Below, piece after piece: positions 1-64,000 of a DNA stretch of 64,000 nucleotides. The notes beneath the pieces were generated by a model that saw nothing but the letters and a program-made list of their open reading frames with translations, was not told the DNA's origin and did not search any database. Each line of letters opens with the position of its first letter. The first letter of the stretch is position 1. A program made the position numbers and the translations under genes. The DNA is taken from contig MKWN01000038.1 of assembly GCA_001899775.1 (NCBI GenBank), forward strand, positions 62,001 through 126,000. The letters run 5' to 3'. The stretch is from Thiobacillus sp. 65-29 (GTDB lineage: Bacteria; Pseudomonadota; Gammaproteobacteria; Burkholderiales; Thiobacillaceae).

Positions 1-632
1 ACGCCGGCCGCCTCGAACTGGGCGCGCGAGACGTCGTTCCAGCGCGAATGCGGCACGTCGAAGCGCGTGTTGACGTCGCCCACCAGCGGGTGGCGCAAGT
101 CGGTGACGCGGTGTTCGAACACCCCCCAGATCTTGGCGGGCTGCTTCACCCGCGTCTGGCCGTGGCGGAACTGCATCACCGCGTGGGTGGCCAGGCACGA
201 GCACAGGGTCGAGGTGACGTTGTCCCACGCCCAGTCGATTACTTCGATCAAGGGCTGCCAGAACGGCTCGTCGGCGAGATTCGGATGGGTGACGTTGGCG
301 CCGGTGATGATGAGTGCATCGAGCCCTTTTGCACGAATCGCGTCGAAGGATTCATAGAACTGCGCGATATGCGCCTGCGCCTTGGCACCGCGCGGCAGGG
401 TCGGCAGGGTGAAGGGATGCATGTAGAACTGCGCGATCGGATTGGACTCCCCGACCAGGCGGTAGAACTGGCGCTCGGTCGCCTCGATCGCCGCATCCGG
501 CATCATGTTCAATAGACCGATGTGCAGTTCGCGGATCGTCTGGCCTGCCGCGCGCCCGGTCGACAGTACCGTGATGCCGTCACGGCGCAGGCGTTCGAAC
601 GTGGGAAGGCTGTTATGCGCGACCAGTGGCAT
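1..632 (-). CDS. metA: homoserine O-succinyltransferase (MetA family), C-terminus beyond window start
   Basis: Reverse translation begins MPLVAHNSLPTFERLRRDGITVLSTGRAAGQTIRELHIGLLNMMPDAAIEATERQFYRLVG and has MetA-type motifs (LHIGLLNMMPD, DALIITGANV, VTSTLCSCLATHAVMQ). Confidence 0.88.
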   Translation of the reverse strand, partial: MPLVAHNSLPTFERLRRDGITVLSTGRAAGQTIRELHIGLLNMMPDAAIEATERQFYRLVGESNPIAQFYMHPFTLPTLPRGAKAQAHIAQFYESFDAIRAKGLDALIITGANVTHPNLADEPFWQPLIEVIDWAWDNVTSTLCSCLATHAVMQFRHGQTRVKQPAKIWGVFEHRVTDLRHPLVGDVNTRFDVPHSRWNDVSRAQFEAAG

Positions 633-1512
633 CTGCCCCCCCTGACCCCTGAATCCCGACCCCTGACCCCTTTCTGGCGATGGCCGTTTCCAGCAACGCG
701 ACGAAGTCACGCTCGTCGCGCACCTGCGCCACTTCCTGCGAGGTGACCGTGTAGCCGTGCGGGCCGGCGATCGCCTCATAGCGCGGAATACGCGAATGGA
801 ACAGGCGCGGAAACACCCAGCGCGCGAAGTCGTCGGGTTCGATCTGCGCGACGTATTCCAGCCCCTTCTCGGTGAGATAGCGCGGTAAATGCTCGGCGAG
901 AAAGGCTGGGCGAAAGTACAGTGGCTTCGGGTCGGACTGCGCGCGGCGGATGAGGGCTTCCTCCTCTTCGCGCGTGGTGGTCTGGATGTAGAGAATGAGC
1001 GTGTGTTCGGCGAGCAGCTCGATCACGCCGGGCTCGTCGAGTTCGCACAGGCTGCCGCCGACGTCGTTGACGAAATGCGGATAGCCGTAGATTTCCTGGC
1101 CCTTGCGGATGAATTGCGGCACGTCCCGCATCGCCGCGATCTCGGCCTCGCGGTAGGCCGCCTGGCGGCGCGAGAACTCGTCGAGCGACAGCCCGCCCCA
1201 CTCCGGCCCGCCGAGCTTGCCGACGAAGGTCAGCACCGGACCGAGATCACGAATCTTGATGATGTTGCGGATGGAAATCCAGTCGTTGCGCAGGAGATCG
1301 CGCAGGAACGGCACCTGCATCGCCTGCTGCTTGACGAGGTCGAGAATCGGCTCGTCCAGGTAGCGCGTGCCGATGCGGTAGTCGCCGGAATAGTGGAACC
1401 AGTCGTGGGTGCGCAGCATCGACGAGATGTGCGTCTTGCCGACGCCGGACATGCCAAGCAGGGTGATGCGCCGGGTCGGCCACGCGCGGAAGGATTCGGG
1501 GGTGAAATGCAT
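613..1512 (-). CDS. P-loop NTPase of unknown function
   Basis: Walker A GMSGVGKT near the N-terminus; 299 aa ORF adjacent to and overlapping metA. Confidence 0.75.
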   Translation of the reverse strand: MHFTPESFRAWPTRRITLLGMSGVGKTHISSMLRTHDWFHYSGDYRIGTRYLDEPILDLVKQQAMQVPFLRDLLRNDWISIRNIIKIRDLGPVLTFVGKLGGPEWGGLSLDEFSRRQAAYREAEIAAMRDVPQFIRKGQEIYGYPHFVNDVGGSLCELDEPGVIELLAEHTLILYIQTTTREEEEALIRRAQSDPKPLYFRPAFLAEHLPRYLTEKGLEYVAQIEPDDFARWVFPRLFHSRIPRYEAIAGPHGYTVTSQEVAQVRDERDFVALLETAIARKGSGVGIQGSGGADATGRA

Positions 1513-1562
1513 GGTCTCGGTCTGGGGAGGAACATCGCGAAGCCTACCGAAAACCCGTGCAA

Positions 1563-3821
1563 TTAAAAAGGGCGCCCCTCGCGACCTGTTTGTGCTTCGG
1601 ACGCGCGGTCCGCCAGGGCTGCATGCAGCGTAGCCACTTCCGCCGCAAACGCCCGCGCCGGCAGCGGCCGGGCATGCAGATATCCCTGCACCAGCTTGCA
1701 GCCAATCTGCGCCAGATAGTCCTGCTGCGCGCGGGTTTCGATGCCCTCCGCCACCGCCTCCAGGCCGAGGGTGCGCGCGAGCCCGATTACTGCAGCGGCG
1801 ATGGCGCAGTCATTCGGATCGTCGGGAATGTCGCGCACGAACGAGCGGTCGATCTTGAGGTTGTCGATGGGCAGCTGCTTGAGATAGGCCAGACTCGAGT
1901 AGCCGGTGCCGAAGTCGTCGATGGCGACGCGCACGCCATGTTCACGCAGCCGCGTCAGCACCTGCGCGCACCGCTCGATGTCGTGCAGCAGCGTGTTCTC
2001 GGTGAGCTCGATCTGCAGCGACCCGCCCGCCAGGCCGCTTTCACCGAGCAGCGCGACGACGCGAGCCGGAAAGTCCGGCTGGGCGAGCTGCACCGCCGAG
2101 ATGTTGACCGACACATAGTCGAGGCCCAGCCCGTGCTCCCGCCATGCGCGCAGGCACGCCAGCGCCTCGCGCAGCGCCCATTCGCCGAGCGGGACAATCT
2201 GCCGCGTCTCCTCGGCCAGCGCGATGAACGCGCCTGGCATCCGCGCATCGGCCGGACCCGAGGGCCAGCGCAGCAACGCCTCGCACGCGACCACCCGGCC
2301 CCGCCCGATGTCGACGATCGGCTGGTAATGCAGCTCGAATCCTCCGTCGCGCACCGCGGCGCGCAGGGCGCTGTCAAGCACGATGCGCGCCCGCGCGACA
2401 CGCGACAGCTCCGCACTGTGGCGCACGTGACAGTCGCGCCCGGCGTCCTTGGCCCGATACATCGCGGCATCGGCGTTGCGCAGCAGCGTGACGTCGTCGA
2501 TTCCATCCTCCGGATAAACCGTGATGCCGATGCTGCACCCGATATGCAGGTCGATGCCGCTTACCGTGAACGGCCGTTTGCAGGCCTCGATGATCTTTTC
2601 CGCCAGATTCGCCGCGGCAGCGTGGGCGGCACCCTCCTCGAGCAGCACGACGAATTCATCACCACCCAGTCGCGCGACCGTGTCCGCCTGGCGCACCAGG
2701 CTTTTCAGCCGGTGCGCCGCCTCGATCAGCAACTGATCACCGACTTGATGGCCCAGGCTGTCGTTGACGTGCTTGAAGCGATCCAGATCGATGAACAGCA
2801 GGGCCGCGCCGAAGCCCTCGCGCCGCGCCCGCTCGATTGCGTGACGCAGGCGGTCGCTGAACAGCAGGCGGTTGGGCAGCCCCGTGAGGGCATCGTGGTG
2901 CGCGAGAAAGTCGAGGCGCGACTGCGTTTCCTTGAGCGCCGAAATATCGGTCATGACCGAAATGTAATGCGACGTCGGCCCGTCTGCGCCGCGTACCTCA
3001 CTGATGGTCTGCAACAGCGGCAGGATGCGGCCGTCCCGCGTGCGGTCGAGCACCTCGCCCTGCCAGAAACCGTTCTCACGCAGCGTCCGCCACATTTCCC
3101 GGTAATAGCCGGCGTCGTGCAGACCGGATCTGAGGATCGCGGGCGTCGCACCAATCAGTTCCTCGCGTGCATAGCCCGTGATGCGCGAGACTGCGGCGTT
3201 GACCTCGACGATGCAGCTGTCGGCATCGGTGATGAGAATGCCCTCGCCGACATGGCGGAAAATTTCCGCATAGAGTTGCAGATGGAGTTCGTTTTGCTGT
3301 TGCTGCGTGATGTCCGAAAACAGCATGACGGTGCGGGCGTGGTGGCCGGCTTCATCGAGAATCCGCGATGCGACCACCTGTACCGCATGGCCGTGCAGGT
3401 TGACGGTCTGCATGGCGCCGTCGGCCTGCCTGCGGATCGACTTGAGCGAATCAGCCTCGTCGCACACCTGATTGGCGAGCTGGCCGATCACTTGCGCACG
3501 GTCGGCGCCGTGGAACAGCCAGGTCAGCGCCTGATTGTTGCAATCGACGACGTGGTCGTCGAAGTCGAGCACGACGATCGCGGCACCAAGGTTGTCGAAG
3601 ATCGTGCGGATTTCGGCGGTGGCGAGATTGAGGGCATGGTTGGTGTGATTGAGGTGCGCGATCACCTGCGAGAAGGACTCGGCGACAATGCCGATGGGGT
3701 CGAGCTCGATGAGCGTGTTGTCATCGAGCTCCTCGGGCCGCAATGGCAGGGTGCCCATCACCGTCAAGAGCTGGTCGATCTTGGCGCGGATATAGCGGAA
3801 GGCGTCGGGCTGGCTCGGCAT
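1563..3821 (-). CDS. PAS-containing GGDEF/EAL diguanylate cyclase/phosphodiesterase
   Basis: ARLGGDEFVVLLEE, CEALLRW, DDFGTGYSSLAYLKQLPIDNLKIDRSFV; PAS-type N-terminal sequence; start chosen at MPSQPDAF. Confidence 0.9.
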   Translation of the reverse strand: MPSQPDAFRYIRAKIDQLLTVMGTLPLRPEELDDNTLIELDPIGIVAESFSQVIAHLNHTNHALNLATAEIRTIFDNLGAAIVVLDFDDHVVDCNNQALTWLFHGADRAQVIGQLANQVCDEADSLKSIRRQADGAMQTVNLHGHAVQVVASRILDEAGHHARTVMLFSDITQQQQNELHLQLYAEIFRHVGEGILITDADSCIVEVNAAVSRITGYAREELIGATPAILRSGLHDAGYYREMWRTLRENGFWQGEVLDRTRDGRILPLLQTISEVRGADGPTSHYISVMTDISALKETQSRLDFLAHHDALTGLPNRLLFSDRLRHAIERARREGFGAALLFIDLDRFKHVNDSLGHQVGDQLLIEAAHRLKSLVRQADTVARLGGDEFVVLLEEGAAHAAAANLAEKIIEACKRPFTVSGIDLHIGCSIGITVYPEDGIDDVTLLRNADAAMYRAKDAGRDCHVRHSAELSRVARARIVLDSALRAAVRDGGFELHYQPIVDIGRGRVVACEALLRWPSGPADARMPGAFIALAEETRQIVPLGEWALREALACLRAWREHGLGLDYVSVNISAVQLAQPDFPARVVALLGESGLAGGSLQIELTENTLLHDIERCAQVLTRLREHGVRVAIDDFGTGYSSLAYLKQLPIDNLKIDRSFVRDIPDDPNDCAIAAAVIGLARTLGLEAVAEGIETRAQQDYLAQIGCKLVQGYLHARPLPARAFAAEVATLHAALADRASEAQTGREGRPF

Positions 3822-3825
3822 CGCT

Positions 3826-4065
3826 TCAGCGCTGGCCACGGATGCGGATGCGGTAGACGCCGTCGACCGCATGCACATCGACCGCATAGCCCATGTGCTC
3901 GGCCGCGATGGGGATGGTCGAGGTGGCCTGACGGTCGTCCGTGGTGATTACGATCTCGGCATCGCCCGCCCGGATTTCCTGGTTCCGGCGGTTGAGTTCC
4001 TTCAATGCCAGCAGCAGGCAGGACGGACAGATCTGGCCGCGAATATCGAGGTCGACGCTCTGCAT
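3826..4065 (-). CDS. TusA/SirA-like sulfurtransferase family protein (CPSC variant)
   Basis: 79 aa, VDLDIRGQICPSCLLLALKELNRR, TusA-like fold pattern; next to a YeeE-like gene. Confidence 0.8.
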   Translation of the reverse strand: MQSVDLDIRGQICPSCLLLALKELNRRNQEIRAGDAEIVITTDDRQATSTIPIAAEHMGYAVDVHAVDGVYRIRIRGQR

Positions 4066-4071
4066 GATTAT

Positions 4072-5184
4072 TTACCGTATCACGAAACGGGTCAGCAGGT
4101 GGGCGCCGAGCCACGCGCCGGGCACGAGACCGGCGGTGAACAGCAGGCTCTGCATGGCGAGGATGGGCATGCCACCCCACAGATGCCAGACATTGCAGGA
4201 GGGTGCGAGACGTGCCGCCAGTCCGAGCAACAGTCCCCCGAGTGCGGCGGAAACGAGCTGACGTGGCGGCAGCCGCCAGTTCGGCCGTCCTTCGCCAAGC
4301 CACCTTGCCGAGGCGAACGCGCCGGCAACGATGCCGAGGATCAGCGGGAACTGGACCACGGCAATGGCATCGAGCCCCAATCCAGGACCGCCCTGAATGG
4401 AGTGATCAGCGAAGGGCGGCGTGTAGTGGAGCGGTTGCAATTCAAAATATGCCAGCCCCGCGACATGCGCAGGCGCCACCAGCGATTCGAGCCATGCCCC
4501 GGCCTTGGCGTAACTCGTGGTGATGCCCATCGGCATGCCGACCAGCACGTATGACACAAAGCCGAGCAGTGCCAGTGCGACGGCGGCCCGCCACGGCGCC
4601 AGGTGTCCACGCGCGAACGCCGGCCGCACCATGCGCCCCGCGCGAAACTCGCGCGCGAGCCACAGCGCACCGAGCGCCGCCAGCGGCAGCAGCAGCAATC
4701 CCGGCGCCACGCCCAGCCATTGCGGCACGGTGATCGTATCGGGCACGAGCGTGGTGGCCCGGGCAAACGCACTCCACTGCGGATGGATCTCGGCATACGC
4801 CGCCGAACCGGCGATCATGCCGACGAGCGCCACGCCACCGGTGATGCTGCCGGCACCCAGTTTGTACAGGCTGCCGACGACGCACCCGCCGGCGAGCACC
4901 ATGCCGATACCGAACACGAAGCCGCCCACGAGGCTGGCCAGCGTCGGCGCCCCCAGAAGCGGAAAGGGCTGCTGTTCGATGAGACCACCGAGGCGGCCAA
5001 ACTCGAAGAGCGCCATGCTGACGACGACGAGCAGCAGCATCTGCCGCAGTAGAAAGAAGTCGCGAAACAGGAACACGTCGCGAAATGCCGCGGTCACGCA
5101 GAAATCGGCGCGATGCATGACGACGCCGGCGCACAGGCCGACCAGCAGCGAGACCGCAACGATCAGTCCGATGACTGGATCCAT
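4072..5184 (-). CDS. YeeE/YedE family (thiosulfate/sulfur) transporter
   Basis: 370 aa membrane protein; HRADFCVTAAFRD, GMVLAGGCVVGSLYKLGAGS and APSCNVWHLWGG motifs. Confidence 0.85.
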   Translation of the reverse strand: MDPVIGLIVAVSLLVGLCAGVVMHRADFCVTAAFRDVFLFRDFFLLRQMLLLVVVSMALFEFGRLGGLIEQQPFPLLGAPTLASLVGGFVFGIGMVLAGGCVVGSLYKLGAGSITGGVALVGMIAGSAAYAEIHPQWSAFARATTLVPDTITVPQWLGVAPGLLLLPLAALGALWLAREFRAGRMVRPAFARGHLAPWRAAVALALLGFVSYVLVGMPMGITTSYAKAGAWLESLVAPAHVAGLAYFELQPLHYTPPFADHSIQGGPGLGLDAIAVVQFPLILGIVAGAFASARWLGEGRPNWRLPPRQLVSAALGGLLLGLAARLAPSCNVWHLWGGMPILAMQSLLFTAGLVPGAWLGAHLLTRFVIR

Positions 5185-5381
5185 GGGGAGGTTTTTGACA
5201 GCAACGAAACGGTAAGCACCGCGTCCCGCGTGGCCGGACTGCGGCGATGGCAGGTGCGCACGACAACGCGTCCACCTTGGGGCGCGTCGGCGCTACCGAC
5301 CATTACGGATACGTGAGCGAAAAATTCAGGGTTCCGTGCCGCGACAAATCCCGCGAACAGCCAGGCCCGCGCACCGGGCGT

Positions 5382-5408
5382 AAAAAAAGGGCGCCCTGCA
5401 GAGCGCCC
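5382..5408 (-). terminator. Rho-independent terminator downstream of amtB
   Basis: Minus strand GGGCGCTCTGCAGGGCGCCC followed by TTTTTTT. Confidence 0.75.
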
Positions 5409-5434
5409 CATACCCTCGTCGGAGAAAGTCTTGC

Positions 5435-6757
5435 TCAAGTGCTGTAGGCCCGCTCGCCGTGGCTGGCGGTATCCAGACCCTCGCGTTCCTGTTCTTCGCT
5501 GACGCGCAGGCCCATGGTCATGTCGATGAGCTTGAACAGCACCAGGCTGACGCTGCCGGACCAGAGGAGGGTGATGCCAACCCCGGTGACCTGCGTCACG
5601 ACCTGGCTGGCCATGCTGTAGCCGTCGACCCCGACGCCGCCGAGCGCCGGCGACACGAACACGCCGGTGCCGATGGCGCCGATGATGCCGCCGATGCCGT
5701 GGATGCCGAACACGTCGAGGCTGTCGTCATAGCCAAGCGCCTTTTTCAGGCCGGACACCCCCCACAGACAGACCACGCCGGTCACCGCGCCGAGCACGAT
5801 GCCACCCATGGGGCCGACCAGGCCGGCCGCCGGGGTGATCGCCACCAGGCCGGAGACGACGCCGGATGCAAGACCCAGCATCGAGGGCTTGCCGCGCAGC
5901 ATCCACTCGGCGAACATCCAGGCGAGGCCCGCCGCGGCGGTGGCGAGGATGGTATTGAGGAAGGCCAGTGCCGCACCGCCGGTGGCCTCCAGGTTGGAGC
6001 CCGCGTTGAAGCCGAACCAGCCCACCCACAGCAGCGAGACGCCGACCATGGTCATCGGCAGGTTGTGCGGCGGCATGGCATCGCGCCCGTAGCCGACGCG
6101 CCTGCCGAGCACGATGGCGCCGACCAGCGCGGCGACGCCGGCGTTGATGTGCACCACGGTGCCACCCGCGAAGTCGAGATCGCCCGCCGCGAACAGATGG
6201 CCGCCGGTCGCCCACACCATGTGCGCGACCGGCAGGTAGGAGAAGGTGAACCACAGCGCGGAAAACACCAGCAGGGCGGAGAACTTCACCCGCTCGGCGA
6301 GACCGCCGACGATCAGCGCCACGGTGATGGCGGCAAAGGTCAGCTGGAAGGCAACGAAGGTGAACTCGGGAATCACCACACCGTCGGTGAAGGTCGCCGC
6401 CGTGCTGTCAGGCGTGATGCCGGCGAGGAACGCCTTCGACAGGTCGCCGATCGCCCAATTGAGCGCGCCGCCGTCGCCAAACGCCAGCGAATAACCGTAG
6501 GCTGCCCACAGCAGGGCGATCAGGCAGAAGATCGCCATCACCTGGGTGAGCACGGAGAGCATGTTCTTCGCGCGCACCAGGCCACCGTAGAACAGCGCCA
6601 CCCCCGGCACGATCATCAGGACCACCAGCAACGTCGACAGCATCATCCAGGTGGTATCGCCCTTGTCCGGCATTGGTACGGCAGGATTCTGCGCCAGCGC
6701 CAGCACGGGCATCAGCAGGGGGGCACTCAGCCCCAGCGTGGAAATGAGTCGTTTCAT
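5435..6757 (-). CDS. amtB: ammonium transporter Amt
   Basis: ALFYGGLVRAKNMLSVLTQV, GGTVVHINAGVAALVGA, DVFGIHGIGGIIGAIGTGVF. Confidence 0.95.
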   Translation of the reverse strand: MKRLISTLGLSAPLLMPVLALAQNPAVPMPDKGDTTWMMLSTLLVVLMIVPGVALFYGGLVRAKNMLSVLTQVMAIFCLIALLWAAYGYSLAFGDGGALNWAIGDLSKAFLAGITPDSTAATFTDGVVIPEFTFVAFQLTFAAITVALIVGGLAERVKFSALLVFSALWFTFSYLPVAHMVWATGGHLFAAGDLDFAGGTVVHINAGVAALVGAIVLGRRVGYGRDAMPPHNLPMTMVGVSLLWVGWFGFNAGSNLEATGGAALAFLNTILATAAAGLAWMFAEWMLRGKPSMLGLASGVVSGLVAITPAAGLVGPMGGIVLGAVTGVVCLWGVSGLKKALGYDDSLDVFGIHGIGGIIGAIGTGVFVSPALGGVGVDGYSMASQVVTQVTGVGITLLWSGSVSLVLFKLIDMTMGLRVSEEQEREGLDTASHGERAYST

Positions 6758-6768
6758 GGTTGTAATCC

Positions 6769-7933
<1,165 letters not shown>

Positions 7934-7979
7934 GAAGGTCTCCAGTTTGACGGGGGCATACAATCGCACTCCCACTTCA

Positions 7980-7994
7980 GCACGACGCGTGCCA
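7980..7994 (-). promoter_or_regulatory. sigma-54 -24/-12 promoter for porin-glnK-amtB
   Basis: Minus strand TGGCACGCGTCGTGC; GG-N10-GC spacing exact. Confidence 0.65.
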
Positions 7995-8022
7995 GGTTTT
8001 TTTGTTCGCCGAAACAATGACT

Positions 8023-8072
8023 TGCACGCCCACGGTGGGAAATCGTCCATACCACCGCACTGTCCTGGTGCG
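8023..8072. promoter_or_regulatory. Two NtrC-like enhancer half-palindromes
   Basis: TGCACGCCCACGGTGGG (8023-8039) and CGCACTGTCCTGGTGCG (8056-8072), centres 33 bp apart. Confidence 0.55.
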
Positions 8073-8175
8073 CCGCGCCGGCGACGTGCACAATCTTCGT
8101 GCGGCTTCGTGCGGCCTCGTGCGGCTACGCGGCGCGCGTCCCGCTTGCTACACTCACGCCTCACTGGAGGCCGTC

Positions 8176-8433
8176 ATGAATCCCAAGTTTTCCCAACCCG
8201 CTTTCATCAACGAAATCGTCGGCAAGCTCGGCGACGTGCTCAAGCAATCGCCCGCGAAGGATATCGAACAGAACCTCAGGGCCGGCCTCACCTCGATGCT
8301 CGGCAAGCTCGACATGGTGAGCCGCGAGGAATTCGACGTGCAGGCAGACGTGCTGGCGCGCACGCGCGAAAAACTCGTCGAGCTCGAAGCGCGCATCGCC
8401 GAACTGGAAAAGCAGCAGCGCGCCGAAGACTGA
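8176..8433 (+). CDS. ubiK: ubiquinone biosynthesis accessory factor UbiK
   Basis: 85 aa; [61 protein letters not shown]. Confidence 0.88.
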
Positions 8434-8437
8434 AGGC

Positions 8438-9928
8438 ATGGCTGTCGCCGTCGTCACCAGCCGCGCGCTCGCCGGCATGCACGCGCCCGAAGTGATGGTC
8501 GAGGCGCATCTGGCCAACGGCCTGCCGGCCTTCACCCTGGTCGGTCTGCCCGAAACCGAGGTCAAGGAAGCCCGCGACCGCGTGCGCGCGGCGATCCAGA
8601 ATGCGCGCTTCGAATTCCCCGCGCGCCGCATCACCGTCAACCTCGCCCCCGCCGACCTGCCGAAGGAATCCGGCCGCTTCGACCTGCCGATCGCGCTGGC
8701 GATCCTTGTCGCATCCGGGCAGATTCCCGCCGCCCGGCTGAAGGACACCGAGTTCGCCGGTGAACTCGCGCTGACCGGCGCGCTGCGCCCGGTGCGCGGC
8801 GCGCTGGCGATGGCGCTCGCCACCCGCACGAGCGGCCGCACACTGGTGCTGCCGGCCGAGTCGGCGAGCGAAGCGGCACTCGCGCGCGGCGTCGACACGC
8901 GCGGCGCGGGCAGCCTGTTGGAGGTGTGCGCGTGGCTCGCCGGTCAGGGCGCACTCGCCGAACCCGCGCGGATCGCCGCCGACGCCGTCCCCGGCTATCC
9001 GGACTTCGCCGACGTGAAGGGACAAAGCGGGCCGCGGCGCGCGCTCGAAGTCGCCGCGGCGGGCGGACATTCGGTGCTGATGGCCGGGCCACCCGGCACT
9101 GGCAAGTCGATGCTCGCCGCGCGCTTTCCCGGCATCCTGCCGGCGATGGCGGAAAGCGAAGCGCTGGAAGCGGCCGCGGTCGCCTCGCTGAACGGCGGCT
9201 TTCATCCGGCGCAGTGGGGCCGCCGCCCCTTCCGCGCGCCGCACCACACCGCTTCCGCGGTGGCGCTCGTGGGGGGCGGCGGCAACCCGCGTCCCGGCGA
9301 AATCTCGCTCGCCCACCACGGCGTGCTGTTCCTCGACGAGCTGCCGGAATTCTCGCGCCAGGTGCTGGAAGTGCTGCGCGAGCCGCTGGAAACCGGCCAC
9401 ATCACCATTTCGCGCGCCGCCCGGCAGGCCGATTTTCCGGCGCGCTTCCAGCTCGTCGCGGCGATGAATCCCTGCCCGTGTGGCTACCTTGGCCACCCCA
9501 ACCGGGCCTGCCGCGACACCCCCGACCAGATCGCGCGCTACCGCGGGCGCATTTCCGGCCCGCTGCTCGACCGCATCGACATCCAGATCGACGTGCCCGC
9601 GCTCACCGAGGATGAGTTGATGCGGGCCGGCGCGGGGGAATCCAGCGCCACCATCCGCACCCGCGTGGAAGCCGCGCGCACGCGCCAGATGGAACGCCAG
9701 GGCAAACCCAACGCCGCACTCGGGCCGCAGGAGATCGAGGCGTTCTGCACCCTCGACGCCACCGGCGAAAACCTGCTCAAGCAGGCCATCAGCCGTCTCA
9801 ACCTGTCCGCGCGCGCGTACCACCGCGTGCTGAAACTCGCGCGCAGCGTGGCCGATCTTGCCGGCAGCGCCGACATCACGACCGCGCACCTCGCCGAGGC
9901 CATCCAGTACCGCCGGCAGGCCGCATGA
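8438..9928 (+). CDS. YifB/ComM family Mg-chelatase-like AAA ATPase
   Basis: Lon-like N-terminus (FTLVGLPETEVKEARDRVRAA), Walker A GPPGTGKS, FRAPHHTAS, MNPCPCGY. Confidence 0.93.
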   Translation: MAVAVVTSRALAGMHAPEVMVEAHLANGLPAFTLVGLPETEVKEARDRVRAAIQNARFEFPARRITVNLAPADLPKESGRFDLPIALAILVASGQIPAARLKDTEFAGELALTGALRPVRGALAMALATRTSGRTLVLPAESASEAALARGVDTRGAGSLLEVCAWLAGQGALAEPARIAADAVPGYPDFADVKGQSGPRRALEVAAAGGHSVLMAGPPGTGKSMLAARFPGILPAMAESEALEAAAVASLNGGFHPAQWGRRPFRAPHHTASAVALVGGGGNPRPGEISLAHHGVLFLDELPEFSRQVLEVLREPLETGHITISRAARQADFPARFQLVAAMNPCPCGYLGHPNRACRDTPDQIARYRGRISGPLLDRIDIQIDVPALTEDELMRAGAGESSATIRTRVEAARTRQMERQGKPNAALGPQEIEAFCTLDATGENLLKQAISRLNLSARAYHRVLKLARSVADLAGSADITTAHLAEAIQYRRQAA

Positions 9929-10956
9929 GCGATCCGCTCACCTCCTGGCACGAGGAAAAACAGTCCGCCTGGCTCTACCGCGTGGTCGCCGACTGCGAGC
10001 GCGGCACGCCGCGCGAGGCACTGTTCAACGAACTCGCGCAGGCTGCCGAGGCGCAGGCTGCCATCTGGCAGACGCTCGTCTCGCAGAACGGCGGCACGCT
10101 GCCACACGCCTTCCGCCCCGAGCTGCGCGCGCGTGTCGTCGCCTGGCTGGTGCGCCGCTTCACACCACGCGCGATGCGCAGCGTGCTGGCGGCGATGAAG
10201 GTACGCGGCATGGTGCTCTACACGCACGCCGCGCCGCACCCCATGCCGCTGCACCGCGAGGACATCGGCAAGCGCCACCAGAGTGGCGCCGCCGGCAATG
10301 CGCTGCGCGCCGGCGTGTTCGGCGTCAACGACGGCCTGGTCTCCAACGCCGCGCTGATCTATGGTGTCGCCGGCGCCGCGCAGGACGCCTCGGTGATCGT
10401 GCTCACCGGTGTCGCCGGGCTGCTCGCCGGCGCGTTTTCCATGGCCTCCGGCGAATACGTGTCGGTGCGCGCGCAGCGCGAGATGTTCGAATACCAGATC
10501 GGCCTCGAGCGCGACGAGCTGGAGCAATACCCCGACGAGGAGGCCGCAGAACTGGCGCTGATCTACGCCGCCAAGGGCATGGACCCGGCCGAGGCGCGCA
10601 AGCTCGCCGACACCCTCATGCAGGATCCCGAACGCGCGCTCGACACCCTGGCACGCGAGGAACTCGGCCTCGATCCCGCGGAACTCGCGTCGCCCTGGGT
10701 CGCCGCGCTGTCCTCCTTTGCCGCCTTCACCGCCGGCGCCGCGCTGCCCCTCGCGCCCTTCCTGCTCGGCGCCGGGCACGCGCTGCCGGTCTCGATCGGG
10801 CTGACCGCGCTCGGCCTGTTCGCCGTCGGCGCCAGCATGAGTCTTTTCACCGGTCGCCGCGCCCTGTTCTCCGGACTGCGCATGCTCGCCATCGGCGGCG
10901 CGGCGGGTCTCGCGACGTACGGCATCGGCGCGTGGCTGGGTGTGACGCTGGGATGA
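9925..10956 (+). CDS. VIT1/CCC1-type transporter with N-terminal ferritin-like remnant
   Basis: GVFGVNDGLVSNAALIYGVAGA, AGAFSMASGEYVSVRAQRE; helical N-terminal ~100 aa. Confidence 0.85.
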   Translation: MSDPLTSWHEEKQSAWLYRVVADCERGTPREALFNELAQAAEAQAAIWQTLVSQNGGTLPHAFRPELRARVVAWLVRRFTPRAMRSVLAAMKVRGMVLYTHAAPHPMPLHREDIGKRHQSGAAGNALRAGVFGVNDGLVSNAALIYGVAGAAQDASVIVLTGVAGLLAGAFSMASGEYVSVRAQREMFEYQIGLERDELEQYPDEEAAELALIYAAKGMDPAEARKLADTLMQDPERALDTLAREELGLDPAELASPWVAALSSFAAFTAGAALPLAPFLLGAGHALPVSIGLTALGLFAVGASMSLFTGRRALFSGLRMLAIGGAAGLATYGIGAWLGVTLG

Positions 10957-10993
10957 ACTAGAATCGGTTTTTCATCACTCACCGGGAGCCTCC

Positions 10994-11848
10994 ATGCGTT
11001 GGGAACGCGGACGCCGCAGTGACAACATCGAAGACCGGCGCGGCATGCGCGTGAGCGGCCGCGGCCTGGCGGGCGGCGGCATCGGCGCCATCATCCTCGC
11101 GCTGGTCGCCATGTATTTTGGGGTGGATCCCTCGGTGGTGCTGAACCAGGCAGGCAATCTCGCTCCCGCGGAGCAGACACAACCGGCAAGCTTCAGCCCG
11201 GAGGAAGAACGCCTCAAGGATTTCATGGCGGTGGTGCTGGCCGACACCGAGGACGTCTGGGGCGCGCTGTTCCGGGATTCCGGCCGACAGTACGAAGAGC
11301 CCAAGCTGGTGCTGTTTTCCGGCGCGGTACAGTCGGCGTGCGGCTTTGCACAGGCGGCGATGGGGCCGTTCTACTGCCCGGCCGACCGCAAGCTGTATCT
11401 CGACATGAGTTTCTTCAACGACCTCGCGCAGCGCCACGACGCACCGGGCGATTTCGCGCAGGCCTATGTGGTGGCGCACGAGGTGGGCCACCACGTGCAG
11501 ACGCTGCTGGGCGTTGCGGAACAGGTGCACGCAGCGCGGAGCCGCGCGGGTGAGGCGGAAGGCAACGCCTTGCAGGTGCGCATGGAACTGCAGGCGGACT
11601 GTTTCGCCGGCGTGTGGGCGCATCATGCGCAAAGGGCGCGCCAGGTGCTGGAGCCGGGCGATGTCGAGGAGGCACTCGCGGCGGCGGCCGGTGTCGGCGA
11701 CGACCGCCTGCAGCAGCAGGCGCGCGGCTACGTGGTGCCGGAATCCTTCACCCACGGCTCGTCCGAACAGCGCATGCGCTGGTTCCAGCGCGGCATGCAG
11801 ACCGGGGACGCGACGCAGTGCGACACGTTCAAGGCGGGCCGCCTGTAG
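10994..11848 (+). CDS. neutral zinc metallopeptidase (YpfJ-like)
   Basis: AYVVAHEVGHHVQTLLG, MELQADCFAGVWAHHA, YCPADRKLYLDMSFF. Confidence 0.92.
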   Translation: MRWERGRRSDNIEDRRGMRVSGRGLAGGGIGAIILALVAMYFGVDPSVVLNQAGNLAPAEQTQPASFSPEEERLKDFMAVVLADTEDVWGALFRDSGRQYEEPKLVLFSGAVQSACGFAQAAMGPFYCPADRKLYLDMSFFNDLAQRHDAPGDFAQAYVVAHEVGHHVQTLLGVAEQVHAARSRAGEAEGNALQVRMELQADCFAGVWAHHAQRARQVLEPGDVEEALAAAAGVGDDRLQQQARGYVVPESFTHGSSEQRMRWFQRGMQTGDATQCDTFKAGRL

Positions 11849-11897
11849 CGGCGGCGCGCGGTAGAATCGACGGTTCTTCGCATCGCCCGCTTCGCGC

Positions 11898-12989
11898 ATG
11901 AACATCCACGGCACCCCCACCCGCACCATCCGTCCCCTGCCCGATTTCGCCGGCGTCGAGATCATCGACCAGACGCTGCTGCCGCACCGGCTGGAATTCC
12001 GTCCCCTGCGCACACTGGACGACGCCGCCGAAGCGATCGCGGTGATGCGCGTGCGTGGCGCGCCGCTGATCGGCGTGACGGCGGCCTACGGTTTGGCGCT
12101 GGGGCTGGCGGACGAGGCGCACGACGCCACGCTCGAAACCGGCTGCGCGCGCCTGCTGGCCACGCGCCCGACGGCGGTGAACCTGCGCTGGGCGCTGGAA
12201 CGCATGCAGGGCGTGCTCGTGCCGCTGCCCGCCGCCCAACGTCGTGGCGCCGCGTGGCGCGAGGCGGCGGCGATCGCCGACGAGGACGTCGCGCTGAACC
12301 AGGCGATCGGCCGCCACGGCATGGCGCTGCTGCGTGCCTGCCACGAACGCCGCGCGCGCACGGTGCAGGTGATGACCCACTGCAACGCGGGCTGGCTCGC
12401 CACGGTGGACTGGGGCACGGCGCTGGCGCCGATCTACGCCGCATTCGACGCGGGCATTCCCGTGCATGTGTGGGTGAGCGAGACGCGTCCGCGCAACCAG
12501 GGCGCCTCGCTCACCGCGTGGGAACTCGCGCAGCACGGCGTGCCGCACACGGTCATCGCCGACAACGCGGCGGGCCACCTGATGCAGCACGGCCAGGTCG
12601 ATCTGGTCATCGTCGGTGCCGACCGCGTCGCGGCCAACGGCGACGTCGCCAACAAGATCGGTACCTACATGAAGGCGCTCGCCGCGCACGACAACGGCGT
12701 GCCCTTCCACGTGGCCGTGCCCGGTCCCACCATCGACTGGCGCCTGGCGGACGGCACCGGCATTCCCATCGAGGAACGCGCCGCCGCCGAAGTGACGCAC
12801 ATTCCCGGCGCGACGGAAGACGACGGCGTGACCAGCGTGCGCCTCACGCCGCCCCAGAGCGCGGCGGCCAATCCCGCGTTCGACGTCACCCCGGCGCGCC
12901 TGGTCCACAGCATCGTCACCGAGCGCGGCGTGTGCCCGGCCACCGCGGCCGGCCTCGCGGCGCTGTACCCGCACGGAGCCCGCGCGTGA
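11898..12989 (+). CDS. mtnA: S-methyl-5-thioribose-1-phosphate isomerase
   Basis: MRVRGAPLIGVTAAYGLAL, MTHCNAGWLATVDWGTAL, VIVGADRVAANGDVANKIGTY. Confidence 0.93.
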   Translation: MNIHGTPTRTIRPLPDFAGVEIIDQTLLPHRLEFRPLRTLDDAAEAIAVMRVRGAPLIGVTAAYGLALGLADEAHDATLETGCARLLATRPTAVNLRWALERMQGVLVPLPAAQRRGAAWREAAAIADEDVALNQAIGRHGMALLRACHERRARTVQVMTHCNAGWLATVDWGTALAPIYAAFDAGIPVHVWVSETRPRNQGASLTAWELAQHGVPHTVIADNAAGHLMQHGQVDLVIVGADRVAANGDVANKIGTYMKALAAHDNGVPFHVAVPGPTIDWRLADGTGIPIEERAAAEVTHIPGATEDDGVTSVRLTPPQSAAANPAFDVTPARLVHSIVTERGVCPATAAGLAALYPHGARA

Positions 12990-13657
12990 ACGGCGAAGCC
13001 GCACTGCGCGCCGCGCTCGCCGAAACCGCGCGGCAGACGGTGGTGCAAGGCCTCAACCAGAGTGCCTCCGGCAACGTCAGCGCGCGCTGGGCGGACGGTT
13101 TTCTCGTCACGCCGAGCGGCCTGCCCGGGGCCACGTTGCAACCCGCGCAGATGGTGTTCGTCGGTCTCGACGGCGTGGCACGCAGCGAGTTGAAACCGTC
13201 GAGCGAGTGGCGCATCCACCGCGACCTTTACGTCGCCCGCCCCGAAGTCCACGCGGTGGTGCACGCGCATTCGCCGCATGCCGTGAGCCTGTCCTGCCTG
13301 CGCCGCGCGATCCCGCCCTTCCATTACATGGTCGCGGCAGCAGGCGGGCGCGACATCCGCTGCGCGGATTACGCCACCTTCGGCACCGAAGCGCTGTCGC
13401 ACGCCGTCCTCGCCGCCCTGCAGGATCGTCGCGCCTGCCTGATGAGCAACCATGGCCAGGTCGCCGTGGGTGCCACCCTGGATGCCGCGCTGGATCTCGC
13501 GCTGGAAGTGGAAGCGCTGTGCGCGCAATACTGGCGCGCCACGCTGATGGGCGAGCCGGTGCTGCTCGACGACGCGGAAATGGATGTCGTACTCGAACGC
13601 TTCAGGGATTACGGCCAGCGCGGGAAGACGGCGTCGCCATCCAGTGACGCCGCCTGA
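12986..13657 (+). CDS. class II aldolase/adducin family protein, GTG start
   Basis: NQSASGNVSARW, HAVVHAHSPHAVSLS, RRACLMSNHGQVAVG; 4-nt overlap with mtnA. Confidence 0.88.
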   Translation: MNGEAALRAALAETARQTVVQGLNQSASGNVSARWADGFLVTPSGLPGATLQPAQMVFVGLDGVARSELKPSSEWRIHRDLYVARPEVHAVVHAHSPHAVSLSCLRRAIPPFHYMVAAAGGRDIRCADYATFGTEALSHAVLAALQDRRACLMSNHGQVAVGATLDAALDLALEVEALCAQYWRATLMGEPVLLDDAEMDVVLERFRDYGQRGKTASPSSDAA

Positions 13658-13712
13658 TCCGCTTCACGCCACGGTCGTTTTGCCGCGTCCTTGCGGGTGC
13701 TCCTCGGGTGCG

Positions 13713-13994
13713 TCAGGAACACCGGGTTGAGCCTTGGTCGGCCTTTTCCTGCAGCCAGACCTTGATCAGCGATTGATAAGGCACGTCACGTGCGTTGGCG
13801 GCGGCCTTGATGGTCTCCAGGAGATGCAAGGGCAAGCGCAGCGAAATCGTCTGCGTGGTCGGCTTGAGACTGGGCATGACAACCTTCGCCGCCTTGCTCC
13901 AGTCCACGTAATCACTGCTGTCGTGGCTTTCCCAGAACGCGCGTTCTTCAGCCTCGGTGGCGAAGTGTGGGATAGGTTTAAGTCGCTTGTTCAT
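13713..13994 (-). CDS. brnA: BrnA family antitoxin (ribbon-helix-helix)
   Basis: TTQTISLRLPLHLLETIKAAANARDVPYQSLIKVWLQEK; overlaps upstream BrnT. Confidence 0.82.
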   Translation of the reverse strand: MNKRLKPIPHFATEAEERAFWESHDSSDYVDWSKAAKVVMPSLKPTTQTISLRLPLHLLETIKAAANARDVPYQSLIKVWLQEKADQGSTRCS

Positions 13995-14277
13995 AGAATG
14001 CCCTTTCCTTGCGATGCATGTCGCGCGCCGAAATCACGCGGATGCGGGTGCCGGCGCCGCGCATCGTGAAGGTGATGTGTAGCCGACGCCCGTCGTGCGT
14101 ATGGCCCAGCGCATGGTAGCGCACCTCGTCCTGGCTGTGCTTGACGTCTTCCAGCAGCAACAGCGGCTGGTTGAAGAAAACCTGCTCCGCTTCCGCCACG
14201 GTGACATCGTGCTTTTCGTTTTTCCGCGCATTTCCGATGTCCCACTCGAAGCCGACCACCAAGCCAAGATCAATCAT
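13978..14277 (-). CDS. brnT: BrnT family toxin
   Basis: FEWDIGNARKNEKHDVTVAEAEQVFFNQPLLLLEDVKHSQDEVRYHALGHTHDGRRLHITFTMRGAGTRIRVISARDMHRKERAFYE. Confidence 0.87.
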   Translation of the reverse strand: MIDLGLVVGFEWDIGNARKNEKHDVTVAEAEQVFFNQPLLLLEDVKHSQDEVRYHALGHTHDGRRLHITFTMRGAGTRIRVISARDMHRKERAFYEQAT

Positions 14278-14279
14278 GC

Positions 14280-14302
14280 TTGTATATTACCAAAATATAC
14301 AA
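14280..14302. promoter_or_regulatory. Perfect palindrome (candidate BrnA operator) upstream of brnT
   Basis: TTGTATATT-ACCAA-AATATACAA, 9-bp perfect arms, overlaps a TAATAT-like -10. Confidence 0.65.
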
Positions 14303-14318
14303 CACCAGCCAGTCCGTG

Positions 14319-15983
<1,665 letters not shown>

Positions 15984-16045
15984 GTCTCGATGATTCAGGA
16001 ATGGATTACTGGAAATGTCCCGCGTCCGGCTGCGTGGAGCGCGGG

Positions 16046-16618
16046 TCAGGCATACGAGCGCGCGAGTTTCACATAGTGCGCGGCCGAATAGGCGAAATAG
16101 GCGATCTCGTCCGGCGTCAAGGCACGCACCAGTTTCGCCGGACGCCCCAGATAGAGATGGCCGGATTCGAGCACCTTGCCTTCCGGCACCAGCGAACCGG
16201 CGCCGAGCAGCACGTGCTTCCGGATCACCGCGCGGTCGAGGATGATCGAGCCCATGCCGATCAGACATTCGTCCTCGATGGTGCAGGCATGCAGGATCAC
16301 GCTGTGCCCCACGGTGACGCGCGCGCCGACGACAAGCGGCCCGCCGGCCGGATTCTCCGCGGTACGGTGCGAAACATGCAGCACGCTGTTGTCCTGGATA
16401 TTGGTGGCGTCGCCGACGGCGATCGCATTGACGTCGCCGCGGATGACCGCGCCGGGCCACACCGAAGCGTCGCAGCCGAGCGCGACCTCGCCGATGACGG
16501 TGGCGCGCGGGTGCACCCAGGCGCCTGCTGCGAGCCGGGGAACATGCCCCTGATAGGGCGCGACGGAAGCGTGCAAGGCCATGGTTCGAGCGGGGTTGAA
16601 ACGCGACGTATCGGGCAC
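16046..16618 (-). CDS. gamma carbonic anhydrase family protein
   Basis: Hexapeptide repeats; [55 protein letters not shown]. Confidence 0.92.
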
Positions 16619-16696
16619 AAATTATAATCGCTTGTAATCGCTTGCCGGCACCGATTCGCCGGCATGCTCCAGTCTTCCTTTTGTGAAAGCCCAACG

Positions 16697-18754
16697 ATGA
16701 ACCCGCTGCTCGATTTTTCCGGCCTGCCCCGTTTCGCCGATTTCAGGACCGAATACGTCACCCCGGCGATCGACGAACTGCTCGCGGCATGCCGCGCGGC
16801 GGTGAAACAGGCCGAAGCACCGGACACGCCGCCCGAATGGGATGCTTTCGTCGCGCCGCTGGAAGATGCGAACGAGCGTCTCGGCCGCGCCTGGGGCCAG
16901 GTCTCGCACCTGCATTCGGTGATGGATTCACCCGAACTGCGCGAGGTCTACAACGCCAACCTGCCGAAAATCACCGTCTACTATGCCGAGCTCGGGCAGA
17001 ACGCCGCCCTGTTCGCCAAATACAAGGCGCTCGCCGCAAGCCCGGCCTTCGCCACGCTGTCCCCCGCGCGCCGCAAGATCGTGGAAAACGAGCTGCGCGA
17101 CTTCCGCCTGGGCGGCGCCGAGCTGCCCGCCGACAGGAAGGCGCGCTTCATGCAGGTGCAGGAGGAACTCGCCCAGCTGTCGGCAAAATTCGAGGAGAAC
17201 CTGCTCGACGCCACCAACGACTTTGCGCACTACACCGAGGATGCGGGCGAGCTCGCCGGTGTGCCGGCCGATGTCCTGGAAATGATGCGTGCCGCCGCCG
17301 AAGCCGACGGCAAGCCCGGCTGGAAAATCACCCTGCAGATGCCGTCCTACCTGCCGGTGATGCAATACGCCGACCGGCGCAGCCTGCGCGAAACCCTCTA
17401 CCGTGCCTACGTCACGCGCGCCTCCGAATTCGGCAAGGCCGACTGGGACAATACGCCGCTGATTAAAAAAATTCTCCGCCTGCGCCGCGAAGCCGCCGAG
17501 CTGCTCGGCTTCGGGAGCTACGCCGAAGTGTCGCTGGAAGCCAAGATGGCCGACACGCCGGCCCAGGTACTGAAATTCCTCGACGAGCTGGCCGCGCGTG
17601 CGCGCCCATACGCGGAAAAGGATTTCGCCGAGATGAAGGCCTTCGCCGCCAGCGAGCTCGGACTCGACACGCTGGAAGCCTGGGACAACGCCTACGTCTC
17701 GGAAAAACTGCGCGTGGCGCGCTACAGCTTCTCCGACCAGGAAGTGAAGCAGTACTTCCCCGAGCCGCGCGTCCTGGCTGGCCTGTTCAAGCTCGTCGAG
17801 ACGCTCTACGGCCTCTTTATCCGCGAGGACCAGGCACCGGTGTGGCATCCGGACGTCAAGTTCTACACCCTATACGACCGCGCCGGACAACGCATCGGCC
17901 AGTTCTACCTCGACCTCTATGCGCGCGCCTCCAAGCGTGGCGGTGCATGGATGGACGACGTCATCACCCGGCGCCGCCTGCCTTCAACCGATGGGGGGGG
18001 TAACACCATCCAGACCCCGGTGGCGTATCTCAACTGCAATTTTTCCGCACCGGTCGGCGGCAAGCCCGCGCTGTTCACCCACGACGAGGTCATCACCCTG
18101 TTCCACGAAACCGGCCACGGCCTGCACCATCTGCTGACGCAGGTGGAAGACCTCGGCGTGTCCGGCATCAACGGCGTGGAATGGGACGCGGTCGAACTGC
18201 CCTCGCAGTTCATGGAAAACTTCTGCTGGGAATGGGACGTGCTGAAGCACATGACCGCCCACGTCGACACCGGCGCGGCTCTGCCGCGCGAGCTTTTCGA
18301 CAAGATGCTCGCGGCGAAGAATTTCCAGGCCGGTCTGCAGATGCTGCGCCAGATCGAGTTCGCCAGCTTCGACATGCACCTGCACGACGACTTCGACCCC
18401 AACGGCGATCGCACCGCGCAGAACCTCATCGAGGACATCCGCCGCCAGGTCGCGGTCATCGTCCCGCCGGCGTACAACCGTTTCCCCAACAACTTCTCGC
18501 ACATCTTCGCCGGCGGTTACGCGGCGGGCTATTACAGCTACAAGTGGGCGGAGGTGCTCTCCGCCGACGCCTACGCGCTGTTCGAGGACGAGGCCGAAGG
18601 CTACGGCGGCGTGCTCAACCCCGAAGTCGGCCACCGCTTCTGGAGCGAAATCCTCGCCCAGGGTGGCGCGCGCCCGGCGCTCGAATCGTTCAAGGCTTTC
18701 CGTGGCCGCGAACCGGCGATCGACGCGCTGCTGCGCCACAACGGCATGGCCTGA
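16697..18754 (+). CDS. prlC: oligopeptidase A (M3 metallopeptidase)
   Basis: Zn motif [14 protein letters not shown]; full-length M3 family translation. Confidence 0.94.
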
Positions 18755-18837
18755 GCCGATTCGCCGCACGCAGCATACTAAAGTCCATCACCCTGCCTGC
18801 CGTTACAGGAAACGATTGCGTCCGAAGGGAGAGCGGC

Positions 18838-19371
18838 ATGAAGGCAGGATGGTTCGTCCTCGCGGCATGTCTGGCAGCGAGCACCTCGCTGTCGGCAGCC
18901 CAGGTGTACCAGTGGAAGGATGAACAGGGACGGACGGTCTACAGCGACCATCCGCCGCCGCCCAGTACCCGCAACGTGCAGCAGAAGGCGATGAAGGGCA
19001 ACGTCATCGAAGGCGGCGAGTCCTACGCCGGCCGCATGGCACGCGAAAAGTCTCCGGTCACCCTGTACGCGAGCGACTGCGGCATGCCCTGCGACGACGC
19101 GCGCAAACTCCTGGGCGAGCGCGGCGTGCCCTTCACCAGCAAGGACCCGCAGGCGAATCCCGACGCCCAGACGGAACTGAAGAAGCTGACCGGCAAGCTG
19201 AACGTCCCCGTGTTGCTGATCGGCAGCGACCGTCTGGACGGTTTCGAGACCGGACAGTGGCAGGCGGCGCTCGACCGTGCCGGCTATCCCAAATCGGTCC
19301 CCGCCCGCCAGCCGGCTGGCGCTCCGGCTACGGCACCCGCGCCCGCACCCGCACCCGCCGCGACACGATAG
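18838..19371 (+). CDS. secreted DUF4124/glutaredoxin-like protein
   Basis: Signal peptide, [21 protein letters not shown] (DUF4124), then [26 protein letters not shown] and LNVPVLLIG. Confidence 0.85.
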
Positions 19372-19394
19372 CCGCCTGCGGTACACTCGGCGGC

Positions 19395-20168
19395 ATGAAA
19401 CTCGCCGCCTGGAACGTCAACTCCCTCAAGGTCCGCCTGCCGCAACTGCTGGATTTTCTGGCCACGCGGCAGCCGGATGCCGTCTGCCTGCAGGAAACCA
19501 AGCTCACCGACGACGCCTTTCCCGTGGCGGAACTCGAAACCGCCGGCTACCATGCCGTATTCGCCGGGCAGAAAACCTACAACGGCGTCGCCATTCTCAG
19601 CCGCAGCACACCAACCGACATCCAGACCGGCATTCCCGGCTTCGACGACGCACAGCAGCGCGTCATCGCCGCCACCGTCGAGGGGGTGCGTCTGGTGTGC
19701 GTGTACTGCCCCAACGGACAGAGCCTCGATTCCGACAAATACCCCTACAAGCTCGCCTGGTTCGACGCGCTGATTGCATGGCTGAAGGATGAGCTCGCGC
19801 GACATCCAAAGCTTGCCGTGCTCGGCGACTACAACGTCGCCCCCGAGGACCGCGACGTGCACGACCCGCAGGCGTGGGAGGGCTCGGTGCTGGTGTCCGA
19901 ACCCGAGCGCGAGAAATTCCGTGCGCTCTTGGCGCTGGGCCTCGCGGACAGCTTCCGCCTGTTCGAGCAGCCGGAAAAGAGCTTCTCCTGGTGGGATTAC
20001 CGCATGATGGGCTTCCGCCGCAACCACGGCCTAAGAATCGACCACATCCTGCTGTCCGCGCCGCTCGCCACCCTGTGCACCGCGGCCAGCATCGACCGCG
20101 ACATGCGCCGGCTGGAGCGGCCGTCGGACCATGCCCCGGTGCTCGCCGAGCTGAACCTGCCCACCTGA
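19395..20168 (+). CDS. xth: exodeoxyribonuclease III
   Basis: [68 protein letters not shown]. Confidence 0.95.
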
Positions 20169-20181
20169 TACGTTGACCTCG

Positions 20182-20568
20182 TCAGGTCTGCTCCCACGGC
20201 AGGCCGTCGAAGCGCCAGCCGTTTGTCATGCTGCGATGATGGTGCTCGTCCATATCGCCCTCGAAACCGTGCAGGATGTTATAGACCTCGGGAAAGCCAT
20301 GTTTTTCCAGGTAACGCCCGGCGTCGACCGAACGCCGCCCGGAGCGGCAGATCAGCACCACCGGGCGGTTGACCGACGCCGCCCTGCGCGCGTGACCAAG
20401 GAAATCCGGATTGATGTCCCAGTCGGGGCTGTCCTGCCAGGCGATGTGGATGGCACCGACCGGATGACCGACGAACAGGTATTCGATTTCCGAGCGACAG
20501 TCGATGAACACCGCTTCGGGATGCGATTGCAGGAAAGCATGCGCTTCCCTGGGCGCGAGATGCTTCAT
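20182..20568 (-). CDS. rhodanese-like domain protein
   Basis: VFIDCRSEIEYLFVGHPVGAIHI, VVLICRSGRRSVDAGRYL (active-site CRSGRR). Confidence 0.9.
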   Translation of the reverse strand: MKHLAPREAHAFLQSHPEAVFIDCRSEIEYLFVGHPVGAIHIAWQDSPDWDINPDFLGHARRAASVNRPVVLICRSGRRSVDAGRYLEKHGFPEVYNILHGFEGDMDEHHHRSMTNGWRFDGLPWEQT

Positions 20569-20623
20569 GGGGCGCTCCACACAAAATTTTATCCACTGTA
20601 GCAGTTCTCCGGCCCCATAACGG

Positions 20624-20645
20624 AAAAACCCCGCTTGCGCGGGGT
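20624..20645 (-). terminator. Rho-independent terminator for the PEP-CTERM gene
   Basis: Minus strand CCCCGC-GCAA-GCGGGG-TTTTT. Confidence 0.7.
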
Positions 20646-20665
20646 CGTTCGGGTGACGCTGGCCG

Positions 20666-21436
20666 TCAGGATTTCTGGCGCCGCATCAGCCGGGTCATGC
20701 CAAGGAAGCCGGCGCCCATCAGCAGCAGCGTACCCGGCTCGGGTACCCCACCCGGCGGCGTGTAGCCGCAGCCATTGGCCTTGGGGTTGTCGGCGCAGGT
20801 CGTGCCGGCGATCTTCAGGAGCTTGAACGCGTCCTTCTTGGAGTCGTTGGCGCCCGCGTTGGCACCGATCAGCCAGTAGCTGGAATAGATGTCGCTGGCG
20901 TTGATCGTTTTCCAGCCAGCGCTGCTGCCGCCGCTGTGATGCCCGACCAGCGTCCAGCCTGCGGTCGCCATGCCCGCATCGGTATAGGTCACCCCCGCGA
21001 GGTTGGCGAGGCCAGCGCCCGTGAACGCATACACGGAGAAGTCCGAATCCCCATAACCCGAGGCGCCGCTCACCCAGCCGAAATACGTGGACGTCAGGTT
21101 GACCTTGTCGCCGGTGAAGCTGAACAGCACCGAATCCTTGCGCTGGTCGTTATCGATGGCATGCTCGGGATCGATCCCTTCGTTGGTATCGCCGGCGTTG
21201 TAATCCTTGTTCTTGACGCCCAGCCCGGAACTGCCCCAGGTGGTCAGGTAGGCGCTTTCCAGCAGGGTGTTGGTCGAGCCCGCGGTATTCGCCCAGGCAC
21301 TGGCGGTCGCGGTGACGCCGGTCTGCGTATCGGAGGTCACATTGTTAAAGGTCCAGGTCGCAGCGGACGCGACGCCCGAAACAGCGAATGCGCAGGCACC
21401 CGCGAACAGGGCAAGCGAACGATGGCAGGGTTTCAT
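20666..21436 (-). CDS. PEP-CTERM surface protein (XDP1-like)
   Basis: Signal peptide and C-terminal GGVPEPGTLLLMGAGFLGMTRLMRRQKS. Confidence 0.9.
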   Translation of the reverse strand: MKPCHRSLALFAGACAFAVSGVASAATWTFNNVTSDTQTGVTATASAWANTAGSTNTLLESAYLTTWGSSGLGVKNKDYNAGDTNEGIDPEHAIDNDQRKDSVLFSFTGDKVNLTSTYFGWVSGASGYGDSDFSVYAFTGAGLANLAGVTYTDAGMATAGWTLVGHHSGGSSAGWKTINASDIYSSYWLIGANAGANDSKKDAFKLLKIAGTTCADNPKANGCGYTPPGGVPEPGTLLLMGAGFLGMTRLMRRQKS

Positions 21437-21475
21437 GGTTGAACTCCGGTTTGGTTTTCGTATGAGACAAGATAA

Positions 21476-21490
21476 GCAAGACAGATGCCA
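21476..21490 (-). promoter_or_regulatory. sigma-54 promoter of PEP-CTERM gene
   Basis: TGGCATCTGTCTTGC, GG-N10-GC. Confidence 0.65.
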
Positions 21491-21573
21491 GAAACATTTT
21501 GTCTTTGAATGTCAATGGCTTGCAAAATTCAGTGTCTTTTCAATGGTTGCTTGTGTAAAAAAACCCGACGCTT

Positions 21574-24279
21574 TCACCGCCTCGTACCGCGCGTCTTCGC
21601 CAGCGCCTCGTCGAGATGGCCGCGAATCACCGGATCGTCGGGCGCGCGCAATGCCGCTTCGCGCAGGTAACGCAGGCCCTTCTCGGTCTGCCCCTGCTGC
21701 ACCAGAATCCAGCCGAGCGTATCGTTGACCTGCGGCTCGTTCGGCGCCAGCGCGCGCGCCCGTTCGGCATGGCCGAGTGCCCCGGGGTCGCCCTGGCGCA
21801 TCAGCACATGCGCCAGATTGTTGTACGCACGCGCGTCGCGCGCGTCGCGCCCGACGAGGTCCAGATACACGGCACGGGCGCGCGGCCAGTCTTCGAGGGC
21901 CAGCCATGCCTCGCCAAGGGCGTGGCCGCTGGCGGAATCGGCCGGATGAAGGGTACGCCAGCCCTCCATCAGGCGCGCCGCCTCGCGCGCCTGGTTCGAC
22001 GCCATCAGCGCGCCATAAAGACCAAACAGACTGTCGCTGCCACGATCGGCGGCATAGGCGGCGCGCCAGGCGTCGACCGCCTCGATCTTGCGCCCCTGCA
22101 CCTGGCGCAGCTCGCCCAGGAGACGCCGCGCCGCGGCTTGCGCATGACTGCGTTGCTGCAGCGCCTGCATCTGCCTCTCGGCGTCGGCGAACCTGCCCTG
22201 CTGAATGGCCAGGCGAGCCTGCAACACCAGCGCCGACACATGGTCCGGCTCGGCGAGCAGCGCCTTGCCCAGGCTGTAGGCGGCCGCGTCGGTGTCGCCG
22301 ATCTGCATCTGGCGCGCCGCCGCCCGTGTCAACCAAGCCGCATCGAAGGCGGCGCCCTGCGCCAGACCACGCAGGGTCGCGCGCGCCGCATCGGCGTTGC
22401 CGAGCGCGATCTGTGCATCGGCAAGTGCCAATAGCGCGCCGGGATCCCGCGGGGCGATCGCCTGTGCATCACGCGCGACGTCAAGCGCCCGCTGCACCTG
22501 CCCACTGCGCAGATACAAACCGTGCAACGCCAGCCGCGGCCGCACATCCTGGCCCTTGAGGCCGGCGGCCTTTTCCAGCCAGCGCACGGCTTCCGGGGCG
22601 CGGCCGACCTGTTCCTCGAGACGCGCGAGTTCGAGCATGGCATCGACATGGTCCGGCTTCACCTTGAGAATGCCGAGATAGCGCTGGCGCGCCCGCTCGA
22701 CCTGGCCATCGGCCTCGTCGAGTCGCGCAAGGTTGAGGTGGGCCGCGTAGAAACCCGGGGCACCCTTGATTGCGGCAACATAGGCCGAACGCGCGCCGGG
22801 ACGGTCGCCCGCCGCCAACCTTGCCACCCCCAGCAGATTGTGCAGCGAGACATTGCCGGGGTCGCGGCGGAGGATCGTGTCGATGATGGCGACGGCAGGT
22901 TTGCCCTCGCCCCGTTTGAGGTAGGCGAGCGCCAGTGGCACTCCGGCCTCGGCGCTGGCGGGGGCCAGTTCGTAGGCGCGCAGCAGCGCGGCAAGACCGG
23001 CTTGGCGCTGACCGGCACCAAGCAGGCTCAGACCCAGCCCGGTCTGGATGGCCGAGGTGTCCTGTGCCTGGGCCGCCTCCTGGAACATCTGCGTGGCCTG
23101 CGCGTGCCTGCCCTGGCCCATATAGGCGCTACCCAGCAGCGACAGGGTCTGCGCATCGCCCGGCTGCGCGCGCAGGGCCGGTTGCAGCATGGCGATGGCC
23201 CGATCGAACTGGCGCTCGGCCAGATAGATGCTGCCCAGCAGCTTGCGTACGCCGGGTTCGCGCGGAAACTTTTCCTGGTACGGCACGAGGTAGGACTTGG
23301 CGCGCTCGAATTCACCGAGCGCGTGGTGCGCCAGCCCTCCGAGCAGTTTCAGCTGGTCGCTGGCCTGCAGGAACTCCGGCGACAGTTGCCCCAGCGTACG
23401 CGTCACATCCTGCATGGCCGCGCGGCTGGCCGCCCCGTCGCCTTGGCGGGCGTGGTAGAGCGCGCGCAGATAGGCTCCACGGGGGTCGTGCGAAAAGTGC
23501 TTCTGCAGAAAGTCGATGTCGGTGCGAGCCTCCGCGTCGCGCTTGAGATCGAGCCAGATGCCGGCGCGCGCAAGGCGCGCCTCCAGATATTGCGGCTGGT
23601 ATTCCAGTGCGCGGCCATAGTCGCGCGCCGCCCCCGCGAGATCGCCCTGCGCATGCGCGATCGACGCCTGCATGGTCCACGCTTCGGCATCACGCGGCGC
23701 AAGCTGCAGTGCGCGCTGGGCGGCCGCCTGCGCCTCCTGCACGCGGCCGGCATTGAGGTGGATCTGCGCCTGCAGCGCCAGTGCGCGGGCCGCGCCGGCG
23801 GGGATCGTCTCGGCCTGCCGGGCGCTCGCCAGCGCCGCGTCGAGCTGGCTCAGCTGGATCTGCGCGCGCGTGCGCAGAACCAGCATCTCCAATCGCGCCT
23901 GCGGCGCCAGGCCATCGGGACCGAAGCGCTCCAGCAGCAGGCGTACCTTGCCCTGATCAAAATAGGCACGCGCCTGAAGCACAGCGAGTTCCGCACGTGC
24001 CGCCCCAAGGCGTTCCGCGTCAGCCAATACACGCTCGGCCGCCGCGGGTTCACCCCGGTGCAGATGCACCTGCCCCAGCAGCACCAGCGCCGGCAGCATC
24101 TTCGGCTCTTCCTTGAGCGCATTCTTCAACTGGATGATCGCGCCGGCATCGTCGCCGCGTCCATAGCGCGTCAGCGCATCCTCATAGAAGCGTGCGGCCT
24201 CCGCCTCGCGATCCGCGCGGACGGGAAAAGATAGTGTCAGTCCCGCGAGCAGGCTGACGATCAGTGTACGTTTCAACAT
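21574..24279 (-). CDS. prsT: XrtA/PEP-CTERM system TPR-repeat protein PrsT
   Basis: 901 aa with signal sequence and continuous TPR repeats, size and architecture of PrsT; located beside a PEP-CTERM gene. Confidence 0.8.
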
Positions 24280-24340
24280 CGTTGTCGCTTTCTCTCTGCG
24301 GAAGCCGGGGTGTCGTCGACGCCCTTCGTCTCAGGGGACC

Positions 24341-24355
24341 GCAACTTTCGTACCA
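24341..24355 (-). promoter_or_regulatory. sigma-54 promoter of prsT
   Basis: TGGTACGAAAGTTGC, GG-N10-GC, 62 nt from the start codon. Confidence 0.65.
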
Positions 24356-24567
24356 GGCGCCTTCTCCCTGCGGCGCGCCGGATCGCAAGGACCTGCCGCC
24401 GTCCGGGCACGGCAGACTGTCGAGTTCCGGACCGCAACGATGGAATGTCATATTCACGGACACGCGTGGGTGCCGGGCGCCGATATCCCTGTCGCGCTTC
24501 CGGGATAAGTGGGCGCTCGGCTGCGGTTTCCGGGATAATGGTCTGCCTCCCGCTTCGCTGTCCTGCC

Positions 24568-28254
<3,687 letters not shown>

Positions 28255-28264
28255 CGCGGCGGGG

Positions 28265-28822
28265 CTACCAGCCCTGCTGCAGCATCTTCTCCAGCCAGAA
28301 CAGCCCGATCACGGTCTTGGTCTCGCAGATGCGGCCATCCCTCACCCACTGCATCGCCTCGGCGAAGGGCAGGCGCAGGATTTCCAGGAACTCGTCGGCG
28401 TCGCGGCCATGGCTGCCGTTTTGCAGCCCGCGCGCGAGATAGAACGCGAGTCTTTCGTTGGAATAGCCGATGCACGGATAGATGGTGGTGACCTCACGCC
28501 ATTGCGCTGCCGTATAGCCGGTTTCCTCTTCCAGCTCGCGCCGGGCGCAGGCGAGATCGTCCTCACCGGGATCGATCTTGCCGGCGGGCAGTTCGATGAA
28601 GTCGCGGTGCAGCGGGTAGCGGTGCTGACGTTCGAGCAGCAGGTCGCCGTTGTCGAACAGCGGAATGACGACGACGGCACCAGGATGGACGATGTACTCA
28701 CGCGTCGATTCGGCACCGTCGGGCAGGCGCACGCGGTCGCGCCGCACGTGCAGCAGGCGCCCGTCGAACACGGTTTCGGAGTCAAGCTGGGTTTCGGTCA
28801 GGTCGATGGCGTCGGTTTTCAT
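28265..28822 (-). CDS. NUDIX hydrolase (ADP-ribose pyrophosphatase type)
   Basis: NUDIX box GKIDPGEDDLACARRELEEETGY. Confidence 0.9.
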   Translation of the reverse strand: MKTDAIDLTETQLDSETVFDGRLLHVRRDRVRLPDGAESTREYIVHPGAVVVIPLFDNGDLLLERQHRYPLHRDFIELPAGKIDPGEDDLACARRELEEETGYTAAQWREVTTIYPCIGYSNERLAFYLARGLQNGSHGRDADEFLEILRLPFAEAMQWVRDGRICETKTVIGLFWLEKMLQQGW

Positions 28823-28852
28823 GGCCGCCATGATAACCGGAGGTACACGGAC

Positions 28853-28882
28853 AAAAAAAAGCCGGATTCTTGCGAACCCGGC
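28853..28882 (-). terminator. Rho-independent terminator
   Basis: Minus strand GCCGGGTTCGCAAGAATCCGGC followed by TTTTTTTT. Confidence 0.75.
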
Positions 28883-28977
28883 GGAAATGAAGGGACAGGC
28901 CCCTCGTTGCGGAGAACTTCCTGCTTGCAGCCCAAGCAGCAAGCAAGTGCATCCTACAAGAGGAAGGCGCATCGGCG
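28853..28977 (-). ncRNA. Candidate small RNA between algR and the NUDIX gene
   Basis: Putative -35 TTGCGA (29002-29007) and -10 TGTATA (28978-28983), CTGCTTG/CAAGCAG stem-loop, terminator at end. Confidence 0.35.
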
Positions 28978-29015
28978 TATACAACTTTAGTTGTAGGCGG
29001 CTCGCAACACGTTGT

Positions 29016-29780
29016 TTACATGGACTTAAATTTTTCACGCAGGCCACTATACTGGCGTCGGCTGACGGCAAGGCGCTCGTCGAGGCCGTCCAGACGCACG
29101 AAATGGCCATCGTCCTCGCCCGGCATCTTGCCGATTTCGCGGATGCGGTCGGCGGCCACCAGGCAGTTGCGGTGAATGCGCGCGAAAACCTCGCCAAACT
29201 CGCTCTCCAGACGCGCCAGCGATTCCTCGATCAGGAATTCGCGCGCGCCGGTGCGCACGGTGACGTACTTCAGTTCGGCCTTGAGATAAAGGATGTCGGC
29301 CACCGGAATCAGCACCATGCGGCCCTTTTCCGTCAGCGACAGGTGAGTGCGCGCCTTCGGATGCGCCTCGCGCAGGTGGTCGATGGCGGCGGGGCTGAGG
29401 CGGTGGGCGCGCGCGAGCGCCCGCGCCAGGCGCTCGGCGCGTACCGGCTTCACCAGATAATCGACGGCGTTGAGATCGAAAGCCTGACAGGCGTAGGCAT
29501 CGTACGCGGTGGTGAAGACGATGGCCGGCGGCGCTGCCAGCCGGTTGAGATGGCTGGCGCACTCGAGGCCGTCCATGCCCGGCATGCGGATATCGAGCAG
29601 CACGGCGTCAACCGCCTGCCGTTGCACCAGTTCCAGCGCTTCCATGCCGCTCGCCGCTTCGCCGACGATGCTGGTCGCCAGTTGCCCGGCACAGTCGGCG
29701 AGCACGTCACGCAGGCGGTGGCGCGCGGGCGCCTCGTCATCGACGATCAGGACGCGCAGGGGGGGATGGGGAGCGTTCAC
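29016..29780 (-). CDS. algR: LytTR family response regulator AlgR
   Basis: [28 protein letters not shown], LytTR domain ILYLKAELKYVTVRTGAREFLIEESL; GTG start. Confidence 0.9.
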   Translation of the reverse strand: MNAPHPPLRVLIVDDEAPARHRLRDVLADCAGQLATSIVGEAASGMEALELVQRQAVDAVLLDIRMPGMDGLECASHLNRLAAPPAIVFTTAYDAYACQAFDLNAVDYLVKPVRAERLARALARAHRLSPAAIDHLREAHPKARTHLSLTEKGRMVLIPVADILYLKAELKYVTVRTGAREFLIEESLARLESEFGEVFARIHRNCLVAADRIREIGKMPGEDDGHFVRLDGLDERLAVSRRQYSGLREKFKSM

Positions 29781-30789
29781 GGCCGGAGGTGTAGGGAATG
29801 ACGATATGCACCTGATAAACGGCCCCCAACTGCTCGGACTTGAGCTGGGCGTCGAGATCGAAATGCAGCAGCAGCCGTTCACGGATGTTGTCGAGCGCGA
29901 TGCGGTTGCCCTTGTGGTGGCCCGGGTCGGCGGCGACCGGGTTGCGCACCACGATGTGCACCTTGTCACCGCTGCGATACAGGTTGACGCTGATCTCGCC
30001 GCCTTCGGCCTGCGGCTCAATGCCGTGATACACCGCGTTTTCCGCCAGCGGCTGGATCACCAGCGGCGGAATCAGGGCGTCCGCCGGCATCTTGTGATCG
30101 TGCCAGACGATCCGCAGGCGATCACCCATGCGCAGTTCTTCCAGTTCCAGATAGGCGCGCGTGAGGGCGACTTCGTCTTCCAGCGGCACCAGCTGGTTGG
30201 CCTGGTTCATGAGCGCGCGGAACAGGTCCGCCATGTTCTCCAGCGCTCGCTCCGCACGACGCGGGTCGCTGCGCACCAACGAGAGCACCGCGTTGAGCGT
30301 GTTGAACAGGAAATGCGGACGGATGCGCGCCTGCAAGGCCTGCAGGCGCGCCTCGGTGATGGCCGGCGACAGCGCCCGCGCACGCAAATTGAAATAGCCA
30401 AGCAACCCCGCGCCGACCAGGCAGGCGAAAACCGCCACGCCGGTCGGCGTCAGCCGCTGCCCGGTGATGAGGAGCGGCCCCATCGCCGCCGCCGTCAGCG
30501 CCGGCACCCCCGCCGCCAGCGCCAGCGTGGCGGCCACGCCGGTTCGATACGACAGGTCGCGCAGCCAGCGCCCCGCCCCGCACAGGGCGAGCAGGGTCAG
30601 AAGCAGCGCCGGCTGCGCCAACGCCGAGACATCGACGAAGCCGTCGACGAATGCTGCAAGGTCGTGCGCACGCGCCACCCCTGCCGCGGCCAGCACCGCT
30701 TCCACCGCCACGACGATGCGCAGCATCACGCCCAGGTGGCAGAAGTTCGGCAATTCCACCGGCCGGTTGTTATGATTCCCTTTTTTCAT
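29737..30789 (-). CDS. algZ: sensor histidine kinase AlgZ (LytS/YehU type)
   Basis: [50 protein letters not shown]; start may be 30726. Confidence 0.87.
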
Positions 30790-30806
30790 CCCCTTTTCCT
30801 GCCCCC

Positions 30807-32198
30807 ATGAGCACGTCCACGACGCCGCCCGCTGGCGCCTGGTCCGGCCGCTTCGCCGAGCCGGTATCCGAAATCGTCAAACGCTACACGGCGTCGATTC
30901 CCTTCGATTATCGGCTGGCCGAGTTCGATATTCAGGGTTCGCTGGCACACGCCGCCATGTTGCACCACGTCGGTGTGCTCTCCAAGGGCGATCTCGAAGC
31001 GATCCGCCGCGGCATGGCGGAACTCCTGGCAGAGATCCGCACCGGCAAGTTTGTCTGGTCGCTGGACCGGGAAGACGTCCACCTCAACATCGAAGCCGCG
31101 CTCACCGCGAAGATCGGCGACGCCGGCAAACGCCTGCACACGGGGCGCAGTCGCAACGACCAGGTGGCGACCGACGTGCGCCTGTACCTGCGCGACGCCA
31201 TCGACCGCATCAGCACCGGGCTGCGCGCCTGCCAGAGCGCGCTCGTCGATCTGGCCGAGGCGCACACCGACACCGTGATGCCCGGCTTCACCCACCTGCA
31301 GGTGGCGCAGCCGGTCACTTTCGGCCACCACCTGCTCGCCTACTTCGAGATGCTCGCGCGCGACGCCGAGCGCATGGCCGACTGCCGCCGCCGTGTCAAC
31401 CGGCTGCCGCTGGGTGCCGCCGCGCTGGCCGGCACCAGCTATCCGATCGACCGCCAGTTCGTCGCCAGAGAGCTGGGCTTCGAGGCGGTCTGCGAGAATT
31501 CCCTCGATGCGGTATCGGATCGCGACTTTGCCATCGAATTCACCGCCGCGGCGGCGCTGGTGATGACTCACCTCTCGCGCCTGTCGGAAGAGCTGATCCT
31601 GTGGATGAGCCCGCGCTTCGGTTTCATCGACCTCGCCGACCGCTTCTGCACCGGCTCGTCGATCATGCCGCAGAAGAAGAATCCCGACGTGCCCGAGCTG
31701 GTGCGCGGCAAGACCGGCCGCGTCAACGGCCACCTGGTCGCCCTGCTCACGCTCATGAAGGGCCAGCCGCTCGCCTACAACAAGGACAACCAGGAAGACA
31801 AGGAACCGCTGTTCGACACCGTCGACACGCTCACCGACACGCTGGCGATCTACGCCGACCTGCTCACCGGCGTGACGGTGAAGCGGGAGGCGATGCGCGT
31901 GGCGGTGATGCAGGGCTACGCCACCGCCACCGATCTGGCCGACTACCTGGTGAAGAAGGGCGTGCCCTTCCGCGACGCGCACGAAGTCGTGGCACGCACG
32001 GTGCGCGCCGCCGAAGCCGCCGGCCGCGATCTGGCCGAGTTGCCGCTCACCGAACTGCAGGCGTTCAGCCCGGTCATCGCCGACGACGTCCATGCCGTGC
32101 TGACGCTGGAAGGTTCGCTCGCCGCCCGCGACCACCTCGGCGGCACCGCACCAGCGCAGGTGCGCGCCGCAATCGCGCGCGCACGCGCCCGGCTCTAG
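30807..32198 (+). CDS. argH: argininosuccinate lyase
   Basis: [32 protein letters not shown]. Confidence 0.97.
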
Positions 32199-32785
32199 GG
32201 CGACTCCGCCAGCACCACCGGCGGCGCATGTTCGCGGCAGATGCGGCGCACTTCGGGGCTGGACAGCTTCTCCTGCATCAATGCGCAAAAATAGCTGCGC
32301 GGCCCAAGACGCTGGTTGTGGCGGCAGGTCGCGCACACGCCGAAGCTGCGCTTGGCGCTCTGCCCCTGCACCTGGGCGAGGATCTGGCGCAGCACCACGA
32401 TCGCCGAAGTCACCCGGGCCGGACTCGCGGTCTGCACGATGTCGCGCCAGGCGCCGCCGGCGGACAGCGTCTTCAGCAGGGTGGTACCGCCTTCGGTGAG
32501 AATCAGCCGCACCACGCGGCCGTCGCGCGGATCGGCATAGCGCGAGATCAGGCGGCGGCGTGCCAGCACCAGCACGGTCTGCGACACCGTGCCCTTGGTC
32601 AGCCCCAGATACTCGGTCAGCGCCTGCGGGGTGTTGGAAAAGCGGTTGGCCTGGTTGAGATAGAACAACACCTGCAGGTGCACCGGTTGCAGGTGCTGCG
32701 CGGCGCCCGCCTGGCGCAGGTCGGCGCGGGTCAGCAGCGAAAGCCGCTCCACCAGGTCGAACAGGGTGAGCGCCTGGCTTTTCAC
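32195..32785 (-). CDS. MarR family regulator with Cys-rich C-terminus
   Basis: Winged-helix region ([39 protein letters not shown]); C-terminal CATC..C..C. Confidence 0.8.
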
Positions 32786-32793
32786 GGGAGAGG

Positions 32794-33102
32794 TTAGAAG
32801 CCGACCGTACCGCCGCCCTGCGCGGCGATCAGCTCGCCAAGCCGGGTGAACAGCGGCGTGCCGTCGCGGGTGTCCACCCAGTCGCCATCCTGCGGGCGGA
32901 AGTGGAAGCCGCCCGAGCGCGCGGCGACCCAGAGTTCGCGCGCCACGCCGTGGCGGTTGACGACGATCTTGCTGCCGTCGTCGAACTCGATTTCGATGAT
33001 GCCGTCGGCCGGCGTCTCGAAGTCCAGACCGGCCACCTCCAGCGCCTGTTCGATATGGGCCAGCGTCGCGCCGGCTGCCCGGTTGAAGTCGATGTCGCTC
33101 AT
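32794..33102 (-). CDS. cyaY: frataxin-like iron donor protein CyaY
   Basis: VVNRHGVARELWVAARSGGFHFRPQDGDWVDTRDGTPLFTRL. Confidence 0.92.
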   Translation of the reverse strand: MSDIDFNRAAGATLAHIEQALEVAGLDFETPADGIIEIEFDDGSKIVVNRHGVARELWVAARSGGFHFRPQDGDWVDTRDGTPLFTRLGELIAAQGGGTVGF

Positions 33103-33126
33103 GATGTCCGTGCTAACATTTCGCGC

Positions 33127-33252
33127 ATGAATGTGCGTGCCATATATATAGTGTCCCTGCTGCTGTGCGGTCTTGCCCTTTCCGCCTGCGGCTCGAAGGG
33201 CAGCCTGTATCTTCCCGAAAATCCCCCCGCCCCGCAACGGACCTCCCCGTGA
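33127..33252 (+). CDS. lptM: LPS translocon maturation lipoprotein LptM
   Basis: 41 aa lipoprotein, lipobox LSAC followed by GSKGSLYLP, upstream of lysA. Confidence 0.85.
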   Translation: MNVRAIYIVSLLLCGLALSACGSKGSLYLPENPPAPQRTSP

Positions 33253-34493
33253 ACACCCTGCATCGCATCGACGGCCGCCTCCATTTCGAGGACGTGGCGC
33301 TGGATTCGCTCGCCGAACGCTTCGGCACCCCCCTCTACGTCTACTCGCGCGCCGCCCTCGAAGCCGCCTACCGTGCCTACGCGGACGCCTTCGCCGCCGT
33401 CCCGCACCTTGTCTGCTATGCGGTGAAAGCCAATTCCAGCCTCGCGGTTCTCAACGTGTTCGCGCGCCTGGGTGCCGGCTTCGATATCGTCTCCGGTGGG
33501 GAACTCGCCCGCGTGCTGGCCGCCGGCGGCGACCCCGGCAAGGTGGTGTTCTCCGGCGTCGGCAAATCCGCGGCCGAGATGCGCGCCGCGCTGGAGGCCG
33601 GCATCCTGTGCTTCAACGTCGAGTCCGAGAGCGAACTGCACCGCCTGAACCGTGTGGCCGGCGAGCTCGGGCGGACTGCGCCGATTTCGTTTCGGGTCAA
33701 TCCCGATGTCGACGCACGGACCCATCCCTACATCTCCACCGGCCTTAAGCAGAACAAGTTCGGCGTGCCGATCGCCCAGGCGCATGCGCTCTACCGGCAG
33801 GCTGCGAGCCTGCCGCATCTCGCGGTCGTCGGCATCGACTGCCACATCGGCTCGCAGCTCACCGATCTTTCGCCGCTGGCGGACGCCGCTGACCGCGTAC
33901 TTGCCCTGGTCGATGCCCTCGCCGCCGACGGCATCCTCCTTCAGCACATCGACCTCGGCGGCGGTGTCGGCATCCGCTACCGCGACGAGACGCCGCCCGA
34001 CCTCGCCGCCTACGGCCGCGTGCTGGCCGGGAAATTCGCCGGGCGCCGCGAGACGCTGCTGCTCGAACCGGGGCGCTCACTGGTCGGTAACGCCGGCCTG
34101 CTGCTCACGCGTGTCGAGTACCTGAAGCCTGGCGAAGAGAAGAATTTCGCCATTGTCGACGCCGCGATGAACGACCTGATGCGCCCGGCCCTGTACGAAG
34201 CCTTTCACGAAATCGTCGCGGTCGACGAAAGAAGCGTGCCTGCCCGGCGCTACGACATCGTCGGCCCGATTTGCGAAACCGGCGATTTTATTGGCTTTGC
34301 GCGTGATCTCGCGATCGAGGAAGGCGATCTCCTCGCCATTCTTTCGGCCGGCGCCTACGGCATGAGCATGGCCTCGAACTACAATTCGCGCCCGCGCGCC
34401 GCCGAAGTGCTCGTCGACAAGAACAAAATTCATTTGATCCGCGACCGCGAGACGTTCGCTGCCTTGATCACCGGAGAACGGCTTCCTGATTGA
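33249..34493 (+). CDS. lysA: diaminopimelate decarboxylase, GTG start
   Basis: CYAVKANSSLAVL, FDIVSGGELARVLAAGG, GPICETGDFIG. Confidence 0.96.
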   Translation: MNTLHRIDGRLHFEDVALDSLAERFGTPLYVYSRAALEAAYRAYADAFAAVPHLVCYAVKANSSLAVLNVFARLGAGFDIVSGGELARVLAAGGDPGKVVFSGVGKSAAEMRAALEAGILCFNVESESELHRLNRVAGELGRTAPISFRVNPDVDARTHPYISTGLKQNKFGVPIAQAHALYRQAASLPHLAVVGIDCHIGSQLTDLSPLADAADRVLALVDALAADGILLQHIDLGGGVGIRYRDETPPDLAAYGRVLAGKFAGRRETLLLEPGRSLVGNAGLLLTRVEYLKPGEEKNFAIVDAAMNDLMRPALYEAFHEIVAVDERSVPARRYDIVGPICETGDFIGFARDLAIEEGDLLAILSAGAYGMSMASNYNSRPRAAEVLVDKNKIHLIRDRETFAALITGERLPD

Positions 34494-34608
34494 CTCTGCA
34501 CCATGCGCGCCAAACGTCCAAGAGGGTGCTTTTTGGTATCGTCCCGATACATTTTGTTTCACTGCGACATTTTTCTGTGGCGGCCCCACGCCGCGCATTG
34601 ACTATTCG

Positions 34609-34636
34609 TTGAACACTCCGCAAAACGCTCTAGAAT
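34609..34636 (+). promoter_or_regulatory. sigma-70-like promoter upstream of histone H1-like gene
   Basis: TTGAAC-N16-TAGAAT, about 150 nt leader. Confidence 0.45.
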
Positions 34637-34797
34637 GGGATTCACCAAGCGGAGCTTCGGTATCGCCCGTCTCCATGCGGGTTTCGGGCATTTCGTTGCC
34701 TGTCGGTACCACGCTTTGGAAGTGCATGTCTGACTGCACGTTGCTTCAAAAATGTAGTGACTGGTAAGTACGTTCAACTTCTGAAGGAGTGTTAAAG

Positions 34798-35475
34798 ATG
34801 GCAACAGCGAAGAAACCCGCCGCCAAACCGGCGGCCAAGAAGGCGGCAGCCAAGCCGGCTGCGAAGAAGGCCGCCCCGGCCAAGAAGGCAGCGCCGGCAA
34901 AGAAGGCCGCCGCCAAACCCGCAGTGAAGAAGGCCACCGCCAAGCCGGCTGCGAAGAAGGCCGCCCCGGCCAAGAAGCCCGCAGTGAAGAAAGCCGCCCC
35001 CGCCAAGAAGGCCGCTCCGGCCAAAAAGGCAGCAGCGGTCAAGAAGCCCGCAGTGAAGAAGGCCGCCGCCAAACCGGCTGTGAAGAAGGCCGCTCCGGCG
35101 AAGAAACCCGCCGTCAAGAAAGCCGCCCCCGCCAAGAAGGCCGCTCCGGCCAAAAAGGCAGCAGCGGCCAAGAAGCCCGCAGTGAAGAAGGCCGCCGCCA
35201 AGCCGGCTGTGAAGAAGGCCGCTCCGGCGAAGAAACCCGCTGCAAAGAAAGCGGCCCCCGCCAAGAAAGCCGCTCCGGCGAAAAAGCCCGCTGCAAAGAA
35301 AGCGGCTCCCGCGAAGAAGCCCGCTGCCAAGCCGGCTGCGAAGAAGGCCGCTCCGGCGAAGAAACCCGCCGCGAAGAAGGCCGCTCCCGCCAAGCCTGCA
35401 CCGGCCACGGCGCCTGCCGCGGCGCCTGCTGCCCCCGCACCGGCGGTACCGGTCATCAAGCCCTTCGGGCTCTAA
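34798..35475 (+). CDS. histone H1-like Lys/Ala/Pro-rich DNA-binding protein
   Basis: About 220 aa made of repeating KKAAPAKKPA(V/A)KKAA units. Confidence 0.85.
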   Translation: MATAKKPAAKPAAKKAAAKPAAKKAAPAKKAAPAKKAAAKPAVKKATAKPAAKKAAPAKKPAVKKAAPAKKAAPAKKAAAVKKPAVKKAAAKPAVKKAAPAKKPAVKKAAPAKKAAPAKKAAAAKKPAVKKAAAKPAVKKAAPAKKPAAKKAAPAKKAAPAKKPAAKKAAPAKKPAAKPAAKKAAPAKKPAAKKAAPAKPAPATAPAAAPAAPAPAVPVIKPFGL

Positions 35476-35500
35476 CAGGTCGGGCGCTGCCCAATCTGAA

Positions 35501-35524
35501 ACGGGGGCCTGGCCCCCGTTTTTA
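35501..35524 (+). terminator. Rho-independent terminator of H1-like gene
   Basis: ACGGGGGCC-TGGCCCCCGT-TTTTA. Confidence 0.75.
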
Positions 35525-36124
35525 TTCTTCCCGCACACGCGCCAGGAGTCGCTGCGTCCACCGCAGGCGTACCACCAGCAACAGGCCGAGCACACCCGCG
35601 TAGACGAGCGGTTCGGTCAGATCCTTCTTCACCAGCCACAGGAAATGCAGCACCCCCAGTACCGCCGCCGGATAAATCAGCCGGTGCAGCAATTGCCAGC
35701 GGCGGCCGAGTCGGCGCATGGCGGCCCGGGTGGACGTCGCTGCCAGAGGCACGAGCAGGACAAAGGCGGTAAACCCCGCCGTGATGAAGGGCCGTTCGAG
35801 GATGTCGCGCGCAATGGCGCGCGGATCGAAGGACTGGTCCAGCCAGAAATAGGTGAGCGCATGCAGGCAGGCGTAGAAGAAGGCGAACAGGCCGAGCATG
35901 CGACGGTGGCGCACCAGGCCGGAGCGACCGGTGAGCCGCCGCAGCGGCGTCACGGCAAGGGTCAGCAACAAACCGATCAGCGCCCAGGTCCCCGTCGAGT
36001 GCGCGACGAATTCGACCGGGTCCGCCCCCAGCCCACCCCACACACCGAGCAGAATCAGCCGCAGCAGGGGCAGGCAGCCGGCGACGAACAGCCAACTTCC
36101 CGGCCGCCGCAGCAGACCGTGCAT
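35522..36124 (-). CDS. msrQ: sulfoxide reductase heme-binding subunit MsrQ
   Basis: Ferric-reductase-like membrane protein: STGTWALIGLLLTLAVTPL, LVRHRRMLGLFAFFYACLHALTYFWLD. Confidence 0.92.
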   Translation of the reverse strand: MHGLLRRPGSWLFVAGCLPLLRLILLGVWGGLGADPVEFVAHSTGTWALIGLLLTLAVTPLRRLTGRSGLVRHRRMLGLFAFFYACLHALTYFWLDQSFDPRAIARDILERPFITAGFTAFVLLVPLAATSTRAAMRRLGRRWQLLHRLIYPAAVLGVLHFLWLVKKDLTEPLVYAGVLGLLLVVRLRWTQRLLARVREE

Positions 36125-37059
36125 CAGAAGTACCGCTTCAGATCCATGCCGCGATACAGCCCGGCGACCGCATCAGCGTAGCCGTTGAACATCAGCGTGT
36201 CGCGGCGGAACAGTTCGCCGATGCGGCGTTCCTTCGCCTGGCTCCAGCGCGGATGGGCGACCTGCGGATTGACGTTGGAATAGAAGCCGTACTCGTCGGG
36301 TGCCGCCGCCATCCACGCGGTGCGCGGCGGCTTCTCGACGAAACGGATGCGCACCAGGGATTTCGCACTCTTGAAGCCATACTTCCACGGCACCACGAGA
36401 CGGATCGGCGCACCGTTCTGGTTCGGCAGCACCTCGCCGTAGAGACCGACCGCGAGCAGGGTGAGCGGATGCATGGCCTCGTCCATACGCAGCCCCTCGA
36501 CGTAGGGCCAGTCGAGCACACGCCGGCGCTGCCCGGGCATCTGCGCGGGATCGTGGAGGCTGACGAATTCGAGGTACTTCGCGTCGCCGGTCGGCTCGGC
36601 GCGGCGGATGAGCTCGGCCAGCGAGAATCCCACCCAGGGAATCACCATCGACCAGCCTTCGACGCAGCGCAGGCGGTAGACGCGCTCCTCCAGCGGTGCC
36701 AGGCGCAGCAGCGCGTCGATATCCCACACCCGCGGCCGGTTCACCGCGCCTTCGACCGCCACCGTCCAGGGACGGGTGCGCAGGCTGTCGGCACGCGCGG
36801 CCGGATCGTCCTTGCCGCTGCCGAACTCGTAAAAATTATTGTAGGTGGTGATGTCCCGATAGGGCGTGCGCGCCTCGTCGGGCGCCTGCGGGTCCGCGCG
36901 CACCCCCGTCAGCCGCGCGGGCGCCGCCTCCGCCGTCGCGCCGAACCCCGCCGCCAGCGCCAGCGCACCGATACCCTGCATGAAGCGGCGGCGCTCGCGG
37001 TAGATGTCGGGCGGGGTGATCTCGGAGGGCAGGATGTCGGGAGAATGGCGGGGCGGCAT
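36124..37059 (-). CDS. msrP: protein-methionine-sulfoxide reductase catalytic subunit MsrP
   Basis: [52 protein letters not shown]. Confidence 0.93.
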
Positions 37060-37305
37060 GGCTGGCTCGGTTTTGGACTTTGGAACGCGCCTGGTACTGG
37101 TGGGCAAATACGACCTGTCTACTGGACCACGTTTGACGGCGTTGGTTTCGCGGCGGCCGAGTGGCCAGTACGACGCATGTCACTGACGAAACCGCTGACG
37201 GGCTGTCGACGACTCGTCAGGATTTCCCCTGCCCAAGCCGCGCCCCGCCCGTGTTCGTGCCCGAAACCATGCGCCTTTTCATGAAGTTGGCGCACGCGTG
37301 GTGGC

Positions 37306-37320
37306 TGGCATGAACACTGC
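37306..37320 (+). promoter_or_regulatory. Possible sigma-54 promoter
   Basis: TGGCATGAACACTGC, GG-N10-GC, 38 nt before the next ORF. Confidence 0.35.
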
Positions 37321-37357
37321 AACAGTCCTTGCAAAGACGACGCAAGGAGACCCGAAC

Positions 37358-37621
37358 ATGATCGAAATGGAAAATGGTGGCTCGCTCGACATCAACCTGC
37401 GCGAAGACAGCCACGGACGCGACCGTGTGGCGCTGACGCTCGGACAGGGCTGCACGCTCGAACTCAGCCCGCACCAGGCGCGCGTGCTGGCGACCGAACT
37501 CATCATGGCGGTGAATCGCGCCGAGGTGCGCAGCAACCTCAAGCACAGCCACAACATGACCCGCGGCGGAGACACCGGCTCGCAGCGGCGCGGCCCGTTC
37601 CATCAGGCGTTCGCGAAATAG
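37358..37621 (+). CDS. hypothetical protein, 87 aa
   Basis: ORF with upstream aaggaga SD-like sequence (MIEMENGGSLDINLREDSHGRDRVALTLGQG...). Confidence 0.6.
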   Translation: MIEMENGGSLDINLREDSHGRDRVALTLGQGCTLELSPHQARVLATELIMAVNRAEVRSNLKHSHNMTRGGDTGSQRRGPFHQAFAK

Positions 37622-37737
37622 ATTTCAAGGCCAGCCGGCTTCGGCTGGACCGGGGCAGCGGGCGCGCAGGCCTGAGCTTGCCCGACAAGACGCCTCCGCA
37701 TTGTCGGGGGCCCGCCATCCGTGATAGGGTGGCACTA

Positions 37738-37765
37738 GGCGCGAGGTTCGTCCTCGCGCCTTTTT
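37738..37765 (+). terminator. Terminator-like hairpin in thioredoxin leader
   Basis: GGCGCGAGG-TTCGT-CCTCGCGCC-TTTTT. Confidence 0.65.
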
Positions 37766-37791
37766 ATTCGTCAACGCTTCCGGGAATCAGC

Positions 37792-38166
37792 ATGGCCGTC
37801 ATCGAACTCACCAAGGACAATTTCGAATCCACCATCAACGGCAACGATGTCGTCATCGTCGACTTCTGGGCGCCGTGGTGCGGTCCCTGCCGCGGCTTCG
37901 CCCCGGTTTTCGAAGCGGCATCCGACAAGCATGCCGGCATCGTGTTCGCGAAGGTCAATACCGAGGTGGAGCAGGAACTGGCCGGGTTCTTCCAGATTCG
38001 TTCGATCCCCACCCTGATGGTGTTCCGCGAGCAGGTCATCCTCTATTCGGAAGCCGGCTCCCTGCCCGCCAGCGCGCTCGACGCCCTGATCGAACAGGTG
38101 ATGGGCCTGGACATGGCGCAGGTGCACAAGGATATCGCCGAACAGCAGGCCCAGGGAGAGGCCTGA
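37792..38166 (+). CDS. thioredoxin family protein
   Basis: VVIVDFWAPWCGPCRGFAPVFE, SIPTLMVFR. Confidence 0.93.
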   Translation: MAVIELTKDNFESTINGNDVVIVDFWAPWCGPCRGFAPVFEAASDKHAGIVFAKVNTEVEQELAGFFQIRSIPTLMVFREQVILYSEAGSLPASALDALIEQVMGLDMAQVHKDIAEQQAQGEA

Positions 38167-38820
38167 TCAGGATCGGTCGCCACCCGCCAGCAACTGCCGC
38201 AACAGCGGCAGCGTGATCGGGCGCCGCGTTTCCAGGCTGAAACGGTCGAGCGCCTCCAGCACCCCCAGCAGGCTCTGCATGTCCCGCGCCGTGTATTTGA
38301 GCAGGTAGTCGGCGACCTGCGGGTCGAGGCGGAACCCCAGCGTTTCCGCATGATGTGCCAGCGCGGCGCGCTTCTCCGCGTCGTTCAGGCCCTGGATCTG
38401 GAACACCAGCCCCCAGCCCAGGCGCGTGGCCAGTTCCGGGAGGATCGGCAGCCCGGCCGGGGGCAGGCGGCCCGCCGCCAGCCACAGCCCGCCCGCCTCG
38501 CGCACGCGGTTGAACGTGGCGAAGGCAGCGCGCTGCTGCGCGTCGCTCCAGCTCTCCACCGTATCCGCCACCACCACATCGGCTGCATCGGCCCCCCCAA
38601 TGTTCACGCTCAGGCCGCGCATAGTGCAGGCGCGCGCGCACGCGGCGAGTAGATAACTCTTGCCACTGCCCGGCGTACCCCAAACGTAGACCATGCGCTC
38701 GGCGGCTTGTCCATCAAGCATGGCACGCAGTTGCGCCATCAGTTCGACGTTACGCCCGACGATGAAGCGGTCGAGATCAGGCGTGGCCGGGGGGCGGATG
38801 TCGAGGACGAGCTGCTGCAT
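38167..38820 (-). CDS. hda: DnaA regulatory inactivator Hda
   Basis: MQQLVLDIRPPATPDLDRFIVGRNVELMAQL, Walker A GTPGSGKSYLL, DnaA-like AAA+. Confidence 0.92.
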   Translation of the reverse strand: MQQLVLDIRPPATPDLDRFIVGRNVELMAQLRAMLDGQAAERMVYVWGTPGSGKSYLLAACARACTMRGLSVNIGGADAADVVVADTVESWSDAQQRAAFATFNRVREAGGLWLAAGRLPPAGLPILPELATRLGWGLVFQIQGLNDAEKRAALAHHAETLGFRLDPQVADYLLKYTARDMQSLLGVLEALDRFSLETRRPITLPLLRQLLAGGDRS

Positions 38821-38912
38821 GGCGGTGTTATTGATTCGGCCATCTGAAGTTTGAAGTGGCGGGGTAATCCGATTCGATATTGCAAGATCGGGAAGGTGAA
38901 TGGGCCGAAGCA

Positions 38913-39294
38913 ATAATCCTAAAAACCGCAGTTGGACGCGCCCGATGGTGCGTCGGATCGCGTGCCTGCCGCGAAGCAACGACGCCGCAGGCGCGACCGC
39001 GTAGCGCGGAGCAGGGGCCCCTTTGGGGATGCGACCGCGAAGCGGGATGCAGGCGCCCCAGGGCGCGGTCGCTGGCACCCCTGCGCTGGCCGATCCCCGC
39101 TGCGCGGGGCCCCTCGTCCCACGCTCCGGGGCGCCCCTGCAAGGAGGCGCGACAAAGGCAGGTGCGTGAGCCGGCGTGCCAGCGGGTGCGTAGCGGTCTC
39201 ACCCAACAGGTGAAGGCGAATGAAGCCTGAAGGTTCAGCGTTCATACGATGTCCGTAAGGGAATGGAGCGGTCAACTGCGGTTTTTAGGATAAT
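38913..39294. mobile_element. MITE-like non-coding element
   Basis: ATAATCCTAAAAACCGCAGTTG (38913-38934) inverted as CAACTGCGGTTTTTAGGATAAT (39273-39294), 21/22 match. Confidence 0.65.
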
Positions 39295-39310
39295 GAATTA
39301 AAACAGCGCT

Positions 39311-39396
39311 CTATTGAGGCGGCTCAACGAATCTGTCCACCCCTGAAGCTCTTGCAAACCGATACGGCTTCAAATTTCTTCGCGCCGCCTCAATAG
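39311..39396. repeat. Short inverted-repeat element upstream of nadA
   Basis: CTATTGAGGCGGC (39311-39323) and GCCGCCTCAATAG (39384-39396), perfect 13-bp arms. Confidence 0.6.
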
Positions 39397-39511
39397 TGTA
39401 CTGCTTCGCAATGATCGGCACGTGTCTCCATAGCGGCAGGCGTCGAAAGCGATGCCGCCGCGCCGTCCTGGCGCTATACTTTTCCGTTTCCGCCGCACCC
39501 CGAGTCCAGAC

Positions 39512-40576
39512 ATGCCCGCCGCTTTTCCCGTTCCGGTGAAACCCGTCATCCAGCCGCCCCCCCTGGTGGAGGAGACGCTCGATCCTGCCGAACGCGACGC
39601 GCTGAAGACGCGCATCAAGGCGCTGATGAAGGCGCAGGACGCGGTGCTGGTCGCGCACTACTATACCTCGGGCGACCTGCAGGACCTCGCCGAGGAAACC
39701 GGCGGCTGCGTGTCCGACAGCCTGGAAATGGCGCGTTTCGGCCATGCCCACCCGGCGAAGACGCTGATCGTCGCAGGGGTGAAGTTCATGGGCGAAACGG
39801 CGAAGATCCTCAATCCGGAAAAGCGCGTGCTCATGCCCGACCTCGGCGCGGAATGCTCGCTCGACCTCGCCTGCCCGGCCGACGAGTTCGCCGCCTTCTG
39901 CGACGCGCACCCCGACCGCCTGTCGGTCGTCTATGCGAACACCAGCGCTGCGGTGAAGGCACGCGCCGACTGGGTCGTCACCTCGGGCATCGCGGCGAAG
40001 ATCGTCAAATACCTGCATCGCCAGGGCCACAAGCTCGTGTGGGCGCCGGACCGCCATCTGGGCGAATACGTGCGCGAGGTCACCGGCGCCGACATGATCC
40101 TGTGGCAGGGCTCGTGCGTGGTACACGAGGCGTTCAAGGCGGAGGCGCTGAAGACGCTGCGCGCCGAACATCCGGATGCCGCGGTGCTGGTGCACCCGGA
40201 GTCGCCCGAGGCCGTCATCGCCCTCGCCGACGTGGTCGGCTCGACCACGCAGTTGATCGAGGCGGTGCGCACCCTGCCCAACCCGGAATTCATTATCGCC
40301 ACCGACAACGGCATCTTCCACAAGATGCACGCCGTCGCCCCCGGCAAGCGCCTGATCGAGGCGCCGACGGCGGGCGTCGGCGCGACCTGCACCTCGTGCG
40401 CGCACTGTCCGTGGATGGCGATGAACGATCTGCGCAGCCTCGCCGCCGTACTGGAGCACGGCAGCAACGAAATCCATATCGAGGAATCGATCCGCGCGCG
40501 CGCCGCGGTGTCGATCCAGCGCATGCTGGACTTCGCCGCCGCAGAGAAAGCCGGCCGCATCCAGCTCGGCGACTGA
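39512..40576 (+). CDS. nadA: quinolinate synthase
   Basis: [47 protein letters not shown]. Confidence 0.96.
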
Positions 40577-40587
40577 GGCGCAGCACC

Positions 40588-41490
40588 ATGGCCGGTGGCA
40601 GCCTGCTCGCCCTGCTGGACGACATCGCCAGCGTGCTCGACGACGTGTCGGCGATGACCCAGCTCGCCGCGAAAAAGACCTCCGGCGTGCTCGGCGACGA
40701 TCTCGCGCTGAACGCGCAGCAGGTTGCCGGCGTGCGCGCCGCGCGCGAGCTGCCCGTGGTGTGGGCAGTCGCCAGGGGATCGATGCGCAACAAGCTGATC
40801 CTCGTTCCCGCGGCCCTCGCCATCAGCGCCGTCGCGCCGTGGGCGATCCTGCCGCTGCTCATGCTGGGCGGCGCCTTCCTCTGCTACGAAGGCGTGGAAA
40901 AGCTGGCCCACAAATATCTGCATCGCACGGAAGCGGCCGCGCACGAAGCCGGTCTCGCGCACGCGCTGGCCGATCCGGCAGCGGACCTGGTCGCGCTGGA
41001 GCGCGACAAGATCCGCGGCGCGGTGCGCACCGACTTCGTCCTTTCGGCCGAGATCATCGTCATCACCCTGGGTACCGTCGCGGCAGCCTCCTTCGGCGTG
41101 CAGCTCGCCGTGCTGGCGGGGATCGCCGTACTGATGACGGTCGGCGTCTACGGGCTGGTCGCCGGTATCGTCAAGCTCGACGATGCCGGGCTTTATCTCG
41201 CCGCGCGCCCCGGCCGGGTCGCGCGCGCGACCGGCCGCGCCCTGCTCGGTGCCGCGCCCTGGCTGATGAAAGCCCTCGCCGTCGTCGGTACCGCCGCAAT
41301 GTTCCTCGTCGGCGGCGGCATTCTCACGCACGGCATCCCGTCCCTGCACCATGCCGTCTCACTGATCACGCCGCAGCATGGCGTCGGCGGCGTGCTGCTA
41401 CCCTTGCTTGTCGACGCCGGGGTCGGCATCATCGCGGGTGCGGGGTTGCTCGCCGGCATCACGCTGGTTCGCCGCCTTGTCGGCCGCTGA
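40588..41490 (+). CDS. DUF808 family membrane protein (YedI-like)
   Basis: MAGGSLLALLDDIASVLDDVSAMTQLAAKKTSGVLGDDLALNAQQVAG. Confidence 0.9.
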   Translation: MAGGSLLALLDDIASVLDDVSAMTQLAAKKTSGVLGDDLALNAQQVAGVRAARELPVVWAVARGSMRNKLILVPAALAISAVAPWAILPLLMLGGAFLCYEGVEKLAHKYLHRTEAAAHEAGLAHALADPAADLVALERDKIRGAVRTDFVLSAEIIVITLGTVAAASFGVQLAVLAGIAVLMTVGVYGLVAGIVKLDDAGLYLAARPGRVARATGRALLGAAPWLMKALAVVGTAAMFLVGGGILTHGIPSLHHAVSLITPQHGVGGVLLPLLVDAGVGIIAGAGLLAGITLVRRLVGR

Positions 41491-41577
41491 GCGAAGCGCG
41501 CGGCCGTTTGTACCATTGTGAATTTAATATCAGAATACTCTAATATTCATATTCCAACCTGACATGAAAGGTTTGCC

Positions 41578-41994
41578 ATGAACACCCTGCGTACGCTTCT
41601 CCTTACTCTCGTTCTGGTATCCGCGTCGGTTCACGCCGGCGAACGCGATGCCCTCAAGACCTACGTCTCGCCCGCGCCGTCGCTCATCGCGCTTGCCATC
41701 GACCACACCAAGGATCTCGGCCTCACCGATGCGCAGAAGGCCAAGCTCGAAGACTGGGTCAAGGCTTCGGATTGCGAACGCCGGGAGCACGAACTCGTTA
41801 CCGACCGCCAGGCGATCAACAAGGCCATACTCGACGGCCAGTCCAACGCCGAGGTGCAGAAGCTGATGCAGGACCTGCAGGTCAAGGAAAGCAAGCTGGT
41901 GTCCTCCAAGCTCGCCTGCCGTGACTACATCCGCAAGGTACTCAGCGAAGAACAGTTCAAGCGGCTGGTCGACCTGTATCGGGCGAAAAACTAG
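41578..41994 (+). CDS. secreted helical protein (Spy/CpxP-like), hypothetical
   Basis: Signal peptide; LTDAQKAKLEDWVKASDCERREHELVTDRQAINKAILDGQ. Confidence 0.65.
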   Translation: MNTLRTLLLTLVLVSASVHAGERDALKTYVSPAPSLIALAIDHTKDLGLTDAQKAKLEDWVKASDCERREHELVTDRQAINKAILDGQSNAEVQKLMQDLQVKESKLVSSKLACRDYIRKVLSEEQFKRLVDLYRAKN

Positions 41995-42050
41995 CAGGCC
42001 GAACCTCCCGCCGGCGGGAGGGCGGACTGCCGGAGCGCGCGCAGCGCGGA

Positions 42051-42653
42051 TCAGGCGGCAGCGGCTTCCCGCAGCGCACCGCGCGCGCGGTTGACGATGG
42101 TTGCCGCCAGCAGCAGCGCCATCACCCCCAGCCCCCAGTTGATCCAGTCGCCCGGCGGCACGCCCAGACCCAGTGCCAGTCCCAGCGCGCCGAACCACAG
42201 CGCGCGGTCGCTCTTGCCCATCGGCCCCTGATACTGCCGACGCGCGCCGACCTGCACCGCGATCACGCCGGCCATCTCGCTCACCACCGCGAGCACGACC
42301 ACGCCCTCGATCAGTGGCACCCACACCAGCGGCACCCACGCCAGCGGCAGGTAGAGCGCCGCGTCGGACACGACATCGCCCAGTTCGTCGAGGATGACGC
42401 CGAGCCGCGACTGCTGGCCGTGCTCGCGCGCCAACATGCCGTCGATGGTGTTGAGCGCCATGCGCAGGAGCAGGAAGCCCGGCAGCAGAAGCAGCGTCCA
42501 GGTGGCGAAGGGCTGCCACGCGATGAGACCGCCGCCAATGAGCGAGAACACGACGCCCGCCAGCGTCACCGGGTTGGCGGTCACGCCGCCTGCGGCCAGA
42601 CGCCTGACGAGCGGGCGCAACAGCGCCTGGAAGCGCGGTTTCAGGTCGTGTAC
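42051..42653 (-). CDS. CDP-alcohol phosphatidyltransferase family protein
   Basis: DGMLAREHGQQSRLGVILDELGDVVSD matches DG...AR...G...D...D; GTG start inferred. Confidence 0.85.
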   Translation of the reverse strand, partial: VHDLKPRFQALLRPLVRRLAAGGVTANPVTLAGVVFSLIGGGLIAWQPFATWTLLLLPGFLLLRMALNTIDGMLAREHGQQSRLGVILDELGDVVSDAALYLPLAWVPLVWVPLIEGVVVLAVVSEMAGVIAVQVGARRQYQGPMGKSDRALWFGALGLALGLGVPPGDWINWGLGVMALLLAATIVNRARGALREAAAA

Positions 42654-42771
42654 GGAAGCCAGGATACCCTCCGATCGTTGTGGTTTCGCGCGATTGTAGC
42701 CGCTATCCCTTAAAATGCATGCTTTGCAGATGATCGCCGCGGGGCCGCCCCGTGGCGTCCGCCCCTCCAGC

Positions 42772-45700
42772 ATGACCGCACGCCTGCGCGAAATTCCCTA
42801 CAACTACACCTCGTTCTCCGACCGCGAGATCGTCATCCGCCTGCTCGGCGCCGACGCCTGGGGGGTGCTCAACACCCTGCGCGCCGAACGCAAGACCGGA
42901 CGTTCGGCACGCATGCTGTTCGAGGTGCTGGGGGACATCTGGGTGGTGCGGCGCAACCCCTATCTGGAAGATGACCTGCTCGACAACCCGAAGCGCCGCG
43001 CGCAGCTCGTCGAGGCCCTGCGCCATCGCCTGCACGAGATCGAGGCGCGCCGCCAGGGCAACGCGCTGGTCGGCGAACTGCTGGCGGTCGCCACACATGC
43101 GGTCGACGCCTTCGAGACCTGGTTCAACGATACGGCGAGCCTGCGCGCACGCATCCGGCAGCGGCTGGCCGGGCTGACGCGCCGCGACAACATCGCCTTC
43201 GACGGTCTGGCGCGCGTCAGCCACGTCACCGACGCCACCGACTGGCGCGTGGAATACCCCTTCGTCGTGCTGACCCCCGACAGCGAGGCGGAAATGGCGC
43301 CACTGGTGGCCGGCCTCACCGCGCTCGGCCTCACCGTCATTCCACGCGGCGGCGGCACCGGCTACACCGGCGGCGCGGTGCCGCTCACCGACCGCGCGGC
43401 AGTGATCAACACCGAGAAGCTCGAAGCCCTGGGCGCGGTCGAGATGCTGCACCTGCCCGGCTGCGACTTCGCCGTGCCGACCATCCATTGCGGCGCCGGC
43501 GTCGTCACCAAGCGGGTGATGGAAGCCGCCGACGCCGCGGGTCTGGTGTTCGCGGTCGATCCCACTTCGGCCGACGCCTCGACCATCGGCGGCAACGTGT
43601 CGATGAACGCCGGCGGCAAGAAGGCCGTGCTGTGGGGCACCGCGCTCGACAACCTGGTGTCGTGGAAAATGGTCACCCCGGATGCCGACTGGATCGAGGT
43701 CACGCGGCTGGATCACAACCGCGGCAAGATCCATGACGCCGTGTCGGCCAGCTTCGAGATCCGCCACTACGGTGCCGACGGCCGCACGCCGAAAGGCTCG
43801 CCGGACATCCTCACCATTCCCGGCAGCCACTTCCGCAAGATCGGCCTCGGCAAGGACGTCACCGACAAGTTCCTCGCCGGCCTGCCCGGCATCCAGAAGG
43901 AGGGCTGCGACGGACTCATCACCTCGGCACGCTTCATCCTGCACCGCATGCCGGCGCACGTCCGCACGGTATGCCTGGAATTCTTCGGCAGCGCGCGCGA
44001 GGCGACGCCGGCCATCGTCGAGATCAAGAACCACTGCGACGCCCACCCCGAGGTGCAGCTCGCCGGGCTCGAACACCTCGACGCGCGCTACCTGAAGGCG
44101 GTCGGCTACGCCACCAAGGCGCCGCGCGCCGGGCGCCCGAACATGGTGCTGCTGATCGACGTCGTGTCGGACAACGAAGCCGCGCTCGGCGAGACCGCCT
44201 CGAAAATCGTCCAGATCGCCAACCTGCGCGGCGGCGAAGGCTTCATCGCGGTATCGCCCGAGAAACGCAGGATCTTCTGGCTCGACCGCGCCCGCACCGC
44301 TGCCATCGCGGCGCACACCAACGCCTTCAAGATCAACGAGGACGTGGTCATTCCGCTCGAACGCCTGGGCGACTACACCGACGGCGTCGAGCGCATCAAC
44401 ATCGAGCTGTCGATCGCCAACAAGCTGAAACTCGCCGACGCCCTGGCGGAATTCTTCAGGGGCACCCTTCCCTTGCTGGAAGATGAGGACACCGTCGCCG
44501 ACCCCGCCCAGGTGGCGGAAAAACAGGCGCAGGCGCAGGCGCTCATCGCCACGGTGCGCGAGCGCTGGGCGAACTATCTCACCGACCTCGATGCGCCGTT
44601 CGTGCCTCCCGCGAGCGAGGACGGCTGTGCACCCGCCGCGCTGCCGCCGCTGACGGTTTTCACCGCGCTGCGCGACAAGCACGCGCGCGTGTCCTGGAAG
44701 CGCGAGCTGCGCCGCGCGCTGCACCAGCTCTTTGTCGGCCGCGAATACACGCCCATCCTCGAGGCCTGCGACCGCATCCACGGGGAGATCCTGAAGAGCC
44801 GGGTGTTCGTCGCGCTGCACATGCACGCCGGCGACGGCAACGTGCACACCAACATCCCGGTGAACTCCGACGATTACGCCATGCTGCAGGAGGCCAACGC
44901 CGCGGTCGTGCGCATCATGAAACTCGCCACCGAGCTGGGCGGCGTGATTTCCGGCGAGCACGGCATCGGGCTCACCAAGCTCGAATTCCTCGACGACGCG
45001 ACGCTGGCAAGCTTTGGCGCATACAAGCAGAAGGTCGACCCGAGGGGCTGCTTCAACAAGGGCAAGCTCATGCAAGGCGCCGACCTGCACAACGCCTACA
45101 CGCCCTCGTTCAGCCTGCTGGAAGCCGAATCGATCATCCTCGAATCGACCGAGATCGGCGCCATCGCCGACTCCATCAAGGACTGCCTGCGCTGCGGCAA
45201 GTGCAAGCCGGTGTGCAACACCCACATCCCGCGCGCCAACCTGCTGTATTCGCCGCGCAACAAGATTCTCGCCACCTCGCTGCTGATCGAGGCCTTCCTC
45301 TACGAGGAGCAGACACGGCGCGGCGTATCGCTGCGCCATTTCGACGAATTTTCCGACGTCGCCGACCACTGCACCATCTGCCACAAGTGCAAGAACCCCT
45401 GCCCGGTCGACATCGACTTCGGCGACGTCTCCATCGCCATGCGCAACCTGCTGCGCCAGCAGGGCAAGAAGAAATTCAACCCCGGCAGCTGGGCGTCGAT
45501 GGCCTTCCTCAACGCCACCGATCCGGCGACGATCAAGGCCATCCGCAAGCCGCTCATCGAATGGGGCTACGCGAGCCAGCGCCTCGGTCACAAGCTGTTC
45601 AAGCGCTTTGGCCTGATCCAGGCGCAGACGCGGCATCCGCCCGCCTCGCTCGGCCGGCCCAAACCCGTCGCCCAGGTCATCCACCTCGTCAACAAGCCGA

Positions 45701-46599
45701 TGCCGGGCGGCCTGCCGAAGAAAACCTCGCGCGCGCTGCTGGGGCTGGAAGATCCCTCCATCGTGCCGATCCTGCGCAACCCGGCAAAGCTTTCCGACGA
45801 CGCCGAGGCGGTGTTCTATTTTCCCGGCTGCGGTTCCGAGCGCCTGTTCTCGCAGATCGGTCTTGCCACCCAGGCGATGCTGTTCGAGCTCGGCGTGCAG
45901 ACCGTGCTGCCACCCGGCTATCTGTGCTGCGGCTATCCGCAGATCGCCGGCGGGCAGGCGGACAAGGGTGAGGCGATTACCGCACAGAACCGCGTGCTGT
46001 TCCACCGCGTCGCCAACACGCTCAACTACCTCGATATCAAGACGGTGATCGTGTCCTGCGGCACCTGCATGGACCAATTGTTGAAATACGAATTCGGCAA
46101 GATCTTCCCCGGCTGCCGCCTGCTCGACATCCACGAATACCTGATGGAAAAGGGCATGAAACTCGACGGCGCGAACGGCGAGAAATATCTCTACCACGAC
46201 CCCTGCCACACGCCCATCAAGACCTACGCGCCGCTGAAGGTCGCCAATGCCCTGCTCGGCGGTTCGCCCGACAGCGGGGTGGTCAGGCTGTCCGACCGCT
46301 GCTGCGGCGAGTCCGGCACACTCGCCGTCGCCCGCCCCGACATCTCCACCCAGATCCGCTTCCGCAAGGAAGAGGAAATCCGCGCCGGCGTCGCCGCCAT
46401 CGACAACGGCGGCCGTCCGGTCAAGCTCCTCACCAGCTGCCCCGCCTGCCTGCAGGGTCTCGCGCGCTACAGCGAGGACACCGGCACCACCCCCGACTAC
46501 ATCGTCATCGAAATGGCAAAACAGATTCTTGGCGAAAACTGGATGGCGAACTATCTCGCCCAGGTCGGCAACGGCGGCATCGAGCGGGTGCTGCTGTGA
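42772..46599 (+). CDS. DUF3683-type FAD-binding/4Fe-4S/CCG-domain oxidoreductase
   Basis: FAD-linked oxidase domain ([28 protein letters not shown]), [11 protein letters not shown] and [12 protein letters not shown] clusters, CCG motifs ([18 protein letters not shown]). Confidence 0.9.
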
Positions 46600-47021
46600 G
46601 CTGTCCGCTGTGCGACACCGCCGGCGGTACCGTGCTCTGGCGCGACGCCACCTGCCGCGTGGTGCTGGCCGACGAACCGGACTATCCGGGCTTCCTGCGG
46701 GTGATCCTTGCTGCGCACGTGAAGGAGATGACCGATCTCGCGCCGGCCGACCAGCAACACCTGTTGCAGGTGGTGCTGGCGAGCGAGGCGGCGCTGCGCG
46801 AGGTGCTGCAGCCGGACAAGATCAATCTCGCCTCGCTCGGCAACCTGGTGCCGCATCTGCACTGGCACGTGATTCCGCGCTTTGCGGACGACCCGCATTT
46901 CCCGGGCGCGGTGTGGGGGGCGCGCAAACACGACATCCCGCATGCCGTACCCGCCGACGCCGGCGAACGGCTCGCGGCGGTGCTTACGCGACGGCTTGGC
47001 CGCGCCCGGGAAACGGGATGA
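46596..47021 (+). CDS. HIT family protein
   Basis: CPLC near the N-terminus and [12 protein letters not shown] motif. Confidence 0.9.
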
Positions 47022-48330
47022 CGGCGGCGTCCTGCTCCAACCGAAGCAGGCGCTGCGTGGGGAAGAGGGCGGAAAAGGTGCTGCCCCTGCCGGGGGTGGA
47101 CTGGACGTCGAGGCGCGCGCCGTGGCGGGTGAGCACGTGCTTGACGATGGCAAGACCAAGGCCCGTACCGCCGGTCTCGCGCGAGCGGCTGCGATCGACA
47201 CGGTAGAAGCGCTCGGTAAGTCGTGGAATGTGTTCGGCGGTGATGCCATCGCCGGTATCGGTCACCGAGAACATCCCCTCGCCGTCGTGTTCGCGCCACG
47301 CGAGGGTGATTTCGCCGCCGTCCGGCGTGTAGCGCACGGCATTCGATACCAGGTTGCCAAGCGCGCTGCGGATTTCCTGCAGACTCCCTTTCAGCCCGGC
47401 ATCGCTCTCGATCTGCAGCGCGATGCGATGGCGCCCGCGGCTCAGTGATTCGGCTTCGATTTTGAGCGCCTGCGCGAGTTCGCCCATGTTGACGGATTCG
47501 TCCTTGAGCGTGTGCTCGGCGCTTTCCAGGTGCGACAGGGTGAGCAGGTCGTCGAGCAGGCGCTGCATGCGCCGCGTGTGGTCGAGCATGAGGTTGAAAT
47601 AACCGCGGCTGTCGGCGGGCGACAGTTCCGGCGTATCGACCAGGGTTTCGACGAAACCGCCGACCACGGTGAGCGGGGTGCGCAGTTCGTGCGAGACGTT
47701 GGCGATGAAGTCGCGCCGCATGGCATCGACGCGCTCGAGGTCGGTGATGTCGCGCGCGATCAGCAGCATCTTGCTCGCCCCGAAGGGCACCAGTTGCACC
47801 GACAGGGCGATTTCCCGGTTCACGGGCGAACGGCAGGTGAGGCGCTGCGAAAAATCGGCGGCATCGAGAAATTCGAGAAAGTGCGCCTGCCGCATCAGAT
47901 AGCGCAGAAACTGGCCACGATCGCGCTCGCTATCGAGTCCCAGGTAGTTGCGCGAGGCGGGGTTGCACCATTCGATCTGCTCGTTGCCATTGAGGATGAC
48001 CATGGCGTCGGGCACGGCCTGGGCGGCATGTTCGAACTGTTCGAGGGCGGTGGACAGTTCGCTGCGGCTCGCCTTCTGGCGGCGCTGGAGTTTCTGCAGG
48101 CGGTAGAAGATGTCGCCCCAGGTGCCGGTGGCGTCGGGCGGCTCGACTTCGTCGGGATGTTCCAGCCAGCGCGACAGGCGAAATTCCTGCCACAGTCGGC
48201 GCAGCATGACGATGGCCTGGATGCCCGCGAGAAAGCCGAGCGCAGCCACCCAGCCGGAGGCCGCCCACAGGATCAACGCCACGCACAGCGCCCCGGCCAG
48301 CACGCCGAGCGGCCGCCACCAGAATCCCAT
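46984..48330 (-). CDS. phoR: phosphate regulon sensor histidine kinase PhoR
   Basis: DFIANVSHELRTPLTVVGGFVETL, PAS region, HATPase; beside phoB. Confidence 0.94.
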   Translation of the reverse strand: MGFWWRPLGVLAGALCVALILWAASGWVAALGFLAGIQAIVMLRRLWQEFRLSRWLEHPDEVEPPDATGTWGDIFYRLQKLQRRQKASRSELSTALEQFEHAAQAVPDAMVILNGNEQIEWCNPASRNYLGLDSERDRGQFLRYLMRQAHFLEFLDAADFSQRLTCRSPVNREIALSVQLVPFGASKMLLIARDITDLERVDAMRRDFIANVSHELRTPLTVVGGFVETLVDTPELSPADSRGYFNLMLDHTRRMQRLLDDLLTLSHLESAEHTLKDESVNMGELAQALKIEAESLSRGRHRIALQIESDAGLKGSLQEIRSALGNLVSNAVRYTPDGGEITLAWREHDGEGMFSVTDTGDGITAEHIPRLTERFYRVDRSRSRETGGTGLGLAIVKHVLTRHGARLDVQSTPGRGSTFSALFPTQRLLRLEQDAAVIPFPGRGQAVA

Positions 48331-48361
48331 CGTCTTCCCGTCGCTTACGAACCGGACCCCA

Positions 48362-49057
48362 TTATCGGCCGACTCCGGCAGAAAAGCGATAACCCGCGCC
48401 GCGCACCGTCTGGATCAGGCCGGCGTGGCCGGACGGCTCCAGTGCCAGGCGCAGGCGGCGGATGTGGACGTCGACGGTGCGCTCCTCGACGAAGACGTCA
48501 TCGCCCCACACCTGGTCGAGCAACTGGGTGCGGGAATGGACCCGCTCGGGGTGCGTCATGAAGAAATGCAGCAGGCGGAATTCGGTGGGCCCGAGTTCGA
48601 GCGGCTGTCCGCCACCCTGCACGCGGTGGCTCGCCGGGTCGAGACGCAGGCCGTCGATCTCCACCGGCTCGCCGGTCATCTGCGGTGCGCGGCGGCGCAG
48701 CACGGCCTTGATGCGCGACACCAGTTCGCGCGGGGAAAACGGCTTGGTGATGTAGTCGTCGGCGCCGGTGTCGAGCCCCAGCACCTTGTCGCGCTCCTCG
48801 CCGCGCGCGGTCAGCATGATGATGGGAACCGGCTGGTAGCGCTCGTCGCTGCGCAGGCGACGGCACAGGTCGATGCCCGACATGCCGGGCAGCATCCAGT
48901 CGAGCAGGATGACGTCGGGCAGGCCATGGCGGAGGAATTGCAGCGCCTGCTCGGCATCGCCGGTGACGGTGATCCGGTGGCCCGCCTGCGTGAGATTGAA
49001 CTTCAGCAGTTCCTGGATGCCCGGCTCGTCCTCGACCAGCAGAATGTTGACAGCCAT
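48362..49057 (-). CDS. phoB: phosphate regulon response regulator PhoB
   Basis: [23 protein letters not shown], OmpR-type winged helix [27 protein letters not shown]. Confidence 0.95.
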
Positions 49058-49097
49058 GAGATTCGATCCTGGGTGAACAGCGGCCATGTTATGGCCG

Positions 49098-49119
49098 CAG
49101 TATGACCGATTTGTGACGC
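49098..49119 (-). promoter_or_regulatory. Pho box upstream of phoB
   Basis: Minus strand GCGTCACAAAT-CGGTCATACTG, two 11-bp direct units resembling CTGTCATAAAT. Confidence 0.6.
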
Positions 49120-49180
49120 CGCAACCCCCTGGAAAGCCGTGCTGGTAGAATTTCAAGCTTGCCCGCTCGCCGTCCCCATC

Positions 49181-49915
49181 ATGGAAAAAACCACCCATTT
49201 CGGCTATCAGGAAGTCGCCGAGTCCGCCAAGGCCGCCAAGGTGGCCGAGGTCTTCCATTCGGTCGCCACCAGGTACGACCTCATGAACGACCTCATGTCG
49301 GCCGGTCTGCACCGGCTGTGGAAGCGCTTCGCCGTGGCGCAGGCCGGCCTGCGGCCGGGCATGAAGGTGCTCGACGTCGCCGGCGGCACCGCCGACCTGA
49401 CGCGGCTGTTCCTGAAGGAAGTCGGCGACAGCGGCACCGTGCTGCTCACCGACATCAACTTCTCCATGCTGCGCGAAGGCCGCGACCGCATGCTGAACGA
49501 GGGCCGCACACCGCCCGCGGTGCAGTGCGACGGCGAGCGCCTGCCCTTTCCCGCCGACCATTTCGACTGCGTATCGGTGGCGTTCGGGCTGCGCAACATG
49601 ACGCACAAGGATCAGGCGCTCGCCGAGATGTACCGCGTGCTCAAGCCCGGCGGCCGGCTCCTTGTCCTCGAATTTTCCAGGGTGTGGAAGCCGCTGGAGC
49701 CGGCCTACGATCTGTATTCCTTCAAGCTGCTGCCGCTGATCGGCGAACTCGTCGCGCAGGACCGCGACAGCTACCAGTATCTGGCCGAGTCGATCCGCAT
49801 GCACCCCGGTCAAGACGAACTCAAGGCGATGATGGAGGCGGCCGGCTTCGCCCGCGTGCGCTACCACAACCTCACCGCCGGTGTGGTAGCCCTGCACAAG
49901 GGCTTCAAGATTTGA
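49181..49915 (+). CDS. ubiE: ubiquinone/menaquinone C-methyltransferase UbiE
   Basis: [40 protein letters not shown]. Confidence 0.96.
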
Positions 49916-50490
49916 TCGCTGCGGGGCTCATCGAGCGTGGTCTCAACCATCTGCTGCGGCAGACGCCGGGGGCGGCCGATGCGCTCCGCCGCCACGTCGG
50001 CATGAGCGTGCGCTTCGACCTCGCGCTCACGCAGGTCGACCTGCGCATCGCCGACGACGGCTGTTTCTCCGAAGCGGCGATCGACACCCCCGACGCCACC
50101 ATCCGCCCCACGCCGGCCCTGCTCACGCGCCTGCCGTTCTTCGGCCGCGAAGCGTTGCGCGATGCCGACTATCAGGGCGACGCTGCACTGCTCGCCACGC
50201 TCGACCGCGTGTTCCGCCAGCTCGACTGGGACGTCGAGGCCGATCTTGCGCCGCTCGTCGGCGACACCGCGGCGCACCGCCTGCACACCTTCGGCCGCGA
50301 CGCCCTCGCCGGCCTTGTCCACGCGTTCTCCGGCGTCGGCCGCAGCGCCGGCGAATACCTGGTCGAGGAAGTCGAGCTCATGGCGCGCGGCATCGACGTC
50401 GCCCACTTCAACCGCGAGGTCGACGAACTCAACGATGCCGTGGCGCGGCTGGAAGCCCGCGTGCATCGGCTGGAGCGGCCTGCCGCATGA
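49912..50490 (+). CDS. ubiJ: ubiquinone biosynthesis accessory factor UbiJ (SCP2 domain)
   Basis: Located between ubiE and ubiB; SCP2-like region and C-terminal [22 protein letters not shown] start inferred. Confidence 0.82.
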
Positions 50491-52139
50491 AGCTGCTGCG
50501 TCTTGCGCGCATCACCCACGTGGGGCTGCGCTTCGGCCTGGAGGAATTCTTCCTCGGTCACGAACGCGTGCGCCCGCTGCGCTGGCTGGTGCGCGTCCTG
50601 CTGTTCTGGCGGCCACTCAGCGAGCCGCGCGGAGTGCGCCTGCGCCGCGCACTGGAAGCGTTGGGGCCGATCTTCGTCAAGTTCGGACAGATGCTCTCGA
50701 CCCGACGCGACCTGGTGCCGCTCGACATCGCCGACGAACTGGCCCTGCTGCAGGATCGCGTGCCGCCCTTCCCGTCCGCCGCGGCGGTCGCCACGCTGGA
50801 AGCCACGTACCGCAAGCCGCTCGCCGAAGTCTTCGCCGAATTCGACACCACTCCCGTGGCCTCGGCCTCGGTGGCGCAGGTGCATTTCGCGCGCCTGCAG
50901 GACGGCACCGCCGTCGCGGTGAAGGTCCTGCGCCCCGGCATCGCACCGGTGATCGCGCACGACGTATCGCTGCTCTACGCCGCTGCCGCGCTGGTGGAAA
51001 GGCTGTTCGCCGACGGCCGCCGCCTGCGTCCGCGCGAAGTGGTCGCCGAGTTCGAAAAGCACCTGGAAGACGAGCTCGATCTCATGCGGGAAGCCGCCAA
51101 CTGCTCGCAGCTCCGGCGCAATTTCAAGGATTCGCCGCTCCTGGCGGTGCCCGGCGTGTACTGGGACTACTGCGGGCGCGAGGTCATGGTGATGGACCGC
51201 ATGGAGGGTATTCCCGTCAGCCGGATCGACCGCCTGCGCGAGGCCGGCGTCGATATTCCCCGGCTTGCCGCGGCGGGGGTGGAAATCTTCTTCACCCAGG
51301 TGTTTCGCGACGGCTTCTTCCATGCCGACATGCATCCGGGCAACATCCTGGTGATACCGGCGAACCGCCCTCTCCCGCAAGCGGGAGAGGGGGCGAACGC
51401 CGGGCCCAAACCGACGGGCTTCGCCCACCCTCTCCCCAACCCTCTCCCGCAAGCGGGAGAGGGGGCGAACGCTGGGCCAAAAGCGATTAATGACCAGTAT
51501 GTCGCGCTGGACTTCGGCATCATGGGCACGCTCACCGAGGTCGACAAGCAGTATCTCGCGCGCAATTTCCTCGCCTTCTTCCGCCGCGACTACAAGGGCG
51601 TGGCCCAGGCGCACCTCGAATCCGGCTGGGTACCGCCCGACACCCGGGTCGACGAACTGGAGGCCGCGGTGCGCGCAGTGTGCGAGCCGGTGTTCGACCG
51701 CCCGTTGAAGGAAATTTCCTTCGGCCGCGTGCTGTTGCAGCTGTTCCAGACCTCGCGCCGCTTCAATGTGGAAATCCAGCCGCAGCTCGTTTTGTTGCAG
51801 AAAACCCTGCTCAACATCGAGGGTCTCGGTCGCCAGCTCGACCCCGACCTCGACCTGTGGAAGACGGCCAAGCCCTTCCTCGAACGCTGGATGAACGAGC
51901 AGGTGGGCTGGCGCGCGCTGGCGGCGAACCTGCGTGCCGAGGCACCGAAATGGGCGGCGCTGCTGCCGCAACTGCCGCGCCTGGCGCACCAGGCGCTCAA
52001 CGAAAACCGCCTCGCCCACCTGGAGACCGGCGTCACCCTCATGCTGCGCCAGCAGCAGGCGCGCAACCGCTGGCTCGGCGTCATTGCCGCGCTGCTCGCC
52101 GTGCTCGCCGCCGCCACGCTCGTCTCACTCCTGCGCTAG
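50487..52139 (+). CDS. ubiB: ubiquinone biosynthesis kinase-like protein UbiB with repeat-derived insertion
   Basis: [46 protein letters not shown]. Confidence 0.94.
51368..51478. repeat. Two copies of a palindromic REP-like repeat, 72-bp period, inside ubiB
   Basis: CCCTCTCCCGCAAGCGGGAGAGGGGGCGAACGCYGGGCC at 51368-51406 and 51440-51478. Confidence 0.85.
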
Positions 52140-52149
52140 GGACGCCTTC

Positions 52150-53598
52150 ATGCTGATCGGCTTCGTCACGCTCTATCTGGTCCTCTCCATCGGCATCGGC
52201 GTGTATGCCGCGACCAAGGTCCACTCCGCTGCCGACTACATCACCGCCGGCCGCTCGCTGCCGATGATCGTGGTCGTCGCCATGGTGTTCGCGACCTGGT
52301 TCGGCGCGGAGACTGTGCTCGGCATCCCGGCGACCTTCCTCGCCGAGAATCTCGGCGCGACGATTTCCGACCCCTTCGGTGCCTCGCTCGCGCTGATCCT
52401 CTTCGGTCTGTTCTTCGCGCGCCCGCTGTACCGCATGAAGCTCGTCACCCTCGGCGACTTCTTCCGGGAACGCTACAACCGCCCGGTCGAGGTGGTCATC
52501 TCACTGGCGATCGCCGCCTCTTACCTGGGCTGGGTGTCGGCACAGGTGGTGGCGCTGGGACTGGTGTTCAACGTGCTCTCCAGCGGCATCATCACCCAGC
52601 AGGAGGGCATCCTCATCGGCGCCGCAGTGGTCGCGCTCTATACGCTGTTCGGCGGCATGTGGTCGGTGGCGCTCACCACCCTGGTGCAGATGACGGTGAT
52701 CGTCGTCGGGTTGTTGTGGATCGCCGTGCTGGTCGGCGAGATGCCCGAAGTGAACGGCATTACACCGGTGGTCGAGCATGCCGCCGCCGCCGGCAAGTTC
52801 GCGTTCTGGCCGCCTCTGGAATGGGCGGCGATCGTCACCTTCGTCGTCGGGCTTCTCACGATGGGGCTCGGCTCGATTCCCCAGCAGGACGTGTTCCAGC
52901 GTTCCAACTCGGCGAAGAACGAACGCATCGCCGTGTGGGGCACGGTGATCGGCGGCACCCTGTATTTCCTGTTCGCCGCGGTGCCGATCTATCTCACCTA
53001 TGCCGCGACGCTGGTCGATCCGGCCACGACCACCACACTGCTCGCACAGGACGCGCAACTGGTGCTGCCGACCTTCGTCAAGGACCACATGCCCTTCTAC
53101 GCACAGATCATCTTCTATGGCGCCCTGCTGTCGGTGATCATGTCGACCGCATCGGGTACGCTGCTTGCGCCCGCCGTCACCATCTCGGAAAACATCATCA
53201 AGGAATTCCTGCCGCATCACCGCATGAGCCAAAAGGCGCTGCTCCACGTCACGCGCGGCGTGGTCGTCGCCTTCGCCATGCTGGTGGTGGTCTACTCCCT
53301 GTGGTCGCTGGATGCCGAGACCAGTATCCACACCATGGTCGCCAATGCCTACAAGGTGACGATGGCCTGCGCCTTCGTGCCGCTGTTCGCCGGCATCTAC
53401 TGGAAGCGCGCCACCAACACCGGCGCCGGCCTGTCGATCATTCTCGGTTTCGGCGTCTGGATCGCCATGGAATTCATCGCGCCCGACGCCGCCCTGCCGC
53501 CGCAGTTCGCCGGACTCATCGCCAGCGCGATCGGCATGGTCGCCGGATCGCTGGGGCCGCAAGTGAAACTCACCGCGCCGCCACGCGCCGCGCGCTGA
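52150..53598 (+). CDS. sodium:solute symporter family protein
   Basis: SSS family transmembrane pattern (SAADYITAGRSLP, VFATWFGAETVLGIPATF). Confidence 0.9.
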   Translation: MLIGFVTLYLVLSIGIGVYAATKVHSAADYITAGRSLPMIVVVAMVFATWFGAETVLGIPATFLAENLGATISDPFGASLALILFGLFFARPLYRMKLVTLGDFFRERYNRPVEVVISLAIAASYLGWVSAQVVALGLVFNVLSSGIITQQEGILIGAAVVALYTLFGGMWSVALTTLVQMTVIVVGLLWIAVLVGEMPEVNGITPVVEHAAAAGKFAFWPPLEWAAIVTFVVGLLTMGLGSIPQQDVFQRSNSAKNERIAVWGTVIGGTLYFLFAAVPIYLTYAATLVDPATTTTLLAQDAQLVLPTFVKDHMPFYAQIIFYGALLSVIMSTASGTLLAPAVTISENIIKEFLPHHRMSQKALLHVTRGVVVAFAMLVVVYSLWSLDAETSIHTMVANAYKVTMACAFVPLFAGIYWKRATNTGAGLSIILGFGVWIAMEFIAPDAALPPQFAGLIASAIGMVAGSLGPQVKLTAPPRAAR

Positions 53599-53614
53599 CC
53601 CCGGGCACGGCGCC

Positions 53615-54691
53615 ATGGCCCTGCTGGAACTGCGCCACCTGACGCGCCGCTTCGGCGGGATCGCCGCAGTCGACGACGTCAGCCTCGGCATCGAGGCGGG
53701 CGAGTTCTTCACCCTGCTTGGCCCCTCGGGCTGCGGCAAGACCACCATCCTGCGCATGGTCGCCGGCTTCGACCTGCCCGATGGCGGCGCAATCCTGCTC
53801 GACGGCCACAGCCTCGCCGACATCCCGCCGGAGAAGCGCCCGCTGCACACCGTGTTCCAGAGCTATGCGCTGTTCCCGCATCTTTCCGTTGCCGACAACG
53901 TCGGCTTTCCACTCAGGATGGCCAGGGTGCCGGCTGCCGAAGCCCGGCGGCGCGTGGCGGACATGCTCGACACCGTGCATCTCGCCGACAAGGCGGACGC
54001 CTATCCGCACGAGCTGTCCGGGGGGCAGAAGCAGCGCGTGGCGCTGGCGCGCGGCCTGGTCGGCAAGCCGCGCCTGCTGCTGCTCGACGAACCCCTCGGC
54101 GCGCTCGACCACAAGCTGCGCTCGGCCATGCAGAGCGAACTCATCGCGCTGCAACGCAACGTCGGCATCACCTTCATTTTCGTCACCCACTCGCAACCCG
54201 AGGCGCTCGCGCTGTCGCACCGCATCGCGGTGATGAATGCCGGGCGCATCGAACAGCTCGGTACCCCGGCGGAAATCTACGGTCATCCACGCAACCGCTT
54301 CGTCGCCGACTTCATCGGTGACATCAATCTGTTCGACGCCGAGATCGTGGAGCGCGCGCAGGGCACGCTGCAATTTGCCGTCGCCGGACTCGGCCACATC
54401 GTCGCCCCGACCGTCGATTCCCCGGGCCGTCGCGGTGTCTTCGCCATCCGCCCGGAGCAGGTACACATCATCGCGGCAGACGCCCCCACCGAGCTACCCA
54501 ATCGCTTTCCCGGCACGCTGCGCGAATTCCTCTACGTCGGTGACGTCACCACCTACCAGGTCGAACTGGACAGCGGCGTGCGCATCCAGGCGCTATTGCC
54601 GAACGCCGCGCCCGCGCGCCCGCAACTCGCCGCGGGCGCGCGCGTGGCCGTGGCGTGGGCCGGCGACGCAGGGCTGTTCCTGCATGACTAG
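53615..54691 (+). CDS. potA: polyamine ABC transporter ATP-binding protein
   Basis: LLGPSGCGKTTILRMVAGF, ELSGGQKQRVALARGLV, TOBE domain. Confidence 0.9.
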   Translation: MALLELRHLTRRFGGIAAVDDVSLGIEAGEFFTLLGPSGCGKTTILRMVAGFDLPDGGAILLDGHSLADIPPEKRPLHTVFQSYALFPHLSVADNVGFPLRMARVPAAEARRRVADMLDTVHLADKADAYPHELSGGQKQRVALARGLVGKPRLLLLDEPLGALDHKLRSAMQSELIALQRNVGITFIFVTHSQPEALALSHRIAVMNAGRIEQLGTPAEIYGHPRNRFVADFIGDINLFDAEIVERAQGTLQFAVAGLGHIVAPTVDSPGRRGVFAIRPEQVHIIAADAPTELPNRFPGTLREFLYVGDVTTYQVELDSGVRIQALLPNAAPARPQLAAGARVAVAWAGDAGLFLHD

Positions 54692-55562
54692 GGAACGCCT
54701 CACCCGCTGGCTGGTGGCCGGCCCACCCTTTGTGTTCATGGTGGTGTTCTTCGTGCTGCCGGCGCTCATCATGGTGGCGGCCTCGTTTCGTATTCCCGGC
54801 GAGCATGGCGGCCTTGCGCCCCTGCACGAGCACGGTGCCTGGCAGCTGACGCCCGAGACGTACGCGTTTTTCTTCAGCGACTTCATCTATACGGAAATCT
54901 TCCTCAAGTCCTTCCTCGTCGCCGCGCTCACCACGTTCCTGTGCATCCTCATGGCCTACCCGCTGGCACTGCTCATCACGCGGGTGCCCAAGCGTTTCCG
55001 CGACGTCATGATCCTGCTGGTGGTGCTGCCCTTCGCCAGCAACTTCCTCATCCGCGTCTACGCCTGGATGATCATCCTCGGCCCGCAAGGCGCGCTCAGT
55101 GCCGCCGTCAATCGCGTTGCGGGCGCCTTCGGCTTAGAACCGGTCGCGCTGCTGTTCTCGCCCGTCGCGGTCGTCGTCGGCATGGTCTACGTGCACCTGC
55201 CCTTCATGGTGCTGCCGCTCTACACCAACCTGGAAAAGCACGATCCACTGCTGCTCGATGCCGCACAGGATCTCGGCGCCAACGCCTGGCAGCGCTTCTG
55301 GCGCGTCACCTGGTCGCTGTCACTGCCGGGTGTGTACGCCGGCTCCGCGCTGGTGTTCATCCCGGTACTCGGCATGTTCGCGGTACCCGACATTCTCGGC
55401 GGCACCGGCGACATCCTCATCGGCAACCTCATCAAGGAGCAGTTCCTCGGCACGCGCGACTGGCCGTTCGGCTCCACGCTGTCGATCATGCTCACGCTGA
55501 TGGTGCTCGCCAGCGCGGCGCTGGCGATGCGTCTTGCGCGCAGGAGCCTCGCCCATGCGTGA
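54684..55562 (+). CDS. potB: polyamine ABC transporter permease
   Basis: DAAQDLGANAWQRFWRVTWSLSLPGV permease EAA loop. Confidence 0.9.
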   Translation: MTRERLTRWLVAGPPFVFMVVFFVLPALIMVAASFRIPGEHGGLAPLHEHGAWQLTPETYAFFFSDFIYTEIFLKSFLVAALTTFLCILMAYPLALLITRVPKRFRDVMILLVVLPFASNFLIRVYAWMIILGPQGALSAAVNRVAGAFGLEPVALLFSPVAVVVGMVYVHLPFMVLPLYTNLEKHDPLLLDAAQDLGANAWQRFWRVTWSLSLPGVYAGSALVFIPVLGMFAVPDILGGTGDILIGNLIKEQFLGTRDWPFGSTLSIMLTLMVLASAALAMRLARRSLAHA

Positions 55563-56334
55563 AGCCCGCACCGGCTTGTGGGCCGCCGCGCTGCTGGTCT
55601 ACCTGTTCCTTTATCTGCCACTCGCCGTGGTGGTGGTCTACTCGTTCAACGATTCGCGCCTCAACGCCGAATGGGTCGGCTTCACCTGGCGCTGGTACCG
55701 GGTCTTGCTGGCCGACGAGGGGATGCTGCACGCCGCCGTCAATTCCATATTGATCGCCCTCGGTGCCAGTCTTGTCGCCACCGTGCTCGGCACCATGGCG
55801 GGGCTCGCCATACACCGCTACCACCTGCGCGTACTGCCCATCCTGGTGATCACTCCCGTGGCGATGCCCGAAATCCTGCTCGGCGTCTCGCTGCTGCTGT
55901 TCTTCATCCAGGTGCTGCACCTCACGCTCGGCCTGGTGTCGGTGCTGATCGCCCACATCACCTTCTGCGTCGGCTTCGTCGCCATCGTCGTGCGCGCGCG
56001 TCTCGCCGGCATGGACGAGAGCATCTTCGAGGCGGCGCGCGACCTCGGCGCGACACCCTGGCAGGTTTTCCGCCGCGTGACCCTGCCGCTCATCCTGCCC
56101 GCGGTCATCGCCGGCGCACTGATGTCGTTCACGCTCTCCATCGACGACTTCGTCATCACCTTTTTCACCGCCGGCGTCGGCGTCTCCACCCTGCCGCTGC
56201 AGATCTACTCGATGATCAAGATCGCCGTCACCCCCGAGGTCAACGCGGTGTCGACGCTGCTCATGCTGCTGACGCTGGCGATGATCCTGCTGGCGGCGCG
56301 CTTCGACAGGACGGTGCTGCGGGGGCGGGGATGA
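55555..56334 (+). CDS. potC: polyamine ABC transporter permease
   Basis: EAARDLGATPWQVFRRVTLPLILPAVIAG. Confidence 0.9.
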   Translation: MREARTGLWAAALLVYLFLYLPLAVVVVYSFNDSRLNAEWVGFTWRWYRVLLADEGMLHAAVNSILIALGASLVATVLGTMAGLAIHRYHLRVLPILVITPVAMPEILLGVSLLLFFIQVLHLTLGLVSVLIAHITFCVGFVAIVVRARLAGMDESIFEAARDLGATPWQVFRRVTLPLILPAVIAGALMSFTLSIDDFVITFFTAGVGVSTLPLQIYSMIKIAVTPEVNAVSTLLMLLTLAMILLAARFDRTVLRGRG

Positions 56335-56341
56335 AAAACCT

Positions 56342-56440
56342 TTTATCCGCGAAGGACGCGAAGAAACGCGAAGGAAAACCCAAGAACACCTTCTGGCTCT
56401 TGAAGAATTTCTTCGCGCCCCTTCGCGTCCTTCGCGGACA
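56342..56440. repeat. Palindromic dispersed repeat between potC and potD
   Basis: TATCCGCGAAGGACGCGAAGAAACGCGAAGG ... CCTTCGCGTCCTTCGCGGA inverted repeat. Confidence 0.75.
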
Positions 56441-56441
56441 A

Positions 56442-57491
56442 ATGATTTTGACTTTTCTGGCCTGCCTGGCCCTGTCCGCCCAGGCCCGTGACGAGCTGCA
56501 CCTCTACAACTGGAACAACTACATTTCCGACGCCACTGTCGCGCGCTTCGAGGCGACCTGCCGCTGCAAAGTGGTGCAGGACTACTACTCGGACAACGAG
56601 GAGATGCTCGCCAAGCTGGCGGCGGGCGCAACCGGGCACGACCTCATCGTTCCCACCGGCGACGCCGTCGAATCGCTGATCAAGTCCGGCCAGCTGCGCC
56701 CGCTCGAGAAGACGAAACTGCCGCACCTGAAGAATGTCGACCCGGCGTACCTCGACACCGCCTTCGATCCCGGCAACCGCTACTCGGTGCCCTACGCCTA
56801 CACCATCACCCTGATCGGCTACAACGTCGGGAAAATGCGCGAGCTGAAGCTGCCCACCGACACCTGGGCGGTCATCTTCGAGCCCGGATACCTGAAGAAG
56901 CTGAAAGGCCGCGTCACCGTCCTCGACTCGCAAAGAGAGCTCATGGCCGCCGCGCTGAAATACCTCGGCTACTCGGCCAACGACACCGACGAAGCGCACT
57001 GGCGTCGGGCCCGCGACCTCATCATTCGCGCCAAGCCCTACTGGGCCGCCTTCAACGCGTCGAGCTACATCAAGGAACTCACCGTCGGCAACATCTGGCT
57101 CGCCCACGGCTATTCCAACGACATGTTCCAGGCCCAGCAGGACGCCCGCCTCGCCGGTCGCCCCTTCACCATCGCCTATGCCACGCCGAAGGAAGGCGCT
57201 GTGCTGGCGCTGGATTCCATGGTCCTGCACCAGAGCGGCCCGCGCCCCGACCTCGCCCACCGTTTCATCGATTTCATGCTCGAAGGAAAAAATTCCGCCG
57301 AGCTCACCAATCTCATCGGCTCCGGCAACCCCAATCGCGACGCCCTGCAGTACATCGAACCCGCCATCGCCGCCAACCAGGCGGTGTTTCCGCCCCCCGC
57401 GGTGCAACGGCGGCTGGAAATGCTGAAAGACCTCGATCGCAATCAGCGCAGGGTGCTGTCACGCATGTGGACGGAGATCAAGGTGCACTGA
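56442..57491 (+). CDS. potD: polyamine ABC transporter substrate-binding protein (in-frame upstream start at 56331)
   Basis: MILTFLACLALSAQA signal peptide, ELHLYNWNNYISDATVARFE, DYYSDNEEMLAKL. Confidence 0.9.
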   Translation: MILTFLACLALSAQARDELHLYNWNNYISDATVARFEATCRCKVVQDYYSDNEEMLAKLAAGATGHDLIVPTGDAVESLIKSGQLRPLEKTKLPHLKNVDPAYLDTAFDPGNRYSVPYAYTITLIGYNVGKMRELKLPTDTWAVIFEPGYLKKLKGRVTVLDSQRELMAAALKYLGYSANDTDEAHWRRARDLIIRAKPYWAAFNASSYIKELTVGNIWLAHGYSNDMFQAQQDARLAGRPFTIAYATPKEGAVLALDSMVLHQSGPRPDLAHRFIDFMLEGKNSAELTNLIGSGNPNRDALQYIEPAIAANQAVFPPPAVQRRLEMLKDLDRNQRRVLSRMWTEIKVH

Positions 57492-57548
57492 GCCGCGCAT
57501 CGGACAAGTCTGTGGCGCACGAAATCCCCCGGCCGCCCAGGCCGAAGC

Positions 57549-57564
57549 GTCGGAAAATTTTACA
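57549..57564 (+). promoter_or_regulatory. Putative enhancer element of PEP-CTERM gene
   Basis: GTCGGAAAATTTTACA; 14/16 match to 60300-60315. Confidence 0.45.
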
Positions 57565-57662
57565 AACCGGCAAACACGCTCTCGGGAGCCATTCCGGGCA
57601 CGACACGCCATCTAGTTGATTCGGCGTGATATTTTCGGAATTCACGCGGACTGGACAGGATA

Positions 57663-57677
57663 TGGCACGAACGATGC
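57663..57677 (+). promoter_or_regulatory. sigma-54 promoter of PEP-CTERM gene
   Basis: TGGCACGAACGATGC, GG-N10-GC. Confidence 0.7.
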
Positions 57678-57782
57678 TTTGATTCTGACTGTGGACAGAC
57701 CCAAGGTATTCGGGACCGACCAATTCGGGCATTACCCGGCAGTCCCACCCCTAAACCGCATCCAGACAATAAGGAGCATGTC

Positions 57783-58835
57783 ATGAAACTCAACCCCAAA
57801 GCACTGACCGGCAGCCTGGTCCTCGCGGGCCTCATGTTTGCCGGCACCGCCCAGGCCGGCGCTGTTATCACCAACGGCACCGTCACGATGGGGGTCAATG
57901 ATCTCGGCCACCTCAACACCCCCTGGCCGGCGGGCTCGTCCGACCCATTGGGTATCGGGTACGTCGGTCTGCGCTACAACGCGACCGGTGCGGCGTCGAC
58001 CGAACCCGGGTGCCTGTGCGAAGGCTGGGGCGTGGCGCTCGTTTCCAGCGGCACCAAGGGTTATGCCAACGAATCAAGCGGCACCGCGGGGCTCAGCCTC
58101 GTGAGCTTCACCTCCACCGCGAGCACGGCCGTGTCGGTCGTCAATGTCGGGACGGCCACCGCCGGCCCCGCCCTGCAGGTGACCCACAACTACCAGCCGA
58201 TTGCCGGCACGCCCAACCTGTACCAGGTGGCTGTCACCATCAAGAACCTGACCGGCAGCGAAATCGGAGCGGGTGACCTGCGCTACCGTCGCGTGATGGA
58301 CTGGGACATCTATCCCACCCCGTTCAGCGAATATGTGACGATCCAGGGCGTGCCCGCCGCGCTCGGCATCGCCAACGGTTCGAACGTCTATCGCACCGAC
58401 AACAACGGCTTCAACTCCGCCGACCCGACCACTTTCTCGAGCTATGGCCAGTTGAACACCAACTTCACCGACAACGGTCCTGACGACCACGGTGCTCTCT
58501 TCGACTTCGAGTTCGCCGCGCTGGCGGCGGGGGGCGAATTCACCTTCTACACGTATTACGGTGCCGCCGAGAGCGAAGCCGCCGCCGACATGGCACGCCG
58601 GATGGTGGATGGCGATGCTTCCGACGTCGACATCGGTCTCTACTCGTACGGGCAACCCAGCACCACGAACGGCCCCACCCTCGGCGAGCCGAATACCTTC
58701 ATCTTCGGCTTCGGCGTGTCGGGCGGCATTTTCGTCGATCCGGATCCCAACCCCACCCCGGAACCCGGCTCGCTGGCGCTCCTGGGCCTCGGCTTCGCCG
58801 GCCTGGCCGCCATGCGCCGCCGCAAGTCGAAATAA
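57783..58835 (+). CDS. PEP-CTERM sorting domain protein
   Basis: Signal peptide; C-terminus PTPEPGSLALLGLGFAGLAAMRRRKSK. Confidence 0.92.
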   Translation: MKLNPKALTGSLVLAGLMFAGTAQAGAVITNGTVTMGVNDLGHLNTPWPAGSSDPLGIGYVGLRYNATGAASTEPGCLCEGWGVALVSSGTKGYANESSGTAGLSLVSFTSTASTAVSVVNVGTATAGPALQVTHNYQPIAGTPNLYQVAVTIKNLTGSEIGAGDLRYRRVMDWDIYPTPFSEYVTIQGVPAALGIANGSNVYRTDNNGFNSADPTTFSSYGQLNTNFTDNGPDDHGALFDFEFAALAAGGEFTFYTYYGAAESEAAADMARRMVDGDASDVDIGLYSYGQPSTTNGPTLGEPNTFIFGFGVSGGIFVDPDPNPTPEPGSLALLGLGFAGLAAMRRRKSK

Positions 58836-58857
58836 TAACGGCCACATTTACTCTCCG

Positions 58858-58895
58858 GACCCCTTCCCGCAAAATGGGAAGGGGTCTTTTTCTTT
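58858..58895 (+). terminator. Rho-independent terminator
   Basis: GACCCCTTCCC-GCAAAAT-GGGAAGGGGTC-TTTTTCTTT. Confidence 0.8.
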
Positions 58896-58906
58896 GGAGC
58901 AGACGA

Positions 58907-60202
58907 ATGCGCAAGAACCGCATCATGCGGACCATAGGGGGCCTCGCACTGCTGGTGGCGACGAATTTCACCCACGCCATCGTGATCCCCCTGGACCAGA
59001 TCCCCGACGAGCGCGCTCCCGCACAAACCACCCGGCCCGCCGACCTCGCCTACAACGAAGGCATCGAGGCCATCAACCGCAAGGACTGGTCCGCCGCGCG
59101 CAACGCGTTCGCCCGGAGCCTGCAACACGACCCGCGCCACAACGAAGCCCTGCTCGGCATGGCGCACGTGGCCGCGCAACAGGACAAGCTCAAGGAAGCG
59201 GAAGACTGGCTGAAAAAAGCCCTGGCGGCCAACCCGCAAAGCGCCGCGGCCCAGTTGTCGTGGGGGCGGTTTCTCGTCGCCCGCCAACGCTATGCCGATG
59301 CCGAACCCGCATTGAAGAAAGCGGCGACACTCGCCCCCGGCACGGTCGCGCCCGCGCTGGCACTGGGGGACCTGTACAGCAGCTACCTGAACGATCCCAA
59401 GGCCGCCGCCGAGACCTACCGGCAGGCTGTCGCAGCGGCCCCCGAGCATGCCGGTGCACGGTACGGGCTCGGCATGGCGCTGCTCGCGCTGGGTCAGTTC
59501 CCGGACGCCGAGGCTGCCCTGAAAAGGGCCCTGGAACTGACATCGGACAACCCGCTGCCCCGCCTCGGACTGGGCCGGGTCTACCTTGCCCAAGGTCGGC
59601 ATGGCGACGCCATGAAGGCCTTCAACGACGTGCTCGCAAGCCACCGGAACCTGCCCGCCGCCCTGATTGGCCGCGGCGACGTTCACTTCGGGCAGCAGAA
59701 TTTCAAGGCCGCGTCCCAGGACTTCGAGCAGGCCACCCGCCTTGCGCCGCAAAATGCCGAGGCATACCTCAAGCTGGGCATGAGTCTTCAGGCACAGCAA
59801 AAGAACGTGGCGGCGGAAAAAGCCTATCTTTCCGCAATCCGCGTCGACCCGAAGCTCGCACTCGCCTACAACAACCTCGCGTGGATGGCGACACAGGACA
59901 AGGCCCGCCACAAGCAGGGTGTCACATGGGCCGAAAAGGCCGTCAGTCTCGCGCCGGAGACGGCGGAGTATCTCGACACCCTGGGCTGGGCCTATTACCG
60001 GGCCGGTCAGGCCGCACAAGCGCGAGACACCCTGCAGCGTGCCCTGGCGAAGGACAGCCGGTCGGCCGACCCGCACTATCACCTGGGCATGGTGTGGCTG
60101 GCCCTCGGCAACACCGCGGAAGCCAGGAAGTCGTTCAACAAGGCACTCTCGATCCGCAAGGACCACCCCGAGGCACGGGCGGCGCTCGCCCGGCTCGACT
60201 GA
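58907..60202 (+). CDS. secreted TPR-repeat protein
   Basis: Signal-like N-terminus then about ten TPR units, e.g. AYNNLAWMATQDKARHKQGVTWAEKAVSLAPETAEYLDTLGWAYYRAG. Confidence 0.88.
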   Translation: MRKNRIMRTIGGLALLVATNFTHAIVIPLDQIPDERAPAQTTRPADLAYNEGIEAINRKDWSAARNAFARSLQHDPRHNEALLGMAHVAAQQDKLKEAEDWLKKALAANPQSAAAQLSWGRFLVARQRYADAEPALKKAATLAPGTVAPALALGDLYSSYLNDPKAAAETYRQAVAAAPEHAGARYGLGMALLALGQFPDAEAALKRALELTSDNPLPRLGLGRVYLAQGRHGDAMKAFNDVLASHRNLPAALIGRGDVHFGQQNFKAASQDFEQATRLAPQNAEAYLKLGMSLQAQQKNVAAEKAYLSAIRVDPKLALAYNNLAWMATQDKARHKQGVTWAEKAVSLAPETAEYLDTLGWAYYRAGQAAQARDTLQRALAKDSRSADPHYHLGMVWLALGNTAEARKSFNKALSIRKDHPEARAALARLD

Positions 60203-60299
60203 GGACCGCCGCCGTCAGATCGTGGCGTCCGGCATGCGTGCGCATGCCGGACAAGGCGTGGCAACTCACCGGAATCTTCGTTCGTCCGGCGCGCGACGT

Positions 60300-60315
60300 G
60301 TCGAAAAACTTTACA
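60300..60315 (+). promoter_or_regulatory. Putative enhancer element of PEP-CTERM gene
   Basis: GTCGAAAAACTTTACA. Confidence 0.45.
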
Positions 60316-60412
60316 GTTGACGCGCGGGAAGCTCGGCCGCATACCTTCCCGCACTGCACGCGCACAAACAAACATTTGATTTTTATCAATAAATCATGAT
60401 ACACCTCATTGA

Positions 60413-60427
60413 TGGCACGAAGCCTGC
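60413..60427 (+). promoter_or_regulatory. sigma-54 promoter of PEP-CTERM gene
   Basis: TGGCACGAAGCCTGC, GG-N10-GC. Confidence 0.7.
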
Positions 60428-60516
60428 TTCAGTCCTTGGCATAAGGGAAGCAGACAGGCATCCGCCTGTTCTTCCGGGTTTTCCTTCCAACTAAAGCAAA
60501 CACTGCGGAGTCAACC

Positions 60517-61326
60517 ATGTCCACATTCAAGCAAATCACACGCACCCTCGGGCTGGCGTCCCTTTCGGCGCTCGCCTTCTCGGGTGCTGCACAAGCGGGC
60601 GCCTTTGACAGCGGCATCCCAGGTTCTTGGTCGGGCACCGGCAATTACGGTGCTCTCGGTGCCAACGGCGTGGTCACCGCTTCACCCGAAGGCGGCAACT
60701 ACGGCTGGATCGCCAGCAACACCGGCATCACCGGCCTGGGCATCGACGTCAACGGCGACAGCATCGCCGACGGCACCGACGGCACCCGCCTGCGCTCCGG
60801 GGTCTTCTCGGCCGCCGCGGGCGACGACCTCGAATTCTATTTCAACTACGTCACATCCGACGGCTCGGGCTATGCCGACTTTGCCTGGGTCCGCCTGCTC
60901 GACAGCAGCCTTACCGAAGTCGCATTGCTGTTCACCGCACGCACCACGCCCGGCGGCGACACCGTGCCCGGTTTCAGCATGCCCCCCCTCGGTGCCGGAG
61001 TGACCCTGGTTCCTGCCACGACCCCGATCATCCCCGGCGGCCCATCCTGGTCCCCGCTGGGTGGCTACTCGGGATCCTGCTACAGCACGGGCTGCGGCTA
61101 CACGGACTGGATCGGGATGACTTATGAAATCGCCGCTGCGGGCGACTACGTGCTGGAGTTCGGCGTGGTCGACTGGTCCGACCAGATTTACGATTCGGGC
61201 CTCGCCTTCGACGGCATCCTGGTCGGCGGCAAGCCGATCGATCCGGTGCCGGAGCCGGCCTCGCTCGCGCTGCTGGGCATCGGTCTCGCGGGCCTCGCCG
61301 CCGCGCGCCGCCGCAAGACTGCTTGA
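60517..61326 (+). CDS. PEP-CTERM sorting domain protein
   Basis: Signal peptide; C-terminus PVPEPASLALLGIGLAGLAAARRRKTA. Confidence 0.92.
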   Translation: MSTFKQITRTLGLASLSALAFSGAAQAGAFDSGIPGSWSGTGNYGALGANGVVTASPEGGNYGWIASNTGITGLGIDVNGDSIADGTDGTRLRSGVFSAAAGDDLEFYFNYVTSDGSGYADFAWVRLLDSSLTEVALLFTARTTPGGDTVPGFSMPPLGAGVTLVPATTPIIPGGPSWSPLGGYSGSCYSTGCGYTDWIGMTYEIAAAGDYVLEFGVVDWSDQIYDSGLAFDGILVGGKPIDPVPEPASLALLGIGLAGLAAARRRKTA

Positions 61327-61341
61327 GCAACACGCACTCCG

Positions 61342-61374
61342 AAAAAAAGCCGGCGCATCGCGCCGGCTTTTTTT
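61342..61374. terminator. Bidirectional Rho-independent terminator
   Basis: AAAAAAAGCCGGCGC-ATC-GCGCCGGCTTTTTTT. Confidence 0.85.
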
Positions 61375-61393
61375 GTGCGCCGCACGGGCACAC

Positions 61394-63373
61394 TCAGCGC
61401 AAATAGCCTTCGTGCTCCAGCTTCAGCAATACCTGCTGCACCGCCTCCTCGATGCCAAGATCCGTGGTGTCGATCGCCAGTTCCGGGTTTTCCGGCACCT
61501 CATACGGATCGGACACGCCGGTGAATTCCGGAATCAGCCCGGCGCGCGCCTTCGCGTACAGGCCTTTGCGGTCGCGCGCCTCGCAGGTGGCGATGGGGGT
61601 GGCGACGTGGATTTCGACGAAGCCGCCGACCGCCTCGATCATCGCGCGCACGTCGCGGCGCGTCTGCCGGTACGGGGCGATCGGCGCGCAGATGGCGATG
61701 CCGCGGTTCTTGGTGATTTCCGAGGCGACGAAACCGATGCGGCGCACGTTGACGTCGCGGTGCGCCTTGGAAAAGCCGAGTTCGGATGACAGGTGGCGCC
61801 GCACGATGTCGCCATCGAGCAGCGTCACCGAGCGCCCGCCCATTTCCATCAGCCGCGCCGCCAGCGCGCGTGCGATCGTGGACTTGCCGGCGCCGGACAG
61901 TCCGGTGAAGAACACGGTGAAACCCTGCTGCTCGCGCGGCGGACTCTGCCGGTGCAACTCGGCAAGCACTTCGGGAAAGCTGTACCACTCGGGAATCTTC
62001 AGACCGGCCTGCATGCGGCGGCGGAATTCCTCGCCGGGCAGGGTAAGGATGCGCGAACCCGCCGGCACCTCGCCCTGGGCGACGTATTCGGCGCGGTCCT
62101 CGACGTAGACCATGCGCGGGTAGGGAATCAGCGTAACACCGATTTTTTCGGCCTGCGCGTTGACGGGCAGCTCGGTACGCTGCTGCGCCAGATCCTCGCC
62201 ACGCCGGAAATCGCCATCGGGCTGGTGTTCGCCGCCGACGATGAGCAGGCTGCAACCGTGGTTGCGCGCGACGATGGCGCGCAGCAGCAGCTCGCGTGCT
62301 GTGCAGCCGCGCGGCGGCGCCGGCAGCACGGCGAGCTGGGTGGTGGCGGACGGGAAGCGGTCACGCAACGCGATGAAGCTGCGCACGAGACCAAAATAGG
62401 CCGGCGCATCGGTGAGATCTCCACCGGCCTGCGGATGCAGCAGCAGGTTGGCCTCGTGCTCGATCGCGCTTTTCAGGCAGAAGGCGTACTGCGCGCGGTG
62501 CATGGGCTGGCGCGCCTGCCAGGCGAGCACACGGCGCCAGCCGCGCTTGGCGAAGAGGGCACGCAGTTCGGCGGGCGTGGCGCGCAGGCCGGCGAAATCC
62601 GGATGCGGCGGCAGCGCGACGCCCTCGACCGCGCCGCCCAGATGCCATGCGCCCGCATCGTTCCACACATCACTCACGGCGAGCACCGCGGTGGCGGACG
62701 GGAAGCGGTCACGCAACGCGATGAAGCTGCGCACGAGACCAAAATAGGCCGGCGCATCGGTGAGATCTCCACCGGCCTGCGGATGCAGCAGCAGGTTGGC
62801 CTCGTGCTCGATCGCGCTTTTCAGGCAGAAGGCGTACTGCGCGCGGTGCATGGGCTGGCGCGCCTGCCAGGCGAGCACACGGCGCCAGCCGCGCTTGGCG
62901 AAGAGGGCACGCAGTTCGGCGGGCGTGGCGCGCAGGCCGGCGAAATCCGGATGCGGCGGCAGCGCGACGCCCTCGACCGCGCCGCCCAGATGCCATGCGC
63001 CCGCATCGTTCCACACATCACTCACGGCGAGCACCGCGAGCATGAAACCCTCGCCGTCGCGCAGCGCGACCCGGTCGCCCGGTTTCAGCTCGCCGGCGGC
63101 TTTCTGCCGGCTGACCAGCGTCACCGGCTGCGGCCAGAACGTACCGTCGTCGAGTGCCATGTCGGTCTCGACGCGACGGCACTGCGCGCGCGTCATGAAG
63201 TCGGCGAGCGGCGAATACGCGCCGCTCATGAGCATTTCCAGCTCGCACTGCGCCTGCCAGTCGAGATCGAGCGACGGCAGGCTGAACGCTTCCTGCTTCA
63301 GTGCGTCGGCGCGTGCGGGGTCGATGAGGTTGACGAGGGCGCCGCCGTAGGGCGCGATGAGTTGATGGTCCAT
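61394..63373 (-). CDS. two-domain APS kinase with sulfurylase-like N-terminal domain containing an internal duplication
   Basis: C-terminal FFTGLSGAGKSTIARALAARL, LLDGDIVRRHLSSELGFSKAHRDVNVRRIGFVA (APS kinase); N-terminal ATP-sulfurylase-like sequence. Confidence 0.92.
   Translation of the reverse strand: MDHQLIAPYGGALVNLIDPARADALKQEAFSLPSLDLDWQAQCELEMLMSGAYSPLADFMTRAQCRRVETDMALDDGTFWPQPVTLVSRQKAAGELKPGDRVALRDGEGFMLAVLAVSDVWNDAGAWHLGGAVEGVALPPHPDFAGLRATPAELRALFAKRGWRRVLAWQARQPMHRAQYAFCLKSAIEHEANLLLHPQAGGDLTDAPAYFGLVRSFIALRDRFPSATAVLAVSDVWNDAGAWHLGGAVEGVALPPHPDFAGLRATPAELRALFAKRGWRRVLAWQARQPMHRAQYAFCLKSAIEHEANLLLHPQAGGDLTDAPAYFGLVRSFIALRDRFPSATTQLAVLPAPPRGCTARELLLRAIVARNHGCSLLIVGGEHQPDGDFRRGEDLAQQRTELPVNAQAEKIGVTLIPYPRMVYVEDRAEYVAQGEVPAGSRILTLPGEEFRRRMQAGLKIPEWYSFPEVLAELHRQSPPREQQGFTVFFTGLSGAGKSTIARALAARLMEMGGRSVTLLDGDIVRRHLSSELGFSKAHRDVNVRRIGFVASEITKNRGIAICAPIAPYRQTRRDVRAMIEAVGGFVEIHVATPIATCEARDRKGLYAKARAGLIPEFTGVSDPYEVPENPELAIDTTDLGIEEAVQQVLLKLEHEGYLR
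62343..63038. repeat. Exact 348-bp tandem duplication (62343-62690 and 62691-63038)
   Basis: Nucleotide-identical on reading; identical antisense ORFs at 62361-62666 and 62709-63014 are offset by exactly 348. Confidence 0.95.
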
Positions 63374-63388
63374 GTTGCGTTCCGGAAA

Positions 63389-64000
63389 TCAGGCAAAGAT
63401 CTGGTAGAACAAAGCAAGAAACCGGCCAAATTCGGCGTCGGGAAGGTGGTTGATGCCCGCCGCCGCCTTGCGTCCGCCGCCGGTGTCGAACTGGCTGCAC
63501 AGCACGTCCGCACCGGAGCGCGTCGCCAGCGGCGCGCGCACGCTGACGACGTAGCCGCCGCCGGGCTTGGCGGTGAGGACCGCGTGGGCCTGCTGAGGGG
63601 ATTCAACCGCCAGGCGGTTGCCGAACACGCCGGAAATCCGCCGCGCCCATTTTTCCGCCGGCAGCACGAAGACACGCCCGCCGGGGCGATTTTCCGCCGC
63701 GGCCAGTGCGACGGCGCGCGCCATGTCCTCCATATAACCTGACTGCAGGGTGCGATACGCTGGTGCCTCGGCGATGAAGGCGAACGGGTCGGCATAGGGC
63801 CGCACCTGACGATACAACTCGGCCGGATCGAAGAACAGGTCGTCGAGGGTCTCGCCGTAGCCGTTGTAGTTGAGGCATTCGCCGAGCGACTGCAAGGCCG
63901 CGAGTTGCGCGTCCGACAAGCCCAGCGGTGCGGCGGCAGCACGCGCGGAATCCGCCAGGTTGTCGCCGAACGCCGCCGCGACCGCCCACGGCAGGTGCCG
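63389..64000 (-). CDS. DHH-family phosphoesterase-like protein, N-terminus beyond window
   Basis: Frame stays open to window end; C-terminal GGGRKAAAGINHLP resembles DHHA1. Confidence 0.6.
   Translation of the reverse strand, partial: RHLPWAVAAAFGDNLADSARAAAAPLGLSDAQLAALQSLGECLNYNGYGETLDDLFFDPAELYRQVRPYADPFAFIAEAPAYRTLQSGYMEDMARAVALAAAENRPGGRVFVLPAEKWARRISGVFGNRLAVESPQQAHAVLTAKPGGGYVVSVRAPLATRSGADVLCSQFDTGGGRKAAAGINHLPDAEFGRFLALFYQIFA

Follow-up and report, generated by a model that had tools for sequence, protein, structure and literature searches.

An exact, in-frame 348-bp tandem duplication in the two-domain APS kinase gene of Thiobacillus sp. 65-29

The 64,000-nucleotide stretch of Thiobacillus sp. 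65-29 DNA analysed here (the window) carries a two-domain APS kinase gene on the minus strand (61394-63373), identified by Pfam, NCBIfam PRK05537 and PDB 3cr8, whose product is 659 aa long where relatives have 543 aa. The locus raises the question of whether the additional residues, which are encoded by an exact repeat, represent a recent duplication, an assembly fault or a new protein architecture. Positions 62342-62690 are identical to positions 62690-63038 over 349 bases at an offset of 348 bp with 0 mismatches, and TRF recovers the same array with a period of 348, 2.0 copies and a score of 1396; at 349 bases the run is one base longer than its period of 348, which leaves the limits of the unit uncertain by that base. 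The open reading frame continues across both copies, and the unit of 116 codons (residues 113-228) is repeated head to tail and in frame as residues 229-344. Copy 1, the N-terminal copy (residues ~113-228), occupies 62691-63038 on the minus strand and is defined by the exact period-348 run; copy 2 (residues ~229-344) occupies 62343-62690 on the same strand and is defined by this run, by the alignment of relatives and by its placement in the fold by AlphaFold. The new junction falls at 62690/62691, reading CACGGCGAGCACCGCG before the break and GTGGCGGACGGG after it, with an overlap there of only 1 bp. Chance is ruled out for an exact match of 349 bp, and no further occurrence of the full-length unit was found across the 2.9-Mb, 61-contig genome. 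The zero-mismatch run and the TRF array bear out an earlier sequence-only reading of this DNA, which had described an exact in-frame head-to-tail duplication of 348 bp giving 659 aa instead of about 543, the length that the relatives indeed have.

Pfam places PUA_2 at residues 6-122, followed by ATP-sulfurylase (8.6e-64) and APS_kinase at residues 483-635 (7.3e-59), and this order of PUA-like, ATP-sulfurylase-like and APS kinase domains is that of the 3CR8 family. The 659-aa protein is assigned to PRK05537 by NCBIfam, and its best PDB match by both sequence and fold is 3cr8, with which it is colinear except for the extra unit. The APS kinase domain (61469-61927, minus strand; Pfam and alignment) lies outside the duplication, and its P-loop, GLSGAGKST, is intact and its kinase residues are conserved as invariant alignment columns. 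The unit itself consists of the linker plus ~82 of the ~213 sulfurylase-domain residues, counted from the start of that domain; duplication of a whole domain was considered and rejected, as Pfam assigns residues 113-228 to the linker and the opening part of this domain.

Comparison with the closest relatives, as the sequence-only reading had proposed, located the duplication in the source genome only. At least some match to the query was present in 56 of 56 congeners and 117 of 118 family genomes (source genome included), and in those with a complete two-domain gene the ORF match is single-copy. The named relatives place the source genome in Thiobacillus. The duplication was absent from all 109 relative loci read, the sister species included, these loci comprising two overlapping sets of 80 named GTDB records and 29 congener hits. 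Used as a tblastn query, the unit gave one match in 108 of the 109 loci; in the remaining locus (L064) the two pieces are the halves of one copy, and a shared or ancestral duplication was therefore rejected. Of the 80 named records, 79 have a single HRAQ/HRAH-type motif, located 205-211 residues ahead of the P-loop, the exception again being L064, in which the open frame stops short of the motif. Because it is absent from all of these relatives, the duplication is private to the source genome.

The gene of the sister (L033, genome G046) is single-copy, with 94% amino acid identity and ~90% nucleotide identity. About 1.9 kb downstream, the 3′ end of the gene is present a second time in decayed form (76%; L033, 4536-4688 and 6547-6696), with an unrelated 602-aa ORF between the two, and loose 3′ fragments of the gene are also found in genomes G021 and G114; the locus seems to have been duplicated before. 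In congener G049, a short contig (C56; L140, 1-295 and 2138-2816) opens with the last 82 residues of the gene at 100% amino acid and ~90% nucleotide identity, whereas the main copy of that genome is only 82% identical; this may reflect mixed binning or an additional fragment.

Across the unit, 28 of the 116 codons differ between source and sister (22 synonymous, 6 non-synonymous), giving a dN of 0.028 and a dS of 0.33. The dN/dS of the gene is ~0.08-0.11 versus the sister, and on these rates it is under purifying selection. The two copies show zero differences from one another, which sets a 95% upper limit of ~3/28 of the time since the sister split, assuming that both copies diverge independently at the same pace and ignoring gene conversion. 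The absence of inter-copy differences thus places the duplication within the most recent ~10% of the interval since source and sister diverged, or else points to a sequencing or assembly error. Together with the absence of the duplication from relatives, it supports the sequence-only reading in its view of a very recent event or an artefact.

The flanks of the array carry a short homology. The 10-mer CACGGCGAGC recurs in register at the 348-bp spacing of the array (62327, 62675 and 63023), within an imperfect 16-bp homology of which 12 of 16 positions agree, including the perfect CACGGCGAGC and the terminal G. Its first partner is the outer flank CACGGCGAGCTGGGTG (62327-62342, plus strand; flank comparison); on the same strand, CACGGCGAGCACCGCG is found at the junction of copies 1 and 2 (62675-62690; period-348 run and flank comparison) and at the other end of the array (63023-63038; flank comparison). 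CACGGCGAGC stands apart from the junction, as 62690/62691 lies six bases further on and those bases are mostly mismatched. The sequence-only reading had placed the junction near the short homology cacggcgagc, also present at the other end of the unit: the presence of this homology nearby, at both ends and in register, was confirmed, the junction itself lying six bases away and the agreement over 16 bp being 12/16. Among random breakpoint pairs in the window, 224 of 2,000,000 (~1 in 9,000) have an exact in-register run of 10 bp within 16 bp. A homology of this kind speaks for slippage or illegitimate recombination rather than for an error in joining contigs, and the slippage or unequal exchange suggested earlier is consistent with it. 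The 10-mer is missing from the sister at both sites, and the breakpoint homology therefore appears to be recent itself; a conversion tract left by the duplication event is a possible alternative origin. The breakpoint argument supports a physical template switch but falls short of proving one inside the cell, because a library chimera at the same homology would look identical.

The explanation that best accommodates these observations, and that we consider likely, is a real tandem duplication within the gene that arose very recently in a single Thiobacillus lineage. In this event the nascent strand during replication, or an unequal exchange between sister chromosomes, would have realigned 348 bp back on the 16-bp imperfect homology, with the CACGGCGAGC anchor and the matching 3′-terminal base holding the new pairing, after which the 348-bp segment would have been copied a second time. 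The duplication could survive because its length, 348, is divisible by three and the segment lies in a sulfurylase-like domain that would have no catalytic role in the genus. One copy would complete the fold, with the other forming a surplus insert ahead of the untouched APS kinase. The kinase of the 659-aa form presumably still works, and the repeat would be expected to collapse back through recombination. The site contains no N and lies inside a 129,776-bp contig.

A related possibility is that the duplication is real but carried by only some members of the sampled population, as a polymorphism perhaps moving among one, two or more copies. This overlaps with a real, very recent duplication and differs only in the event not being fixed; we hold it as a tentative alternative. 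Exact tandem repeats change copy number through slippage and recombination (PMC12817950), and bacterial tandem duplications are frequent and unstable (PMC12607827), with short duplications of 2.6-3.3 kb able to last for thousands of generations and lost at ~1e-4 per generation (PMC12607827). The assembly, however, holds the two-copy form only, and one genome of the species was found. Exact repeats beyond short-read length are poorly resolved and easily miscounted by short reads (PMC12817950); as the 349-bp exact repeat exceeds the usual short-read length, a copy number of two is provisional even if the duplication is real.

It is rather unlikely, yet deserves consideration, that the repeat is an assembly or library artefact, either an untrimmed 348-bp overlap join or a chimera at the short homology, and that the true gene is single-copy and encodes 543 aa. 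The identity of the copies and the lack of the duplication in every relative would be expected of such an error; the genome is a 61-contig draft that is interrupted by N at one or more other places (22 N in L123), and a homology-driven library chimera is compatible with the breakpoint homology. The segment can also break assemblies: in congener G045, contigs C76 and C77 (L138 and L139) share their first 133 bases as an exact reverse-complement overlap at the contig ends within the same gene, which may reflect a graph branch. An arbitrary join, however, is unlikely to fall at an in-register 10-bp homology at the frequency estimated above and would be in frame in only 1 of 3 cases, and the site is free of N. 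Neither 454 kb of the source genome nor 320 kb from two single-contig congeners contained any further near-exact short tandem duplication; the assembly therefore does not generally produce them, and a genome-wide artefact pattern was rejected. The only other find in the 454 kb was a pair of partly matching stretches spaced by 2,051 bp (L120), and a tandem hit of ~290 bp at periods 50-53 in L104 resembles an N run or low-complexity sequence.

The consequences of a real, recent duplication for the protein depend on the domain in which it lies. The sequence-only reading had expected the duplicated region to hold the active-site motif, but the motif there, QARQPMHRAQ, present in both copies, is degenerate and not a working site. 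The second motif is GGEHQPDG, and both are common to the Thiobacillus relatives read, which carry QARQPMHRAQ with small variants and a GGEHQPDG-like second motif. The alpha- and gammaproteobacterial relatives read have instead QTRNPxHRAH and GRDHAGPG, the pair that marks an active bifunctional enzyme and that the 659-aa protein lacks. The sulfurylase-like domain of T. denitrificans is non-catalytic and a proposed hexamer stabiliser, and the corresponding domain raises kinase activity in the Entamoeba enzyme (PMC13213808). The protein of 3CR8 is reported to be an APS kinase that lacks ATP sulfurylase activity (Gay, Segel and Fisher 2009). Duplication of a functional active site was rejected, since the motif is degenerate across the genus and the closest solved protein is without ATP sulfurylase activity. 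A separate Sat gene on contig C52 has the intact motifs QTRNPMHRSHE and GRDHAGVG, so that, judging from motifs, sulfate activation or the reverse reaction may be independent of the duplicated domain.

AlphaFold was run on the 659-aa chain with 36 relatives, in an alignment that assigns the relatives to copy 2. In the model, copy 2 takes its place in the 3CR8-like sulfurylase fold and copy 1 emerges as an insert of low confidence with pLDDT mostly of 28-60, most blocks outside copy 1 reaching 70-96; its TM-score against 3cr8 is 0.94 by target length. The disorder of copy 1 is partly imposed by the alignment, because this gives copy 1 no homologous rows. The simplest reading of the model is that one copy is used and one is carried as an insert, with the kinase domain untouched.

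An adaptive gain, in which the second copy alters oligomer assembly or kinase regulation through the sulfurylase-like domain, is very improbable: the reading frame is kept, and the roles described for the domain in T. denitrificans and Entamoeba (PMC13213808) would suit such a gain, but the unit is a fragment made up of the linker and first ~82 domain residues, not a folding unit, the extra copy is of low confidence in the AlphaFold model, no relative shares the unit, and the copies bear no sign of divergence or selection between them. That recombination toggles reversibly between 543-aa and 659-aa forms, altering hexamer assembly and tuning PAPS supply in a sulfur oxidiser, is barely credible.

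Among known systems, the hexameric two-domain APS kinase of T. denitrificans (3CR8, Q3SM86) shares the genus, the domain order, QARQPMHRAQ and ~80% amino acid identity, but has one copy of residues 113-228 where the source genome has two. Bifunctional ATP sulfurylase/APS kinases (Aquifex aeolicus 2GKS and the proteobacterial PRK05537-type) have the same architecture and fold, the alpha- and gammaproteobacterial members read differing in the two motifs given above. Intragenic duplications and variable tandem repeats made by slippage (PMC12817950) are likewise exact, head-to-tail and in-frame with short end homology; what sets the source genome apart is that it has one event with two copies, that the unit is 348 bp long and that the host gene is metabolic. 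The locus thus most likely represents an ordinary mutation in a known protein, in a segment without a working active site, and an ordinary, very recent copying slip is favoured over a new kind of enzyme. If real, it captures an in-frame duplication shortly after its origin, and the pseudo-enzyme domain of the host protein may tolerate bulky insertions; an odd protein length such as 659 aa may stem from one recent event or from faulty assembly, not from a new architecture.

The upstream neighbour of the APS kinase gene, on the minus strand at 63389-64000, runs past the window end and also adjoins the gene in the sister. Its full-length counterpart in the sister weakly resembles the DHH phosphoesterase family, scoring 18.6 bits, which is under the cut-off, and removal of the PAPS by-product pAp by this protein is only a guess. 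Two proteins with PEP-CTERM-like C-termini (PEPxSLALLG...RRRK) are encoded near the APS kinase gene at 57783-58835 and 60517-61326. Further away, at 34810-35394, lies a long lysine/alanine-rich array of AAGAAGGCC-type repeats whose units measure 18-129 bp; the array is probably a histone H1-like tail.
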